A stretch of 60,659 nt of DNA. Source: Pseudomonadota bacterium (GTDB lineage: Bacteria; Pseudomonadota; Alphaproteobacteria; Acetobacterales; Acetobacteraceae). Numbering within the stretch: position 1 is the stretch's first letter; every line of letters starts with the position of its first letter. The notes under the pieces are model-generated. The model saw only the letters and a list, made by a program, of their open reading frames with translations. It did not search any database and was not told the origin of the DNA. Location of the stretch: NCBI GenBank assembly GCA_021798575.1, contig JAJZGI010000007.1:1-60659 (forward strand), given 5' to 3'. This document shows, piece after piece, positions 1-60,659 of the stretch. The translations under genes and the position numbers were made by a program.

Positions 1-746
1 CGCAGATGCGCGCCGGGGCCGAGTGCGCGGCGGTCCTTCGGCGTGAGTTCGGCCAGCGCCGCGGCGATCGCCTCCGCGCGCCGCTCGCCCGACTGCAAGC
101 GCTGGCGCTCGGTCGCCAGCGTCTCCTCCTCGCCGGGTTGCGGGTTCAGCCTTGAGAGCTCCTCCACCGCGTGGCGCAGAAAATCCTCCTCCCGCGCCGC
201 CTCGGCGATTTTTTGTTGCGCTGCTTTCAGCCGTGAGGCGGCATCCTTCCAGGCTCTATGCGCCTGCGCCACGGCGCGCAGAGTCGCGGCGGGCACGCCG
301 AAGGCATCGAGCAGCGGCAGGTGATTGGCAGGGTCGGCGAGCCCGGCCTGCTCGTGCTGGCCCTGCACCTCGATCAGCGATGCCGCCAGACTTTTCAGGA
401 ACGCCACACTCACCGGCTGGTCGTTCACCAGCGCGCGGGAACGGCCATCGCGGTTGATAATCCGCCGCAGCAGGATCTCCGCGCCCGCATCCAGCCCGTG
501 CTCGGCGAGCAGCGCGCCGGCCGGATGGCCGGGTTCGACCGAGAACGCCGCCGCCACGACGGCCTGCTCGGCGCCGGAGCGGATGAGCCCGGTATCCGCC
601 CTGGCACCCAGGGCCAGGCCCAGACTATCCAGCAGGATGGATTTGCCCGCCCCGGTCTCGCCGGTGAGCGTTGTCAGCCCGGCGGCGAAATGCAGGTCCA
701 GGCGCTCGATCAACACGACATCGCGGATCGAGAGGCTGCTGAGCAT
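1..746 (-). CDS. recN: DNA repair protein RecN (partial, C-terminal part outside window)
   Basis: SMC-like ATPase that acts in recombinational repair of double-strand breaks. I translated it by hand from the ATG at 746. The protein opens MLSSLSIRDVVLIERLDL and carries a Walker A motif, GETGAGKS, near residue 35, followed by a QGQHE motif typical of RecN and the beginning of a coiled-coil arm. No stop occurs before base 1, so only about 248 N-terminal residues are present. It lies 20 bp downstream of bamD on the same strand; a bamD-recN pair is common in alphaproteobacteria and suggests co-transcription. The start is supported by the family N-terminus, which begins a few residues before the first beta strand. 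Confidence 0.93.
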   Translation of the reverse strand, partial: MLSSLSIRDVVLIERLDLHFAAGLTTLTGETGAGKSILLDSLGLALGARADTGLIRSGAEQAVVAAAFSVEPGHPAGALLAEHGLDAGAEILLRRIINRDGRSRALVNDQPVSVAFLKSLAASLIEVQGQHEQAGLADPANHLPLLDAFGVPAATLRAVAQAHRAWKDAASRLKAAQQKIAEAAREEDFLRHAVEELSRLNPQPGEEETLATERQRLQSGERRAEAIAAALAELTPKDRRALGPGAHL

Positions 747-766
747 TTTTTATTTTGGGTAAAACA

Positions 767-1627
767 TTAGAACAGCCAGAACCCGTGGTGCCTGGGTGCG
801 GCTGGGCTGGGCTGGCCGTTGCCATCCCCGGCGGGCAACAGGTGGTGCGCCTTGAGCTTTGCGTAGGCTGTGGCGTACCAGGGGCTGCCCGGGTAGTTAT
901 AGCCCAAAACCGAGGCGGTGCGCTGCGCCTCCGCCGTCAGCCCGAGGTTAAGGTAGCACTCGACCAGCCGCTCCAGCGCCTCCGCCGTGTAGGTGGTGGT
1001 CGCGTAGTTGGTGATGACATCCTGGAACCGGCCGATGGCCCCCGCATAGAGATGCTGCTTTTCATAGAACCGGCCGACCACCATGTCGTGCGCGGCCAGG
1101 CGGTTATAGGCCAGGCGCAGCTTGATCCGCGCATCATGCGCATAGGCGGTGTCGGGGAAGCGGGTGATGACGTCATTGAGGGTCTGGATCGACTCGAAGG
1201 TGGTGGTCTGCTGGCGTTGCGCGCCGTCGATCTGCTCATAATAGCACAGCGCCTTGAGGTAATAGGCGTAGGCGGCCTCCTGGTTCTCGGGGTGCAGCGC
1301 GATATAGCGGTTGAGCGCGCTGATCGCGTCATCATAATTCTGCTGTTTATACTGCGCGTAGCCCTCCATCAGCTGGGCGTGGGTGGTCCAGCTGGAGTAG
1401 GGGTAGTTCTCCTCGACCGCCTCGAAATCCTTCACCGCGCGGCCATAATCCTGCTTCTCCACGCGGCTCAGCCCCAGGGCGTAGAGCGTGCCTGCGGGGG
1501 GCAGCGCGCCGGTGGCGCTGAAATCGCCCTCTTTATTCTCGCTGTTGAGGAATGCGGAGCATCCCCCCAGCGCCAGGGCGAGGACGAGCAGGGCGGAGCG
1601 GCGCAGGCCGGTTCTGAGATATGTCAT
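767..1627 (-). CDS. bamD: Outer membrane assembly lipoprotein BamD
   Basis: Lipoprotein subunit of the BAM complex that inserts beta-barrel proteins into the outer membrane. The start used (MTYLRTGLRRS) gives a short basic n-region, a hydrophobic core and the lipobox LALGGC, with lipidation expected at that Cys. The mature part is made of TPR-like repeats, including GLSRVEKQDYGRAVKDFE and LNRYIALHPENQEAAYAYY, and its length (286 residues) is normal. An in-frame ATG at 1648 would add seven residues, but it lies inside a palindromic repeat, so I prefer 1627. The gene is transcribed away from rpsA and is followed after 20 bp by recN. Confidence 0.92.
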   Translation of the reverse strand: MTYLRTGLRRSALLVLALALGGCSAFLNSENKEGDFSATGALPPAGTLYALGLSRVEKQDYGRAVKDFEAVEENYPYSSWTTHAQLMEGYAQYKQQNYDDAISALNRYIALHPENQEAAYAYYLKALCYYEQIDGAQRQQTTTFESIQTLNDVITRFPDTAYAHDARIKLRLAYNRLAAHDMVVGRFYEKQHLYAGAIGRFQDVITNYATTTYTAEALERLVECYLNLGLTAEAQRTASVLGYNYPGSPWYATAYAKLKAHHLLPAGDGNGQPSPAAPRHHGFWLF

Positions 1628-1640
1628 TGCGACCGGCTTA

Positions 1641-1674
1641 TAGAGCATGATTGATGTAGTTCAATCATGCTCTA
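1641..1674. repeat. AGAGCATGATTGA palindrome upstream of bamD and rpsA
   Basis: Perfect inverted repeat with 14-bp arms (TAGAGCATGATTGA and its complement) around a 6-base TGTAGT loop, lying in the divergent bamD/rpsA region. Near-identical palindromes occur at 17547-17578 and 33407-33439. It is either a dispersed repeat element or a bidirectional transcription stop; the lack of a T-run favours a repeat element. Confidence 0.8.
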
Positions 1675-1725
1675 TTTCTGTTCAGAGCGAATCGCCGGAT
1701 TCGGGCGCGATACCGGCCCGCGACC

Positions 1726-1753
1726 TTGACTCGGGCTGGCCATTGGGTAGAAG
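1726..1753 (+). promoter_or_regulatory. Candidate sigma-70 promoter for rpsA
   Basis: TTGACT (1726-1731) followed after 16 bases by TAGAAG (1748-1753). The -35 box is near consensus and the -10 box is weak. The position would give an rpsA leader of roughly 115 bases, and no other candidate in the 200-bp gap is better. Confidence 0.4.
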
Positions 1754-1874
1754 AGCGCGATCTTTCAACCGGACATCCCTGCCCACCGGCCGGGATGCTC
1801 TAGCCGTTGCCCTGAACGGGCCGCGCATTCCCCGCCGGACTGAACCCCGGCATTTCAAGGACAAACCCAGCCAC

Positions 1875-3608
1875 ATGGCTTCCATTTCAACCGTTGCCCG
1901 CCATTCCGACGCTCCCGCCTATTCCGGCACCGATGATTTTGCCGCACTCCTGGACTCCTCATTCGGCGCTAACGCCGGGTTCGAGGGCTCCGTCGTCTCC
2001 GGTATCGTCCTGCGGATCGACGATGATTTCGTCATCGTCGATGTCGGCCTCAAGAGCGAGGGCCGCGTGCCGCTCCGCGAGTTCGCCGCCGTCGGCGCCA
2101 GGCCCGAGGTGAACAAGGGCGACGTGTTCGACCTCTATATCGAGCGCTATGAGGATAAGGACGGCTCCATGGTGCTCTCGCGCGAGAAGGCGCGGCGGGA
2201 GGAGTCCTGGACCCAGCTTGAGAAGGCCTTCGAGGCGCAGACGCGCGTGAACGGCGTCATCCATGGCCGCGTTAAAGGTGGCTTCACCGTTGACCTCGGC
2301 GGCGCTACCGCGTTCCTGCCTGGCTCGCAGGTGGATATCCGCCCGGTGCGCGATGTCGCCCCGCTCATGGGCGTCGCCCAGCCGTTCCAGATTTTGAAGA
2401 TGGACCGTCAGCGCGGCAATATCGTCGTCTCGCGCCGCGCCGTGCTGGAGGAGACGCGCGCCGAGCAGCGCTCCGAACTCGTCGCCGGGCTGAAAGAGGG
2501 GCAGATCCTCGACGGCGTGGTGAAGAACATCACCGACTACGGGGCGTTTGTGGATCTGGGCGGGGTCGATGGCCTGCTGCACGTGACCGATATCGCCTGG
2601 AAGCGCATCAACCACCCGGCGGAGGCTTTGGTCATCGGCCAGCCGGTGAAGGTCCAGGTCATCCGGTTCAATGCCGACACGCAGCGCATCTCGCTCGGCA
2701 TGAAGCAACTGGAAGCCGACCCGTGGGAGGGTGTGGACGCGAAATACCCGCCTGGAGTGAAGGCCTCCGGCCGGGTCACCAATATCACCGACTACGGCGC
2801 CTTCGTGGAGCTGGAGGCGGGTGTCGAGGGGCTCGTGCATGTCTCCGAGATGTCCTGGACCAAGAAGAACGCGCATCCCGGCAAGATCGTCTCGACCAGC
2901 CAGGAGGTGGATGTCGTGGTGCTGGATGTGGACGCCTCCAAGCGCCGCATCTCGCTGGGCTTGAAGCAGGTTACCCGCAACCCGTGGGAGGCGTTCCAGG
3001 ACGAGCAGCCGATCGGCTCGATCCTCGAGGGTGAGATTCGCAATATCACCGAATTCGGTCTGTTCATCGCGATCGGCCCCGAGATCGATGGCATGATCCA
3101 TATGTCCGACCTCTCCTGGGACGATGCGGGCGAGACCGCGATCGCCAAATACACCAAAGGCGAGATCGTGAAGGCCAAGGTGCTCGATATCGACGTTGAG
3201 AAGGAGCGCATCAGCCTGGGCGTGAAGCAGCTTGAGGTGGACCCGGCGGCGGGCGTGCTGGACAAGATCCACAAGGGGCAGATTGTTACCTGCGTGGTGA
3301 CCGCCGTGCAGGCAAATGGCGTAGAGGTGAAGGTGGACGAGGTGCTCACCGGCTTCATCCGCCGCGCCGAGCTGGCGCGGGACAAGGCCGAGCAGCGCTC
3401 CGAGCGGTTTTCGGTGGGCGATACGCTGGATGCCAAGATTACGGCGGTGGACCGGGCGGCGCGCAAGCTCCAGCTTACCATCAAAGGCAAGGAGATCGAC
3501 GAGGACAAGACCGCGGTGGCGGAGTTCGGCTCGTCGGATTCCGGCGCCTCGCTGGGCGATATTCTGGGTGCGGCGATCCGCCGGCGCAACCAGCAGACCG
3601 AGGACTGA
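1875..3608 (+). CDS. rpsA: 30S ribosomal protein S1
   Basis: RNA-binding ribosomal protein that recruits and unfolds mRNA on the 30S subunit. The 577-residue protein contains six S1 (OB-fold) repeats; typical signatures include FVIVDVGLKSEGRVP in repeat 1, ITDYGAFVDLGGVDGLLHVTD in repeat 3 and ITDYGAFVELEAGVEGLVH in repeat 4. The reading frame extends upstream to 1647, but that part crosses a palindrome and is not S1-like, so the ATG at 1875 (MASISTVARH) is used. An AAGGA element lies about 12 bases before it, poorly spaced, as is common for S1, which regulates its own translation. A strong terminator follows. cmk, which often precedes rpsA in alphaproteobacteria, is not present here. Confidence 0.97.
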   Translation: MASISTVARHSDAPAYSGTDDFAALLDSSFGANAGFEGSVVSGIVLRIDDDFVIVDVGLKSEGRVPLREFAAVGARPEVNKGDVFDLYIERYEDKDGSMVLSREKARREESWTQLEKAFEAQTRVNGVIHGRVKGGFTVDLGGATAFLPGSQVDIRPVRDVAPLMGVAQPFQILKMDRQRGNIVVSRRAVLEETRAEQRSELVAGLKEGQILDGVVKNITDYGAFVDLGGVDGLLHVTDIAWKRINHPAEALVIGQPVKVQVIRFNADTQRISLGMKQLEADPWEGVDAKYPPGVKASGRVTNITDYGAFVELEAGVEGLVHVSEMSWTKKNAHPGKIVSTSQEVDVVVLDVDASKRRISLGLKQVTRNPWEAFQDEQPIGSILEGEIRNITEFGLFIAIGPEIDGMIHMSDLSWDDAGETAIAKYTKGEIVKAKVLDIDVEKERISLGVKQLEVDPAAGVLDKIHKGQIVTCVVTAVQANGVEVKVDEVLTGFIRRAELARDKAEQRSERFSVGDTLDAKITAVDRAARKLQLTIKGKEIDEDKTAVAEFGSSDSGASLGDILGAAIRRRNQQTED

Positions 3609-3630
3609 TCCGTTTTCATCTCGCAGGTGG

Positions 3631-3660
3631 AAAAAGCCGGGGCGTGTCTCCGGCTTTTTT
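3631..3660 (+). terminator. Intrinsic terminator after rpsA
   Basis: AAAAAGCCGG, a GGCGTGTCT loop region, then CCGGCTTTTTT: a GC-rich stem flanked by an A-run and a six-T run 20 bp after the rpsA stop. It separates rpsA from ihfB. Confidence 0.88.
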
Positions 3661-3743
3661 GTGGCAAAACGCTTTCATCCCAGATAGTTATTGACCCGCC
3701 CGGGTAGTCCTGCCATCGTTGCTCCCGGCTTGGGGGAGCTTGC

Positions 3744-4061
3744 ATGACACGTTCGGAACTGATCGCCGGGTTGGTGGAAGACAACCCGCACCTCACCATC
3801 GCGGATGTCGAGCGTATCGTCTCCACTTTGTTCGACGAGATGACCGGCGCGCTCGCCCGGGGGGAGCGGGTGGAGCTGCGCGGTTTTGGCGCCTTCACCG
3901 TCAAGCGGCGCGCCGCGCGGATGGGGCGCAACCCGCGCACCGGGCAGAGTGTCTCGGTCGAGCAGAAGGCCGTGCCGTTCTTCAAGGCCGGGAAGGAATT
4001 GCGCGAGCGGGTGAACAGGCCGACTGCCACGAAGAAGAAGAGCGTGGGAGCCAGGCCCTGA
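3744..4061 (+). CDS. ihfB: Integration host factor subunit beta
   Basis: One half of the IHF heterodimer, a nucleoid protein that bends DNA at specific sites. The 105-residue product has the HU/IHF fold: [15 protein letters not shown] at the N-terminus, the [14 protein letters not shown] strand, and the DNA-intercalating arm [18 protein letters not shown] ribosome site lies a few bases before the ATG. A TTGACC at 3691 could be the -35 element of its own promoter after the rpsA terminator, but the -10 element is poor. The stop codon overlaps the first codon of the next gene, suggesting translational coupling. Confidence 0.95.
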
Positions 4062-4339
4062 AATTTCTCAAAGCCATCCTCGGTTTTCTGGTGATCCTGG
4101 CGCTGATCGTCTTCGTGCTCTCCAACCGTGTTCCGGTCGCCGTCAGCCTCTGGCCGTTCGGGCTCGTCGCCGCATTCTGGCTGGGGCCGCTCGTGCTGGG
4201 CGCGCTCGTTGTCGGCTTTTTGCTCGGCCTGCTGTTTCATCTACCCTCGCGCATCTCGGCCAACCGCCGCGCCAGACGGGCGGAGAAGCGTGCGACTGAC
4301 CTGCAATCCGGCCAGGCGGCCCCGCCCGTCGCGCCATGA
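4058..4339 (+). CDS. LapA-domain inner membrane protein, apparent CTG start
   Basis: Small inner-membrane protein of the LapA (lipopolysaccharide assembly protein A) domain family. Two hydrophobic segments (about residues 4-22 and 31-60) are followed by a basic, Arg-rich tail ([13 protein letters not shown]), the usual layout of this family. Homology begins at the [10 protein letters not shown] segment, but the frame has no ATG, GTG or TTG nearby upstream. The only start that keeps the first membrane segment is CTG at 4058, which overlaps the ihfB stop as CTGA and has GGGAG seven to eight bases upstream. A GTG at 4091 would cut the first membrane segment. The stop overlaps the pyrF start as ATGA. 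Confidence 0.8.
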
Positions 4340-5022
4340 GTGGCCGGCTGATCGCGGCGATCGACACGGCGGATGCCGCGCAGGCGGCAGCGCTCATCCG
4401 CGCGGTTGCGCCGCATTGCGGGCTTATCAAGCTCGGGCTTGAGTATTTTCTGCGCCACGGGCCGGCGGGGTTGGCGGTGGCGGGTGGCGCGCCGTTGTTC
4501 CTGGACCTGAAATTGCACGATATCCCCAACACGGTGGCCGCCGCCGTGCGCGCGCTGCTGCCCGTTGGCGCGGCCATGCTCACGGTGCACGCCAGCGGCG
4601 GGGGTGCGATGGTGGCGGCGGCGGCGGATGCGGCGGCGCAGGCTGAAATTCCGCCCAAGATCCTGGCGGTGACCGTGCTCACCAGCCTGAACGCCAGCGC
4701 GCTGGCGGAGACGGGTGTCTCGGGTGGGGCGACCCAGCAGGTGCTGCGGCTGGCGCGCCTGGCGCTTGGCCATGGGGCGGATGGGCTGGTGTGCTCGGCG
4801 CATGAGATTACCGCCCTGCGCGATGCGTTTGGCGAGAAACCCATTCTGGTGGTGCCCGGTATCCGCCCCATGGGCTTCGAGGCGGCGGACCAGGCGCGGG
4901 TGATGACGCCCGAGCAGGCGATGCGCGCGGGTGCGGATTATATCGTCGTCGGCCGACCGATCACCCAGGCGCCTGCACCGGGCATTGCGGCGGAGGAGAT
5001 TGCCGCCTCGATTGCAAGGTAG
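4336..5022 (+). CDS. pyrF: Orotidine-5'-phosphate decarboxylase
   Basis: Last step of de novo UMP synthesis, decarboxylating OMP. The 228-residue protein has the family signature FLDLKLHDIPNTV, with the Lys-Asp catalytic array, near residue 55. It also has VTVLTSL in the middle barrel strand and the phosphate-binding end VPGIRP ... GADYIVVGRPIT. Length is normal for the bacterial class I enzyme. It starts with an ATGA overlap with the LapA-domain gene, making ihfB-lapA-pyrF one coupled unit. Confidence 0.96.
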   Translation: MSGRLIAAIDTADAAQAAALIRAVAPHCGLIKLGLEYFLRHGPAGLAVAGGAPLFLDLKLHDIPNTVAAAVRALLPVGAAMLTVHASGGGAMVAAAADAAAQAEIPPKILAVTVLTSLNASALAETGVSGGATQQVLRLARLALGHGADGLVCSAHEITALRDAFGEKPILVVPGIRPMGFEAADQARVMTPEQAMRAGADYIVVGRPITQAPAPGIAAEEIAASIAR

Positions 5023-5057
5023 GTGAGATTGCGCCTGAGCCATATCGGCGGCCTCGG

Positions 5058-5077
5058 AAACTACTCAGGGTAGTTTT
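5058..5077 (+). terminator. Weak hairpin after pyrF
   Basis: AAACTAC-TCAGG-GTAGTTTT: a 7-bp stem ending in four T residues, 36 bases after the pyrF stop and before the large kinase gene. The stem is AT-rich for this genome, so termination would be modest. Confidence 0.45.
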
Positions 5078-5182
5078 GATAGACTTATGATTAAATCCCT
5101 GATAATCAATACGTGGTCGTTGATAATGCGCCAGTGATATGCGCACGTGTCTGGTTTCTCGGCGGCTGTTTAGGAAAATTTC

Positions 5183-8100
5183 ATGCCTGGTGAAGCGCGA
5201 ACCCGACACGGCGGCGGCGTGCCGCCACGAAACGCTCCGGCTCGGAGCACGGATATATGTGTTGTCGGCGTTGGTGCGTCCGCCGGCGGGCTGGAGGCGT
5301 GCAAACGCCTGCTTGCCGCGCTGCCTGCCGCTCCGGGCATGGCGTTCATTCTGGTGCAGCATCTTGAGCCCTCGCACGAGAGCCTGCTGGCCGGGCTGCT
5401 GGCGAAAGCCACCGACATGCCGGTTTTGCAGGCGGCGGACGGCATGGTGGTCGAGGTTGACCATTTCTATGTCATTCCGCCGGGCGCGTATCTCGCGTTC
5501 AGCTCCGGGGTCTTGCATTTGTCCGCGCCGCCGCCGCCGGGCCGGGTGCGGCTGCCGTTCGATTTTCTGCTGGAATCGATGGCCTCCGAGCTTGGCCCGC
5601 GTGCCGTCTGCGTCCTGTTGTCCGGCACCGGCACGGATGGCACGACCGGCCTGCGCGCCATCAAGGCAGCGGGCGGGTTCGTGCTGGCGCAGGCACCGGC
5701 GGACGCCAGCTTCAGCGGTATGCCGGAGAGCGCGATCGCCACCGGTGAGGTGGATGATATCCTGCCGGTAGAGGAGATCGCCGCCCGGCTGCTGCACCTG
5801 CGCGGCCCGCCCGCCGGGCCCGCAGCGCCTGCCGGCCCGGCGGAGATCATCGCGCTGCTGAAGGCGAAAACGCCGCACGACTTCACGCTCTATAAATCGG
5901 GCACAATGGAGCGGCGTATCCTCAACCGCATGTCCATCCTGGGGATGGCGCCGGCGGATACGCAGGCGTATTTTGATCTGCTGGAGCGCGATGCGCAGGA
6001 GCGTGAAAATCTGGTGAATGACCTGTTGATCAATGTGACGAGCTTCTTCCGCGACCCGAAGGTTTTTGAGGCGCTCTCGGCGCTGGTGCTGCCCGGGCTC
6101 GTCAGCGCGGCGGAGAGCGCGATCCGCATCTGGGTCGCCGGGTGCAGCACGGGGGAGGAGACCTATTCGCTGGCCATGCTCTTCCACGAGCATCTTACCG
6201 CCGCCAAATCCCCGGCGAAATTGCAGATCTTCGCCTCGGATGCCGATGCAAAGGCGGTCGCCATCGCGCGGGAGGGATTTTATCTGGAAAACGCCGTGGA
6301 AAAAATCTCGCCGCGCCGCCTGGCGGAGTTTTTCATCCGGCAGGAGCATGGGTATCGCGTCTCCACCAAATTGCGCGCGGATATCGTGTTCGCGGTGCAG
6401 GATGTGCTGGCGGACCCGCCGTTCTCGAAAATGGATTTCATCTCCTGCCGGAATCTGCTTATCTATCTGCGCCCGCCCGCGCAGGCGCGCGCGCTCTCGA
6501 TCTTTAATTTCTCGCTCCGCCAGGGGGGCGTTTTGCTCCTCGGCCGGGCGGAGAATGTGCCGATATCGGACACGCGGTTCGAGGTGATCTCCAAGCCCGA
6601 CCGGATGTACCGCAAGACCGGGGTGAGCAGCGCGGATGACGTGTTGTTCCAGGTGCATGGCAGCGAGCTGCTGCGTAAGCTGGTGCCGGCCAATACGCGC
6701 CAGGTGCCGCTGGATATCGCGGAGCTGCACAAGCGCGTCATGCTGGAGAACCACGCGCCCGCCGCCGTGCTGGTGAACGAGCGTTTCGAGTATTTATACT
6801 CAAGCGGCGCCACGCAGCACTATCTGCGGGTCACGCAGGGCTACCCTTCGGCGGATTTTCTGACGATGCTGCTGCCGGTGCTGCGCGCGCGGGTGAAGGC
6901 GGCGCTCGTCCAGGCGGCGGAGACCAAGGCCCGTGTGACCATGCCGGGCGGGCGGATGAAGCGGGAGGGCCGGATGTCGCCCTTCGATATCGACGTGCTG
7001 CCGGTGACAAACCGCCACGAGCAACTGTATCTGGTCTGTTTTACCGACCAGCCGGCGGCCATGCCCAGAGGCAGGCAGGGCAGCGTGCAGGGCAAACGCC
7101 GGCAGGGCGAGCTGGAGGCGGAATTGCGCGAGGTGCGCGCCGAGCTGGAGGCGATGACGCGCAGCCTGGAGGACGCCAACCAGGAGCAGAACGCGATCAA
7201 CGAGGAGGCGCTGAGCGTCAACGAGGAGTTCCAGTCCGCCAATGAGGAGCTGGTGACCTCCAAGGAGGAGCTGCAATCGCTCAACGAGGAGCTCATCGTC
7301 CTCAACACTCAGCTGCAGGAGACTCTGGAGCTGAGCCGCACGACCTCGAACGATTTGCAGAACATGCTCTACAGCAGCGACCTCGCGACCGTGTTTCTGG
7401 ATATCGACCTCAAAATACGCTTCTTCACCCCGGCGTTCAGCACTCTGTTCACGGTCATCGCGGGGGATATCGGGCGGCCGCTCTCGGACCTGCGCTCACT
7501 CGCCGGGGACCCCACGTTGCTGGAAGAGGCGCGCGAGGTTCTCGACACGCTGGAGCCGGTGGAGCGGGACATTGAGGCTGGAGACATGTGGTTCAAGCGG
7601 CGGATCCTGCCCTACCGCAAGCAGGACCATGTGGTGGCGGGTGTCGTGATCACCTTTACCGATATCACGCTGGCGGTGCGGACCAGCCAGGCCCTGGAGG
7701 CGGCGGATTTGGAGGCCAGGCGCGCCGACCGGCTGAAGACGCGGTTCATGGCCGCGGCGAGCCACGATCTGCGCCAGCCTTTGCAGACGTTGGCGCTGCT
7801 GGCCGGGCTCCAGGCGAACAAAGCGCATGACGACGAGGCTAAAAAACTGTGCCGGAAGATGGAGGAGACGACCTCCGCGATGGGCGGCATTTTGAACACG
7901 CTGCTGGATATCAACCAGATCGACGCCGGGCAGTTGAAGCCCGAGCCGAAGGTCTTCCTGATCCATGATCTGCTGGGCGGGCTCCATGAGGAGTTCTTCT
8001 ACACCGCCGAGGCCAACGGCTTGCAGCTGCGGGTGGTACCGTGCAGCCTGATGGTGCGGACCGACCCCGGGATATTGGAGCAGATGCTCCGCAATTTGAT

Positions 8101-8893
8101 ATCGAACGCGCTGAAATATACCGAGCGGGGCCGTATTCTGCTGGGCTGTCGCCGGGCGGGGGACCGCGTGCGGATCGAGGTGTGGGACACGGGCATCGGC
8201 ATCGAGCGGCAGGAGGTCGCGCTGATTTTCCAGGAGTATCATCAGGTCGGCAATGAGGCGCGGGACCGTGGCAAGGGCGTTGGCCTCGGCCTCTCTATCG
8301 TGCAGCGGCTGGCGGAGATGCTGGAGCACCGGGTCGCGGTGCGCTCGAACCGTGGAAGGGGCTCGGTATTCTCGGTCGAGGTGCCGCTCGCAAGCCCGGC
8401 GGAGGCGCCGCCGCACGCGCCGAAATCCGCCTCGTCCGGCAAGATTTTCACCGGGCAGGTGCTGATCATCGAGGATGATGCCGACATCCGCAACCTGATG
8501 ACGCAGTTTTTGAGCGATGAGGGGCATAGGGTGAGCGCCGCCAACACGGGCGCCGAGGCGGTCAAGATGGTGGCTGGCGGCGGCGTGCGCCCGCAGGTGG
8601 TGATCGTCGATTATAATCTGCCGGACGAAGCCAACGGGCTGGATGTGGTGGCGCAGCTGCGCAACATGAACATCCCGCCGTTTGGCGTGATTGTGTGTAC
8701 CGGCGATATCTCGGCCCAGGCGGTCAAGGCTATCGCGGCGGCGAATTGCCATTACATCGGCAAGCCGATGCGCCTGAAGGTCATGAACGACACGATCCAG
8801 CGGCTGCTGGCGCGCGGCCCCGAGCCCGAGCCCGAGCCCGCCCCGCCCCGGCGACCGGCGAGAGCGTCTATATCATCGATGACGATGCCGTGA
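5183..8893 (+). CDS. CheB-CheR-PAS hybrid sensor histidine kinase
   Basis: A 1236-residue soluble signalling protein combining chemotaxis-type modification enzymes with a phosphorelay kinase. In order it has: CheB methylesterase (about 25-190; GASAGG serine, VQHL histidine, GTGTDGT aspartate); CheR methyltransferase (about 205-475; NVTSFFRDP, SAM site WVAGCSTGEETYS, ISCRNLLIYL); a Glu/Leu-rich coiled coil (about 645-720, repeated NEEL motifs); a PAS domain (about 726-832); HisKA with phosphohistidine in AASHDLRQP near 860; HATPase with N and G boxes; and a receiver (from about 1093, phosphoacceptor VIVDYNLP). There is no membrane segment. The last residues after a GAGCCC-repeat linker (PEPEPEP) look unrelated to any domain. 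A FixJ-type regulator continues in the -1 frame from the same point, so the C-terminus may be frameshifted. Confidence 0.9.
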   Translation: MPGEARTRHGGGVPPRNAPARSTDICVVGVGASAGGLEACKRLLAALPAAPGMAFILVQHLEPSHESLLAGLLAKATDMPVLQAADGMVVEVDHFYVIPPGAYLAFSSGVLHLSAPPPPGRVRLPFDFLLESMASELGPRAVCVLLSGTGTDGTTGLRAIKAAGGFVLAQAPADASFSGMPESAIATGEVDDILPVEEIAARLLHLRGPPAGPAAPAGPAEIIALLKAKTPHDFTLYKSGTMERRILNRMSILGMAPADTQAYFDLLERDAQERENLVNDLLINVTSFFRDPKVFEALSALVLPGLVSAAESAIRIWVAGCSTGEETYSLAMLFHEHLTAAKSPAKLQIFASDADAKAVAIAREGFYLENAVEKISPRRLAEFFIRQEHGYRVSTKLRADIVFAVQDVLADPPFSKMDFISCRNLLIYLRPPAQARALSIFNFSLRQGGVLLLGRAENVPISDTRFEVISKPDRMYRKTGVSSADDVLFQVHGSELLRKLVPANTRQVPLDIAELHKRVMLENHAPAAVLVNERFEYLYSSGATQHYLRVTQGYPSADFLTMLLPVLRARVKAALVQAAETKARVTMPGGRMKREGRMSPFDIDVLPVTNRHEQLYLVCFTDQPAAMPRGRQGSVQGKRRQGELEAELREVRAELEAMTRSLEDANQEQNAINEEALSVNEEFQSANEELVTSKEELQSLNEELIVLNTQLQETLELSRTTSNDLQNMLYSSDLATVFLDIDLKIRFFTPAFSTLFTVIAGDIGRPLSDLRSLAGDPTLLEEAREVLDTLEPVERDIEAGDMWFKRRILPYRKQDHVVAGVVITFTDITLAVRTSQALEAADLEARRADRLKTRFMAAASHDLRQPLQTLALLAGLQANKAHDDEAKKLCRKMEETTSAMGGILNTLLDINQIDAGQLKPEPKVFLIHDLLGGLHEEFFYTAEANGLQLRVVPCSLMVRTDPGILEQMLRNLISNALKYTERGRILLGCRRAGDRVRIEVWDTGIGIERQEVALIFQEYHQVGNEARDRGKGVGLGLSIVQRLAEMLEHRVAVRSNRGRGSVFSVEVPLASPAEAPPHAPKSASSGKIFTGQVLIIEDDADIRNLMTQFLSDEGHRVSAANTGAEAVKMVAGGGVRPQVVIVDYNLPDEANGLDVVAQLRNMNIPPFGVIVCTGDISAQAVKAIAAANCHYIGKPMRLKVMNDTIQRLLARGPEPEPEPAPPRRPARASISSMTMP

Positions 8894-9456
8894 TCAGCGC
8901 TACGATGCGCAGGATTTTCGAGCGCGCGGGCTACCGGGTGCGGTGCTTCGGCGACGCGGAGCGTTTTCTGGCGGCGCCCAGGCCAGCCGGGCGGGCCTGC
9001 CTGATCATCGACGAGAAGCTACCGGGCATGAGCGGGCTGGAGCTGCTGAAAAAACTGAACGTCCGGCACTATAATGTGCCCGCCGTGATGATCACAGGCC
9101 GGGGGGACGTGCGGCTGGCCGTGCAGGCGATGCGCGCGGGGGCGCAGGATTTCATCGAGAAGCCGGTGCAGGAGGATGATCTGCTGAGGCCGGTGAAAGC
9201 GGTGTTCGCGCAGATCGCCGGTGCGGCAACGCAGGCCGAGCAGAAGGCGGAGGCAGTGCGGCTGCTCTCCGGCCTCACCGAACGCCAGCGCGCGGTGATG
9301 GAGCTGGTGGTGGCGGGCCAGCCGAGCAAAAATATCGCGATGGATCTGGGGATCAGCCAGCGGACGGTGGAGAACCACCGCGCGGCGATGATGCGCAAGA
9401 CCGGGGTGAAGTCCATCCCGGCGCTGGCGCGGCTGGCGATTCTGGCGGCGGGGTGA
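8890..9456 (+). CDS. FixJ/NarL-type response regulator with unresolved 5' end
   Basis: Receiver plus LuxR-type helix-turn-helix regulator, presumably the output of the kinase encoded just upstream. Visible parts are the phosphoacceptor in LIIDEKLPGMSG, the MITGRGDV and FIEKPV motifs of FixJ receivers, and the DNA-binding LTERQRAVMELV ... RTVENHRAAMMRK. The first receiver strand with its acidic pair (SVYIIDDD) is encoded at 8863-8886, before any usable start. The GTG at 8890 overlaps the kinase stop as GTGA but would remove that strand; the next in-frame start upstream is a GTG at 8695, deep inside the kinase receiver. Either the gene is fused to the kinase by a -1 shift, or the truncated receiver is real. 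Confidence 0.75.
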   Translation: MISATMRRIFERAGYRVRCFGDAERFLAAPRPAGRACLIIDEKLPGMSGLELLKKLNVRHYNVPAVMITGRGDVRLAVQAMRAGAQDFIEKPVQEDDLLRPVKAVFAQIAGAATQAEQKAEAVRLLSGLTERQRAVMELVVAGQPSKNIAMDLGISQRTVENHRAAMMRKTGVKSIPALARLAILAAG

Positions 9457-9457
9457 G

Positions 9458-10972
9458 TTAACCGTTAGCCGTGCGGATTTCGGTGCGCAGGCGCACATCG
9501 GGCAGGCCGAGTACCAGCCAGAATCCCAGCACCATCACCACGCCGCACAGGGTAAAGCTGCCGGTGAGCGCGGTGCGGTAGGCTCCGGCGATGGCGATGT
9601 GCTGCGCCGGGCTGAGGTGGGTGAGCGCGTGGATGCCCTGGCCGTGGAGCAGGCCGATATCGATTTTGGCGTGGGAGCGGGCGAGGCTGATCGCCATGAT
9701 GGCGGCGGAGGCGGCGACGCCCACCGCGCCGCCGAGCGAGCGGGTGAACACCAGCACGCCGGTGGCGGCACCCAGCTCGCCGTGCGGCACCGCGTTCTGG
9801 ATGGCGTTGATGAGGTTGGGCATGCCCATGCCCATGCCGAGGCCAAACAGGCCCATGAGCAGCAGAAACCAGAGTGGCGAGGCGTCATAGGCCGCGAAGA
9901 ACGCGAGGCCGATGAGGCAGACGGTCTCGATCCCGAGCCCAGCCAGCAGGAATGGCCGGTAGCGCCCGATTCGGGCGACGATCTGGCCGCCGATGACCGA
10001 GGAGAACAGCATGCCCGCGACCTGGGGGAGGATCATCGCGCCGGATTCCGCCGGGCTCATGCCAAAGACGAGCTGGAAGTAGAGCGGCATGAAGACGAGC
10101 GCGCCCAGCATCGAGAACAGCACCATGCCGCCGACGGCGCAGCCGCGCGAGATGACCGGGTTGCGGAACAGGCCGAGCCGGACCAGCGGGTCCGCCGCGC
10201 GGGACTCGCACCAGAGGAACAGCGCGAGGAACAGCAGGGTGAGAAGGCTGAGTGCGAGCGTGCCGGGCGAGACCCAGGGGAACTGCACGCCGCCCCAGGC
10301 GAGCAGGAGCAGCAGGGCGGTCGTCGCCCCGGCCAACGTCAGCGCGCCCGCGTAGTCGATGGGTTTGGCGGGGCCTCTGGCCACGGTGGGGCCGAGGCTG
10401 CGCAGGCCGGCCCAGATCATCACCAGGGCCAGGGCGCCGATGGGGAGGTTGACGTAGAATATCCAGCGCCAGGAGAGGGTTTGGGTGATGATGCCGCCCA
10501 GCAGCGGGCCAGCCACGCTGGCCAGGCCGAAGACGCCGGTGAACAGGCCCTGGTAGCGGGGCCGCTGCCGCGGGGTGACGACATCGCCGATCATCGCCTG
10601 GGCGAGGACGAACAGCCCGCCGGCGCCCAGGCCCTGGAGGGCGCGGAAGATGATGAGCTGGTCCATGTTTTGCGCCACGCCGCAGAGCACCGAGCCCAGC
10701 AGGAACCCGCCGATGGAGACGCCGAAGGTGACGCGCCGACCGTAGATGTCCGAGAATTTGCCGTAGAGCGGCGCGGTGATGGTCGAGCTGAGCATGAAGC
10801 CGGTGACGACCCAGGAGAGGTGAGAGAGCCCGCCGAGGCTGGCCGCCATGCGGGGCAGGGCGGTGTTGACGATGCTGGAGTCGAGCGCTGCCAGCAGCAT
10901 GGCGAGCAGCGCGCCTGAGAGCACGATGCGGCGCGTGGCGGGTGGCGTGGCTTGGGCAATGTTCTCTGGCAC
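9458..10972 (-). CDS. DHA2-family MFS drug:H+ antiporter (14 TMS)
   Basis: Inner-membrane proton antiporter of the EmrB/QacA group, exporting lipophilic toxic compounds. The 504-residue protein has the DHA2 motif LDSSIVNTALP in the first helix, the MFS loop motif GKFSDIYGRR between helices 2 and 3, and the antiporter-type helix-5 segment GPLLGGIITQTLSWRWIF. Hydrophobic segments are sufficient for 14 helices. No membrane-fusion partner (EmrA) is adjacent, so it probably works alone at the inner membrane. It converges on the FixJ-type regulator with one base between the stop codons. The substrate cannot be deduced. Confidence 0.88.
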   Translation of the reverse strand: MPENIAQATPPATRRIVLSGALLAMLLAALDSSIVNTALPRMAASLGGLSHLSWVVTGFMLSSTITAPLYGKFSDIYGRRVTFGVSIGGFLLGSVLCGVAQNMDQLIIFRALQGLGAGGLFVLAQAMIGDVVTPRQRPRYQGLFTGVFGLASVAGPLLGGIITQTLSWRWIFYVNLPIGALALVMIWAGLRSLGPTVARGPAKPIDYAGALTLAGATTALLLLLAWGGVQFPWVSPGTLALSLLTLLFLALFLWCESRAADPLVRLGLFRNPVISRGCAVGGMVLFSMLGALVFMPLYFQLVFGMSPAESGAMILPQVAGMLFSSVIGGQIVARIGRYRPFLLAGLGIETVCLIGLAFFAAYDASPLWFLLLMGLFGLGMGMGMPNLINAIQNAVPHGELGAATGVLVFTRSLGGAVGVAASAAIMAISLARSHAKIDIGLLHGQGIHALTHLSPAQHIAIAGAYRTALTGSFTLCGVVMVLGFWLVLGLPDVRLRTEIRTANG

Positions 10973-11088
10973 GGGAGCGGGAGACTATCCGGCCTCAGCG
11001 CGCTCTGCCAGGGGTACGCCCGCATTCCCGGATTGCGGCGTTGCCGGGGTACGCGCTTCTGTAAACTTGGGCTATCAGGTCCATATAG

Positions 11089-12105
<1,017 letters not shown>

Positions 12106-12119
12106 ACAAGGAGAATAAT

Positions 12120-13550
12120 ATGGCGCATGAGATGCAGTTCTATATCGATGGCAAATGGGTTGAGCCCATCCGGCCGCACCCGTTCGACGTGATCGACCCC
12201 GCGACCGAGGAGGTTTTCACGCGGATCTCGCTGGGCAGTGCTGCCGATGTGGACCGCGCGGTGGCCGCCGCGCGCGCCGCGTTCGAGAGCTTCAGCCAGA
12301 CCAGCAAGGCGGAGCGGCTGGCGCTGCTGCGGCGTATCCTGGCGGCGTTCCAGGCGCGCTATGCGGATATCGCCGCCGCCATCACGCGCGAGATGGGGGC
12401 GCCCAGCGCGCTTGCCATGCAGGCGCAGGCCGCCATCGGGGTTGGGCATCTCAGCCAGATCATCGCCGTGCTGGAGAATTTCGAGTTCGAGCATTTGCAG
12501 GGCAGCACGCTGATCGCCAAGGAGCCGATTGGCGTGGTGGGGATGATCACGCCGTGGAACTGGCCGATCAACCAGATTACCTGCAAGGTGTGCCCGGCGA
12601 TTGCGGCGGGCTGCACCATGGTGCTCAAACCCTCCGAGATCGCGCCGGTGGATGCGATCATCTTCGCCGAGGTGATGCACGAGGCGGGGGTGCCACCGGG
12701 CGTGTTCAACCTGGTGCACGGAGATGGGCCGGGGGTGGGCACCGCGCTGTCTGGCCATCCGGGGATCGACATGATCTCGTTCACCGGCTCGTCCCGGGCG
12801 GGGATTCTCATCGCGAAGTCCGCGGCGGACACGATCAAGCGCGTGCATCAGGAGCTGGGCGGGAAGTCCGCAAATATCCTGCTGGACGACGTGGATGTCG
12901 GGAAGGCCGTGGCCAAGGGTGTGGTGGATTGCTTCCAGAACACCGGGCAATCCTGCAACGCGCCGACCCGCATGTTCGTGCCCGAGCGGTTCAACGATGC
13001 CGCGATCGGCGCGGCGAAGGTTGCGGCGGAGTCCCTGAAGGTGGGCGCGCCGACCGCCGAGGGGACCGATATGGGGCCGGTGGTGAGCCAGGTGCAGTAT
13101 GACAAGATCCAGGCGCTGATCCAGGCGGGGATCGATGAAGGGGCGACTTTGGTGACCGGTGGCACCGGCCGGCCGGAGGGCTTGAATCGCGGCTATTATG
13201 TCCGCCCGACCGTGTTCGCCAATGTGACGTCCGACATGCGCATCGCCCGGGAGGAGATTTTCGGGCCGGTGCTCAGCATCCTCACCTACAAGACCGAGGC
13301 GGAGGTGGTGGCGGCGGCGAATGACACGGTGTACGGGTTGGCGGCCTATGTGCAATCTGCCAACCGGGCGCGGGCGCAGAAGATATCGCGGCAGATGCGC
13401 GCGGGGAATGTGTATATCAACTACCCGAAGGGCGATCTGAACGCGCCGTTCGGCGGTTATAAACAGTCCGGCAATGGGCGGGAATGGGGCCAGTGGGGGC
13501 TGGAGGAATTTTTGGAGATCAAAGGCGTGGTGGGCTACGCGGCTGAGTAG
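12120..13550 (+). CDS. NAD(P)+-dependent aldehyde dehydrogenase
   Basis: Oxidises aldehydes to carboxylic acids. The 476-residue ALDH-superfamily protein has TPWNWPINQ (cofactor site), the general-base Glu in QELGGKSANI, the catalytic Cys in NTGQSCNAP near residue 280, and the EIFGPVL motif. The end GREWGQWGLEEFLEIKGV is typical of the broad-specificity group related to 3-succinoylsemialdehyde and betaine-type enzymes; the natural substrate is not evident. AAGGAG lies directly before the ATG. It follows the aldo/keto reductase by 14 bp, probably in one transcript. Confidence 0.93.
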   Translation: MAHEMQFYIDGKWVEPIRPHPFDVIDPATEEVFTRISLGSAADVDRAVAAARAAFESFSQTSKAERLALLRRILAAFQARYADIAAAITREMGAPSALAMQAQAAIGVGHLSQIIAVLENFEFEHLQGSTLIAKEPIGVVGMITPWNWPINQITCKVCPAIAAGCTMVLKPSEIAPVDAIIFAEVMHEAGVPPGVFNLVHGDGPGVGTALSGHPGIDMISFTGSSRAGILIAKSAADTIKRVHQELGGKSANILLDDVDVGKAVAKGVVDCFQNTGQSCNAPTRMFVPERFNDAAIGAAKVAAESLKVGAPTAEGTDMGPVVSQVQYDKIQALIQAGIDEGATLVTGGTGRPEGLNRGYYVRPTVFANVTSDMRIAREEIFGPVLSILTYKTEAEVVAAANDTVYGLAAYVQSANRARAQKISRQMRAGNVYINYPKGDLNAPFGGYKQSGNGREWGQWGLEEFLEIKGVVGYAAE

Positions 13551-13557
13551 ACAGGGG

Positions 13558-14061
13558 TCAGACGCCGCTCACCTTGTGGTAGTTCCGGCCGTGATAGATC
13601 AGGCCGGAGCTGCCGCTGCCGAGGTATATCGACTGCACGGCGCAGAACATCACGCTGTGCGTGCCTACCTCCACGATCTGGTCGATCTTGCAGTCCAGGC
13701 TGGCGGCGGCGTTCTCGAGTGCTGGCGCGCCGGTGGTCAGGTGCCGCCAGCGCGCCTGGGCGAAACGCTCCGCCATCGGCACATTCCCCGCCCCGGCGAA
13801 CAAGGGCGATAGCGCCTCATGCTCATGCGTCAGCACGTTCACGCAAAGGATTCCGTTGGCCTTGATGAGGTCGTGCTGGCGGGCGTTGCGGTTGATACAG
13901 ACCAGCAGCGTCGGCGGGTCGTCGGTGACGGAGCACACCGCCGAGGCGGTGAAGCCGGAATCCCCTGCTGCCCCGGTGGTGGTGATGATGTTGACCGCGG
14001 CGCCGAGGCGCGACATGGCCTCTCGGAAATTTGGGCGGTCCGCTGGATGATTTTCGGTCAT
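13558..14061 (-). CDS. Flavin reductase domain protein (RutF/HpaC-like)
   Basis: Small NAD(P)H:flavin oxidoreductase that supplies reduced FMN or FAD to a partner monooxygenase. The 167-residue protein shows the family N-terminus FREAMSRLGAAVNIITT, the FTASAVCSVTDDPPTLLVCINR flavin-binding strand and the closing segment LIYHGRNYHKV. No flavin-dependent monooxygenase is encoded nearby, so its partner is unknown. It converges with the aldehyde dehydrogenase gene with only seven bases between the stops. Confidence 0.9.
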   Translation of the reverse strand: MTENHPADRPNFREAMSRLGAAVNIITTTGAAGDSGFTASAVCSVTDDPPTLLVCINRNARQHDLIKANGILCVNVLTHEHEALSPLFAGAGNVPMAERFAQARWRHLTTGAPALENAAASLDCKIDQIVEVGTHSVMFCAVQSIYLGSGSSGLIYHGRNYHKVSGV

Positions 14062-14099
14062 GGATAAACATTACAGGCACAGCTGAGGTCAGGGCAAGT

Positions 14100-14993
14100 T
14101 CACGCGGGCCAGAGCCAGGCCGCGCCGCGCACGCCCGATGAATCCCCATGCTGGTGGCGTCGGACACTCGGCGCGCAGCTATCGGTGAAGATGTAGGGCC
14201 GCATGAGGTCCGGCAGGCGCTCGGCCAGGCCTGGCAGGTTGGAGAGTCCGCCGCCCAGCACGATGGCGTCCGGGTCGAGGATATTGGTGATATTGGCCAG
14301 CGCGCGGCCCAGGCGCTCGGCGTGGGTCGCGAGGGCGGCGATGGCCAGCGCGTCACCCTCTGCCGCGCGCGCGGCAATCCGGGTTGCATCGCGGGCATCT
14401 GGCCCGTCGCACTCGCGGGCCAGCGCCGGGCCGGCGAGATAGCTCTCCAGGCAGCCGGTCTGGCCGCACCAGCATGGGCGCAGCGGCATCTCATCGGCGC
14501 GCGGCCAGGGCAGCGGCGTATGGCCGAACTCCCCCGCCAGCCGGTGGCGACCCTCCAGGATTTTGCCGTGCACCACGATGCCGGCGCCGCAGCCGGTGCC
14601 CAGAATGACGCCGAAGACGACCTCGCAGCCCTGCGCTGCGCCATCGCTCGCCTCCGAGAGCGCGAAGCAGTTCGCGTCGTTGGCCACGCGGACCTCGCGG
14701 CCCAGCATTTGGCCGAGGTCGATATCGAATATCTGGCCACTCAGCGCGCTGGAATTGGCGTTTTTCACCTGGCCCGTCGCCGGGCTGATGCAGCCGGGAA
14801 TCCCCACCCCGACCGTGCAGGAGGCGCCGACTTCAGCCTCCGCCTGCCCTACCAGCGCGCGGATGGCGTGCAGCGTATCGGCGTAGCCGGGTGGTGTGGC
14901 GACGCGCCGACGCAGAATCTCCTGCCCGGTGGGCGAGAGGACGAGAATTTCGGTCTTGGTGCCGCCGAGGTCGATGCCGATACGATGATTCAT
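14100..14993 (-). CDS. ROK-family sugar kinase (fructokinase or N-acetylglucosamine kinase type)
   Basis: Phosphorylates a hexose. The 297-residue protein has the ATP-binding GIDLGGTKTEILVL, the catalytic Asp region VANDANCFALSE, GVILGTGCGAGIV, the Zn-binding ROK motif with three Cys (CWCGQTGCLE) and ATP-pocket residues DAIVLGGGLSN. No helix-turn-helix precedes the kinase domain, so it is an enzyme and not a NagC-type repressor. The exact substrate (fructose, glucose or GlcNAc) cannot be told from motifs. It is 38 bp downstream of the flavin reductase start on the same strand and divergent from the TusA-like gene. Confidence 0.9.
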   Translation of the reverse strand: MNHRIGIDLGGTKTEILVLSPTGQEILRRRVATPPGYADTLHAIRALVGQAEAEVGASCTVGVGIPGCISPATGQVKNANSSALSGQIFDIDLGQMLGREVRVANDANCFALSEASDGAAQGCEVVFGVILGTGCGAGIVVHGKILEGRHRLAGEFGHTPLPWPRADEMPLRPCWCGQTGCLESYLAGPALARECDGPDARDATRIAARAAEGDALAIAALATHAERLGRALANITNILDPDAIVLGGGLSNLPGLAERLPDLMRPYIFTDSCAPSVRRHQHGDSSGVRGAAWLWPA

Positions 14994-15054
14994 GCGGGTT
15001 TGTCCGCCAAAACCGCCTCTTGCTCAAGGCCCACAGGGCGCGCATGTTCGCGCG

Positions 15055-15330
15055 ATGGCCGAGCAGAGGATTGACGCGCAGTTCCAGAAGTCGCCGCTGC
15101 CGGTGCTCCGCGCCGCCCGCGCGCTGCGCGGCATGGCGGCGGGGGAAAAATTGCTGATTCTGGCGACCGACCCTGCGGCGGCGGCCGATTTCCGGGACTT
15201 CTGCAAAAGCTCCGGCCATGCGCTCATCGCCGCCGGGGAGAGCCACGGCGTATATCGTTTTTCGATCAGAGCGCGATGTCATCAGGATGAACCGCGAGTG
15301 GATCATCCTGATGACGGAATCGCCCTCTGA
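15055..15330 (+). CDS. TusA/SirA-family protein lacking the catalytic cysteine
   Basis: Belongs to the small TusA sulfur-carrier family: PLPVLRAARALRGM, then LLILATDPAAAADFRDFCKSSGH and GVYRFSI, in the correct order and spacing. The family's active site is a Cys immediately before PLP; here the codon is TCG, giving KSPLP, and the usual GLxC approach is FQKS. Sulfur transfer through that Cys is therefore not possible. The natural C-terminus should fall near RFSIR; the last about 20 residues are read from a palindromic element that also supplies the stop. It could be a decayed gene or a member that has lost its enzymatic role. Start: ATG at 15055, as needed by the family N-terminus. Confidence 0.72.
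   Translation: MAEQRIDAQFQKSPLPVLRAARALRGMAAGEKLLILATDPAAAADFRDFCKSSGHALIAAGESHGVYRFSIRARCHQDEPRVDHPDDGIAL
15268..15328. repeat. AGAGC-bounded palindrome at the end of the TusA-like gene
   Basis: Left arm from AGAGCGCGATGTCATCAGGATGA (described by its ends at 15268 and 15290) and right arm 15303-15328, ending GCCCTCT, form an imperfect hairpin with a 12-base loop. The inner 12 bp (TCATCAGGATGA / TCATCCTGATGA) pair perfectly. Its boundaries resemble the other AGAGC/GCTCT elements in the window. Confidence 0.72.
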
Positions 15331-15354
15331 ACATATGATGAGAGGCGGATTCAG

Positions 15355-15391
15355 ATATTTAGTGGAATCACATAGTGATTCCACTAAATAT
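15355..15391. repeat. Perfect 16-bp inverted repeat before the deacetylase gene
   Basis: ATATTTAGTGGAATCA, a CATAG loop, and the exact complement TGATTCCACTAAATAT. It is AT-rich against a GC-rich background and lies 26 bases before the downstream start. Without a T-run it is more likely a repeat element, an operator or an mRNA structure than a terminator. Confidence 0.8.
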
Positions 15392-15416
15392 CATCCGGCT
15401 CGGAGGTAAAACCAAT

Positions 15417-16343
15417 TTGACTGTCGCACTCTTCAACCACCCTTGCGCCCTGGATCACGACACGGGGCCGGGCCACCCTGAATGCCCGGACCGGGTGCGC
15501 GCGGTGCTGCGCGCGCTGGACGCGCCGGAGTTCGCGCCACTGCTGCGGGAGGCGGCACCACGCGCTCCGGTTTCGGCCCTGCATCCGGCGCACACCAAGG
15601 CGCATATCGAGGCGATCCTCGACCTGCCAAGGGACTCGGTCACCTATATCGACGCGGACACCATCTTCGGCCCCGGCTCGCTGGAGACGGCGCTGCACGG
15701 CGCGGGTGGCGCCTGCGCGGCGGTGGATGCGGTGATGGAGGGCCGGGCGGAGGCGGCTTTTGTGGCCATGCGCCCACCCGGCCACCACGCCGAGTCCAAC
15801 CGCGCCATGGGCTTCTGCCTGTTCAACAACGCCGCCATCGCCGCTTTTCATGCGCGGGCGCGCTGGGGGCTGAGGCGCATCGCCGTGGTGGATTTCGACG
15901 TGCATCACGGCAACGGCACGCAGGAGATCTTCAGCCCGGACGCTGACCTGTTCTATGCCTCCTCCCACCAGTCTCCCTGTTATCCGGGCACCGGGCGCGT
16001 GGCGGAGCGGGGTGTCGCTGACAATATCGTCAACGCGCCGCTGCCGCCGGGCGCGGGGGCTAAGGAGTTCCGGCGGGCCTGGGCGGAGCGGATCATCCCG
16101 GCGCTCAACGGCTTCCGGCCCGAGCTCCTCATCATCTCCGCCGGGTTCGACGCCCACGCCGCCGACCCGCTGGCGCAGCTGGAATTGCACGAGCCGGACT
16201 TCACCTGGGTGACGCAGGAGCTGCTGGCCGTGGCGGATGCGCATTGCCCGGGCCGCGTCGTCTCGCTGCTGGAGGGTGGCTATGACCTCACGGCGCTCGC
16301 GAGCTCCGCCGCCGCGCATGTGCGCGCGCTGCTGCGCCAGTAA
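15417..16343 (+). CDS. Histone deacetylase / acetylpolyamine amidohydrolase family protein
   Basis: Zn-dependent deacetylase fold of the HDAC/AcuC/AphA superfamily; bacterial members remove acetyl groups from polyamines or proteins. Zn and catalytic motifs are present: RPPGHHAE (tandem His), the metal ligands in VVDFDVHHGNGTQ, and SAGFDAHAADPL. The C-terminal LLEGGYDLTAL loop is also conserved. Translation probably starts at TTG 15417 (MTVALFNHPCALDHDTGPGHPE), with CGGAGG about ten bases upstream. A GTG at 15375 would start inside a palindrome. The 308-residue length is normal. The natural substrate is unknown. Confidence 0.9.
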   Translation: MTVALFNHPCALDHDTGPGHPECPDRVRAVLRALDAPEFAPLLREAAPRAPVSALHPAHTKAHIEAILDLPRDSVTYIDADTIFGPGSLETALHGAGGACAAVDAVMEGRAEAAFVAMRPPGHHAESNRAMGFCLFNNAAIAAFHARARWGLRRIAVVDFDVHHGNGTQEIFSPDADLFYASSHQSPCYPGTGRVAERGVADNIVNAPLPPGAGAKEFRRAWAERIIPALNGFRPELLIISAGFDAHAADPLAQLELHEPDFTWVTQELLAVADAHCPGRVVSLLEGGYDLTALASSAAAHVRALLRQ

Positions 16344-16387
16344 GTAGCGTGGTTGTGATTCTCCGAGCGGGGCGGTAGGTCCTGGGC

Positions 16388-16624
16388 ATGAGCGAGCATC
16401 ATGATATCGCCGCGATGTCCTTCGAGGATGCGCTGGCCGCGCTGGAATCCATCGTCCGTGGGCTGGAGACCGGTCAGCAGAAGCTGGAGGATGCGATCAC
16501 CGCCTATGAGCGCGGCGCGGCGCTGAAAAAACATTGTGACGCCAAGCTGGCGCAGGCTGAGGCGCGGGTGCAGGCGATCGTGGCCCGCGCCGATGGTAGC
16601 CTGGGCCTGGATTCTGAGGAGTAG
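16388..16624 (+). CDS. xseB: Exodeoxyribonuclease VII small subunit
   Basis: Small helical subunit of exonuclease VII, which degrades single-stranded DNA with XseA. The 78-residue protein shows the family core MSFEDALAALESIVRGLETG, then LEDAITAYERGAALKKHCDAKL, a two-helix hairpin. It lies two bases before ispA, the usual alphaproteobacterial arrangement, so the pair is co-translated or at least co-transcribed. xseA is not in this window. Confidence 0.95.
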   Translation: MSEHHDIAAMSFEDALAALESIVRGLETGQQKLEDAITAYERGAALKKHCDAKLAQAEARVQAIVARADGSLGLDSEE

Positions 16625-16626
16625 CC

Positions 16627-17538
16627 ATGGCGCTGGACCTGATCCGCAAACCCGACCTTTTGGCCGAGGCAATGACCGAGACCGCCAGCCTGGTGGAGGC
16701 GCAGCTGGACGCGCTGCTGCCGGTGCCGGAGGCCGCCGAGGCACGGCTGATCGAGGCGATGCGCTACGGCGTGCTGAACGGCGGCAAGCGGATGCGCGCC
16801 TTCCTCGTCATGGAGACCGCGAAATTATTCTCCGTGAACATAACCTGCGCCGCGCGCGTCGCCGCCGCGGTGGAGATGCTGCACGCCTACTCGCTGGTGC
16901 ACGACGATTTGCCGGCGATGGACGATGATGATCTGCGCCGGGGCCAACCCAGCTGCCATAAAAAATTCGACGAGGCGACGGCCATTTTGGCGGGTGATGC
17001 CTTGCAGACCCGCGCCTTCGAGGTGCTGGCCGAGGAGGATACCCACACCGACCCGGAGACGCGCTGCGATCTGGTGACGGCGTTTGCCCTGGCCTCGGGC
17101 GCGCGCGGCATGGTCGGCGGGCAGATGATCGACATGCTGGCCGAGGGCAAGCAGCTCTCCGGGCCGGAGATCACGCGGCTGCAGGCGCTCAAGACCGGCC
17201 GGCTCATCCAGTTCAGCGCCGAGGCGGGTGCCATCCTCGGGCGCGCCCCGCAGGCGCAGCGGCATTTCATCATCGCCTATGGGCGCGACCTCGGCGGCGC
17301 GTTCCAGATCTATGACGACGTGCTGGACCAGACCGCCTCCGCGCAGGAGATGGGCAAAACCGCGGGCAAGGACGCCGCCCAGGGCAAGGCGACGATGGTC
17401 TCGATTTTGGGGCTGGAGCGAGCCCGCGCCCAGGCTGAGCGCCTGGCCGAGCAGGCGGCTTCGCACCTTGAGAGCTTTGGCCCGCGCGCGGCCCTGTTGC
17501 AGGCGCTGGCGCACTTCACCGTGACCCGAAAGAGCTGA
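16627..17538 (+). CDS. ispA: Polyprenyl (farnesyl) diphosphate synthase
   Basis: Condenses isopentenyl diphosphate with allylic diphosphates to make farnesyl (C15) or longer diphosphates. Both Asp-rich motifs are intact: first DDLPAMDDDDLRRG near residue 98, second FQIYDDVLD near residue 225. GGKRMRAFL and the GGQMIDMLAEG segment also fit. 303 residues is normal for the FPP synthase group. In many relatives dxs and tlyA follow; here tlyA follows directly after two palindromes and dxs is absent. Confidence 0.94.
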   Translation: MALDLIRKPDLLAEAMTETASLVEAQLDALLPVPEAAEARLIEAMRYGVLNGGKRMRAFLVMETAKLFSVNITCAARVAAAVEMLHAYSLVHDDLPAMDDDDLRRGQPSCHKKFDEATAILAGDALQTRAFEVLAEEDTHTDPETRCDLVTAFALASGARGMVGGQMIDMLAEGKQLSGPEITRLQALKTGRLIQFSAEAGAILGRAPQAQRHFIIAYGRDLGGAFQIYDDVLDQTASAQEMGKTAGKDAAQGKATMVSILGLERARAQAERLAEQAASHLESFGPRAALLQALAHFTVTRKS

Positions 17539-17546
17539 TCGCAGCC

Positions 17547-17578
17547 AGAGCATGATTGCTTTGAATCAATCAAGCTCT
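17547..17578. repeat. AGAGCATGATTG palindrome after ispA
   Basis: AGAGCATGATTG and CAATCAAGCTCT: 12-bp arms with one mismatch around an eight-base centre. The left arm is identical to the first 12 bases of the element at 1642. It lies nine bases after the ispA stop. Confidence 0.78.
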
Positions 17579-17592
17579 GCCCTTTGTTTGGC

Positions 17593-17649
17593 GATCAACC
17601 TCATCGGTTTATATCGAATCCTCGGATTCGATATAAACCGATGTTGATC
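17593..17649. repeat. Long hairpin before tlyA
   Basis: An 18-bp perfect stem (ATCGGTTTATATCGAATC at 17603-17620 and its complement at 17625-17642) with a CTCG loop is extended by GATCAAC/GTTGATC with a three-base bulge. It ends six bases before the tlyA start, so it probably affects tlyA translation or marks a repeat insertion. Confidence 0.85.
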
Positions 17650-17655
17650 TAAGCC

Positions 17656-18396
17656 ATGCCCAGGCAGCGCGCTGATGTCCTGCTCGTCGCCACCGGCCTC
17701 GTGGAATCCCGCACCCGGGCGCAGGCGCTCATCATGGCGGGGCTCGTCTACGCGGGCACGGCGCGCGTGCAAAAGCCGGGCGAGCTGCTGGCGGCGGATG
17801 CATCGCTCAGCGTCAAAGGCCAGGACCACCCGTGGGTCTCGCGCGGTGGGGTGAAGCTGGCGCACGGGCTGGCGCATTTCAACCTCTCGCCACGCGGGCG
17901 CAACTGCCTGGATATCGGCGCTTCCACCGGCGGCTTTACCGATGTATTGCTCGCGTTTGGTGCGGCGCGCGTGTTCGCGGTGGATGTCGGCCACGGCCAA
18001 CTGGCCTGGAAGCTGCGGTCTGACCCGCGCGTTATCGTGTTGGAAAAGACCAATGCCCGGCATCTTACCGCAGCGCAGGTGCCGGATTCCATCGGTGCGC
18101 TGGTGTGTGACGCCAGCTTCATCGGCCTGCAAACCGTGCTCCCGGCCGGACTGGCGCTGTGCTCTCCGGGCGCCTTCGCGGTCGCGCTCATCAAGCCGCA
18201 GTTCGAGGCCGGGGCGGAGCAGGTTGGCAAAGGCGGCGTGGTGCGCGATGCGGCGGTGCACGCGGCGGTATGCGATAGAATATCCGGCTGGTGGGCATCA
18301 TTGCCCGATTGGCGCGTGCTGGGGGTGGAGCGCAGCCCCATCACCGGGCCGGAGGGGAATGTCGAGTTTTTGATCGGCGCGATGCGCAATTCGTGA
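17656..18396 (+). CDS. tlyA: TlyA-family rRNA 2'-O-methyltransferase
   Basis: Methylates ribose 2'-OH groups on rRNA (in mycobacteria, 16S C1409 and 23S C1920) and is linked to hemolysin-like and capreomycin phenotypes. An S4 RNA-binding domain (RADVLLVATGLVESRTRAQALIMAG, residues 4-60) precedes an FtsJ-type methyltransferase domain with SAM motif CLDIGASTGGFTDVLL and catalytic Lys regions WVSRGGVKL and LIKPQFEAG. 246 residues is normal. It is preceded by two palindromes; the usual neighbour dxs is missing. Confidence 0.94.
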   Translation: MPRQRADVLLVATGLVESRTRAQALIMAGLVYAGTARVQKPGELLAADASLSVKGQDHPWVSRGGVKLAHGLAHFNLSPRGRNCLDIGASTGGFTDVLLAFGAARVFAVDVGHGQLAWKLRSDPRVIVLEKTNARHLTAAQVPDSIGALVCDASFIGLQTVLPAGLALCSPGAFAVALIKPQFEAGAEQVGKGGVVRDAAVHAAVCDRISGWWASLPDWRVLGVERSPITGPEGNVEFLIGAMRNS

Positions 18397-18486
18397 TTAC
18401 AAACCTGTCATAGGCCTGCCGCGCCGTTGCGGCTCGCGGCGTGCGCCCCCAAATTTTTATTCCGCAGACAAGAACAAGGGAGCGAC

Positions 18487-20445
18487 ATGCGCCGCAGAAT
18501 CTGGCCTAAAATCCTGCTCATCTGCCTGATTCTGCTGGGGCTGCTGGTGATCTTCTGGCAGTGGGACTGGTTCATCCCGACCATTGAATCCCGGGCCTCG
18601 GCGGCGCTGGGCCGTCCGGTGACGCTCCAGCGTCTCCAGGTCTCGCTCGGGCCCACCACCACCATCATCGCCTCCGGCGTTACCATCGCCAATCCGCCGG
18701 GTTTCTCTAAAGCTACCCCGCCGCTCGCCCGTGTCGCGCAGCTGCGCCTGCGGGTGAATGTGATGGAGTATATCGAGCATCGCCGCCTCGCGCTCACGCA
18801 GATCGCGCTGGAGCACCCGGTTGTGGCCGTCCGTCAGCTGGCCAATGGTGCCAGCAACGCCAGCTTCAGGTTCAAACCCACCAAAGGGAAGATGAACCCG
18901 CCCGAGCTGGGAGAGCTCATCATCAACCACGGCAGCGCCAGCGTGCTGCTCCCACGCTTCAAGACGAATTTTGACCTCACCGTGCAAACAAGCCCTGCAG
19001 CGGCCAAAAACCGGCTGTTCACCGGCGGGGAGATCGTGGTGGGCGCGCGGGGCACCTATGCCGGCGCACCGGTGAGCGGGCGGCTGATCGGCGGGGCGCT
19101 GCTCTCCCTGCGCAACCCGTCCACGCCCTACCCGGTGGATCTGCATGTGCAGAACGGCACCAGTTTTGCCAGCCTGGTCGGCAGCATCAAGGATCCGGCG
19201 CATCTCTCCGGCGCGCATCTGGCGCTCACCTTCTCAGGCCAGAATATGGCTAATCTTTACCAGCTCACCGGCGTGCCTATTCCGTCCACCCCGCCGTTCG
19301 ACCTCCGTGGCGCGCTCACGCTCTCCGGCGGGAGCTTCGCGTTCAGGCATTTTCGTGGCCGCGTCGGGTCATCGGACCTGGAGGGCACGATCATCGAGAC
19401 GCCGGGCAGCCCGCGCCGGATGATCACCGCCAACCTCACCTCGCACAGCGTCAACCTGGCTGATCTCGCGGGGTTTCTGGGTGGCTCGCCCGGCACGGAG
19501 AAGACGCCGGATGCCGATGCCGACACGCGCGCCGCCGAGGCACGCGCCGCCGCCAGCCCGAATTTGTTGCCCAACAAGCCGATCAACCTGCCGGAGCTGG
19601 ATGCCGCCAATGTCGATCTGCACTATCGCGGCGAGCATATAATCAACCGTGACGTGCCGTTCGATGACGTCGTGGTGCATCTCACGGTTCAGGACGGGCG
19701 GATCACGGTGGACCCGCTGGATTTCGCGGTCGGCACCGGCCGCATCACGAGCAGTTTCGAACTCGACCCGGTCGGCGGCGTGCTGCACACCAAGGCGAAT
19801 ATCGCCTTCCGCCGTCTCCAGCTCTCGCGCCTGATGGCTGCCACCCACGCATTCGCGGGAAATGGCACGGTGGGCGGCGGCGCGTATCTGTCGGGCAGCG
19901 GCAACTCGGTCGCGCAGATTCTCGGCCATGGCTACGGCCATGCCTCGTTTTATCTGCAAAACGGCGCGCATGTGAGCGCCCTGCTGGTGGACCTGGCGGG
20001 GTTGCAGATTGGCGATGCCGTGCTCTCTGCGCTGGGTATTCCGCAAAAAACGAGCATCCATTGCCTGATCTCCGATTTTGCCCTGAACAACGGCCAGTTG
20101 GACACCAAGGCCTTTCTGCTGGCGACGAAGGAGGCGAATATATTGGGCTCGGGCAAGGTCGATCTCACCACCGAGCGGCTGCACCTTATGCTGCGCACCC
20201 AGGCGACGCATTTTTCAATCTTTTCGCTCTCGACGCCGATCAATATCGGCGGCACGCTGAAAAAACCCAGCGTCCTGCCCGCCGCGGGGCCGTTGGCGGC
20301 GCGCGCCGTGCCCGCCATCGCGCTTGGCATCCTGTTTCCGCCGCTGGCGCTCATTCCCACCATCCGGCTCGGCCTGGGGGACAAGAACGCCTGCGTGGAC
20401 ACGCTCATCACCCTGCAGAAGGGCCATCCGCACAATCCGCGTTAA
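18487..20445 (+). CDS. AsmA-family inner-membrane/periplasmic protein
   Basis: Large AsmA-like protein of the group implicated in phospholipid transport across the periplasm and outer-membrane homeostasis. One N-terminal membrane anchor (ILLICLILLGLLVIFWQW, residues 9-26) is followed by a long beta-rich periplasmic region containing the N-terminal AsmA signature (SRASAALGRPVTLQRLQVS) and the C-terminal AsmA portion (GHASFYLQNGAHVSALLVDL; GSGKVDLTTERLHLML). Start ATG 18487 has GGGAG immediately upstream; an earlier in-frame start at 18427 has no such site. The stop codon directly abuts that of the convergent DUF2125 gene. Confidence 0.88.
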   Translation: MRRRIWPKILLICLILLGLLVIFWQWDWFIPTIESRASAALGRPVTLQRLQVSLGPTTTIIASGVTIANPPGFSKATPPLARVAQLRLRVNVMEYIEHRRLALTQIALEHPVVAVRQLANGASNASFRFKPTKGKMNPPELGELIINHGSASVLLPRFKTNFDLTVQTSPAAAKNRLFTGGEIVVGARGTYAGAPVSGRLIGGALLSLRNPSTPYPVDLHVQNGTSFASLVGSIKDPAHLSGAHLALTFSGQNMANLYQLTGVPIPSTPPFDLRGALTLSGGSFAFRHFRGRVGSSDLEGTIIETPGSPRRMITANLTSHSVNLADLAGFLGGSPGTEKTPDADADTRAAEARAAASPNLLPNKPINLPELDAANVDLHYRGEHIINRDVPFDDVVVHLTVQDGRITVDPLDFAVGTGRITSSFELDPVGGVLHTKANIAFRRLQLSRLMAATHAFAGNGTVGGGAYLSGSGNSVAQILGHGYGHASFYLQNGAHVSALLVDLAGLQIGDAVLSALGIPQKTSIHCLISDFALNNGQLDTKAFLLATKEANILGSGKVDLTTERLHLMLRTQATHFSIFSLSTPINIGGTLKKPSVLPAAGPLAARAVPAIALGILFPPLALIPTIRLGLGDKNACVDTLITLQKGHPHNPR

Positions 20446-21645
20446 TCATTCGCTTGAAGCCGCGCCTGAGCCATCGCCCGGCGCCTGGGTTGGCGTTGGC
20501 GGTGCCACGGGCGCGTTCTCCAGCGCCGTCCAGTCCACCGGCGGCATGTCCGCGACCTTCTGGCCGTTGATCATCACCCCGCCCGCGCCGTAGGCCACAT
20601 GCATGGTCAGCGTCTGGCCGCCGGGAGTTGTCGCGGAGATATAGGGCGAGAGCATCGCCTCCAACTGGCTCACGTCGGCCTGAGCCATTGGGTAGGCATT
20701 CACCACCGCGCCGGAAAAAGCACCCAGATGGTCGGCGGTCAGGCTTGCCGTGCCGGAGGGTTGCGCCTTGGCGTCGAACTGTACGGCGGCGCTGGCCTTT
20801 AACTTGCTCGGGCCGATCGCCAGTTGCAGGCCGAAAGTGCCATGGCCGCCATGCGCGGCCCAGTCCTGCATCTCCTGGAGTGTGAGTTTCTGCCGACCGT
20901 TCTGGTCGCTGGGCGGCAGCGCGTCGAACTGTTTGATCGCCGCCTGCCAGTTGGCGGGCAGCGGGCCGGAGAGGGTCAGGCTGTTCGTCAACTGGTCGAT
21001 TTTGCCGTCAAACGGGATCGAGGCGATCTTGGTCAGCAGCGGCGAGACCGCCATACCGTCCAGCTCCTCATGCACGCGGAGCGCGTTCTGCCCGGCCGTG
21101 GCATTCTCGTTCACCACCGCGTGCGCCATGAAATGGTCGATATGCAGGACGAGCAGGCTGCCGCCGCTGGCCAGCAGGTCGATATTATCCGCCGTGGCGT
21201 CGGTACCGTTGAAGGTGGGCACCTTGGGGCTGAACAGCGCCGTCGGGTTTATCTGCTCGGTCACCGCGACGCTGCCGAACCTGACCGTGCCGGTGCCGTC
21301 TGACGCGTCGATGTTCACCTGCGGGGGAAGGTCGAAATGCACCAATGTCGGGTCCGCGGCGTTGATCCGCAGCGCGAAGCTGGGCAGCACGAAGGTGACC
21401 GGCGGCACGTTGGCGTCCGGCTGGACCGTGATCCGCAGGTTGACGAGGTTCAGCGTCGCGGCGAGCGGGGAGGTGCCGCGCGACATGCTGTCGAAGCTCA
21501 CCTTGATGCCCGGGTTCGCGGAGGTCTGGTTCACCCAGTTGGTGAAACCCGCCTGCATCCGGCCCTGCGCATACCACCAGAGCCCGAGCCAGGCGAGCAC
21601 CACCACGACCACCACCGCCAGCAAAAATTTCAGAAATCCGCGCAT
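20446..21645 (-). CDS. DUF2125 domain-containing envelope protein
   Basis: Protein of unknown function found in alphaproteobacteria. The 399-residue product has an N-terminal membrane anchor or uncleaved signal (FLKFLLAVVVVVVLAWLGLWWY) and a beta-rich periplasmic body with typical DUF2125 features (WYAQGRMQAGFTNWV ... NLRITVQPD). A Pro/Ala-rich low-complexity tail closes it. It converges on the AsmA-family gene with no spacer; both are envelope proteins with one membrane anchor facing the periplasm. No catalytic motif is visible. Confidence 0.8.
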   Translation of the reverse strand: MRGFLKFLLAVVVVVVLAWLGLWWYAQGRMQAGFTNWVNQTSANPGIKVSFDSMSRGTSPLAATLNLVNLRITVQPDANVPPVTFVLPSFALRINAADPTLVHFDLPPQVNIDASDGTGTVRFGSVAVTEQINPTALFSPKVPTFNGTDATADNIDLLASGGSLLVLHIDHFMAHAVVNENATAGQNALRVHEELDGMAVSPLLTKIASIPFDGKIDQLTNSLTLSGPLPANWQAAIKQFDALPPSDQNGRQKLTLQEMQDWAAHGGHGTFGLQLAIGPSKLKASAAVQFDAKAQPSGTASLTADHLGAFSGAVVNAYPMAQADVSQLEAMLSPYISATTPGGQTLTMHVAYGAGGVMINGQKVADMPPVDWTALENAPVAPPTPTQAPGDGSGAASSE

Positions 21646-21729
21646 CGTCGATTACCTCATTTGGGCATTATATCCTCTCTATCTGCGCCACCCTTGACCA
21701 TTGGCCAAGCCTTGGGGCTTGTGGCGTGC

Positions 21730-22677
21730 ATGAAGATTTTCAGAAACTGGCAGAACCTGCCCGCCAGCGCGTGCGGCGCCAGCCTGGCGCTGGGGAATTT
21801 TGATGGCGTGCATCTCGGCCATGCCGCGGTGCTGCGCGCCGCCCACGCCGCCCGGCCCGGTGCGCCGCTCGGCGTGCTCACGTTCGAGCCGCATCCGCGC
21901 GGCTATTTCCGCCCGCAGGACCCGCCGTTTCGCCTGACTTTGGCGGCGGAGCGCGCGGCGGCTCTGGCCGCTCTGGGCGTGGAACTGCTGTATGAGCTGC
22001 CGTTCGACGCGGCCTTTTCCCATATTTCAGCGGCGGATTTCTGCGCGCAGGTGCTGCACCGGGGTCTGGGCGCCGTACAGCTCGCCTGCGGGGCGGATTT
22101 CGCCTTCGGCCACCGCCGTGGCGGGGACATCGGGCTGCTCACGGCGCAGGCCGAGGCGCTGGGCATCGGCGTCTCCATCGTCCCGCCGGTGGCGGACGCG
22201 CAGGGGCCCATCTCCTCCACCCGCATCCGCCGGCTGCTCCAGGAGGGCTACCCGGACCGCGCCGCCCTGCTGCTGGGCCGCGCCCATACCATCCGTGGCG
22301 AGGTGATCCACGGCGATGCGCGCGGCCGCACCATCGGCTTTCCCACCGCCAATATCCCGTTGGGCGAGCATCTGGAGCCCGCGCGCGGCGTGTATGCCGT
22401 CACCGCCCGGCTGCCGGGCGGCCAAAGCGTGGAGGGTGTGGCCAATATCGGCCAGCGCCCCACCGTGGGCGGCATCGAGCCACGCCTGGAGGCGCATCTG
22501 TTCGACTTTACCGGTGATCTGTACGGCCAGGAATTGTCTGTCGCGTTGCATGAATTCATCCGCGAGGAACAGAAGTTCGAGAATTTCGCGGCGCTGCAGG
22601 CGCAGATCGCGCGGGACGCGCTCACCGCCCGGCGCTGCTTGACAGGCCGCAGAATCCCGCCAAACCCCACCCCATGA
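21730..22677 (+). CDS. ribF: Bifunctional riboflavin kinase / FAD synthetase
   Basis: Makes FMN then FAD from riboflavin. The N-terminal nucleotidyltransferase domain has LGNFDGVHLGH and the ISSTRIR motif; the C-terminal riboflavin kinase domain has GRTIGFPTANI and the ARGVYAV strand. The ATG at 21730 gives 315 residues, the family norm; the open frame continues upstream without homology into the divergent DUF2125 gene. Its stop overlaps the ileS start (ATGA), giving the common ribF-ileS-lspA unit. Confidence 0.95.
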   Translation: MKIFRNWQNLPASACGASLALGNFDGVHLGHAAVLRAAHAARPGAPLGVLTFEPHPRGYFRPQDPPFRLTLAAERAAALAALGVELLYELPFDAAFSHISAADFCAQVLHRGLGAVQLACGADFAFGHRRGGDIGLLTAQAEALGIGVSIVPPVADAQGPISSTRIRRLLQEGYPDRAALLLGRAHTIRGEVIHGDARGRTIGFPTANIPLGEHLEPARGVYAVTARLPGGQSVEGVANIGQRPTVGGIEPRLEAHLFDFTGDLYGQELSVALHEFIREEQKFENFAALQAQIARDALTARRCLTGRRIPPNPTP

Positions 22678-25568
22678 GTGAACCAGTCGCCGATAAAAAA
22701 CCCTCTGTCTTCCTGCCGCGCACGGACTTCCCGATGCGCGGGGACCTGCCCGTGCGCGAGCCCGTGATGCTCAAACGCTGGGAGGAGATGCGCCTGTGGG
22801 AGCGGCTGCGGCAGCGCGCCCGGGGCCGCCCAAGCTTTATTCTGCACGACGGCCCGCCTTACGCCAACGGCAATCTGCATATCGGCCACGCGCTGAACAA
22901 AATCCATAAGGATGTGATCAACCGGGCGCAGCAGATGGCCGGGCGCGATGCCAACTACATTCCCGGCTGGGACTGCCACGGGCTGCCGATCGAATGGAAG
23001 ATCGAGGAGCGGTACCGGGCGGCCAAGAAGAACAAGGATGACGTGCCGATCCTGGAGTTCCGCCGGGAGTGCCGGGAGTATGCGCAGCACTGGCTGGACG
23101 TGCAGGCCGAGGAGTTCAAACGCCTGGGCGTGGCGGCGGACTGGGCCAACCGCTACGCCACGATGGATTTTGCCTCGGAGGCGGCGATCGCCGCGGAGAT
23201 CGGGAAGTTCCTGCAAAATGGCGCGCTGTATCGCGGGCTGCGCCCGGTGCTGTGGAGTCCGGTGGAAAAAACCGCTCTGGCCGAGGCCGAGGTCGAGTAT
23301 CACGATAAAAAAGACACGGCGATCTGGGTGCGGTTTCCTATTTTACTTACCCCTCCGTACGTAGGGGTTCCAAAGACAGGCCGACCGGTAAATGAAAATC
23401 TAAGTGGCGCATCTATTGTTATTTGGACGACAACTCCGTGGACAATTCCGGGTAACAAGGCCGTCGCGTTCGGCCCAGAGCTTGTATATGAGTTAATCCG
23501 CGTCAAGGAAGTTGCGTTGGGCTCTCTGGCCAAACCGAATGAGAAACTTCTCGTTTCATCCGGTCGTCTTCAGAAATTTTGCGCGGATGTTGGTGTCACG
23601 GCATTCGAGTCGTTGAGGAAAATTCGCGGCCACGGCGATGAAATTAGCTATGATTTAGGTCTGATGTTGTGCGAGCATCCCCTAAAAAACCATCCCTTGG
23701 CAGGTGCAGGGTATTCTGATCCAAGTAGGGTTTTGCAGGGCAGTTTTGTTACGGATGATGCCGGAACCGGCTTTGTTCATATCGCGCCGGGCCATGGCGA
23801 GGATGATTTTATTCTTTGTCGTAACTTTAATATGGCTGTTGAAGAAAATTCTAAAATAACTGTGCCTGAAACGGTTCAGGATGATGGGCTTTATTATCCT
23901 TCGGTCCCAATTTTTGCCGGGAAGCACGTCTATAAGATTGCTGACGATGTTTGTGAGGCTCTTAAAAAATGTGGTAACTTACTCCACAGAGAAGAATTCA
24001 CCCACTCCTACCCGCATTCCTGGCGCTCCAAGGCCCCGTTGATCTACCGCGCCACCGCGCAATGGTTCATCCGCATGGATGGTATCCAAACCGATGGGAC
24101 CAAGAGCATCCGCGAAAAAGCCCTGGCGGCGATCGATACCACCCATTTCGTGCCTGAGATCGGCCGCAACCGTATCCGTGCCATGGTCGAATCCCGGCCG
24201 GACTGGTGCATCTCCCGCCAGCGTGCCTGGGGCGTGCCGATCGCCGTCTTCGTCCATAAGTCCACGCACGAGCCATTGCGCGATGGCGCGGTGATGGAAC
24301 GGATCGTGAAGATTTTTGAGGCCGAGGGCGCGGATGCCTGGTATGCCCGCCCGGCGCAGGATTTTCTCGGCGGCGATTATAAAGCCGAGGATTACGAACA
24401 GATTTTCGATGTCGTGGATGTGTGGTTCGAATCCGGCTCGACCCACGCCTTCGTGCTGGAGGCGCGCGGCCTGCCGACCCCGGCGGATGTCTATCTGGAG
24501 GGCTCGGACCAGCATCGCGGCTGGTTCCAGGCGTCGCTCCTGGAGTCGGTCGGCACGCGCGGGGTGGCGCCCTTCAAGGCCATCGTCACGGATGGCTTCG
24601 TGCTGGACGAGCAGGGCCGGAAAATGTCTAAATCGATGGGCAATGTGACGGCCCCGCAGGAGGTGAACGACAAATACGGCGCGGATATCCTGCGCCTGTG
24701 GGTGATGAACGCGGACACCTCGGAGGATCTGCGCATCGGCCCGGAGATCCTCAAGCAGCAGGCGGAGCTCTACCGCCGGCTGCGCAATTCGCTGCGCTGG
24801 ATTCTGGGCTCGCTCGATGGTTTCACGACGGCAGAGAAACTGCCCGAGGCGGAATTTCCGGAGCTGGAAAAACTCATCCTGCATCGTTTGTGGGAACTCA
24901 ACCAGAGAATCTCGCGCGCGGTGGAAACCCATGACTGGACCGGGGTCTATCCCGCCATTCATTATTTCTGCGCCACCGACCTCTCGGCATTCTATTTCGA
25001 TATCCGCAAGGACTCGCTCTATTGCGACCAGCCCGCCGTGCCAAAACGCCGCGCCAGCCGGACCTTGCTCGATATCCTGCACCGCGCCCTGACCGCCTGG
25101 CTCGCACCCGCACTGCCGTTCACGGCGGAGGAATCCTGGACCGTCCGGTTTGGTAACGACGAATCCGTGCATCTCACGCTGTTCCCGGAAATTCCGGAAA
25201 GCTGGCGTGATGACGCGCTGGCCGAGCGGTGGGTTGATATAAAAAAAATACGTTCAGTAGCAAACGCTACTCTAGAGATGGCGCGCAACGAAAAGTCGAT
25301 AAAGTCCTCTCTTACCGCAACGTTAATTTTACCAAAAAGTGCAGGTATACTGTCCTCCGAAGAATGGGCTGAGCTGTGTATTGTTTCAAAGGTGGCATTT
25401 AGCCTTAATTCTGAGGGCACTAGCGTTCTCGTTGGGGGTCTCCGATCCAATATTCGTGTTGAGCCTGCCCGGGGCGAAAAATGCGAGCGTTGCTGGCGCG
25501 TGCTGGAGGAGGTCCGGGAAAATCCGACCCATTTGTGCGTCCGCTGTTGCGCGGCGGTGGCGGCATGA
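22674..25568 (+). CDS. ileS: Isoleucyl-tRNA synthetase, compositionally mosaic
   Basis: Class Ia aminoacyl-tRNA synthetase charging tRNA-Ile. The 964-residue protein has the HIGH motif in NGNLHIGHALNK (near residue 69), the CP1 editing domain with WTTTPWTIPGN and GTGFVHIAPGHGEDD, the KMSKS loop in GRKMSKSMG (near 649) and a C-terminal Zn site CERCWRVL ... CVRC. Codon use and GC change sharply inside the gene: 23341-23460 is about 48% GC and 23821-23880 about 35%, while 22801-22860 is 73%. A second low-GC patch runs from about 25228 to 25470. The reading frame is intact, so the enzyme is expected to work. Confidence 0.96.
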   Translation: MSEPVADKKPSVFLPRTDFPMRGDLPVREPVMLKRWEEMRLWERLRQRARGRPSFILHDGPPYANGNLHIGHALNKIHKDVINRAQQMAGRDANYIPGWDCHGLPIEWKIEERYRAAKKNKDDVPILEFRRECREYAQHWLDVQAEEFKRLGVAADWANRYATMDFASEAAIAAEIGKFLQNGALYRGLRPVLWSPVEKTALAEAEVEYHDKKDTAIWVRFPILLTPPYVGVPKTGRPVNENLSGASIVIWTTTPWTIPGNKAVAFGPELVYELIRVKEVALGSLAKPNEKLLVSSGRLQKFCADVGVTAFESLRKIRGHGDEISYDLGLMLCEHPLKNHPLAGAGYSDPSRVLQGSFVTDDAGTGFVHIAPGHGEDDFILCRNFNMAVEENSKITVPETVQDDGLYYPSVPIFAGKHVYKIADDVCEALKKCGNLLHREEFTHSYPHSWRSKAPLIYRATAQWFIRMDGIQTDGTKSIREKALAAIDTTHFVPEIGRNRIRAMVESRPDWCISRQRAWGVPIAVFVHKSTHEPLRDGAVMERIVKIFEAEGADAWYARPAQDFLGGDYKAEDYEQIFDVVDVWFESGSTHAFVLEARGLPTPADVYLEGSDQHRGWFQASLLESVGTRGVAPFKAIVTDGFVLDEQGRKMSKSMGNVTAPQEVNDKYGADILRLWVMNADTSEDLRIGPEILKQQAELYRRLRNSLRWILGSLDGFTTAEKLPEAEFPELEKLILHRLWELNQRISRAVETHDWTGVYPAIHYFCATDLSAFYFDIRKDSLYCDQPAVPKRRASRTLLDILHRALTAWLAPALPFTAEESWTVRFGNDESVHLTLFPEIPESWRDDALAERWVDIKKIRSVANATLEMARNEKSIKSSLTATLILPKSAGILSSEEWAELCIVSKVAFSLNSEGTSVLVGGLRSNIRVEPARGEKCERCWRVLEEVRENPTHLCVRCCAAVAA

Positions 25569-26026
25569 GAAAGCGCCTCACCGGCCTGCTGCTCGCAGCA
25601 CTCATCCTCGCGGCGGATCAGGGCACGAAATACTGGGTGCTCCACGGCGCGCATCTCACCGATGGCCATACGATGACATTGCTGCCCATCCTCAATCTCG
25701 TCCTGGTGTGGAACCACGGCATCACCTTCGGCATGTTCCAGAACAACGGCAGCAAGCTCATCCTGGCCGCCCTCGCCACCGGGGTGATCATCGCGCTGAT
25801 CATGTGGTTGTGGCGCAGCAAGGGCTGGCTGCGGGTGCTCAGCATCGGCGCCATCGCGGGCGGGGCTATCGGCAATGTGGCGGACCGCCTGCATTATGGC
25901 GCGGTGGTGGATTTCATCCAGATGCATCTCGGTGGCGTCTATTTCCCCTATATCTTTAACATCGGGGACTCCGCCATCTGCTGCGGTGTCGCGGCACTCA
26001 TGGTTGAGAGCCTGTTTGGTGCATGA
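25565..26026 (+). CDS. lspA: Prolipoprotein signal peptidase (signal peptidase II)
   Basis: Inner-membrane aspartic protease that removes lipoprotein signal peptides after lipidation. The 153-residue protein has four hydrophobic segments and both catalytic Asp motifs, GNVADRLHYG and FNIGDSAI, as well as the N-terminal DQGTKYWV. The ATG at 25565 overlaps the ileS stop (ATGA), the normal ileS-lspA coupling. Its clients here include the BamD and DUF3035 lipoproteins. Confidence 0.95.
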   Translation: MRKRLTGLLLAALILAADQGTKYWVLHGAHLTDGHTMTLLPILNLVLVWNHGITFGMFQNNGSKLILAALATGVIIALIMWLWRSKGWLRVLSIGAIAGGAIGNVADRLHYGAVVDFIQMHLGGVYFPYIFNIGDSAICCGVAALMVESLFGA

Positions 26027-26109
26027 TTGCGCCCTACCCCATTATTTGCCGATCAATATTGACCTTGCCCCCCGTTGCAGCGCGCGGCGCGCGGCGATAG
26101 GAAGATGCC

Positions 26110-26670
26110 ATGAAATATGTTCGCCCCCTTGCTACGCTCAGTGCCATCACTTTTGCCCTTGCCCTGGGCGGTTGCAACAACGCGACGAAAAAAGCCTTCG
26201 GGCTGGAGGCCAATCCGCCGGATGCCTTCCAGGTCGGCACGCAGCCGCCGCTCTCCCTGCCGCCGGAGCTGGGCCAGCTCACGCCGCCCAACCCTGGCCA
26301 GCCGCGCCCGCAGCAGGAGGACGCCGCCAGCGCGGGGGCGGACGTGGTCGATGCCGCCAATGCCATCACACCCGCCAACACCGCCAGCACGCCTGGCGAC
26401 CAGGCATTGCTGAGCGCTGCCGGCCCTGCCCCGCCTGCCGATATCCGCGCCGAGGTCAACCAGAACGCGCTGATCGCCAGCAAACCGCCGGGTTTTGTCT
26501 CCAACCTCATGGGCGATGGCCCGGCGGCGGCCCCCACGGTGGACGCCAGCGCCGAGGCCCGCCGCCTGCAGGAGAACGAGGCGCTCGGCCAGCCTGTCAC
26601 CGCCGGGCCGACCCCGGTAGACAGCAATCAGTCCCCCGGCCTGTTCCACCGGCTGTTCGGCTGGCTGTAA
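26110..26670 (+). CDS. DUF3035 lipoprotein
   Basis: Predicted lipoprotein of unknown function. Signal sequence KYVRPLATLSAITFALALGGC ends in a clear lipobox; the mature protein is Pro/Ala-rich and probably flexible, with the DUF3035 segment FGLEANPPDAFQVGTQPPLSLPP just after the lipidated Cys. 186 residues. It sits directly downstream of lspA, as in many alphaproteobacteria, and converges on argB. Confidence 0.85.
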   Translation: MKYVRPLATLSAITFALALGGCNNATKKAFGLEANPPDAFQVGTQPPLSLPPELGQLTPPNPGQPRPQQEDAASAGADVVDAANAITPANTASTPGDQALLSAAGPAPPADIRAEVNQNALIASKPPGFVSNLMGDGPAAAPTVDASAEARRLQENEALGQPVTAGPTPVDSNQSPGLFHRLFGWL

Positions 26671-26691
26671 CCCAGAGCCAGCCGACGCCGG

Positions 26692-27585
26692 TTATTTATG
26701 GATCATCGTGCCGATCCCGCCCTCGGTGAATAATTCCAGCAGCAGCGCGTGCGGCACGCGGCCATCCAGGATCGTGGCGCCGCGCACCCCTTGAGTCACG
26801 GCCTCCATGCAGGTCTCCACCTTCGGGATCATGCCGCCCGAGATCGTGCCATCGGCGATCAGCCCTTTGATCTGGCCCAGTGAGAGGTCGGCGATCAGCT
26901 CCTTGTTCGAATCCAGCACGCCGGGCACGTCGGTCAGCATCAGCAGGCGCTGTGCGTTCAGCGCCCCGGCGATCGCGCCCGCCGCCGTATCGGCGTTGAT
27001 ATTATAGGTCGCGCCATGCTCATCGCTGCCCACCGGCGCGATCACGGGGATCAGCCCGGCGCCGGTGAGCGCGTGGATCACCCGCGTGTCGATGAAGCCA
27101 GGCTCGCCGACAAAACCGAGATCGAGCGCGCGCTCGATCTGCGAATCCGGGTCGCGCACCGTGCGGCTGAGTTTGCGGGCGCGGATCAACCCGCCGTCCT
27201 TGCCGGAGATGCCCACCGCCAGCGCGCCGGCGCGGTTGATGATCCCGGCGACGTGCTTGTTCACGCTGCCGGCCAGCACCATCTCCACCACTTCGACCAT
27301 CGCCGCGTCGGTCACGCGCAGCCCGTCGATGAAGGTGCTCTTGATCGCCAGGCGCTGGAGCATGGCGTTGATCTGCGGGCCGCCGCCATGCACCACCACG
27401 GGGTTGATGCCGACCTGCTTGAGCAGGGCGATATCCCGGCCGAATTCGAGCGCCAGATCCTCCTGCCCCATGGCGTGACCGCCGTATTTCACCACGATCG
27501 TGGCCCCGGCGTAGCGGCGCAGATACGGCAGCGCGCGGGCCACGATATGCGCCTGGTCGGCGGCGGTTTTCTGTGCGGTGTTCAT
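26692..27585 (-). CDS. argB: Acetylglutamate kinase
   Basis: Second step of arginine synthesis, phosphorylating N-acetylglutamate. The 297-residue protein has [10 protein letters not shown] (phosphate loop), [14 protein letters not shown] (substrate binding), and [10 protein letters not shown] and [10 protein letters not shown] near the C-terminus. The extended N-terminal helix is typical of arginine-inhibitable hexameric enzymes, so feedback control is likely. It lies 25 bp downstream of yihA, the last gene in a cluster starting at rpmH. Confidence 0.96.
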
Positions 27586-27610
27586 GCTGGCGTCCTGTTA
27601 TTATGCCATT

Positions 27611-28309
27611 TTAGATAAATCCGGCGATACACGCGCGCAATGCGTCCATGCCCTCGCCGGTGGTGCTGGAGGTGGTGATCACCCGGTTCAGCGCCGCCGG
27701 ATGCTGGGCCGCAAGCGCATGGACCTCCGCCTGCTTGGCGGCCAGCGCCTTGGGTTTCACGCCGTCCGCCTTGGTCAGCACGAGCTGATAGGCGACGGCA
27801 GACTGGTCGAGCAGCTCCATCACCACCGTATCGGCGGTTTTGATCTCGATGCGCGCATCCAGCAGCAGAAACACCCTGGCCAGGTTCGGCCGGCCGCGCA
27901 GATAGTCCAGCATCAGCCCCTGCCAGTCCCGCTTGATGGATTTGGGTGCCTCGGCATAGCCGTAGCCGGGCATATCCACGAGCACGATGGGTGCGGCCTC
28001 TGCTTGAAAAAAATTGAGCTGCCTAGTTCGCCCCGGCTGGTGGGAGACGCGCGCCAGGGCCCGGCGCGCGGTCAGCGCATTCAGCAGGGAGGATTTGCCG
28101 ACATTCGAGCGCCCGGCGAAGGCTACCTCCACGCCGCGCGGCTCGGGCAGATGGTCCAGTCCCTGGGCGGCATAAAAAAACTCGACATGCGAGGCAAAGA
28201 GCCTGCGACCGGCCTCCAACTGCTCCGGCGTGAAGCTGTCCCCGCCGAAATCTAGGCCTTGAGGGTCGATGGGCGCGCCGCTCTGCCCGCCCGACGCATG
28301 ATCACCCAT
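27611..28309 (-). CDS. yihA: Ribosome biogenesis GTP-binding protein YihA/YsxC (EngB)
   Basis: Essential GTPase acting in late 50S subunit assembly. GTPase motifs are present: G1 GRSNVGKSSLLNAL, G2 region QPGRTRQLNFF, G3 DMPGYGYA, G4 LTKADGVK. 232 residues with an N-terminal extension. The start lies 58 bp inside the end of yidC in another frame. No later ATG, GTG or TTG precedes the conserved core, so the overlap seems real. Confidence 0.94.
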   Translation of the reverse strand: MGDHASGGQSGAPIDPQGLDFGGDSFTPEQLEAGRRLFASHVEFFYAAQGLDHLPEPRGVEVAFAGRSNVGKSSLLNALTARRALARVSHQPGRTRQLNFFQAEAAPIVLVDMPGYGYAEAPKSIKRDWQGLMLDYLRGRPNLARVFLLLDARIEIKTADTVVMELLDQSAVAYQLVLTKADGVKPKALAAKQAEVHALAAQHPAALNRVITTSSTTGEGMDALRACIAGFI

Positions 28310-30009
28310 TGTTGTCCTACCGATAAAAGATTGTTCCAGGCCCAGTAGAGCACGAGCCCGGCCGGCGAGCGCGCCAGCACGAAGGTGAAGATGATCGGCA
28401 TGAACTGGAACATGCGGGCCTGCACCGGGTCGGGTGGCGCCGGGTTGAGCCGCTGTTGCAGGAACATCGTGAAGCCCATGATCATGGGCAGCGCGCCGAT
28501 ATGCAGCAGGGGGCTGATGAGCACCGGGTTGAAGGGCAGCAGGCCGAACAGGTTGAACAGGTTGGTCGGGTCCGGCGCCGAGAGATCGTGAATCCAGCCA
28601 TAAAACGGTGCGTGGCGCATCTCGATGGTGATGAAGATCACCTTATAGAGCGAGAAGAACACCGGGATCTGCACCAGCATCGGCAGGCAGCCGGATGCAG
28701 GGTTGATCTTCTCGGCCTTATACAGCGCCATGGTGGCCTGCTGCTGCTTTGCCGTGTCATCCTTGAACTCCTCGCGGATGGCTTTGATTTTGGGCTGCAC
28801 GAGTTTCATCTTGCCCATCGAGCGGTAAGAATAGCTGGCGAGCGGGAAGAACAGCAGCTTGATACCGACCGTGAATACCATGATCGCCAGGCCAAAATTG
28901 CCGAGCAGCGAGTTCAGATAGTCCAGCGAGAAGAAGATCGGCTTGGTAATGATGTACAGATAGCCGAAATCCACGGCTTTATAAAAATTCGGGATGCCGT
29001 ATTCACGCTGGTAGGCATCCAGCAGCTTCACCACCTTGGCGCCGATGAACAGATGGCTCTCCAGCCCGGCCGAGGCGCCGGGGGCGACCAGCAGCGGGGC
29101 TGCCGAGATGAACGCGGTCTGGTAGGCGCTGCCCCCGCCATCATTCACCTTGCTGTAGCTCATGCTGCCGATGAACTTGACCGACTGGTCCGGCGCGACT
29201 GCGGTCAGCCAGTATTTATCGGTGATGCCGATCCAGCCGCCCGGGCTGGTCTCGGTGAAGGCGGTGCCACCCGGCGCGTGCTCCCCGTCCGACTTCAGGG
29301 TTTTGTAGGATTCCTGCTTCAAGGTGTTGTTGAACACGCCGAGCGGGCCGTTGAACAGAATATAGGAGGTCGGCTCCACCGGCACATAGTCCCGCACGAC
29401 GCGGGACCACGGGAAGACCTGAACGGCCCCGGTGCCATGGTTGATCACGCGCTGCTGCACGTTGAACATGTAGTGATTATCGATGGAAAGAACGAGCTGG
29501 AAGGTCAGGCCCGCGCCATTGTTCCAGGAGAGCGTCACCGGCGTCTGCGGGGTGAGCAGCTTGGCCGAGGCGCTCCACAGCGTATGATCATTCGGCACCT
29601 TGATGCCGGAGGGCGCGGTCCAGCCGAATTGCGCGTAGGATGGCCGTGCGCTGCCGCGTGGCCCCATGAGCTGCACGAGCGGTGAATTTTTGGCGATGGT
29701 CTGGTGGTATTTTTTCAGCACGACATCATCGAAGACCGCGCCGGTGAGCTCCACGCTGCCCGAGACGCTGGGCGCGTTGATCATCAGGCGCGGCCCCGCC
29801 GCAGCAGCGACCTGCGCGGCGCCGGGTGCGGCCTGCGTGGCGGTGCCGCCGGTTGTTGCGGGCGCCGCCGGTGCCGTGGGGGATTGCTGTGTGGCGAGTT
29901 GTGCCGGGGTTGGCGCCGGATGCGGGAAATACCGATCCTGCACAAAGGAGAACACGAGCATGATGCCGATCGAGATCGCAAAGGCGAGAATCAGGCGCTT
30001 CTGGTCCAT
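28252..30009 (-). CDS. yidC: Membrane protein insertase YidC
   Basis: Inserts and folds inner-membrane proteins with or without SecYEG. The 585-residue protein has an N-terminal membrane segment (LILAFAISIGIMLVFSF), a low-complexity Ala/Thr/Pro linker, a large periplasmic domain, and the conserved C-terminal 60KD_IMP domain. That domain includes KMKLVQPKIKAIREEFKDD and INPASGCLPMLVQIPVFFSLY. The hydrophilic-groove position carries Lys (GIKLLFFPLA) in place of the E. coli Arg. It follows yidD by six bases. Confidence 0.96.
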   Translation of the reverse strand: MDQKRLILAFAISIGIMLVFSFVQDRYFPHPAPTPAQLATQQSPTAPAAPATTGGTATQAAPGAAQVAAAAGPRLMINAPSVSGSVELTGAVFDDVVLKKYHQTIAKNSPLVQLMGPRGSARPSYAQFGWTAPSGIKVPNDHTLWSASAKLLTPQTPVTLSWNNGAGLTFQLVLSIDNHYMFNVQQRVINHGTGAVQVFPWSRVVRDYVPVEPTSYILFNGPLGVFNNTLKQESYKTLKSDGEHAPGGTAFTETSPGGWIGITDKYWLTAVAPDQSVKFIGSMSYSKVNDGGGSAYQTAFISAAPLLVAPGASAGLESHLFIGAKVVKLLDAYQREYGIPNFYKAVDFGYLYIITKPIFFSLDYLNSLLGNFGLAIMVFTVGIKLLFFPLASYSYRSMGKMKLVQPKIKAIREEFKDDTAKQQQATMALYKAEKINPASGCLPMLVQIPVFFSLYKVIFITIEMRHAPFYGWIHDLSAPDPTNLFNLFGLLPFNPVLISPLLHIGALPMIMGFTMFLQQRLNPAPPDPVQARMFQFMPIIFTFVLARSPAGLVLYWAWNNLLSVGQQWVIMRRAGRAARPSTLKA

Positions 30010-30015
30010 GGGGAA

Positions 30016-30318
30016 TTAGTGATCCTCTGAGGGCTGATCGTTCAGGCTGGCACCGTTTGCACGATCCCTTGCCGGATGGGAACCCATGGTGTGAGCAAAT
30101 GGTGGAACCGGGTCGTAGCCGCCCGGGTGCCAGGGATGGCAGCGCAAAATCCGCCGCCCGGCCAGCACGCTGCCGCGCCCCGCGCCATGGGTACACACCG
30201 CCTCGCGCGCGTAGGCGCTGCAGGACGGGAAAAACCGGCAATTCGCGCCGATGACCGGGCGCAGGGTGAGCTCATAGGCGCGGATCGCGCCGGCCAGCAC
30301 GCGCGCCGCCGGGCTCAT
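30016..30318 (-). CDS. yidD: Membrane protein insertion efficiency factor YidD
   Basis: Small membrane-associated protein that assists YidC. The family core is complete: YELTLRPVIGANCRFFPSCSAYA, then LRCHPWHPGGYDPVPP. 100 residues, with a short nonconserved tail. The start overlaps the rnpA stop (four bases) and yidC follows after six bases, the canonical rpmH-rnpA-yidD-yidC order. Confidence 0.94.
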   Translation of the reverse strand: MSPAARVLAGAIRAYELTLRPVIGANCRFFPSCSAYAREAVCTHGAGRGSVLAGRRILRCHPWHPGGYDPVPPFAHTMGSHPARDRANGASLNDQPSEDH

Positions 30319-30656
30319 CGCAGCGCCTCATCCAGCGCGGTGCGGATATTCTGGCATAGCGTCTCGAAGGGGAGCGTCGCTGTCTCCCGCCGGCAGACGA
30401 GCACCAGCTCGACCCCGCGCAGCTCTGCCCCGGCCAGCGTGAGGCGCGCGGCCTCGCGCAGCCGCCGACGCGCGCGGTTGCGGGCCACGGCATTACCGAG
30501 CTTTTTGGACGCGGTATAGCCGACCTGGAGGTGGGTCTGCCCGCCCGTCAGGGCCTGCATCAAAAAGCCGGGTCTGGGGATTTTTTTGCCGCGCCGCGCC
30601 ATGCGGAGAAAATCAGCCCGGTGTTTGAACGTTTCCGGCGGAGCGTATCTGGCCAT
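30315..30656 (-). CDS. rnpA: Ribonuclease P protein component
   Basis: Protein cofactor of RNase P, which trims tRNA 5' leaders. The 113-residue basic protein carries the RNR signature in KKLGNAVARNRARRRLREAAR and the N-terminal FKHRADFLRM helix region. It follows rpmH by 33 bp and overlaps yidD. Confidence 0.94.
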   Translation of the reverse strand: MARYAPPETFKHRADFLRMARRGKKIPRPGFLMQALTGGQTHLQVGYTASKKLGNAVARNRARRRLREAARLTLAGAELRGVELVLVCRRETATLPFETLCQNIRTALDEALR

Positions 30657-30689
30657 GTCAGCCCCTCCAGTCGCCCGGGTGCGGAGAAT

Positions 30690-30824
30690 TCAGGCTGAGA
30701 GTTTGGCGCGGCCCTTGGCGCGACGGTTGGCGATGACCTTGCGGCCGCCAACGGTTGCCATGCGGGCGCGAAAGCCATGCCGACGCTTGCGGACGAGTTT
30801 GGAAGGCTGATAGGTCCGTTTCAC
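30690..30824 (-). CDS. rpmH: 50S ribosomal protein L34
   Basis: Small ribosomal protein of 44 residues, [18 protein letters not shown] followed by the basic tail, identical in layout to L34 from other bacteria. The start codon is GTG at 30824, with GGAG about nine bases upstream; the longer frame upstream is not L34-like. It heads the rpmH-rnpA-yidD-yidC-yihA-argB transcription unit and has a near-consensus promoter about 80 bp upstream. Confidence 0.95.
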
Positions 30825-30903
30825 GAATTGCACTCCGACGAAAGACGAATAAAACAAGACAATGCGCAGCAGCGCCGTCCCCGGCCCCGTGCGCTGGAGC
30901 GCG

Positions 30904-30933
30904 CATATAGGCGGGCCCAACCCCTCTCGTCAA
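30904..30933 (-). promoter_or_regulatory. Sigma-70-type promoter of the rpmH operon
   Basis: On the minus strand TTGACG (30933-30928), an 18-base spacer and TATATG (30909-30904). Both boxes are close to consensus and the site is 80 bp upstream of the rpmH start, giving a leader of about 70 bases. Confidence 0.7.
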
Positions 30934-30997
30934 TGCGCGGACCCTCTGCGCAAAAGCGTGTATTGCCCTGGCCCGCGACAACGTGCAGCTTAATCCC

Positions 30998-31924
30998 ATG
31001 CAATTCCCCCGCACCATGCGCAGCCAGACCGTCCTCGCCCTGCAAGGCGGCGGGGCGCATGGCGCCTTCACCTGGGGCGCGCTGGACCGGCTGCTGGAGG
31101 ACGGGCTGGATTTCGCGGCGGTCAGCGGCGTCTCCTCCGGCGCGATGATCGCCGCCATGGCCGTGCAAGGCCATGTGCGCGGCGGGAACGCGGGCGCCCG
31201 CGCGGCGGTGAGCCAGCTCTGGCGGCGCGCCGCCGAGGCGAATATTTTTGGCGCCGCCAGCGCCTCGCTGGACCGGCTCTGGGGGTGGGACAAGGGGCTG
31301 GAGCTCGGCAACGAGCTGGCCTGGAGCGGCATCACCACCGCGTTGCGCATGTTCAGCCCGGGCCAGCTCAATCCGTTCGGCCAAAACCCACTGGCACCGC
31401 TGCTGGAGGAGCTGCTGGACGTGGCCGCCATCCGCGACCCACGCGCGCCCAGATTGTTCATCGCGGCGACCGATGTTGAGTCGGGCCAGGCAAAAATTTT
31501 TGAGAACGCGCAGATAAATGTGGATGTGCTGCTCGCCTCGGCGTGTATCCCGATGATGTTCCCCGCCGTGAATATCGGCGGGCGGCACTACTGGGATGGC
31601 GGCTACGCCTGCAACCCTGCGCTGGCGCCGCTGCTCAACCCAAGGCCCGCCCGGCTGGTGCTCATCCGCGCCCAGCCGCGGGCGCGCCGGGGCGTGCCCA
31701 GTAGCACGGCGGATATCGTACATCGGCTGCATGAGATCGCCTTCCAGGCGCCGCTGGACGCCGAGCTGGCCCTGCTCCCCCGGCAGGTCCAGCTTACCGA
31801 TATCAGCGCCGATACCGCACTCGCCCGCCATCCGCTCACCTCCAAGATGAACACCGAGCGTGCCTTTCTCGATATATTATTCGCCGCCGGCCGGGAGGCT
31901 GGCGGGCTCACCCAGGCGGCATGA
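30998..31924 (+). CDS. Patatin-like phospholipase
   Basis: Serine lipase/phospholipase with a Ser-Asp dyad. The oxyanion hole LALQGGGAHGAF, the nucleophile elbow GVSSG and the DGG motif YWDGGYACNP are all intact, so activity is expected. No signal peptide is visible; the protein should be cytoplasmic or membrane-associated. The N-terminus is uncertain: GTG 30983, ATG 30998 and ATG 31016 are all in frame and none has a good ribosome site. The stop overlaps the start of a sensor kinase gene (ATGA), linking the two functionally. Confidence 0.9.
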   Translation: MQFPRTMRSQTVLALQGGGAHGAFTWGALDRLLEDGLDFAAVSGVSSGAMIAAMAVQGHVRGGNAGARAAVSQLWRRAAEANIFGAASASLDRLWGWDKGLELGNELAWSGITTALRMFSPGQLNPFGQNPLAPLLEELLDVAAIRDPRAPRLFIAATDVESGQAKIFENAQINVDVLLASACIPMMFPAVNIGGRHYWDGGYACNPALAPLLNPRPARLVLIRAQPRARRGVPSSTADIVHRLHEIAFQAPLDAELALLPRQVQLTDISADTALARHPLTSKMNTERAFLDILFAAGREAGGLTQAA

Positions 31925-33336
31925 AACGGCTGCGCCGCAACAATTTCTTCGCATTCCGGTTCGAGCTGTTCGGCGGCAGCCTCTCCGGGCGCGTGCTGTG
32001 GCTCACGGTCGGCATCATCCTGCTCATGGAGATACTGGTTCTGATGCCGAGCCTGGGGCGTGAGCGCCAGAACTGGCTGTGGAACCATGTCACCCGCGCG
32101 CATCTGGCGGCGCTCTCGGCAACCGGGGTCGGTGGCGCGCTCAACCCGGCCACCCAGACGCTCCTGCGGCTCGCCGGGGCGCAATCGGTCGCGTTGTTCC
32201 AGCCGGATCAGCGCGAGATCATGCTGGGAACGCACCACGCCGTACCGCAGGGCAGGATTAATCTGGCAACCGAGACCCTGGCGCAGAGCACCTGGCAGGC
32301 GGACCTGCTCATCGCTGGTGTCCGGCACGGCAGCTTGGAGGTGGTGGCGCCCAGCCTGCGCCAGCCCGGTGTGCGGATGGACGTGGACTTTAACAGCGAT
32401 GCGCTCGCGGCCTACCTCCGGGCCTATGCCGGGCAGGCCGCCGTGCTCGCGGCAATCACGGCGCTGGTGACCGGCTTGCTCGTGTTCGCGGCGCTGGACC
32501 GGCTGCTGGTCCGCCCGATGCGGATCATCACCGCGAGTATCGCTGGGTTTCGCCAGGACCCGACGCAGAGCAGCCAGAGCGAGCTGAGCTGGCTGGCCGG
32601 GCGAGGCCAGGATGAGATCTCGGTCGCCGCCGGTGAGCTCAAGATCATGCAGGATGATCTGCGCGCCGCCCTCTGGCGCAACGCCAGGCTGGCGGCATTG
32701 GGCACGTCGGTCGCCAAGATCAGCCATGATCTGCGCAATATTTTAAGCTCCGCCCTGCTGGTGGCGGATAGTCTGGAGCAAACCGCCGATCCGGCGGTTC
32801 AACGCGCGGCGCAGCGGCTGATCCGGGCGGTGCGGCGCGCGACCCAGCTGGTGAGCCAGACCGTGGACTTCGCGCGGGAGGGCCCGCCGGCGATCACCCG
32901 CACGGCGGTCATCGTGCGGGATCTGGTCGAGGAGGCGGCGCTCGCCGCTCGCCCGGATGACCCGGGGCTGATCGACAATGAGGTGCCGGAGAATCTGGTG
33001 CTGGCGCTCGACCGCGACCAGCTCTTCCGCGTGCTGTTCAACCTGATCCGCAACGCGGCCGAGGCCGGGGCGGACCGTATCACCCTCAGCGTGGCGACCA
33101 GCAGCGGCGTCACCCGGATGCAGGTGCGCGACAACGGCCCCGGCCTGCCGCCCAGGGTGCAGGAGAGCCTGTTCAAGCCGTTCAACCGCTCAGCCAAGCA
33201 GGGCGGCAGCGGGCTCGGGCTCACCATCGCCCGCGACCTCATCCGCGCCCACGGCGGCGAGCTGAAGCTCGCCCACACAGGGCCGCGCGGCACGGTCTTC
33301 ATCATGGAGCTGGCGGTGACGGAAACCCAAGTCTAG
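31921..33336 (+). CDS. Membrane sensor histidine kinase (orphan)
   Basis: Two-component sensor: membrane segment 1 (VLWLTVGIILLMEILVLM, about 25-42), a periplasmic sensor of about 120 residues, membrane segment 2 (about 165-190), a HAMP-like linker, HisKA with phosphohistidine in AKISHDLRNIL, and HATPase with NLIRNAAEAG, DNGPGLP and GGSGLGLTIARDL. 471 residues. No response regulator is adjacent; its only operon partner is the patatin-like phospholipase, with a four-base overlap. The stop codon TAG is shared with the left edge of an AGAGC palindrome. Confidence 0.9.
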   Translation: MKRLRRNNFFAFRFELFGGSLSGRVLWLTVGIILLMEILVLMPSLGRERQNWLWNHVTRAHLAALSATGVGGALNPATQTLLRLAGAQSVALFQPDQREIMLGTHHAVPQGRINLATETLAQSTWQADLLIAGVRHGSLEVVAPSLRQPGVRMDVDFNSDALAAYLRAYAGQAAVLAAITALVTGLLVFAALDRLLVRPMRIITASIAGFRQDPTQSSQSELSWLAGRGQDEISVAAGELKIMQDDLRAALWRNARLAALGTSVAKISHDLRNILSSALLVADSLEQTADPAVQRAAQRLIRAVRRATQLVSQTVDFAREGPPAITRTAVIVRDLVEEAALAARPDDPGLIDNEVPENLVLALDRDQLFRVLFNLIRNAAEAGADRITLSVATSSGVTRMQVRDNGPGLPPRVQESLFKPFNRSAKQGGSGLGLTIARDLIRAHGGELKLAHTGPRGTVFIMELAVTETQV

Positions 33337-33392
33337 AGCAAGGTAGCTTTTGGTTGAATCATTGCTTCGACCAAAAAGCGGCCAACTTGCTC
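33335..33392. repeat. AGAGCAAG hairpin element after the orphan kinase
   Basis: Outer arms GAGCAAG/CTTGCTC and inner arms CTTTTGGT/ACCAAAAAG make a compound hairpin starting at the kinase stop codon. The AGAGC ... GCTC boundaries match the elements at 15268 and 56263. It may double as a transcription stop between the convergent kinase and cysK genes. Confidence 0.68.
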
Positions 33393-33406
33393 GCCAGACA
33401 AAGAGT

Positions 33407-33439
33407 AGAGCAGGATTGATGGTAAGCAATCATGTCTCT
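33407..33439. repeat. AGAGCA-GATTG palindrome overlapping the cysK stop
   Basis: AGAGCAGGATTG and CAATCATGTCTCT form an imperfect palindrome of the same family as those at 1641 and 17547. Its last bases overlap the cysK stop codon (33438-33440). Confidence 0.68.
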
Positions 33440-34352
33440 AGTCGGGCAGAAAATCCGGCACGGAGAGATAACGCTCGCCGGTATCATAGTTGAAACCCAG
33501 GATCCGGGCGGATTTATCCAGCTCGGGGAGTTTTTTCGCGATCGCCGCAAGCGTCGCGCCGGAGGATATGCCGACCAGCAGCCCCTCCTGCCTGGCCGAG
33601 CGGCGGGCATATTCGCGCGCTTCCTCGGCCTCGACCTGGATCACGCCATCCAGGCTGGCGGTGTGCAGGTTGAGCGGAATGAACCCGGCGCCGATGCCCT
33701 GGATCGGGTGCGGGCCTGGCGCGCCACCCGAGATCACCGGCGAGAGCACAGGTTCCACCGCAAAAACCCTCAGCTTCGGCCAGTGCGGCTTCAGCGTCTC
33801 GGCGCAACCGGTGATATGCCCGCCGGTGCCGACACCGGTGACGAGCACATCCAGCCCCTCGGGGAAGTCGGCCAGAATCTCCTGCGCCGTGGTGCGCGCA
33901 TGGATGGCGATATTCGCCGGATTATCGAACTGCTGGGGAATCCAGGCGCCGGGATTCTGCGCCGCCAGCTCATTCGCCCGCTCGATCGCGCCCTTCATGC
34001 CGCGCTCGCGCGGGGTGAGGTCGAAACTCGCGCCGTAGGCCTGCATCAGGCGGCGGCGCTCGATGGACATGGACTCGGGCATGACGAGGATCAGCCGGTA
34101 GCCCTTCACCGCCGCGACCAGCGCCAGGCCCACGCCGGTATTGCCCGAAGTCGGCTCGATGATCAGCCCGCCCGGCTTGAGCGTGCCGGCGGCCTCCGCG
34201 GCCTCGACCATGGCGAGCGCGATGCGGTCCTTGATCGAGCCGCCGGGGTTGCCCCGCTCGGACTTGATCCAAACCTGCGCCTCGGGGAACAGGCGGCTGA
34301 CGCGGATATGCGGGGTTTTGCCGATGGTCTCGAGCACGCTGCTGGCCTGCAT
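33438..34352 (-). CDS. cysK: Cysteine synthase A (O-acetylserine sulfhydrylase)
   Basis: PLP enzyme making cysteine from O-acetylserine and sulfide. The 304-residue protein has the PLP Lys in [14 protein letters not shown], the substrate loop [12 protein letters not shown], the phosphate-binding GTGGHITG and the C-terminal [16 protein letters not shown] lies eight bases before the ATG. It is on the same strand as cbpA-cbpM, 44 bp downstream, with an inverted repeat in between. Its stop codon lies in a palindromic element. Confidence 0.95.
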
Positions 34353-34373
34353 GGGTTTTCTCCTGGTTTTATA

Positions 34374-34399
34374 ATAGCCGCAATAGCACCGGCGGCTAT
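34374..34399. repeat. Inverted repeat between cbpM and cysK
   Basis: ATAGCCGC (34374-34381) and GCGGCTAT (34392-34399) form an 8-bp stem with a 10-base loop that includes the cbpM stop. There is no T-run on either strand, so it is a possible mRNA processing or attenuation structure and not a clear terminator. Confidence 0.4.
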
Positions 34400-34707
34400 A
34401 TCCGCGCCAGCACCGCGGCGCGCAGCTCCGGCGATAGCTCCGCCAGCGCCTGGTTCATGCGGCCGGTGCGCCGCCGCAGGTCGTAGAGCTGGTCCAGCAG
34501 GGAGAGCACGACCGGCAGGCTGTGCTCCTCGACGTCCATCTCGTCGCGTAACTGCAAAATCAGGCGGATGCGCGCGACGTCGATCTCCTGGAATTTCCGG
34601 GCACCTGGGCCACCGTGCGCCGCGACCAGTTCGGCGCCGATCCAGCGCTCCAGCGCCCCGGCATCCAGCCCTTGGCACTCCCGCTGCACCACCTCGAAAC
34701 TCTTCAT
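34396..34707 (-). CDS. cbpM: Chaperone modulator CbpM
   Basis: MerR-like small protein that binds the J-domain of CbpA and blocks its co-chaperone activity. The 103-residue product has the family pattern [29 protein letters not shown], a helix-rich MerR-like unit, then a C-terminal coiled-coil region with [18 protein letters not shown]. Its start overlaps the cbpA stop by four bases (ATGA), and the partnership is well known, which supports the call. Confidence 0.86.
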
Positions 34708-35627
34708 GTTCCGCCCTCCTCCTGGGCGGCGCGCGGATTGAAACCCTCCTGCGTCCAGCCCTTCAAGAAGCTCTCAAATTGCTCATCCGCCGGGCCGACC
34801 ACCACCCGGAGCTTCACGTATAGATCGCCCGCCGGAATACCAGCCCCGGCGGGCACGCCGCGCTCGCGCAGGCGCAGCTCCGTGCCGGTGTCCACATGGG
34901 GTTTCAGCTTCATGGAGACCGGCCCGCGCGGCGTGGGCACGTGCAGCTGCGCGCCCAGTACCGCCTCATGCAGCGAGATCGGCAGGTCGATGTAGATATT
35001 TCGCCCGTCCCGGCGGAACAACCGGTGCGACCCGACATGGATTTCGATCAGCGCGTCGCCAGCCGGCCCACCCGCCCGGCCTTGCTGGCCGCGCCCGCGC
35101 AGCCGCAGCACGTCCCCCGTCTGGCTGCCGGGCGGAATTTTGACATCCAGCACTTGGCCATCGGGCAGGTTCAACCGTTTCGTGGCGCCGTTCACCGCGT
35201 CCAGGAACTCCGCCTCCAGCGCATAGCGTTCATTGCGCCCGCGGGCCGGCCCGGCCCGGCCGCCGCCGCGCTGCTCAAAAATATTAGCGAAAAGATCCTC
35301 AAAATTCTCGGTGCCACCAGCCCCACCGGGCGCGTAGCGCTCCCCCGCGCTGGCCTCGGCATAGTGCCGGTAGCCGCGCGGCGACGCCTTTTCAGCCCCC
35401 GCGGCGTCGATCTCGCCTCTGTCGAAGCGCGCGCGTTTCTCAGGGTCGGAGAGCAATTCATGCGCGGTAGAGACCTGTTTGAAGCGCTCCTCCGCCGCCT
35501 TGTTGCCCGGGTTGAGGTCCGGGTGGTGCTTTTTGGCGAGCTTACGGTAGGCCGCGCGGAGGTCATCGTTGCTGGCTGTGCGCGCTACGCCGAGAATTTT
35601 GTAAGGATCTTCCATCTGCCCCATCAT
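34704..35627 (-). CDS. cbpA: DnaJ-class co-chaperone CbpA
   Basis: J-domain protein (DnaJ paralogue without Zn fingers) that works with DnaK and can bind DNA. The J-domain is at residues 5-70 with the essential HPD in KLAKKHHPDLNPGN; a Gly-rich linker follows, then the two C-terminal substrate-binding barrels (LNLPDGQVLDVKIPPGSQTG; LHVPTPRGPVSMKL). 307 residues. The start may be ATG 35627 or, more like the family, ATG 35615 (MEDPYKILG). Coupled to cbpM. Confidence 0.93.
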   Translation of the reverse strand: MMGQMEDPYKILGVARTASNDDLRAAYRKLAKKHHPDLNPGNKAAEERFKQVSTAHELLSDPEKRARFDRGEIDAAGAEKASPRGYRHYAEASAGERYAPGGAGGTENFEDLFANIFEQRGGGRAGPARGRNERYALEAEFLDAVNGATKRLNLPDGQVLDVKIPPGSQTGDVLRLRGRGQQGRAGGPAGDALIEIHVGSHRLFRRDGRNIYIDLPISLHEAVLGAQLHVPTPRGPVSMKLKPHVDTGTELRLRERGVPAGAGIPAGDLYVKLRVVVGPADEQFESFLKGWTQEGFNPRAAQEEGGT

Positions 35628-35652
35628 CTGCCATGTGGCCTATGATATAGGT

Positions 35653-36027
35653 CTATTTTACCCGCTTGCGCGACGCCATCATGCGCCGGATGCGCTCCAG
35701 GACGAATTTATGCTCATAGGGCGTCACCTGACCCGGCCCGTCCTCACATAATTCCCCGGCTTTCTCGGTCGCGCGTGCGACCGAACCCACCGGAATCATC
35801 TCCACCTGGGGATGATTTTCACGCACCCAGCGCGCCAGGTCAAACCCGGAGTCGCCCTCCGCCAGCACGATATCCACCGGCAGATCATCCTGCTCCAGCA
35901 TCTGGCGCGCCTCATCCTGGTTCTGCGCCTCCAGCACGCTGTAACCACATTCCCGCAGATATTCGGCGAGCGGGTGACGCACCAGCACGTCGGCCTCGAC
36001 GATGAGGATCCGCGCCTCACCGCTCAT
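35653..36027 (-). CDS. Degenerate stand-alone receiver (pseudo-receiver)
   Basis: Single-domain CheY-like fold of 124 residues: ARILIVEADVLVRHPLAEYLRECGYSVLEA aligns with ordinary receivers. The phosphoacceptor position reads LAEGDSG where active relatives have TDVRMPG, so the Asp is Glu, and the conserved KPY is TPY, losing the Lys. The first acidic pair is also reduced (EAD). It is unlikely to be phosphorylated normally; the Glu might mimic a permanently active state. Its start overlaps the stop of a canonical receiver gene (ATGA), so the pair is co-translated. Confidence 0.82.
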   Translation of the reverse strand: MSGEARILIVEADVLVRHPLAEYLRECGYSVLEAQNQDEARQMLEQDDLPVDIVLAEGDSGFDLARWVRENHPQVEMIPVGSVARATEKAGELCEDGPGQVTPYEHKFVLERIRRMMASRKRVK

Positions 36028-36422
36028 GATACGCAGGGTAGTCCGAGGCTGTGCATCGCCGTGGCGGCGGCGGCCTGTAGCCGGTAGGGCTTGGGCAGGA
36101 ACACCCCGAATTCGGCAACATTGCAGCCCCCTTGGTCGCTGGAGGTGAGGATGATTTTTATCTGCGGGTAGCGCGCCCGCACCCTTTGGGCCAGCTCGAC
36201 CCCGTTCATGGAGCCTGGCATCCGAATGTCCGACAGCATCAGATCCACGACACCGCCGGACTCCAGGTAGACCCAGGCTTCATCGGCGTTTATCGCCTCC
36301 ACCACCACCAGCTCCTGGTCGCGCAGGGTCTCGGCCAGCAGCGCGCGGATCAGCGCCTCGTCTTCCACCACCAGCACACACGCAGGATGTGGTGCTTGAT
36401 CAGGTGCATGGTCGGTCATCAT
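36024..36422 (-). CDS. Stand-alone response regulator receiver
   Basis: CheY-like single-domain protein of 132 residues with a complete active site: acidic pair in VLVVEDEALIRALL, phosphoacceptor in LMLSDIRMPG, switch Ser/Thr in IILTSSD and Lys in FLPKPYR. No output domain, so it probably passes phosphoryl groups or binds a partner. It is followed with a four-base overlap by a degenerate receiver and then the cbpA-cbpM chaperone genes. No kinase is encoded next to it; the patatin-linked orphan kinase lies 2.7 kb away. Confidence 0.9.
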   Translation of the reverse strand: MMTDHAPDQAPHPACVLVVEDEALIRALLAETLRDQELVVVEAINADEAWVYLESGGVVDLMLSDIRMPGSMNGVELAQRVRARYPQIKIILTSSDQGGCNVAEFGVFLPKPYRLQAAAATAMHSLGLPCVS

Positions 36423-36552
36423 CGGGGCATCTTTCCATCGGGCATCATGGGTAGCTAATCACTTCCACGTGATCCCGAGGAAAATGGGCATGATTTAATA
36501 TCTGTTAAGGCGCGCGGGACGAGGCGAGCTTATAGCGCCACAAATTAAGGCT

Positions 36553-36580
36553 TTGCAAAACGCCGCCCGTGCGGCACAAT
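36553..36580 (+). promoter_or_regulatory. Candidate promoter of the glycine cleavage operon
   Basis: TTGCAA (36553-36558), 16 bases, CACAAT (36575-36580), placing a transcription start just ahead of the riboswitch. The preceding gap, 36423-36552, shows no gene or other structure that I recognise. Confidence 0.5.
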
Positions 36581-36594
36581 GGGTGGGTCCTTAT

Positions 36595-36795
36595 CTGGAC
36601 GCAGGAGAGTGCATGGGGCCGCTTGGGCCAGCCATGCCGCCGAAGGCGCAACCGGCCCCCGGAAACGCTCAGGCAGAAGGGCTGCGTCTGCAAATGGGAC
36701 ACTCTGGAAAGCCGGTGCGGCGACGCACCGCACCGACGGGGTCAAGGGCAGGGTTCAAACCCGCCTGAATCTCTCAGGTACCCAAACAGAGGGGG
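36595..36795 (+). ncRNA. Glycine riboswitch (tandem aptamers)
   Basis: Ligand-binding leader RNA that turns on glycine catabolism. The first aptamer shows GGACGCAGGAGAGTG, then GCCGAAGGCGCAACC and GGAAACGCTCAGGCA, closing at GGGACACTCTGGAAAG. The second shows CACCGACGGGGTCAAGG, then CTGAATCTCTCAGGTACC and CAAACAGAGGGG. These are the standard conserved glycine-aptamer blocks in the right order. The second copy departs slightly (CCGACGGGG instead of CCGAAGGGG). It lies directly upstream of gcvT-gcvH-gcvP, the classical target. Confidence 0.93.
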
Positions 36796-36833
36796 GTCAG
36801 TTTGTCCGGCACTTCAGCCGGGGGCTGACTTTT
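36796..36833 (+). terminator. Expression-platform hairpin of the glycine riboswitch
   Basis: GTCAG and CCGGC pair with GCCGG and CTGAC to form a two-part stem ending in TTTT, immediately after aptamer 2 and before gcvT. This suits a transcription-terminating off state that glycine binding prevents. Confidence 0.65.
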
Positions 36834-36849
36834 AGAGCTTGGGGGTATT

Positions 36850-37902
36850 TTGCTGAAAACACCGTTGGATGGAATGCACCGTGCGCTCGGCGCGCGCATG
36901 GTCGAGTTCGCGGGCTATGAGATGCCGCTGCAATATGCTGGCATCATCGCCGAGCACCTGGCCTGCCGCAGCGGCGCCGCGTTGTTCGATGTCTCCCACA
37001 TGGGCCAGGCGGTGGTTCGCGACGCGGCCAGCCTCGAGCCGCTGGTCACGGGCGATATCACCGGCCTGCCAGCAGGCCGCCAGCGCTACACTCTTCTCAC
37101 CAACGCGGCGGGCGGTATCATTGATGACCTGATGGTCGCGAATCTGGATGGGGGCTGCCAGCTTGTGCTCAACGCCGGGCGCAAGGTGGTGGATGTCGCG
37201 CATATGCGGGCCCACGGCGTGACGGTGGAGACGTTGTTTGAGCGCGCATTGCTCGCCCTGCAAGGGCCCAGGGCCGCGCAGATGCTGCCCGAGGCGGCGG
37301 CGCTGAAGTTCATGGACGCGGCTGAACTCAGCGTGGCGGGGACAGCCTGCGTGGTCACGCGCTCGGGCTACACCGGCGAGGACGGCTTCGAGATCGGCTG
37401 CGCGGCTGACGCCGCCGAGGCGCTGGCCCGCCTGTTGCTGGCGCGCGGCGCCACACCCGCCGGGCTGGGTGCGCGCGATTCCCTGCGGCTGGAGGCTGGC
37501 CTGTGCCTGTATGGCAACGATATCGATGAGAACACGAGTGTGCTCGCGGCCAATCTCGGCTGGGCGATCGCCAGGCGCCGGGCTGAGGTCGGGGATTTTC
37601 TAGGCGCGGCGGCGCTGCGCGAGGTGCGGCAGCATGGCCCGGTGGAACGCCTGGTCGGCATCCGGCTCAGCGGCCGTGCCCCGGCCCGTGCCGGGGCTGA
37701 GATCCACGTGCCCGGTGGTGAGCGGGTCGGCCGCGTCACCTCCGGCTGTTTCGCCCCCAGCCTGAATGCGCCGATCGCGCTGGGCTACATCCGCGCGGAC
37801 TGCGCGGCCCCCGGCACTTTGGTGGCGCTCATCGTGCGGGACAAGCCACTGGATGGCGTCATCTCGCCGCTGCCCTTCATTCCCCATCACTACGCTCGTT
37901 GA
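36850..37902 (+). CDS. gcvT: Glycine cleavage system T protein (aminomethyltransferase)
   Basis: Transfers the methylene group from the H-protein-bound intermediate to tetrahydrofolate, releasing ammonia. The 350-residue protein has TPLDGMHRALGARMVEFAGYEMPLQY, ALFDVSHMGQ, the folate-binding SGYTGEDGFEI and the catalytic-domain segment ARDSLRLEAGLCLYGND. Translation starts at TTG 36850 (next codon CTG), with a GGGGG tract about five bases upstream. It is the first gene after the glycine riboswitch, and gcvH follows within 12 bases. Confidence 0.95.
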   Translation: MLKTPLDGMHRALGARMVEFAGYEMPLQYAGIIAEHLACRSGAALFDVSHMGQAVVRDAASLEPLVTGDITGLPAGRQRYTLLTNAAGGIIDDLMVANLDGGCQLVLNAGRKVVDVAHMRAHGVTVETLFERALLALQGPRAAQMLPEAAALKFMDAAELSVAGTACVVTRSGYTGEDGFEIGCAADAAEALARLLLARGATPAGLGARDSLRLEAGLCLYGNDIDENTSVLAANLGWAIARRRAEVGDFLGAAALREVRQHGPVERLVGIRLSGRAPARAGAEIHVPGGERVGRVTSGCFAPSLNAPIALGYIRADCAAPGTLVALIVRDKPLDGVISPLPFIPHHYAR

Positions 37903-37913
37903 AAGGTTTTCAC

Positions 37914-38291
37914 ATGCCGCAGATTTATTTCACCGCCGACCATGAATGGGTGGAGATCGGGGAGGACGGGCTGGCCACGGTCGGCATCACCGACCATGCC
38001 CAGAACGCGCTGGGCGATATCGTGTTCGTTGAACTGCCCGAGCCGGGACGCTCGGTCGCCAAGGGTGAGGCCTGCGCGGTGGTGGAGAGCGTGAAGGCGG
38101 CGTCCGACCTGTACGCGCCGCTCACCGGCACGATCACCGAGCAGAATTCGGCCCTCACCGAGGACCCAGGGCAGATCAACCAGTCCGCTGCTACCGCCTG
38201 GTTCTTCCGGATGCGGCTGGCCGACGCCGGCGCCTTCGCCGAGCTGATGGACCAAGCCGCCTATGACGCGCTGCTGGCGAGCCTGGCATGA
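37914..38291 (+). CDS. gcvH: Glycine cleavage system H protein
   Basis: Lipoyl carrier that shuttles the aminomethyl group between GcvP, GcvT and the dehydrogenase. The 125-residue protein has [14 protein letters not shown] at the start and the lipoylated Lys in [14 protein letters not shown] near residue 60. ATG 37914 has GAAAGG seven bases upstream; a TTG at 37899 would overlap gcvT and adds non-family residues. The stop overlaps gcvP (ATGA). Confidence 0.96.
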
Positions 38292-41158
38292 GCGCGCGGG
38301 AGCAACTGGCCGAACTCGCGGCCGATGACGCCTTCATCGCGCGCCATATCGGCCCGGATAGCGCGCAGGTCAGCGCGATGCTGGCGCAGGTCGGCGCGCC
38401 CGACCTGGAGGCGCTGATGGCGCAGACCGTGCCGCCTTCCATCCGCAGCCACTCCGCCCTGGCGCTGCCGCCCGCGATGGACGAGGCCGCCGTGCTGGCC
38501 GACCTGCGCGCGTTGGCGGCACAGAATATCGTCAAAAAATCGCTGCTCGGCCAGGGCTACCATGGCACACTCACCCCGCCTGTCATCCAGCGCAATGTGC
38601 TGGAGAATCCGGGCTGGTACACCGCCTACACGCCGTATCAGGCCGAGATCTCGCAAGGCCGGCTGGAGGCGATTCTGAATTTTCAGACCATGGTGTGCGA
38701 CCTCACCGGGATGCAGGTGGCCAATGCCTCCCTGCTCGATGAAGCCACCGCGGCGGCGGAGGGTGTCGCGCTGGCCCATGCGCTGGCCCGCGGGAAATCC
38801 GGCGTGATCGCGCTGGCGGCGGATGTCCACCCGCAGACCCGCGCCGTCATCGCCACCCGCGCCTGGCCGATGGGCTGGAAGCTCGTGGACTTCGCACCCG
38901 GCGATGCCGATGCCATCACGGCGGCGGGTGCCTTCGCCGTGGTGCTCAATTATCCCGGCAGCACCGGCGGGGTGCGCGACCTCAGCGCCGAGATCGCGGC
39001 GGCGCACGGCGCGGGCGGGCTGGCGGTGGTCTGCGCCGATCTGCTCGCTCTGGCGCTGCTCAGGCCACCGGGGGAAATGGGCGCGGATGTGGTGGTGGGC
39101 TCAGCCCAGCGCTTTGGTGTGCCGATGGGTTTTGGCGGCCCGCACGCCGGTTTTTTCGCCACGGCGGACCGGTTCAAGCGGCAGATGCCGGGGCGGCTCG
39201 TCGGCGTCTCGGTGGATGCCACCGGTCGGCCCGCCATGCGCCTCGCTTTGCAGACGCGCGAGCAGCATATCCGGCGCGAGAAGGCGACCTCCAACATCTG
39301 CACCGCCCAGGTGCTGCTGGCGGTCATGGCCGGGTTGTACGCGGTGTGGCATGGGCCGGACGGGCTGCGGCGCATCGCCACGCGCGTGTATCTGCAAGCC
39401 AGAATGCTGGCCGATGCCGTGTGCCGCGCCGGCCTCACCCTGCGCCATGCGGTGTTTTTTGACACGCTCACGGTGGAAGCGGGCGACAGGGCGGAGGCGC
39501 TGATGCAGGCTGCACTTGCAGCCGGGTTCAACCTGCGCCGGGTGGACGAGACCGGCGTCGGCATCGCGCTGGACGAGACGATTACAGCCGAATCACTCGA
39601 AGCCTTGGCGGGCGTTTTTGACGCCACGCTCGATGACGCCACTCCCGCCGTGCCGGCTGATCTGCAACGCCAGAGCGGTTTCTGCACGGCGGCGGTGTTC
39701 TCGGCCTATCATTCCGAGCACGCGATGCTACGCTACCTCAAAAAACTCGAGGACAAGGATATCGCGCTCAACCGTTCGATGATCCCGCTTGGCTCTTGCA
39801 CCATGAAGCTCAATGCCAGCGCCGAGATGGCCGCCATCACCTGGCCTGAATTCAGCGATATTCACCCCTTCGCGCCGCCGGAGCAGAGCCTGGGCTATGC
39901 CGCGCTGATCACCCGGCTGTGTGATTATCTCAAGACCGTGACCGGCTTCGCCGGTGTCTCCCTGCAACCCAACTCCGGCGCGCAGGGTGAGTTCGCCGGC
40001 CTGCTCGCGATCCGCGCCTGGCAGGAGGCGCGCGGCCAGGGCGCACGGGATATCTGCCTCATCCCGGCCTCCGCGCATGGCACCAACCCTGCCTCCGCCA
40101 CCATGGCGGGCTACCAGGTGGTGGTGGTGGCGTGCGACCGTGACGGCAATGTGGACGTGGCGGATCTGACCGCCAAAATCGCCCTGCACGGCCCACGGCT
40201 GGCCGCGCTGATGATCACCTATCCCAGCACGCACGGCGTGTATGAGCCGGGCATCCGGGGCATCTGCCAGGCGGTGCACGCCGCCGGTGGCCAGGTCTAT
40301 ATGGACGGCGCCAACATGAACGCGCAGGTCGGCCTGACCTCCCCCGCCGCGATCGGCGCGGATGTGTGCCACCTCAACCTGCATAAAACCTTCTGCATCC
40401 CGCATGGCGGCGGCGGCCCGGGTGTCGGGCCCATCGGTGTCGCCTCGCACCTGCTGGCCCACCTGCCCAACCACCCGCTGCGCGCCGATGCCGGGCCAGC
40501 CGGCGGCTACGGCCCGGTCTCAGCCGCGCCCTTCGGCTCGGCGCTCATCCTGCCCATTCCCTATGCCTATATCCGCATGATGGGGCCAGACGGCATCACG
40601 CAGGCCACCCGAATCGCGATTCTCAACGCCAATTACATCGCCGCGCGGCTGGCCCCGCACTACCCGATCCTCTATCGCGGCGCGCAGGGCCGGGTCGCGC
40701 ATGAATGTATCATCGACTGCCGGGGCTTCGCCGCGTCCAGCGGCGTGCAGGTGGAGGATATCGCCAAACGGCTGATCGATTATGGCTTCCACGCGCCCAC
40801 CATGTCCTGGCCGGTGGCGGGCACGCTAATGATCGAGCCGACCGAGAGCGAGGACAAGGCCGAGATCGACCGTTTCTGCGACGCCATGATCAGCATTGCC
40901 GGGGAAATCTCGAATATCGCCACCGGGACCTGGAGCCAGGCCGACAACCCGCTGAAAAACGCGCCGCACACCGCGGCTGAGGTGATGGCCTCCAACTGGA
41001 CCCACCCGTACCCGCGCGAGGTCGCGGCCCACCCGCTGCCCTTTGTGGTGGCGCAGAAATACTGGCCGCCGGTGAAGCGGGTGGATAATGTCTATGGCGA
41101 CCGCAACCTCGTATGTTCCTGCGCGCCGCTGGAGGCCTATGCGCAGGCGGCCGAATGA
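38288..41158 (+). CDS. gcvP: Glycine dehydrogenase (decarboxylating), P protein
   Basis: PLP enzyme that decarboxylates glycine and loads the aminomethyl group on GcvH. This is the fused, about 950-residue form: N-terminal half with FIARHIGP and [12 protein letters not shown]-like segment, C-terminal half with the PLP Lys in [18 protein letters not shown], near residue 700, and the closing [12 protein letters not shown]. Coupled to gcvH by a four-base overlap. Expression should follow glycine through the upstream riboswitch. Confidence 0.96.
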
Positions 41159-41167
41159 AGGCCTTCT

Positions 41168-42973
<1,806 letters not shown>

Positions 42974-43019
42974 GGGCCTGACATACGCAGAAACCGGCGT
43001 CATGTCATGCGTGTGTGGC

Positions 43020-43274
43020 CTAATGCACCAGGTTCGGCAGCATGTCGTTCTGGATGATCGCCGCGGCGGCGAGCGGCGCGTTCGAGGCGATGGCCATCGG
43101 CGTGCCATCCGCCGCGTGGATGGCAAAGGCCGGGCCATTTTCGGTCATCACCGGCTTGACGAAGGCGATCTCCTCCATGCCCAGACTCGCGAGCTGGTCC
43201 GGGGAGATATGGTGGATATCCAGCACCGTCCCAGGGACGAGATTCGTGGTACCGTCATGTGTCTTGATATTCAT
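43020..43274 (-). CDS. DUF1150 family protein
   Basis: Small conserved protein of unknown function, 84 residues, with the DUF1150 pattern [31 protein letters not shown]. In alphaproteobacteria this family is typically encoded beside a small heat-shock protein, as here, so it may take part in the heat or proteotoxic response. It lies 80 bp downstream of the Hsp20 gene and upstream of lepA on the same strand. Confidence 0.85.
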
Positions 43275-43354
43275 CTGAATTCCTTTGCGGCGGTCGGTCC
43301 CGCCGCGTGATCTAGCTTGTTTAACAGTCGTCGGCGGGACGCAGGCCGGGCGGC

Positions 43355-43828
43355 TCAGTCTGCGCGATTGCCCGATTCTCCATCGACCACGCGAGTCGGC
43401 GCTACTGTTGTTTTGCCCTGACCCCGTGAAATGGGGATATTTTTGACCACCGGCTGCGGCACCGGGCGAACCAGATCGACATGCAACAGCCCGTTATCCA
43501 GCCATGCGCCCTTCACCTCGATTCCCTCCGCGATCACGAAAGCCCTCTGGAACTGGCGCGCCGCAATACCCCTGTGCAGAAAAACACGCCCGTTGCCATC
43601 GTCAGTCTGGCGGCCACGGATTACCAACTGGTTATCTTCCAGGGTAATCTGGAGGTCATCCATCGTGAATCCGGCCACGGCGAGGGTAATACGCAGCGAT
43701 ATCGGGCTGAGCTGCTCGATATTATACGGCGGATAGCCCTCAGAGGTGTTCTTCGAGGCGCGCTCGATCATCTGTTCGAGATGGTCGAACCCCAAAAACA
43801 AAGGCGACGTAAATACACGGGCGGTCAT
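43355..43828 (-). CDS. Small heat-shock protein, Hsp20 family
   Basis: ATP-independent chaperone holding unfolded proteins. The alpha-crystallin domain spans about residues 38-130: YPPYNIEQLSPISLRITLAV, LEDNQLVIRGRQ, then FQRAFVIAEGIEVKGAWLDNGLLHVDL. The C-terminal IxI-like anchor is present as KNIPIS. I use ATG 43828 (MTARVFTSPLFLGFDHLE), typical of the alphaproteobacterial class and preceded by GGGGGAG at good spacing; an ATG at 43885 would add 19 residues. DUF1150 follows downstream. Confidence 0.92.
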   Translation of the reverse strand: MTARVFTSPLFLGFDHLEQMIERASKNTSEGYPPYNIEQLSPISLRITLAVAGFTMDDLQITLEDNQLVIRGRQTDDGNGRVFLHRGIAARQFQRAFVIAEGIEVKGAWLDNGLLHVDLVRPVPQPVVKNIPISRGQGKTTVAPTRVVDGESGNRAD

Positions 43829-43978
43829 CAGGCGGGCTCCCCCAGGTTTGAGCGAAGCAGAAAATGGACCCATCAAGGCATCCACGGCCTATGTTGTCAC
43901 GATTCGCGGCCGTTGCAAGCCCCCGCGCGAGGCACGGCGCATTTGCGGGCATGGCAAAGCGGCATTAAAGCCGGAACC

Positions 43979-44518
43979 ATGTCTGATACGCAAACCTCGA
44001 CTCTGCTGACCATCCGGATCGTCCCCGACCCGGTACTGCGCAAAACCGCACGGGCGGTGACACCCGCGGATGCCGCCCAGGTGCGGGCGTTGATCCCGCA
44101 GATGTTCGCCACCATGTACGCGGCACCCGGCATCGGTCTGGCGGCGCCGCAGGTGGGGGTGCTGCTTCGCCTGGTCGTGATCGATATCGCGCCGGAGAAA
44201 ACCCCCGCACCGCTGGTTCTCATCAACCCGGAGGTCGTCGCGGCGAGCCCGGAGAGCGCGACGCGCGAGGAGGGTTGCCTCTCCCTGCCAGAGCAATATG
44301 CGCAGGTCGTCCGCCCGGCCTGGGTGCGAGTGAAGTACGAGGACGAGCGAGGCGCCCGCCGGGAGATCGAGGGCGACGGGCTGCTGGCCGCCTGCCTCCA
44401 GCACGAGATCGACCATCTGAACGGCGTTCTATTCGTGGACCATCTCTCGGCGCTCAAGCGTAACATGTTGCTGCGCAAGCTCGCCAAGGAGCAGAAGGAA
44501 AAGACCAGCCGCAAATGA
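43979..44518 (+). CDS. def: Peptide deformylase
   Basis: Metalloenzyme that removes the formyl group from nascent proteins. All three motifs are intact: GIGLAAPQVG, EEGCLSLPEQ and QHEIDHLNGVLF. The 179-residue form starts at ATG 43979; the frame remains open upstream into the Hsp20 gene without homology. It is followed by fmt and truA in the common def-fmt-truA order. Confidence 0.96.
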   Translation: MSDTQTSTLLTIRIVPDPVLRKTARAVTPADAAQVRALIPQMFATMYAAPGIGLAAPQVGVLLRLVVIDIAPEKTPAPLVLINPEVVAASPESATREEGCLSLPEQYAQVVRPAWVRVKYEDERGARREIEGDGLLAACLQHEIDHLNGVLFVDHLSALKRNMLLRKLAKEQKEKTSRK

Positions 44519-44537
44519 GGCTCGCTTGAGGCTCGCT
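44516..44537 (+). repeat. 11-bp tandem duplication at the def/fmt junction
   Basis: TGAGGCTCGCT occurs twice in direct succession (44516-44526, 44527-44537), exactly at the def stop and the fmt start. Removing one copy restores an ATGA overlap with ATG as the fmt start and the same peptide MRLAF. Confidence 0.85.
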
Positions 44538-45428
44538 TTCATGGGCTCGCCCTCATTCTCGGTGCCCGCGCTGCGGGCGCTGGCCGCCGCGCACGAGGTG
44601 GCGGTGGTGTATGCCCAGCCGCCCAAACCCGCCGGACGCGGCCAGCGCGAGACCCTGTGCGCGGTGCACCAGGCCGGGCTGGACATGGGCCTTGCCGTCC
44701 GCACCCCAAAACGGCTGAAAAACAATGCGGCGGAGGTGGCTCACCTGCGCGGGCTGGGGTTGGATGCCGCCGTGGTGGCGGCCTACGGGCTCATATTGCC
44801 GCCCGATATTCTCAGTGCGCCCAGGCTGGGCTGCCTGAACATCCATGCCAGCCTGCTGCCACGCTGGCGCGGCGCCGCGCCGATCCAGGCCGCGATCCTG
44901 GCGGGGGATGCGCAGACCGGGATCACCATCATGCAGATGGACGCAGGGCTGGACACGGGCGGGATGCTGCTCGCCCGGCCAACCCCGATCGGCCCGCGCG
45001 ACACCGCCGCCGATCTGCACGACCGCCTGAGCGAAATGGGCGCTGGGCTGATCCTGCGCGCGCTGCAAAACCCGCCCCAGCCGGTGCCGCAGGAGGAATC
45101 GCTGGCAACCTACGCGCCGAAACTCAGCCGCGAGGACGCGAGGCTGGATTTCACCCAGCCGGCGGCGACGCTGGAGCGGCGGATCCGCGCCCATACGCCC
45201 TGGCCGGGCTCGCTGGCGATGCTGGGGGACGCCGTGGTGAAGCTCATCTCGGCCGAATGCGCGGCGGGGCAGGGCATTCCAGGCGAGATTCTGGATGACC
45301 GGCTCACCATCGCCTGTGGGGAGGGTGCGCTGCGGCCCATTATGGTGCAGCGCGCGGGCAAAGCCGCGATGAGCACGGAGGCGTTCCTGCGCGGGTTTCC
45401 ACTGCCGCCTGGAGCGCGCTTTTATTGA
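44526..45428 (+). CDS. fmt: Methionyl-tRNA formyltransferase
   Basis: Formylates initiator Met-tRNA. The 300-residue protein has MRLAFMGSPSFSVPALRAL, the catalytic and formyl-folate site LNIHASLLPRWRGAAPIQ and DAGLDTGGMLL. The present start is TTG 44526, created or exposed by an 11-bp tandem duplication; the old-position ATG at 44515 now reads only four sense codons before a stop. A later ATG at 44541 would remove the first beta strand. The stop overlaps truA (TTGA). Confidence 0.95.
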   Translation: MRLAFMGSPSFSVPALRALAAAHEVAVVYAQPPKPAGRGQRETLCAVHQAGLDMGLAVRTPKRLKNNAAEVAHLRGLGLDAAVVAAYGLILPPDILSAPRLGCLNIHASLLPRWRGAAPIQAAILAGDAQTGITIMQMDAGLDTGGMLLARPTPIGPRDTAADLHDRLSEMGAGLILRALQNPPQPVPQEESLATYAPKLSREDARLDFTQPAATLERRIRAHTPWPGSLAMLGDAVVKLISAECAAGQGIPGEILDDRLTIACGEGALRPIMVQRAGKAAMSTEAFLRGFPLPPGARFY

Positions 45429-46183
45429 CCCTCTGGGCGCTGGAGGTGGAGTATGACGGCACGCCCTTCATGGGCTGGCAACGCCAGAAGCACGGGCTCA
45501 CGGTGCAGGAGGTGATGGAGCAAGCCGCCGCCAAAATCTGCGCCGGGGTGGCGCCGCTCGCCGTCGCCGCCGGGCGGACGGATGCCGGGGTGCACGCGCT
45601 GGCGCAAATCGTGCAGATGGAGCTGCCGGAACTCAGCGCCCAGCGGCTGCGCGAGGCGCTGAACCACCATATGCGGCCGCACCCGGTCGTGGTGCTGCGC
45701 GCCGCCGCCGCGCCGCCCGGCTGGAACGCGCGGTTTTCGGCGATCTCGCGTAGCTATCGTTATGTCATCTCCAACCGCGCGGCGGCGCCCGCCATCGCGG
45801 CCAACCGCGTGTGGCACGTGCGCCAGCGGCTGGATGCCGAGGCGATGCAGCGGGCCGCACAGTCCCTGCTCGGACATCACGACTTTTCTTCGTTCCGCGC
45901 CTCGGCCTGCCAGGCGAAGTCGCCGCTGCGCACGCTGGACCTGCTCAGCGTCACGCGCGCGGGCGAGGATATTCTGGTGTGCGCACAGGCGCGCTCCTTC
46001 CTGCATCATCAGGTGCGCAACATGGTCGGCGCGCTCAAGATGGTCGGAGCGGGGGTATGGCCGGAATCGCAGATCGCCGTGGCGCTGGCCGCGCGCCAGC
46101 GCGCCGCCGCTGGGCCGACCGCGCCGGCCCAGGGGCTCTACCTCACCGGCGTGGGCTACGCCGAGCCGCTGGCGCTGAGCTAG
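45425..46183 (+). CDS. truA: tRNA pseudouridine(38-40) synthase
   Basis: Converts uridines 38-40 in the tRNA anticodon arm to pseudouridine. The catalytic Asp lies in AGRTDAGVHALAQ near residue 52; other family blocks are LEVEYDGTPFMGWQ, RSYRYVI, and FLHHQVRNMVG. 252 residues. The start TTG overlaps the fmt stop by four bases (TTGA). The TAG stop lies in a CTAG palindrome that is also the stop of the convergent kinase gene. Confidence 0.95.
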   Translation: MTLWALEVEYDGTPFMGWQRQKHGLTVQEVMEQAAAKICAGVAPLAVAAGRTDAGVHALAQIVQMELPELSAQRLREALNHHMRPHPVVVLRAAAAPPGWNARFSAISRSYRYVISNRAAAPAIAANRVWHVRQRLDAEAMQRAAQSLLGHHDFSSFRASACQAKSPLRTLDLLSVTRAGEDILVCAQARSFLHHQVRNMVGALKMVGAGVWPESQIAVALAARQRAAAGPTAPAQGLYLTGVGYAEPLALS

Positions 46184-47625
46184 CTTGAACGCGCCGGCAG
46201 CGTGATGACGGCGCGCAGGCCGGGGTCATTATCGGCCAACAGCAGCGTGCCGTTATGCAGTTGCGCCACCGCCGCCACCAGGGCCAGGCCCAGGCCCGAG
46301 CCCGCGGTGCTGCGTGCCGATTCGGCGCGGAAAAAACGCTCGGTCGCGCGCGCGCGGTCGGGCTCGGCGATGCCGGGGCCACGATCCGTGATGGCGATCT
46401 CGATGACCGCCTCCTCCAGCCTGGCGGTGAAGCCGATCACGGTCCCGGGTTCGGTGAATTTCAAGGCATTGTCCAGCAGGTTGGCGACGGCCTGCTGCAC
46501 CAGGTCGCGATCCCCCAGCAGGGGCAGGCGCGGCTCGATCCGCGTCTCCAGCGTCAACCCGCGCTCCTCGGCGACCGCCCGGTACAGCTCGTCCATATCA
46601 TGCAGCATGGGTGCCAGATCAATCGGCGCAAAGGCCGCGCGGCGCGATCCCGCCTCGATCTCGGCGATCCGCAGCAGGGCCTCGAACACGCCGACGATGC
46701 CGTCCAGATCGAGCGTCGCCCGCTCGATCGCCGATTGCAGGTCCTCGGCGCTATGGGCGTGCAGTGAGGCATCCTCCAGCCGGGTGCGCGCCCGGGTGAT
46801 CGGCGTGCGCAGGTCATGCGCGATGGCGTTGGAGACCTGGCGGACGCCATCCATGAGGCGGGAGATCCGGTCCAGCATGTCGTTGATGATCGTCGCCAGC
46901 TCGTCGAACTCATCGCCGTCGCCGGTCAGCGGTATGCGCCGGGCGAGGTCACCCCGCGCGATGGCCCGCGTGGTGGTGGAGATATCGCGCATCATGCGGC
47001 GGAACAGCGAGCGGACGAGGAACGCGCCCAGGATGCCCAGCGCGAACATCAACCCCAGCGCCCAGAGCAGCCCGTCGCGCAGCACGTTGCGCAATTTGTC
47101 CCGGGCGGTGACATCGCGGCCCACCAGCAGTTCGCCGCCGCCCGGCAGGCTGTAGGCGCGCAACAGCGCAACCGAGGATTGATGGTCGCGCGTCACCGGC
47201 AGCTCATACCAAGTGTTCACCTGGTTCAGGCCATTTGGCCAGGTATCGAGGTTGCCGATCAACCGGTTGCCGAGCGCATCCTCCAGCAGATAGATGCCGT
47301 CGGACTGGGTGACGTCGGTCAGCCGGTCGTGGATGGCGGCGATGAGCGAGGGCAGGCCGCCCAGCTGGTAGTGCTCGTCCAGAACCAGCGCGTCGTTGCG
47401 GATGTCCACCTCCACCTGGCGCTGCAACAGGTCGAGCGTGGAATACCAGATGGAGAACGCCAGCGCGAAGGCGGAGACGCCAAACACCACCGCGTAGGCT
47501 AGGGCAAACCGCACGCCTGCGGACCGGATGAGCGGGCGCGAGCGGTGCTGCCGTTTGCGCCGCCCGGGTGCCAGCGCGCGCGGCTCCGCTTGTACTCCAA
47601 AATTCGGCGGTGCAGGCAGGTTCAT
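46180..47625 (-). CDS. Membrane sensor histidine kinase, EnvZ/PetS-like
   Basis: Sensor partner of the OmpR-type regulator upstream. 481 residues: membrane segment 1 (FALAYAVVFGVSAFALAF, about 38-55), a periplasmic sensor, membrane segment 2 (about 182-205), HAMP (RGDLARRIPLTGDGDEFDELA), HisKA with phosphohistidine in NAIAHDLRTPITRAR, and HATPase with NLLDNALKF, DRGPGIAEPD and GSGLGLALV. The start ATG 47625 (MNLPAPPNF) lies 19 bases after the regulator stop; the frame continues further but would overlap the regulator. The stimulus cannot be inferred. Confidence 0.9.
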   Translation of the reverse strand: MNLPAPPNFGVQAEPRALAPGRRKRQHRSRPLIRSAGVRFALAYAVVFGVSAFALAFSIWYSTLDLLQRQVEVDIRNDALVLDEHYQLGGLPSLIAAIHDRLTDVTQSDGIYLLEDALGNRLIGNLDTWPNGLNQVNTWYELPVTRDHQSSVALLRAYSLPGGGELLVGRDVTARDKLRNVLRDGLLWALGLMFALGILGAFLVRSLFRRMMRDISTTTRAIARGDLARRIPLTGDGDEFDELATIINDMLDRISRLMDGVRQVSNAIAHDLRTPITRARTRLEDASLHAHSAEDLQSAIERATLDLDGIVGVFEALLRIAEIEAGSRRAAFAPIDLAPMLHDMDELYRAVAEERGLTLETRIEPRLPLLGDRDLVQQAVANLLDNALKFTEPGTVIGFTARLEEAVIEIAITDRGPGIAEPDRARATERFFRAESARSTAGSGLGLALVAAVAQLHNGTLLLADNDPGLRAVITLPARSS

Positions 47626-47644
47626 GGGCAGATGCGGTTGGGGG

Positions 47645-48328
47645 TCAGACTTCTTCAGCCCGCAGCATATAGCCCGCATTGCGGACAGTGTGCAGCAGCG
47701 GCAGCTCGAAGGGCTTGTCGATCTTCTGGCGCAACCGGGACACATGCACGTCGATCACGTTGGTCTGCGGGTCGAAATGATAGTCCCACACGCCCTCCAG
47801 CAGCATGGTACGGGTGACGACCTGCCCGGCGTGGCGCATCAGGTACTCGAGCAGGCGAAATTCGCGCGGTTGGAGGTCTATCTTCTGGACGCCCCGGCGG
47901 ACGCTGCGCGAGAGCAGGTCCATCTCGAGGTCGCCGACGGCCAGGCGGGTGGTTGGCCCGTCGCTCTTGCCGCGCCGGGTGAGTGCCTCCACCCTGGCCA
48001 GCAGCTCGGCAAAGGCGAAGGGTTTGATCAGATAGTCATCGCCCCCGGCTTTCAGCCCCTTCACCCTGTCGTCCACCTGGCCGAGGGCCGAGAGGAACAC
48101 CACCGGGGTCGCGTTATCCTGGGCGCGCAGCGTCTCCAGCAGCCGCAGCCCGTCGATCCCGCCGGGCAACATCCGGTCCAGGATGATCGCGTCGAAATTC
48201 TCGGAGGCGGCGAGAAACAGACCGTCGCGCCCGTTATCGGCGTGCTCGGCGGTGTGGCCCGCCTCACGCAGCCCTTTCAAGACGAATCCTGCAACGTCCT
48301 TATCGTCCTCAACGACGAGTATTCGCAT
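47645..48328 (-). CDS. OmpR-family response regulator
   Basis: Receiver plus winged-helix DNA-binding domain, 227 residues. Receiver: VVEDDKDVAGF acidic pair, phosphoacceptor in IILDRMLPGG, switch Ser in FLSALG, Lys in LIKPFAF. Winged helix: LQPREFRLLEYLMRHAGQVVTRTMLLEGVWDY, then DVHVSRLRQKI. Upstream of its kinase by 19 bases, so the pair is an operon. A 248-bp divergent gap separates it from the YqjD-like gene; no direct-repeat operator is evident there. It resembles the regulator at 55551 closely enough to be a paralogue. Confidence 0.94.
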   Translation of the reverse strand: MRILVVEDDKDVAGFVLKGLREAGHTAEHADNGRDGLFLAASENFDAIILDRMLPGGIDGLRLLETLRAQDNATPVVFLSALGQVDDRVKGLKAGGDDYLIKPFAFAELLARVEALTRRGKSDGPTTRLAVGDLEMDLLSRSVRRGVQKIDLQPREFRLLEYLMRHAGQVVTRTMLLEGVWDYHFDPQTNVIDVHVSRLRQKIDKPFELPLLHTVRNAGYMLRAEEV

Positions 48329-48576
48329 TTCATTCCCCCAGTCCGGTCGGTCTGCGGTCGATGATGACCGGAAAATTTAATATATGACTATTTTCATGAA
48401 TCCCAAGGACTAACGCCATTTCGGCGGAAAAACCCAGTATGAACCCCGCGCCATGCCACTATGGCCCCGCGCGCGCAAGCGTTCTTGCAACCGGGTTAAT
48501 TCTAATTATAGGCTTTTGGCATTGAAAAGGCCGCAACCCCATACGAGATCAAAACTCTAAGTTGAGGAGTTGTACT

Positions 48577-48915
48577 ATGAACAGGAAACGAATTGACCCC
48601 GATTCGATCGATATTGGCGTCCTCAAGCAGGAGTTTAACCGCTTCCGCGAGGAGCTCTCCGGCATGGGCGATAAGATCGGCGGCAGCGCCACCGCAGCGC
48701 TGGACGAGATCAGCGCGTATTTGAACGGCGATGGAATGTCCGCCCGAATGGCCTCCTTTGAATCCGAGCTGGGGCATCTGGCCGAGATGTTGAAAGGTGG
48801 GGGGCGGGACGCGGTGACGCGGCTGGAGAAACAGGTCGAGTACCGGCCGATGATCAGCCTGGCCGTGGCGTTCGGCGTCGGGCTGGTCACCGCCCAGTTC
48901 CTTCGGCGTTCCTAG
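48577..48915 (+). CDS. YqjD/ElaB-like (DUF883-type) membrane-anchored protein
   Basis: Small protein of 112 residues with a helical soluble part (LKQEFNRFREELSGMGDK, ESELGHLAEMLKGG) and one C-terminal membrane segment (MISLAVAFGVGLVTAQFL) ending RRS. This is the layout of YqjD/ElaB proteins, which bind ribosomes and are stress-induced in E. coli. GAGGAG lies eight bases before ATG 48577. The following gene encodes a YqjE-like partner seven bases later. Confidence 0.78.
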   Translation: MNRKRIDPDSIDIGVLKQEFNRFREELSGMGDKIGGSATAALDEISAYLNGDGMSARMASFESELGHLAEMLKGGGRDAVTRLEKQVEYRPMISLAVAFGVGLVTAQFLRRS

Positions 48916-48921
48916 GACCCT

Positions 48922-49317
48922 ATGAATCTCGCCCGGCGCACGGATATATTGATAAAAAACGCCGCGCTCCGGGCCGGGCTCGGGGTCGGCGTGCTCTCCA
49001 TCGCGCTGGGCGGCGTGGGTTTTCTCATCGCCGCGTTTTTTTTGTGGCTAAGGGTCCATTTGGGCGACGCGCCGGCCGCGGCCATCACCGGTGGCGTGCT
49101 GCTGGCGATGGCGCTACTCACCGGGCTGGTCGGCAGTGCCATTCTGCGGCGGGTCCGGCGCCGACAGCCGAGCCTGATGGCTGAGCTCGGCGGCACCTTC
49201 GGCCTGGCCAGCCGGATGATCGTCGTTCTGGTCCGCCGCGACCCGAAAAAAGCGATGGTGATCTCCGTGCTGGTGGGCGCGGTCGCGGAATATCTGTTCG
49301 GCGAGAAGAAACGTTAA
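48922..49317 (+). CDS. YqjE-like / holin-superfamily inner membrane protein
   Basis: 131 residues with two membrane segments (LGVGVLSIALGGVGFLIAAFF and AITGGVLLAMALLTGLVGSAI), basic loops and a third weaker segment near the C-terminus. This is the pattern of Phage_holin_3_6/YqjE family proteins, which sit beside YqjD-like genes and are not phage lysis proteins in that setting. The TAA stop shares a TTAA palindrome with the stop of the convergent transporter gene. Confidence 0.75.
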   Translation: MNLARRTDILIKNAALRAGLGVGVLSIALGGVGFLIAAFFLWLRVHLGDAPAAAITGGVLLAMALLTGLVGSAILRRVRRRQPSLMAELGGTFGLASRMIVVLVRRDPKKAMVISVLVGAVAEYLFGEKKR

Positions 49318-50630
49318 AAGGCCCGAGCCTCGGTGATCGCCTGGCGCAGGCGCATCTGCGCGGGCTCATCCAGCGGAAAGCCGCGCAGCAGTAGCGCACA
49401 GACCAGTTTGAGCGCGCTGGGCACGCCGCAGTAGAGCACCACCAGCGCGGCGATCGCAAAGCCCGAATTGGCGCGGTGCGTTGAGAATCCGGCAAATTGC
49501 AGCAGCGGGAAGGCAAAGCCCACGGCGGCGGCGTTGCCCGCCTTCTGCGCCATGGTGGAGGCGGCGAAGAACAGCCCGGCCCGGTGCTCGCCGCTGCGCA
49601 ATTCGTCAAGGTCGATCACATCGGCCTGGATCGCGGGCGGGATGGTGAAGTCCGCGCCCAGGCCAGCGCCGGTACACAGGCTGATGAGCCCGAAGAACCA
49701 GATGCCGATATGCGGCACCAGCGGGACGAAGCAGAAGGCGAAAGCGGTGAACAGCAGCGAGGCGATCCACGCCCGGTGCTTGCCGATCCGCCGGCCCAGC
49801 GCGAGCCACAGCGGCACCGCCAGCACGCCGGACAGAAAATACACCAATAGCAACGGGCCCTGCGCCTTCTCATCGTGCAGGAACTGCGCGCACACCATGA
49901 TGAACAGCGCGGCGGGCAGGCCGTTGGCCAGCCCATTCAGCAGCCAGGTGATGGCCAACCGGCGGAACGGCGCATTCGCCGCCGCGACGCGCAATGCCGC
50001 ACCAAGCCGCACCGGCTCAGCCACGCGCCGCGGCAGCGGGTCCGGCACGAAGAAGAGCGCCCCCAGCACCAAAGGTGCGGCCAGCCCCAGCGTCAGGATG
50101 ACCAGCAGATGCGCCTCGGCCCGGGCGGTGGTGATGTGCAACACCACCGGCGCCACGGCAGAGATCAGGATGCCCAGGATCGTGCCGCCCTCGCGGAAGC
50201 TGGTGATGCGCTGGCGCTCCTGGTAATGATCCGAGAGCTCCGCCCCCCACGCCCAATAGGGCAAGGAGAGGATCGTCCAACCCCAGGTCACCAGGGCGTT
50301 GAAGATGAACAGCCACGCCGCCCCCGCGTGCCGTGGCGGGAAAAACAGCCCGATGGCGCCGATGGCGGCGATGGGCATGGCCAGCGCGATGAAGGGCTTG
50401 CGTCGGCCCCACGCCAGGCGCGAAAGGTCCGATAAGCGCCCAATCGTCGGGTCGACCAGCACATCGAGCACCCGCACGGCGGCCAGCACGGTGCCGACCA
50501 GCGCCAGGTTCATGCCCATCGGCCCGGCCCAGAAATTCGGCAGAATCACGAGCAGCGGCAGCCCCAGCATCCCAAGCGGCATCGCCGGCGCCGCGTAGGT
50601 GAGCAGGCGCGCGAGCGGCAGACGGCTCAA
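49314..50630 (-). CDS. GPH/MelB-like MFS transporter
   Basis: Inner-membrane cation symporter of the glycoside-pentoside-hexuronide group, about 12 hydrophobic segments in 438 residues. Family marks are VRVLDVLVDPTIGRLSDLSRLAWGRRKPFI near the N-terminus and ADVIDLDELRSGEHRAGLFFA in the second half. The start is TTG 50630, overlapping the cfa stop (TTGA). Transporters of this type often close Cfa/DUF1365/flavin-oxidase clusters; its cargo is unknown and may be lipid-related and not a sugar. Confidence 0.85.
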   Translation of the reverse strand: MSRLPLARLLTYAAPAMPLGMLGLPLLVILPNFWAGPMGMNLALVGTVLAAVRVLDVLVDPTIGRLSDLSRLAWGRRKPFIALAMPIAAIGAIGLFFPPRHAGAAWLFIFNALVTWGWTILSLPYWAWGAELSDHYQERQRITSFREGGTILGILISAVAPVVLHITTARAEAHLLVILTLGLAAPLVLGALFFVPDPLPRRVAEPVRLGAALRVAAANAPFRRLAITWLLNGLANGLPAALFIMVCAQFLHDEKAQGPLLLVYFLSGVLAVPLWLALGRRIGKHRAWIASLLFTAFAFCFVPLVPHIGIWFFGLISLCTGAGLGADFTIPPAIQADVIDLDELRSGEHRAGLFFAASTMAQKAGNAAAVGFAFPLLQFAGFSTHRANSGFAIAALVVLYCGVPSALKLVCALLLRGFPLDEPAQMRLRQAITEARAF

Positions 50631-51862
50631 GGGCGGTGCAGGATGATCTGCCCGACATCGGTGAACCCGGCGTCGAAACCAACCTCGCAATAGCCGAGAT
50701 AGAACTCCCACAGGCGCTTGAACCGGCTGTCATATTGCGCATGCAGGCCGTTGATCCTCTCCCAGGCGGCCTGAAAATCCGCCTGCCAGCGGCGCAGCGT
50801 CTCGCCATAGTCCCGGCCGAACCAATGCTGCTCGCCCAGGCGAAGCCCGGCCCGCGCGGCCTCCTCGCGCAGGCGCGAGGGTGAGGGCAGCATACCACCG
50901 GGGAAGACATAGCGCTGGATGAAGTCCGCGGTCTTGCGATAATCCGCGAACAGCCGGTCGGCGATGGTGATGACCTGGATGCCCGCCATGCCGCCCGGTA
51001 GCAGTCGCGTGCGCAGCGTCTCGAAATAGGCGGGCCAATACTCCTCGCCGACCGCCTCGATCATCTCGATCGAGGCGATACGGTCGAAGCTGCCGCGCGT
51101 ATCGCGGTAATCCTGCAAATGCAGGGAGACCTGGTCGGTCAGCCCGGCGTTGGCGATGCGCGCCTGGGCAAAGGCGAGCTGTTCGCGCGAGAGGGTGATG
51201 CCGGTGACACGCGCGCCGAACTCCGCCGCCGCCAGCTCGGCGAACCCGCCCCAGCCACAGCCGATCTCCAATACGCGCATACCCGAGGTCAGCTTCAAAG
51301 CGCGGCACAGGCTACGGTATTTTTCCGTCTGCGCCACCTCCAGGTCGGTATTCCCGCCCGAGAAAATCGCCGAGGAATAGGTCATCGAAGGATCCAGCCA
51401 CTGCTGGTAGAAATCGTTGCCGAGGTCGTAATGCTCCGCGATATTGCGCTTTGCCCCCTTGCGGGTGTTGGGGCGCAGCCGGTGCATCGCCCAGGAGAGA
51501 AAACGCGCCCATGGCTTGCCGCGCAGCATCGAGTCGAACGCCATCTCATTGGCGGTACCCAGGCGCAGCACCTCCGTTACATTCGGGCTGTCCCACATGC
51601 CCTCGATATACCCCTCGCACAGGCCAAGGCTGCCGCCGAAGGCGAGGCGCGCCACCATGCGCGGGTCCTTCACGATCAGCGTGGCGCTGGGCCCTGGTTC
51701 TTGCCCCTCGAAATGGTGCGTACTGCCGTCCGGCAGCACGATGTTGAGCCTGCCGGACTTCATCAGTCTGGCGAACTGTAGCGCCAGGCGCAGGCGGCGG
51801 TCGCGCGGCGGCCCGGCGCCGAATGCCCGCAATTCGTTGGCGGTGGTGGAAAACTCACTCAT
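50627..51862 (-). CDS. cfa: Cyclopropane-fatty-acyl-phospholipid synthase family methyltransferase
   Basis: SAM-dependent enzyme modifying double bonds of membrane phospholipid acyl chains. The 411-residue protein has the CFA core AEHYDLGNDFYQQWLDPSMTYS, the SAM motif VLEIGCGWGGFAELAA, IASIEMIEAVGEEYWP and the closing FYLGYCEVGF. It could make cyclopropanes, or, like the UfaM group of alphaproteobacteria, methylate the chain toward furan fatty acids; motifs alone do not separate these. It overlaps DUF1365 upstream (ATGA) and the transporter downstream (TTGA). Confidence 0.92.
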   Translation of the reverse strand: MSEFSTTANELRAFGAGPPRDRRLRLALQFARLMKSGRLNIVLPDGSTHHFEGQEPGPSATLIVKDPRMVARLAFGGSLGLCEGYIEGMWDSPNVTEVLRLGTANEMAFDSMLRGKPWARFLSWAMHRLRPNTRKGAKRNIAEHYDLGNDFYQQWLDPSMTYSSAIFSGGNTDLEVAQTEKYRSLCRALKLTSGMRVLEIGCGWGGFAELAAAEFGARVTGITLSREQLAFAQARIANAGLTDQVSLHLQDYRDTRGSFDRIASIEMIEAVGEEYWPAYFETLRTRLLPGGMAGIQVITIADRLFADYRKTADFIQRYVFPGGMLPSPSRLREEAARAGLRLGEQHWFGRDYGETLRRWQADFQAAWERINGLHAQYDSRFKRLWEFYLGYCEVGFDAGFTDVGQIILHRP

Positions 51863-52629
51863 TCGCTCTCTCCTGCGATCACCAGTTCATGTTGTTGCGC
51901 CGGTGCACGGTGAAATCTGGCACCTTTGAGGAATAATTTTACCGCCTGCCAATGGATCGCGGAGATGATCTTCAGCGGCGTGAGCGGCATCTCCGTCAGC
52001 AGGCGCAGCAACGCGCCATCGCTCCATGGTCTGGCCCGCAGGCACATGGTGGCGGTCATGCGTTTCTCGGCGGCGGTACCATATTGGATGCTGACGTTGA
52101 GTTTCTCGGCGGGCGCGTTGAGCGCGAATCGATAGCCGCCCTGCATGTCGAAAAACGGCGAGACATGCATCCGCTTGGGCGCGGGCTGGCGGATGTTCGC
52201 GCTGTCCTGCACCGCCATCACATAGGCGACCTGATCGCCAAACGTGTTTTTCACCTGATGCACAACCGCGCCGAGTTTTTGCGCTGCATTGTAGCAATAA
52301 TAAAAACTGATGGGATTAAAAGCATAGCCCAGCACCCGTGGCAGCGTGACGAACAGGATACGCGCGGAGTATTCGGCCAGATGGTTGCGGGCCAGCGCGT
52401 CCTCCACAAAGGCGCGCAGCGGGCGCGAATCGCGGAAGCCATGGTCCCGGTCGTGGATAGCGAGCAAAGCGAAACGATTATGCGCAAACCAGCGTGAACG
52501 CGCGGCGAGCGTGTCGATATCGTCCAGCGCCACGGCGAGCATCCAGATACGATAGTTGAAACGGTGCCGCAACGGGCTATGGCGCACATGCGCCACGCGC
52601 CCGGCATAAAGGGTCGCTAAACCTGCCAT
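51859..52629 (-). CDS. DUF1365 family protein
   Basis: Conserved protein of unknown function, 256 residues, with the family hallmarks YAGRVAHVRHSPLRHRFNYRIWM, LGYAFNPISFYYCY and MHVSPFFDMQGGYRF. It is almost always encoded between a flavin amine oxidase and a Cfa-type methyltransferase, as here, and probably acts on the same lipid substrate. Overlaps: 13 bp with the oxidase, four bp with cfa. In Rhodobacter sphaeroides members of this cluster belong to the RpoE/ChrR singlet-oxygen regulon. Confidence 0.9.
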   Translation of the reverse strand: MAGLATLYAGRVAHVRHSPLRHRFNYRIWMLAVALDDIDTLAARSRWFAHNRFALLAIHDRDHGFRDSRPLRAFVEDALARNHLAEYSARILFVTLPRVLGYAFNPISFYYCYNAAQKLGAVVHQVKNTFGDQVAYVMAVQDSANIRQPAPKRMHVSPFFDMQGGYRFALNAPAEKLNVSIQYGTAAEKRMTATMCLRARPWSDGALLRLLTEMPLTPLKIISAIHWQAVKLFLKGARFHRAPAQQHELVIAGESE

Positions 52630-53897
52630 GGCGCCCGCACCCCCAGCCCATTGGCGACCCGCAAAGCCGAGGCAATGCCGTCCTCATGGAAGCCCCAGCC
52701 GGTCCAGGCGCCCGCGAACCAGAGCCGGTCGCGGCCCTGGATGTTCGTCAGCGCCTCCTGGGCGGCGATGGCCCGCGCATCGAACTGCGGATGCCGGTAG
52801 GTTTTCCGCAGCAGAATCTTGGCAGGGTCGATCGGCAGGCTGGGGTTGAGGCTGACAAATAAAGGCAGGCGGGTTTTCATGCCTTGCAACAGGTTCATCC
52901 AATAGGTGAGGCACACCCCGTTTTCATGGTCCGCCCTGCCCTGGGATAGATAATTCCACGAGGACCAGGCCCGGCGGCGGCGTGGCATCAGCGCGGCGTC
53001 CTGATGCAGCACCGCCTCATTGTCCTGGAACCGGATCGCGCCCAGAATTTCAACTTCGGCGGCGGTTGGGGCGTCCAGCATCGCCAGGGCCTGGTCCGCA
53101 TGGGTGCACAACACCACCTGCTCAAACGCCTGCTCGCCCGCGCCCGCCACCTGCACGGTAACGCCCTCGGCGCTGCGCCGCACGGATTGCACGGCGGCAT
53201 ACTTCACCCGGGGCAGGTCGCGCAGCACGCGCGCGACATAGGTCTTCGATCCGCCGGTCACGGTGTGCCACTGGGGCCGGTCGCGCAGCTTCAGCAGCCC
53301 GTGATTGACGAAAAACCGGACGAAGCTGCGCGCCGGGAACGCCCTCATCCCCGCCACCGAGGACGACCAGATGGCCGCACCCATGGGGAGGATATAATCA
53401 TCGATGAATCCGGCGCTGTATGCATGATCCTGCAGATACGTGCCCAGGCTGACGTCGGATGCAGTATCCAGCAACGCGGGGGCATTTTTATTGAAGCGCA
53501 GTATGTCGCGCACCATGGCCCAGAAGCGCGGACGGAATATATTCCCCGGCTGGGCGAACAATTGGTGCAACTCGCCGCCCGCATACTCAAACCGCGCCTG
53601 GTCTATGGAAACACCGAAGGACATGTTGCTCGCATGGGTGGCGATCCCGAGCGCGGCGAAGAACCCGACAAGGTTGGGATAGTTGAGATCGTTGAAGACG
53701 ATGAAGCCGGTATCGACCGGCACCTCCACCCCGTCCAGCAGCGGGGTCTGGGTGTCGGCGTGGCCTCCCGCACGGAGCTCGGCCTCGAACAGCGTGACCT
53801 CGAAATGCTCCCGCAGCAGCCAGGCGGCAGCCAACCCCGTGATTCCTGCCCCAATGACGGCGAGTCGCGGTTTTTCACTGGTTTTTGAGTTGTTCAT
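52617..53897 (-). CDS. FAD/NAD(P)-binding amine-oxidase-like flavoprotein
   Basis: Flavoprotein of the amine oxidase/phytoene-desaturase fold. The Rossmann dinucleotide site AVIGAGITGLAAAWLL is near residue 12, followed by LFEAELRAGGHADT; the C-terminal FAD segment reads GRDRLWFAGAWTGWGFHEDG. The oxidoreductase substrate is not known; the cluster context suggests an acyl chain. I start at ATG 53897 (MNNSKTSEKP), overlapping the photolyase stop by 23 bp; an earlier ATG at 53963 would overlap much more. Confidence 0.9.
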   Translation of the reverse strand: MNNSKTSEKPRLAVIGAGITGLAAAWLLREHFEVTLFEAELRAGGHADTQTPLLDGVEVPVDTGFIVFNDLNYPNLVGFFAALGIATHASNMSFGVSIDQARFEYAGGELHQLFAQPGNIFRPRFWAMVRDILRFNKNAPALLDTASDVSLGTYLQDHAYSAGFIDDYILPMGAAIWSSSVAGMRAFPARSFVRFFVNHGLLKLRDRPQWHTVTGGSKTYVARVLRDLPRVKYAAVQSVRRSAEGVTVQVAGAGEQAFEQVVLCTHADQALAMLDAPTAAEVEILGAIRFQDNEAVLHQDAALMPRRRRAWSSWNYLSQGRADHENGVCLTYWMNLLQGMKTRLPLFVSLNPSLPIDPAKILLRKTYRHPQFDARAIAAQEALTNIQGRDRLWFAGAWTGWGFHEDGIASALRVANGLGVRAPWQV

Positions 53898-55344
53898 AGG
53901 CGGCGAGTGCCCGCTCCCTTCCTTCGTTGAGACTGATAATAGGGTGTGGATAGGTTTCGCCAAGCGTTATGCCGGCGTTTTGCAGGATCTCAGGCCCGGC
54001 GTCCCAGGGCGCGTGGAGATGCGCATCCGGCAGGGCGGCCAGTTCGGGGACATAATGGCGGACATAGGCGCCATCCGCGTCGAATTTTTTACCCTGGAGC
54101 ACGGGGTTAAAAATCCGGAAATAGGGCGCGGCGTCGGCCCCACAGCCCGCCACCCACTGCCAGGAGGCGCCGTTGGCGGCCTCATCGGCCTCGCACAGCG
54201 TGTCCCAGAACCATTGTTCGCCCGCCTGCCAGGGCAGCAGCAGATGCTTGCATAAAAACGAGGCGCAGATCATGCGCACCCGGTTGTGCATCCAGCCGGT
54301 GCGCCACAATTCGCGCATCCCCGCATCCACGATGGGAATGCCGGTGCGCCCGCGCTGCCAGGCATGTAAGCCGACGGGGTCGTGCGCCCACGGGAACTGG
54401 GCGAAGGCCGGGCGGATGGGGCTGCGGCGCAGATCCTGGTGCTGCCAGAGCAGGTTGATGGAAAACTCCCGCCACAGCAGCTCTTTCAAAAAAACATCCC
54501 GTCCGGTCGAGGCAGGTGCAGCGGCGGCGCGGTGCCACACCAGCCGGGGGGATATTTCGCCAAAATGCACATGCGGGGAGAGCTTCGAGGTGCCGGTGAT
54601 CCCCGGCAGGTTGCGGGCGGTGCCGTAATCCGCCAGCGCGCGGGCCAGAAAATACTCGAGCCGCGCCTGCGCGCCCGCCTCGCCAGGCTGCCAGCTCTCG
54701 CGCAGCCCCGCCGCCCAGTCCGGCGCGCCGGGCAGCAGGTTCCAGGCCAGGAGGTCATCGCTGCCAAGGTCCGCCCGGCCCGGAATATGCGAGGGCGCTT
54801 CGTGCATCGGCTCTGGCACGCCCGCCGCGAAGCACGCCTTCGCGAAGGGCGTGTACACGCCGTAAGGCTGGCCGGTCTGGGTTTTGATCCGCTCGGGTGC
54901 GAACAGCATGGTGGAGAGATGGCGGTGAAAGCCGATGTTCAGGCGTTTCAGCGCGCCATCCACCCGCCGGTCGGCGGCGCGCAGGCCGGGCTCGAAGGCG
55001 CGGGCGGCGTGCAGTTGGTCCGCGCCCGATTGCGCGGCCAGCGCGGTGATCACCTCCACCGGATCGCCGCGGCGCAGCACCAGCGGTGCACCCCGCGCCG
55101 CCAGCGCCCCGCCCAGCGCGCTGAGCGAATGGTGCAGCCACCAGCGGCTGGCGCCACCGGCATGTTCATCCAATATATAGAGCGGCACCACGCGCCGCCC
55201 GCCCGCCATCGCGGCGATGAGCGCCGGATTGTCCTCCAGCCGCAGATCATGGCGCAACCAGAGGATCGAGGTGCCGCCATCCGCGGGCGGGCTGGAGCTA
55301 ATTTGCATGGCCCAGAACAAGCATATTCCACCTCCCAGGGCCAT
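53875..55344 (-). CDS. phr: Deoxyribodipyrimidine photolyase
   Basis: Blue-light flavoenzyme that reverses UV pyrimidine dimers. N-terminal antenna domain (LWLRHDLRLEDNPAL) and the C-terminal FAD-binding domain are complete: TSKLSPHVHFGEISPR, ELLWREFSINLLW, GRTGIPIVDAGMRELWRTGWMHNRVRM and ASWQWVAGCGADAAPYFRIFNP. 489 residues, class I type. Start ATG 55344 or ATG 55308 (MQISSSPP); the first has AAAGGCG close by. It is the first gene of the five-gene operon ending with the GPH transporter. Confidence 0.94.
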   Translation of the reverse strand: MALGGGICLFWAMQISSSPPADGGTSILWLRHDLRLEDNPALIAAMAGGRRVVPLYILDEHAGGASRWWLHHSLSALGGALAARGAPLVLRRGDPVEVITALAAQSGADQLHAARAFEPGLRAADRRVDGALKRLNIGFHRHLSTMLFAPERIKTQTGQPYGVYTPFAKACFAAGVPEPMHEAPSHIPGRADLGSDDLLAWNLLPGAPDWAAGLRESWQPGEAGAQARLEYFLARALADYGTARNLPGITGTSKLSPHVHFGEISPRLVWHRAAAAPASTGRDVFLKELLWREFSINLLWQHQDLRRSPIRPAFAQFPWAHDPVGLHAWQRGRTGIPIVDAGMRELWRTGWMHNRVRMICASFLCKHLLLPWQAGEQWFWDTLCEADEAANGASWQWVAGCGADAAPYFRIFNPVLQGKKFDADGAYVRHYVPELAALPDAHLHAPWDAGPEILQNAGITLGETYPHPIISLNEGRERALAAYEQLKNQ

Positions 55345-55389
55345 GGGTCGCCTTTGATTCGCTCCCGGCCCATGGTATCAACGTCCCAT

Positions 55390-55466
55390 GTCCTCGTAGC
55401 TCAACCGGATAGAGCGACGGTTTCCTAAACCGTAGGCTGGTGATTCGATTTCACCCGAGGACGCCA
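55390..55466 (+). tRNA. tRNA-Arg (anticodon CCU)
   Basis: 77 nt including an encoded CCA. The acceptor stem GTCCTCG pairs with CGAGGAC. The D arm is AGCTCAACCGGATAGAGC. The anticodon stem ACGGT/ACCGT holds the loop TTCCTAA, giving CCT, which reads AGG Arg codons. The T arm is GGTGA-TTCGATT-TCACC. It lies between the divergent photolyase and OmpR-type regulator genes. Confidence 0.96.
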
Positions 55467-55550
55467 TTTTCCATTCTGGCGCTGACATAAATCTATCACA
55501 CGCAGGGGCATGCGCTTGCGCTACAAAAATGGGTCCATCTGCCCTGTTGA

Positions 55551-56243
55551 GTGAATGAACCCGAGCGCGTGCGCATTTTACTGATCGAGGATGACGACAA
55601 GACCGTGGCCTATCTGCGCCGCGGCCTGGCGCCGGAGGGCCACGCGCTCAGCGTGGCGACGGACGGCTGCACCGGCCTGATCCAGGCGGCGGAGGGCGGC
55701 TTCGACCTGCTGATCATCGATCGGATGCTGCCGGGCATCGACGGGCTGGCCCTGCTGCGCACCCTGCGCACCGGCAAGATCGACACCCCGGCGCTGTTTC
55801 TCACGGCGCTGGGCAGTATCGACGACCGGGTGACCGGCCTGCGCGCGGGCGGCGATGACTATCTGGTGAAACCCTTCGAGCTGGCCGAGTTGGAGGCGCG
55901 TATTTGCGCGGTGGCGCGCCGCCGCCACAGCCCGGGGAAATCCACCCGCCTGCGGGTGGCGGACCTGGCGCTGGACCGCCTCAGCGGCGAGGTGACGCGG
56001 GGCGACAGAGTGATCGAGCTCACGCCCCGGGAGTTTCACCTTCTCAGCTTTCTGATGCTCCATGAGGGGCAGATCGTGCCGCGCCGTCTGCTGCTCGAGA
56101 AGGTTTGGAATTATCATTATGAGACCAGAACCTCCATCGTGCAGACGCATATCAGCCGCCTGCGCGATAAAATCGATACCGATGGCGGCCGCCCGCTGAT
56201 CCGCACCGTAAAGCGCGGCTACTGCATGGGCCTGCATGACTAG
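55551..56243 (+). CDS. OmpR-family response regulator
   Basis: Receiver plus winged helix, 230 residues. Receiver: LLIEDDDKTVAYL, phosphoacceptor in IIDRMLPGID, FLTALGS, Lys in LVKPFEL. DNA-binding domain: LTPREFHLLSFLMLHEGQIVPRRLLLEKVW, then QTHISRLRDKI. It starts with GTG 55551. The kinase follows after 209 bp filled by two copies of a 101-bp repeat, an unusual spacing for a regulator/kinase pair. It is a paralogue of the regulator at 47645. Confidence 0.94.
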   Translation: MNEPERVRILLIEDDDKTVAYLRRGLAPEGHALSVATDGCTGLIQAAEGGFDLLIIDRMLPGIDGLALLRTLRTGKIDTPALFLTALGSIDDRVTGLRAGGDDYLVKPFELAELEARICAVARRRHSPGKSTRLRVADLALDRLSGEVTRGDRVIELTPREFHLLSFLMLHEGQIVPRRLLLEKVWNYHYETRTSIVQTHISRLRDKIDTDGGRPLIRTVKRGYCMGLHD

Positions 56244-56262
56244 GCGTTGGATCGTGCAACCG

Positions 56263-56463
56263 CCAGAGCAATATTCATCTGATTTGAACCCCGGCTCAGA
56301 TCAGATGAATGAAATTGCTCGTCAAAATATGATCAGGGTGTTTTTCATTTGATGAAAAACACTCCAGAGCAATATTCATCTGATTTGAACCCCGGCTCAG
56401 ATCAGATGAATGAAATTGCTCGTCAAAATATGATTAGGGTGTTTTTCATTTGATGAAAAACAC
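56263..56463 (+). repeat. Two-copy 101-bp tandem duplication with internal hairpins
   Basis: Unit 1 runs 56263-56363 and unit 2 starts at 56364; they match through 56463 except for GATCAGGG/GATTAGGG. Each unit begins CCAGAGCAAT and holds a compound hairpin (GAGCAAT/ATTGCTC outside, TTCATCTGAT/ATCAGATGAA inside) and a second hairpin GTGTTTTTCAT/ATGAAAAACAC. The kinase ATG (56453) and its first codons are the end of unit 2. The unit shares AGAGC ... GCTC boundaries with other elements in the window. Confidence 0.95.
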
Positions 56464-57856
56464 CCTAAAAAGTACGGCGTTCCGGCTCTCTTTGCAGAGC
56501 ACGGTCATCTCTGGCGCCAGCGCCATGATCATCTCTAGCGTCATCTATTACGCCGCCGGGTCGGCGATCCGCCGCGAGCTGGACCGCACGATCAAGAACG
56601 AGCAGATGGAGATCGTCTCCGGATCGGAGGGCGGGACGGGCGGCGTGGCGCAGAGCATCGCCGACGAGCTCTCCGAGTCCAACCGCACCTTCTACGCGCT
56701 GCTGTCACCATCGGGCGGAATGCTGGCGGGTAACTTGCGCATTCCGCCGGCCCTGCTGGCGCGCTGGCAGGGTTATGAGACCCTCACCCGCGCGGACGGG
56801 CTGGCGTTACCGCGCCACATCACCGCCATCCGCGGCCTGGAGACGACGCTGGAGGATGGCGACCGGCTGTATGTCGCCGAGGAGGCCAACGGGCTGCTGG
56901 CGTTGCGTTATTTTTTCGCACACTCCTTCTGGCTCTATCTCACCGGCATGCTGGCGCTGGCGATGGCCGGCGGGTTTCTGCTGGTGCGCAGCGCGCTGGC
57001 CCGGGTGCAGGCCATCGCGCTCACCAGCCGGGAGATCATGGCGGGCAACCTCGCGCGCCGCGTCGCGGTGGATGGCAGCGGCGATGAGTTCGACCGGCTG
57101 GCGCTCAGCCTGAACGCGATGCTGGACCAGATCGAGATGCTGATGCGCAACATCCAGCAGGTGAGCAACGACATCTCGCACGATCTGCGCTCGCCCCTCG
57201 CACGGCTGCGGGAGAGCCTCGAGATCTCGCGCCTGGATGCGCCCGATGATCAGACCGAGCACGCCTTCGACGAGGCGATCACCCAGGTGGACCATGTGCT
57301 GGGGATATTCAGCGCGATCCTGCGCATCGCCGAGATCGAATCGCGCGCCCGGCGCGAGCATTTCTCGGAGGTGCACCTGACGGAACTGCTGCGCGACATG
57401 AGCGGCAGCTTCAAAACCGTCGCGATGGCCGAGGGGAAGACGCTCGATGCCGAGCTGGAGCCTGGCCTAGTGGTGCCAGGCGACCGCGAGCTGCTGGAGC
57501 AGATGTTCGTCAATCTGATCGAAAACGCGATGATCTATTCGCCCGTCGGCGGGAGTATCCAGATCCGCGCCAGGGCTGGCGCGGGCAGGGTCGAGGTCGA
57601 GATCGCCGATGACGGCCCGGGCATCCCCGAGCGCGAGCGTCAGCGCGTGTTGCAGCGCTTCGTGCGGCTGGATGCCTCGCGCCACCGGGAGGGCACCGGG
57701 CTTGGCCTGGCGCTGGTGGCGAGCATCGCTTCGCTGCACGAGGCGACATTCCGTTTTGAGGATAATGCGCCGGGCCTGAGAGTCGTGCTGCATCTTCCGC
57801 GCGCCACGCAGCTGCCGGCGCGGGACACCCTGCCGGACGTTCCACGACCCGCATGA
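56453..57856 (+). CDS. Membrane sensor histidine kinase, EnvZ-type
   Basis: Partner of the regulator at 55551. 467 residues: membrane segment 1 (VISGASAMIISSVIYYAAG, about 17-35), a periplasmic sensor of about 110 residues, membrane segment 2 (FWLYLTGMLALAMAGGFLLV, about 160-179), HAMP, HisKA with phosphohistidine in NDISHDLRSPLARL, and HATPase with NLIENAMIY, DDGPGIPERE and GTGLGLALV. ATG 56453 (MKNTLKST) is inside the second repeat unit; TTG 56450 is the only other nearby start. No clear ribosome site precedes it. Confidence 0.92.
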   Translation: MKNTLKSTAFRLSLQSTVISGASAMIISSVIYYAAGSAIRRELDRTIKNEQMEIVSGSEGGTGGVAQSIADELSESNRTFYALLSPSGGMLAGNLRIPPALLARWQGYETLTRADGLALPRHITAIRGLETTLEDGDRLYVAEEANGLLALRYFFAHSFWLYLTGMLALAMAGGFLLVRSALARVQAIALTSREIMAGNLARRVAVDGSGDEFDRLALSLNAMLDQIEMLMRNIQQVSNDISHDLRSPLARLRESLEISRLDAPDDQTEHAFDEAITQVDHVLGIFSAILRIAEIESRARREHFSEVHLTELLRDMSGSFKTVAMAEGKTLDAELEPGLVVPGDRELLEQMFVNLIENAMIYSPVGGSIQIRARAGAGRVEVEIADDGPGIPERERQRVLQRFVRLDASRHREGTGLGLALVASIASLHEATFRFEDNAPGLRVVLHLPRATQLPARDTLPDVPRPA

Positions 57857-58034
57857 CAGATCGAAGACAAATTTTGGAAATCCCCATAATTTAATTTAAT
57901 GTTTGAACAGATCCAGCGCTAACCGATTACACTTCTGTTCGTGCTGAATTCGTCACCGGCATAAAAGCCCAAATCCGGCTCATGAAACGGCATTTTCGGT
58001 GCTTTTCTCTAAGCTTTCAGGCACCGTAACAAAT

Positions 58035-58067
58035 GGGTCACAAATCTGCCGTCAAGCTGTAATTGTA
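58035..58067 (+). promoter_or_regulatory. Possible Pho-box-like triple repeat before the TonB receptor
   Basis: Three adjoining 11-base units, GGGTCACAAAT, CTGCCGTCAAG and CTGTAATTGTA, resemble the PhoB half-site CTGTCATAAAT at 8, 7 and 6 of 11 positions and are in exact 11-bp register. They lie 88 bp before the receptor start. The rest of the 298-bp gap (57857-58154) is AT-rich for this genome and shows no gene. Confidence 0.35.
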
Positions 58068-58154
58068 ACCCGCAGCCTCCTTCTCTACCCCGCCACGTGA
58101 GCCGGGCGCCATGGCGCGCCCGGCCGCATTTTCGCGCAAACCGGAGGCTGGGAC

Positions 58155-60539
58155 ATGAGCAGAACATCAGGAATAAACATGCTGCGGCGGGCTGCCTGCT
58201 CGCGGATCAGCCTGGCTGTGGCGCTGTCGCCGTTGCTGGGCGTGGGGCTGGCGCTGGGCGGCAACGCCCCGGCGCTGGCGCAGGCGGTGAACGCTGGTGA
58301 GGTCTCCGCCAGCGCGACCAACACAACCGCCGCGCGGGTATTGAAGGCGACCGATGAAAATCTGACGAAGAAGCAGATTTTCAAATCCGGTCAGACCGAG
58401 CAGAAGGTGACGAAACAGCAGATGAACATGCTGGGCGGTGCCGCCGGTGCGGCGCAGGCGCTCTCCATCGCGCCGGGTGTTCTGGCGCGTGGCTATGGCG
58501 GTTCGGCTGGCACCGCGCGCTATGAAATCGCGCTGCGCGGCGCCAAGGTCGGCTGGTCGTCGGTGAATGGCGACGCCGAGCGCAACGGCATCACCGTGCT
58601 GTTCGACGGCATCCCGATGAACAACCTCACCTCGCATAACGGCCAGTGGGACTCCAATGAAATCCCGATCATGCAGCTCATCAGCGGGATCAACATCATT
58701 GATGGCCCCGGCAACCCGGCCTCGCGCTGGTTCGACAGTATCGGCGGCACCGTGAACTTCGTGCCGGTGCAGCCGACGCCCAAACAATCCTACGAGATCG
58801 GCGGGCTTTATGGCTCGCAGGCGACGGAGGGTGCGCATTTCATCGCCAATTCGGGCATTCATCAGGGTTGGAGCCTGGTGGCCGCCGGTGGGTACCTCGG
58901 CAATAATTCATTCCGCAATGGCCCGACGGATGGCGGCTTCCAGGCCCCGGCCAAGTCCGATGCGTTCTTTGCCAAACTCACCAAGGTGTTCAATGACGGC
59001 AGCGTCAGCTTCGGCGGCTATGATGACAATAACCAGGAGCAACGGCCGAGCCCGCTGTTCATCCCCGCCACGCCGATCGCGGGCATCACCACCGCCGGGC
59101 TTAACGCCAACGCGCCGCTCTACAGCCAGCAGACGAGCGGCTATTACGACCTGCTCTCACCCTCGGTGTGGTTCAAGCACATCCAGGTGCGGGACTATCT
59201 GCTCTACAGCAAGCTGGCATTGGATGTTGCACCCGGCCTCACCTTCCATAACAGCCTGTGGTTCCGCCATGGCGCGCGCGTGCATTATCGTGTGAACAAC
59301 TATATCCCCGGAAATTCAGCAAACTCCGAGTATTATTATACGGAAGATGACACCTATGGCGACCGCGGCTTCATGGACTGGAGCCTGCCCTATAACGACG
59401 TGAAATTCGGCGGGGATTTCATCTACCAGCGCTATCAGCCGATCTATCTCGGCTATAACACGCCAGAGGTCGGCTCCAGCCAGTCCAACCCGCTGCAAAT
59501 CTCCAACTTCGTCATCTACAACACGTTTCTTACCGTCTTCGCGCAGGACACCATCACGCCGTTTCCCGGCCTGAGCATCACCCCCGGCATCACGGGCGTC
59601 GAGTATCAGACGAATTTCTACAATAATGAACTCGGCAACCCGGCCAATGTTTCCGTCACCGGCAATGCGCAGAAAACCTTCACGCAGGCAGAGCCTTCCG
59701 TGAATATCCGCTATCAGCCCGTGCCATGGGGCTCGATCTATGCGAGCTATGCGGAATCCTACCAGAACCCGACGGACAATGGCTTTGGCGCAAATGACGG
59801 CAATGCCGGCTCGGTGGATATCGCGACGCTGAAGCCGGTGAAGAGCGTGGATTACGAGATCGGCACGAAATTCCTGTTCCATAACATCGGGCCGATCGAG
59901 GATGCCTCGCTGGATGTCAATTACTTCCAGGACAAACTCACCAACGAGACGATCGCGACCTATGTGACCAATTTTGCCCTCACCAAGTTCGCGGCGGCGT
60001 CGGCAACCTTGAAGGGCGTGAACATCGCGGCGACCATGGACCCGGATTTCAACTGGAACCTGTTCGCCAATGTGAGCTTCAGCAATAATAGGTTCAACTC
60101 GTTCCTGCCTGGTGGTGCCACCACGGCGCTCACCAATGTTCCGGTCTCGTATAATCCGGGGCTCATGTTCACCGCGGGCGTGACCTACCGCACCTTCATC
60201 GGCAACGTGCTGGCGAATGCGGGCCTCATCGACCAATATACCGGCTCGCAGTACCTGTTTAATAACCTCACCGGCGCGCCATCCTACGTGAAGCAGCCGA
60301 GCTATAATATCACGAACCTCGATCTGGGTGCGGATGTTCCGGTGCCCCCGGCCTACTCAAAAGTGCTGAAGGTCATCAACGTCTCGTTCGAGGTCACCAA
60401 TCTGCTCGGCATCCGCTACGACCCGATCCAGTATATCACCAGCGGCGGCTATTTCGGCGGCAACAGCGCGGGCACGGTTCTGGTGGCACCCGGCGCGCCG
60501 CGGCAATATCTCGCCGAGATCACGGCGAAGTTCAACTAG
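58155..60539 (+). CDS. TonB-dependent outer-membrane receptor
   Basis: Outer-membrane beta-barrel importer powered by TonB-ExbBD. The 794-residue protein has a long signal peptide ending near PALAQA, a plug domain (KVTKQQMNMLGGAAGAAQALSIAPGV; YEIALRG; ITVLFDGIPMN; INIIDGPGNP ... GTVNFVP) and a barrel with alternating aromatic strands. It ends EITAKFN, with the near-terminal Phe of barrel proteins. The substrate is unknown; no siderophore or sugar genes are nearby. The OmpR-type pair immediately upstream, or PhoB through the boxes before it, could control it. Confidence 0.92.
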   Translation: MSRTSGINMLRRAACSRISLAVALSPLLGVGLALGGNAPALAQAVNAGEVSASATNTTAARVLKATDENLTKKQIFKSGQTEQKVTKQQMNMLGGAAGAAQALSIAPGVLARGYGGSAGTARYEIALRGAKVGWSSVNGDAERNGITVLFDGIPMNNLTSHNGQWDSNEIPIMQLISGINIIDGPGNPASRWFDSIGGTVNFVPVQPTPKQSYEIGGLYGSQATEGAHFIANSGIHQGWSLVAAGGYLGNNSFRNGPTDGGFQAPAKSDAFFAKLTKVFNDGSVSFGGYDDNNQEQRPSPLFIPATPIAGITTAGLNANAPLYSQQTSGYYDLLSPSVWFKHIQVRDYLLYSKLALDVAPGLTFHNSLWFRHGARVHYRVNNYIPGNSANSEYYYTEDDTYGDRGFMDWSLPYNDVKFGGDFIYQRYQPIYLGYNTPEVGSSQSNPLQISNFVIYNTFLTVFAQDTITPFPGLSITPGITGVEYQTNFYNNELGNPANVSVTGNAQKTFTQAEPSVNIRYQPVPWGSIYASYAESYQNPTDNGFGANDGNAGSVDIATLKPVKSVDYEIGTKFLFHNIGPIEDASLDVNYFQDKLTNETIATYVTNFALTKFAAASATLKGVNIAATMDPDFNWNLFANVSFSNNRFNSFLPGGATTALTNVPVSYNPGLMFTAGVTYRTFIGNVLANAGLIDQYTGSQYLFNNLTGAPSYVKQPSYNITNLDLGADVPVPPAYSKVLKVINVSFEVTNLLGIRYDPIQYITSGGYFGGNSAGTVLVAPGAPRQYLAEITAKFN

Positions 60540-60592
60540 TGGATAAAATCATACATTTGAGTCCAATTTAGGATTCCCATTTTGCGTCTGAG

Positions 60593-60659
60593 ATGCGATT
60601 CTGGGGCATGCTCGATGGTATTCAAGTTAAAGTCACTGCCAAGGACCGTGCCAAGCTGG
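60593..60659 (+). mobile_element. Probable 5' end of an IS630-type transposase (cut by window end)
   Basis: An ATG at 60593 opens MRFWGMLDGIQVKVTAKDRAKL and runs off the window. The VTAKDRAKL segment resembles the N-terminus of one IS630-family transposase group. The preceding 35 bases (from TGAGTCCAATTTAGG at about 60558) could hold the left terminal inverted repeat. Only 22 residues are visible, so this is a tentative call. Confidence 0.45.

What the first reader, a model, noticed from the sequence alone, without database searches (positions are those of the whole stretch)
23337..23995. ileS carries a low-GC patch covering the CP1 editing domain
Seen directly: from about 23337 the gene changes from GC-rich to AT-rich codons (my counts: 73% GC at 22801-22860, about 48% at 23341-23460, 35% at 23821-23880). 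It returns abruptly to host-like composition near 24000. The frame is intact and the patch matches residues about 222-441, the CP1 editing domain that removes mischarged valine. Inference: this domain was replaced by recombination from a lower-GC donor, giving an enzyme with a foreign proofreading module on a native catalytic core.
Basis: partly seen in the sequence, partly recalled or inferred. Interest (0 to 1): 0.75.

Follow-up and report, generated by a model that had tools for sequence, protein, structure and literature searches.

The report
Swapped proofreading domain in isoleucyl-tRNA synthetase
In this acid-loving bacterium the proofreading part of an essential protein-synthesis enzyme appears to have been replaced by DNA from elsewhere, and the same part of the same enzyme has been replaced again and again in related bacteria, which is unexpected for a housekeeping gene and hints that something unknown favours new versions of it.

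Summary
In ileS (22674-25568) GC3 falls from 0.76 to 0.43 over codons 209-441, the largest within-gene drop among 154 long ORFs in 328 kb of this genome. Frame and editing motifs are intact.

Against: no donor found; 0 of 820 pairs have CP1 significantly closer than core; CP1 does not reject a monophyletic Acidocella; the C-terminal region shows a similar excess.

Reading: recurrent homologous replacement of an editing-domain cassette, perhaps under diversifying selection. The selective agent is unknown.

The parts
22674..25568 (+). ileS, isoleucyl-tRNA synthetase, 964 aa; the only match to it in this genome at E <= 1e-100
23337..24002 (+). replaced tract, residues 222-443 (CP1 editing domain); low GC3
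   Evidence: two-breakpoint fit of nucleotide difference against 8 non-dip Acidocella; GC3 dip codons 209-441
23280..23336 (+). conserved left block, residues 203-221, native side of the left boundary
23337..23414 (+). hypervariable loop 1, residues 222-247 (long form)
23427..23456 (+). editing-site Thr-rich motif TTTPWTIPGN, residues 252-261, intact
23607..23747 (+). variable loop 2 region, residues 312-358
23763..23810 (+). editing-site motif GTGFVHIAPGHGEDDF, residues 364-379, intact; right boundary of the shorter tract type seen in relatives
24003..24038 (+). conserved right block HSYPHSWRSKAP, residues 444-455, where native sequence resumes
25206..25448 (+). second low-GC patch, codons about 845-925, C-terminal domain; this region is also a divergence hotspot in the genus

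Best explanation
The patch is a CP1 editing module that entered a native Acidocella ileS by homologous exchange between conserved blocks on either side (residues ~203-221 and ~364-379 or ~444-455). The result is an IleRS with a native catalytic core and a divergent proofreading module. It is one case of a recurrent process: in Acidocella and Acidiphilium, and in some other Acetobacteraceae, CP1 is swapped repeatedly for long-loop, lower-GC versions while the editing motifs stay fixed. Shown: the composition and divergence step, its boundaries, the synonymous jump, recurrence, absence in ValRS and LeuRS of the genus, and loop types shared between genera. Inferred: the route (DNA uptake plus homologous recombination), the lower GC of the donors, that the enzyme still edits, and why swaps are kept.
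Against: No close donor: the best matches to Q's CP1 in 397 family genomes are 64% (Acidocella G028) and 61% (Acidiphilium G295); the order search (299 genomes) gave the same two at the top and the class search (385 genomes) nothing else at E<=1e-62; the three samples overlap. None of 820 Acidocella/Acidiphilium pairs has CP1 closer than core at p<1e-3, so no recent transfer between sampled species is seen. CP1 does not reject a monophyletic Acidocella (p 0.5) or Acidiphilium (p 0.40), nor L101+L110 (0.52), L243+L237 (0.48), L118+L100 (0.17) or, quite, the L108 group (0.058). Whole-tree AU tests reject every segment's tree on every other segment, even N half against C half. The excess is not confined to CP1: in Acidocella residues 840-930 show a fourfold excess of +0.20, as large as CP1's +0.12 to +0.19, and 721-835 and 931-964 show +0.11 to +0.15.
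Confidence: 0.83

Rival explanations
1. In-place acceleration: CP1 of some lineages evolves very fast, with AT-biased change, under relaxed or positive selection; nothing was imported.
For: No donors, and no pair of 820 with CP1 closer than core at p<1e-3. CP1 (222-365) changes faster than core in control genera too (median amino-acid ratio 2.3 and 2.0, against 3.8 in Acidocella and in Acidiphilium). Monophyly of each genus in CP1 not rejected; four of seven core groupings not rejected. Tract edges lie at conserved motifs, where constraint would also put them.
Against: Fourfold sites rise six- to elevenfold inside sharp edges in L243/L237, which selection on residues does not do; loop types and insertions are shared between genera but absent from close core relatives in the alignment shown; three groupings are rejected; ValRS and LeuRS CP1 are normal.
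Confidence: 0.1
2. Old balanced polymorphism: long and short CP1 alleles existed before the genera split and have since been sorted by recombination within species, without import from outside. It overlaps with the best explanation (the DNA is still exchanged) and differs in the source.
For: Loop types shared between Acidocella and Acidiphilium although CP1 of L118 and L243 is only 59% identical, so the sharing looks old; no recent donor.
Against: In a high-GC host a dip that old should have faded, yet it is deep in Q, L242 and L090 (GC3 0.44, 0.39, 0.41), which suggests more recent arrival from lower-GC DNA (inference).
Confidence: 0.2
3. Assembly chimera in a draft genome.
For: G000 is a draft of 95 contigs.
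Against: The frame is intact across both joins, and the same kind of patch lies in other assemblies, e.g. G188 on a 3.6 Mb contig and G373 on a 1.3 Mb contig. Reads were not available.
Confidence: 0.02
4. Transfer of the whole gene from another lineage.
For: None found.
Against: The core tree puts Q in Acidocella (99); the N half does too (97), the C half with weak support (74).
Confidence: 0.01

Closest known systems
Bacterial (type 1) isoleucyl-tRNA synthetase
   Same: HIGH, KMSKS, CP1 editing motifs, anticodon domain and a C-terminal zinc-finger-like stretch; nearest solved sequences are IleRS 8c9e and 1ffy, 8c9e being named type 1.
   Different: CP1 carries long variable loops and comes from a different sequence pool than the core.
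Mosaic genes made by homologous recombination (recalled examples, from no call: penicillin-binding protein mosaics, HsdS target-recognition domains, flagellin)
   Same: A variable cassette between conserved blocks is exchanged while the flanks stay native.
   Different: Here the cassette is the proofreading domain of an essential aminoacyl-tRNA synthetase.
ileS1/ileS2 transfers (PMC4861432; passages seen)
   Same: Horizontal movement of IleRS genes among bacteria.
   Different: The passages seen describe transfer of whole genes and report no relevant substitutions or deletions in the conserved regions of the editing domain in 334 IleRS; exchange of CP1 alone is not described in them.

Membership tests
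Isoleucyl-tRNA synthetase, bacterial type 1 | class I motifs HIGH and KMSKS; Pfam tRNA-synt_1 and Anticodon_1 | tested here: met
   HIGH at 69, KMSKS at 650; PF00133 E 2.9e-132, PF08264 E 2.4e-22
Isoleucyl-tRNA synthetase, bacterial type 1 | CP1 editing domain with its motifs and fold | tested here: met
   motifs; model of residues 195-469, mean pLDDT 82.8, matches 8c9e/8c9f E ~1e-18 and editing domains 1ue0/1wk8 with TMt 0.80-0.84
Isoleucyl-tRNA synthetase, bacterial type 1 | C-terminal zinc-finger region | tested here: inconclusive
   zf-FPG_IleRS at 934-958, 20.1 bits, under the cut-off of 21.3
Isoleucyl-tRNA synthetase, bacterial type 1 | hydrolysis of Val-tRNA(Ile) | not testable with these tools
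   needs an enzyme assay
Recombinational mosaic gene | different phylogeny of cassette and flanks | tested here: met
   3 of 7 core groupings rejected on CP1 data. Core-half data fit the CP1 tree far worse than the other half's tree (dlnL 644 vs 194 and 584 vs 145); without the ten dip rows this excess is gone (111 vs 130 and 93 vs 89). Against: 4 of 7 groupings and both genus monophylies not rejected
Recombinational mosaic gene | raised synonymous divergence in the cassette with sharp edges | tested here: met
   the C-terminal part of the gene also shows excess in Acidocella
Recombinational mosaic gene | identified donor | tested here: not met
   no close donor
Silent-cassette gene conversion (pilE/pilS-like, recalled) | further copies of the cassette in the genome | tested here: not met
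   own genome: itself plus one short match (query bases 10-48, 85%) at C42

The most novel reading that the evidence does not exclude
The IleRS editing domain of these acidophilic Acetobacteraceae is an arms-race surface: some antagonist (a toxin, phage protein or natural inhibitor) binds CP1 loops, and negative frequency-dependent selection keeps an old pool of loop alleles that recombine into native cores across genera, as with restriction specificity subunits or immune receptors, while the editing motifs stay frozen.
Probability: 0.25. Interest if true: 0.88.

Novelty: new variant of a known kind. Interest (0 to 1): 0.64.

Why it matters
Aminoacyl-tRNA synthetases are usually treated as slowly evolving housekeeping enzymes. 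A proofreading domain that is replaced repeatedly with recurring edges, in IleRS but not in ValRS or LeuRS of the same genus, and often in Acidocella and Acidiphilium but hardly in two other genera of the family, points to a specific pressure on IleRS editing or on the CP1 surface. It supplies natural chimeras with which to ask what selects on proofreading in the wild, and warns that full-length ileS trees of these genera mix histories.

Tried and rejected
Inherited composition dip: rejected, since 23 of 29 Acidocella rows lack it and sisters differ (L101 dips, L110 with a 99% identical core does not).

General fast evolution of CP1: not sufficient, from control enzymes and control genera.

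Silent cassette or second ileS: not found in the own genome. Phage and plasmid donors: all 12 phage and 185 plasmid records with a match lie under 60% identity, and the ten rows listed of each are at most 43%. Viral contigs: no relative, with patterns from the full-length protein that reach close relatives only.

Whole-tree AU tests as proof of recombination: not specific. Genus monophyly on CP1: not rejected.

Literature: nine term searches listed no paper whose title or start of abstract describes CP1 swapping; three of these listings were cut (15 of 21, 15 of 29, 10 of 278). A tenth found no paper. Passages only were seen of PMC4861432, PMC5282499 and PMC6580516.

Limits of the family sample: the rows fetched were mostly taken from the best CP1 matches to Q (a few), so the 14 of 97 with a dip is not a frequency for the family.

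Full report
Setting. The window is a whole contig (C46, 60,659 bases) of a 2.37 Mb draft genome. Two genus-mates have contigs of the same length as those of Acidocella aquatica and A. aminolytica records (142,238 and 122,330 bases), so the genus is Acidocella. The gene at 22674-25568 encodes an IleRS of 964 aa, the only match in this genome at E <= 1e-100.

Observation. GC3 is 0.73-0.97 up to codon 210, 0.23-0.63 for windows within codons 211-450, then 0.80. The best single dip, codons 209-441, exceeds all 2000 codon permutations. Among 154 long coding-like ORFs in 327,562 bases of this genome (window plus 17 stretches) ileS has the largest within-gene GC3 drop. A second patch lies at codons ~845-925.

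What the patch is. It is the CP1 editing domain. TTTPWTIPGN starts at residue 252, GTGFVHIAPGHGEDDF at 364. In the 31 IleRS aligned TTTPWT is invariant and the second motif varies a little (APAHG, GEEDF, GADDF). A model of residues 195-469 (mean pLDDT 82.8) matches IleRS 8c9e/8c9f and the isolated editing domains 1ue0/1wk8. Editing activity was not tested.

Q against its genus. Against 29 other Acidocella IleRS, Q's core (residues 55-215 and 445-720) is 86-91% identical and CP1 (222-438) 48-57%. The neighbours ribF and lspA match those of the genus at 71-77% (28 loci) and 51-71% (25 loci); I did not compare this with the identity among the other species. The core tree puts Q inside Acidocella (99); so do the N half (97) and, weakly, the C half (74).

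Recurrence. L090/L100: core 0.96, CP1 0.53; L090/L118: 0.96 and 0.47; L101/L110: 0.99 and 0.66. A GC3 dip over 0.12 is found in 14 of 97 rows of a family alignment: six Acidocella, four of g96, two of g63, one each of g50 and g21 (partial rows L241 and L115 dropped). With slightly different column limits one search counts seven of 30 Acidocella, the extra one at the threshold. The family rows were mostly picked from the best CP1 matches to Q, so this is not a frequency. Genus g96 is Acidiphilium: 4,000 bases of G265's 271,573-base contig are 100% identical to a plasmid of the same length of A. multivorum AIU301. The dip needs at least 12 changes on the core tree, six in Acidocella; gain and loss are not told apart. 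All 14 dip rows have a CP1 of 200 residues or more, against 37 of 97 rows in all; in nine independent pairs the two traits go together (median p 0.016, range 0.008-0.06).

DNA replacement or fast protein change. Fourfold third positions differ by 4 and 8% in the two core halves of L243/L237 but by 46% in CP1; 21 and 23% against 56% in L101/L110; 24 and 34% against 79% in L090/L118; a weaker case is L250/L252 (4 and 7% against 22%). Selection on amino acids does not do this. Of 16 comparisons 11 gave strong tracts, with the left edge at 217-224 in ten and 243 in one, and the right edge at 355-368 in six, 426-447 in four and 491 in one; five gave only weak tracts. Some comparisons share a sequence and are not independent. 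Conserved blocks lie at these edges, as expected for homologous exchange, though constraint would put edges there too.

Controls. ValRS and LeuRS of the genus (30 sequences, 435 pairs each) have no CP1 dip and a core/CP1 correlation of 0.87 and 0.72; IleRS has 0.45 (valS was found in 35 and leuS in 37 of 38 genomes, and the 30 loci given were used). In genera g17 (17 of 17 genomes) and g31 (29 of 31 used) CP1 fourfold divergence exceeds core at p<1e-3 in 1 of 136 and 5 of 406 pairs, against 91 of 406 in Acidocella, 19 of 66 in Acidiphilium (12 of 13 genomes used), and 11 of 253 in Acidocella without the six dip members. Neither control genus has a dip. Pairs within a genus are not independent. 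The excess is not limited to CP1 in Acidocella: residues 840-930 show +0.20 over core, as much as CP1 (+0.12 to +0.19), and 721-835 and 931-964 show +0.11 to +0.15; in g17 and g31 residues 840-930 show +0.06 and +0.10. So a second hotspot lies in the C-terminal part, where Q has its second low-GC patch.

Trees. The CP1 tree places Q with L090 (100/99) and, with moderate support (87/92), Acidocella L118 with Acidiphilium L243 and L246-L248; L108 joined these in the quick tree but not in the careful one. On CP1 data AU rejects L090+L100 (p 8e-5), L090+L100+L097+L118 (4e-4) and the Acidiphilium group L242/L243/L237/L244/L245 (5e-6), whose support in the core tree is 80, 99 and 85. It does not reject L101+L110 (0.52), L243+L237 (0.48), L118+L100 (0.17) or, quite, the L108 group (0.058). 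It does not reject monophyly of Acidocella (0.5) or Acidiphilium (0.40). The groups were named after the trees had been seen. Whole-tree tests reject every segment's tree on every other segment; but core-half data fit the CP1 tree much worse than the other half's tree (644 vs 194, 584 vs 145), and that excess is gone without the ten dip rows (111 vs 130, 93 vs 89).

Mechanism. Most likely incoming DNA recombines in the conserved blocks and replaces the stretch between them; the low GC3 suggests donors of lower GC, such as kin of the Acidiphilium group G384/G339/G396 (core GC3 0.55-0.58, long CP1) or unsampled lineages. Why swaps are kept is open. Entropy is raised in the loops (2.2-2.7 bits at 225-244 and 315-334, against 0.8-1.6 in the control genera) while the editing motifs are about as fixed as in the controls, which fits selection on the surface more than on chemistry. 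That Acidocella and Acidiphilium are acidophiles is recalled.

Novelty. The term searches listed no report of repeated CP1 swapping, within the limits given under Tried and rejected. A scan in Ralstonia lists metG and tyrS among candidates for balancing selection (PMC6580516, passages), so selection on bacterial synthetases has a precedent. I rate this a new variant of a known kind: mosaic-gene recombination in an unexpected place.

Noticed in passing
window 25206-25448 (ileS codons ~845-925): Second low-GC patch in the C-terminal domain of the same gene; residues 840-930 are also a divergence hotspot in Acidocella (fourfold excess +0.20 over core, against +0.06 and +0.10 in the control genera).
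   Followed up: partly
L252, Q residues ~230-246 (G314, genus g63): Loop 1 begins like that of L250, whose core is nearly identical, and then changes abruptly into extra residues, which looks like a recombination join inside the loop.
   Followed up: partly
L246, L247, L248 (G384, G396, G339, genus g96): Three Acidiphilium-coded genomes with much lower GC3 in the IleRS core (0.55-0.58) than the other g96 rows (0.74-0.93) and a long CP1; a possible donor-like lineage.
   Followed up: no
window 43481-44515 and L164:5795-6964: The next strongest within-gene GC3 drops in the own-genome sample (0.24 and 0.25 by a 150-codon scan); genes not identified.
   Followed up: no
L105 (G020 ileS), L175 (G031 valS), L215 (G016 leuS): The search tables list one stop inside the match for these relatives (TGA, TAA, TAG); may be match overrun or draft errors.
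   Followed up: no
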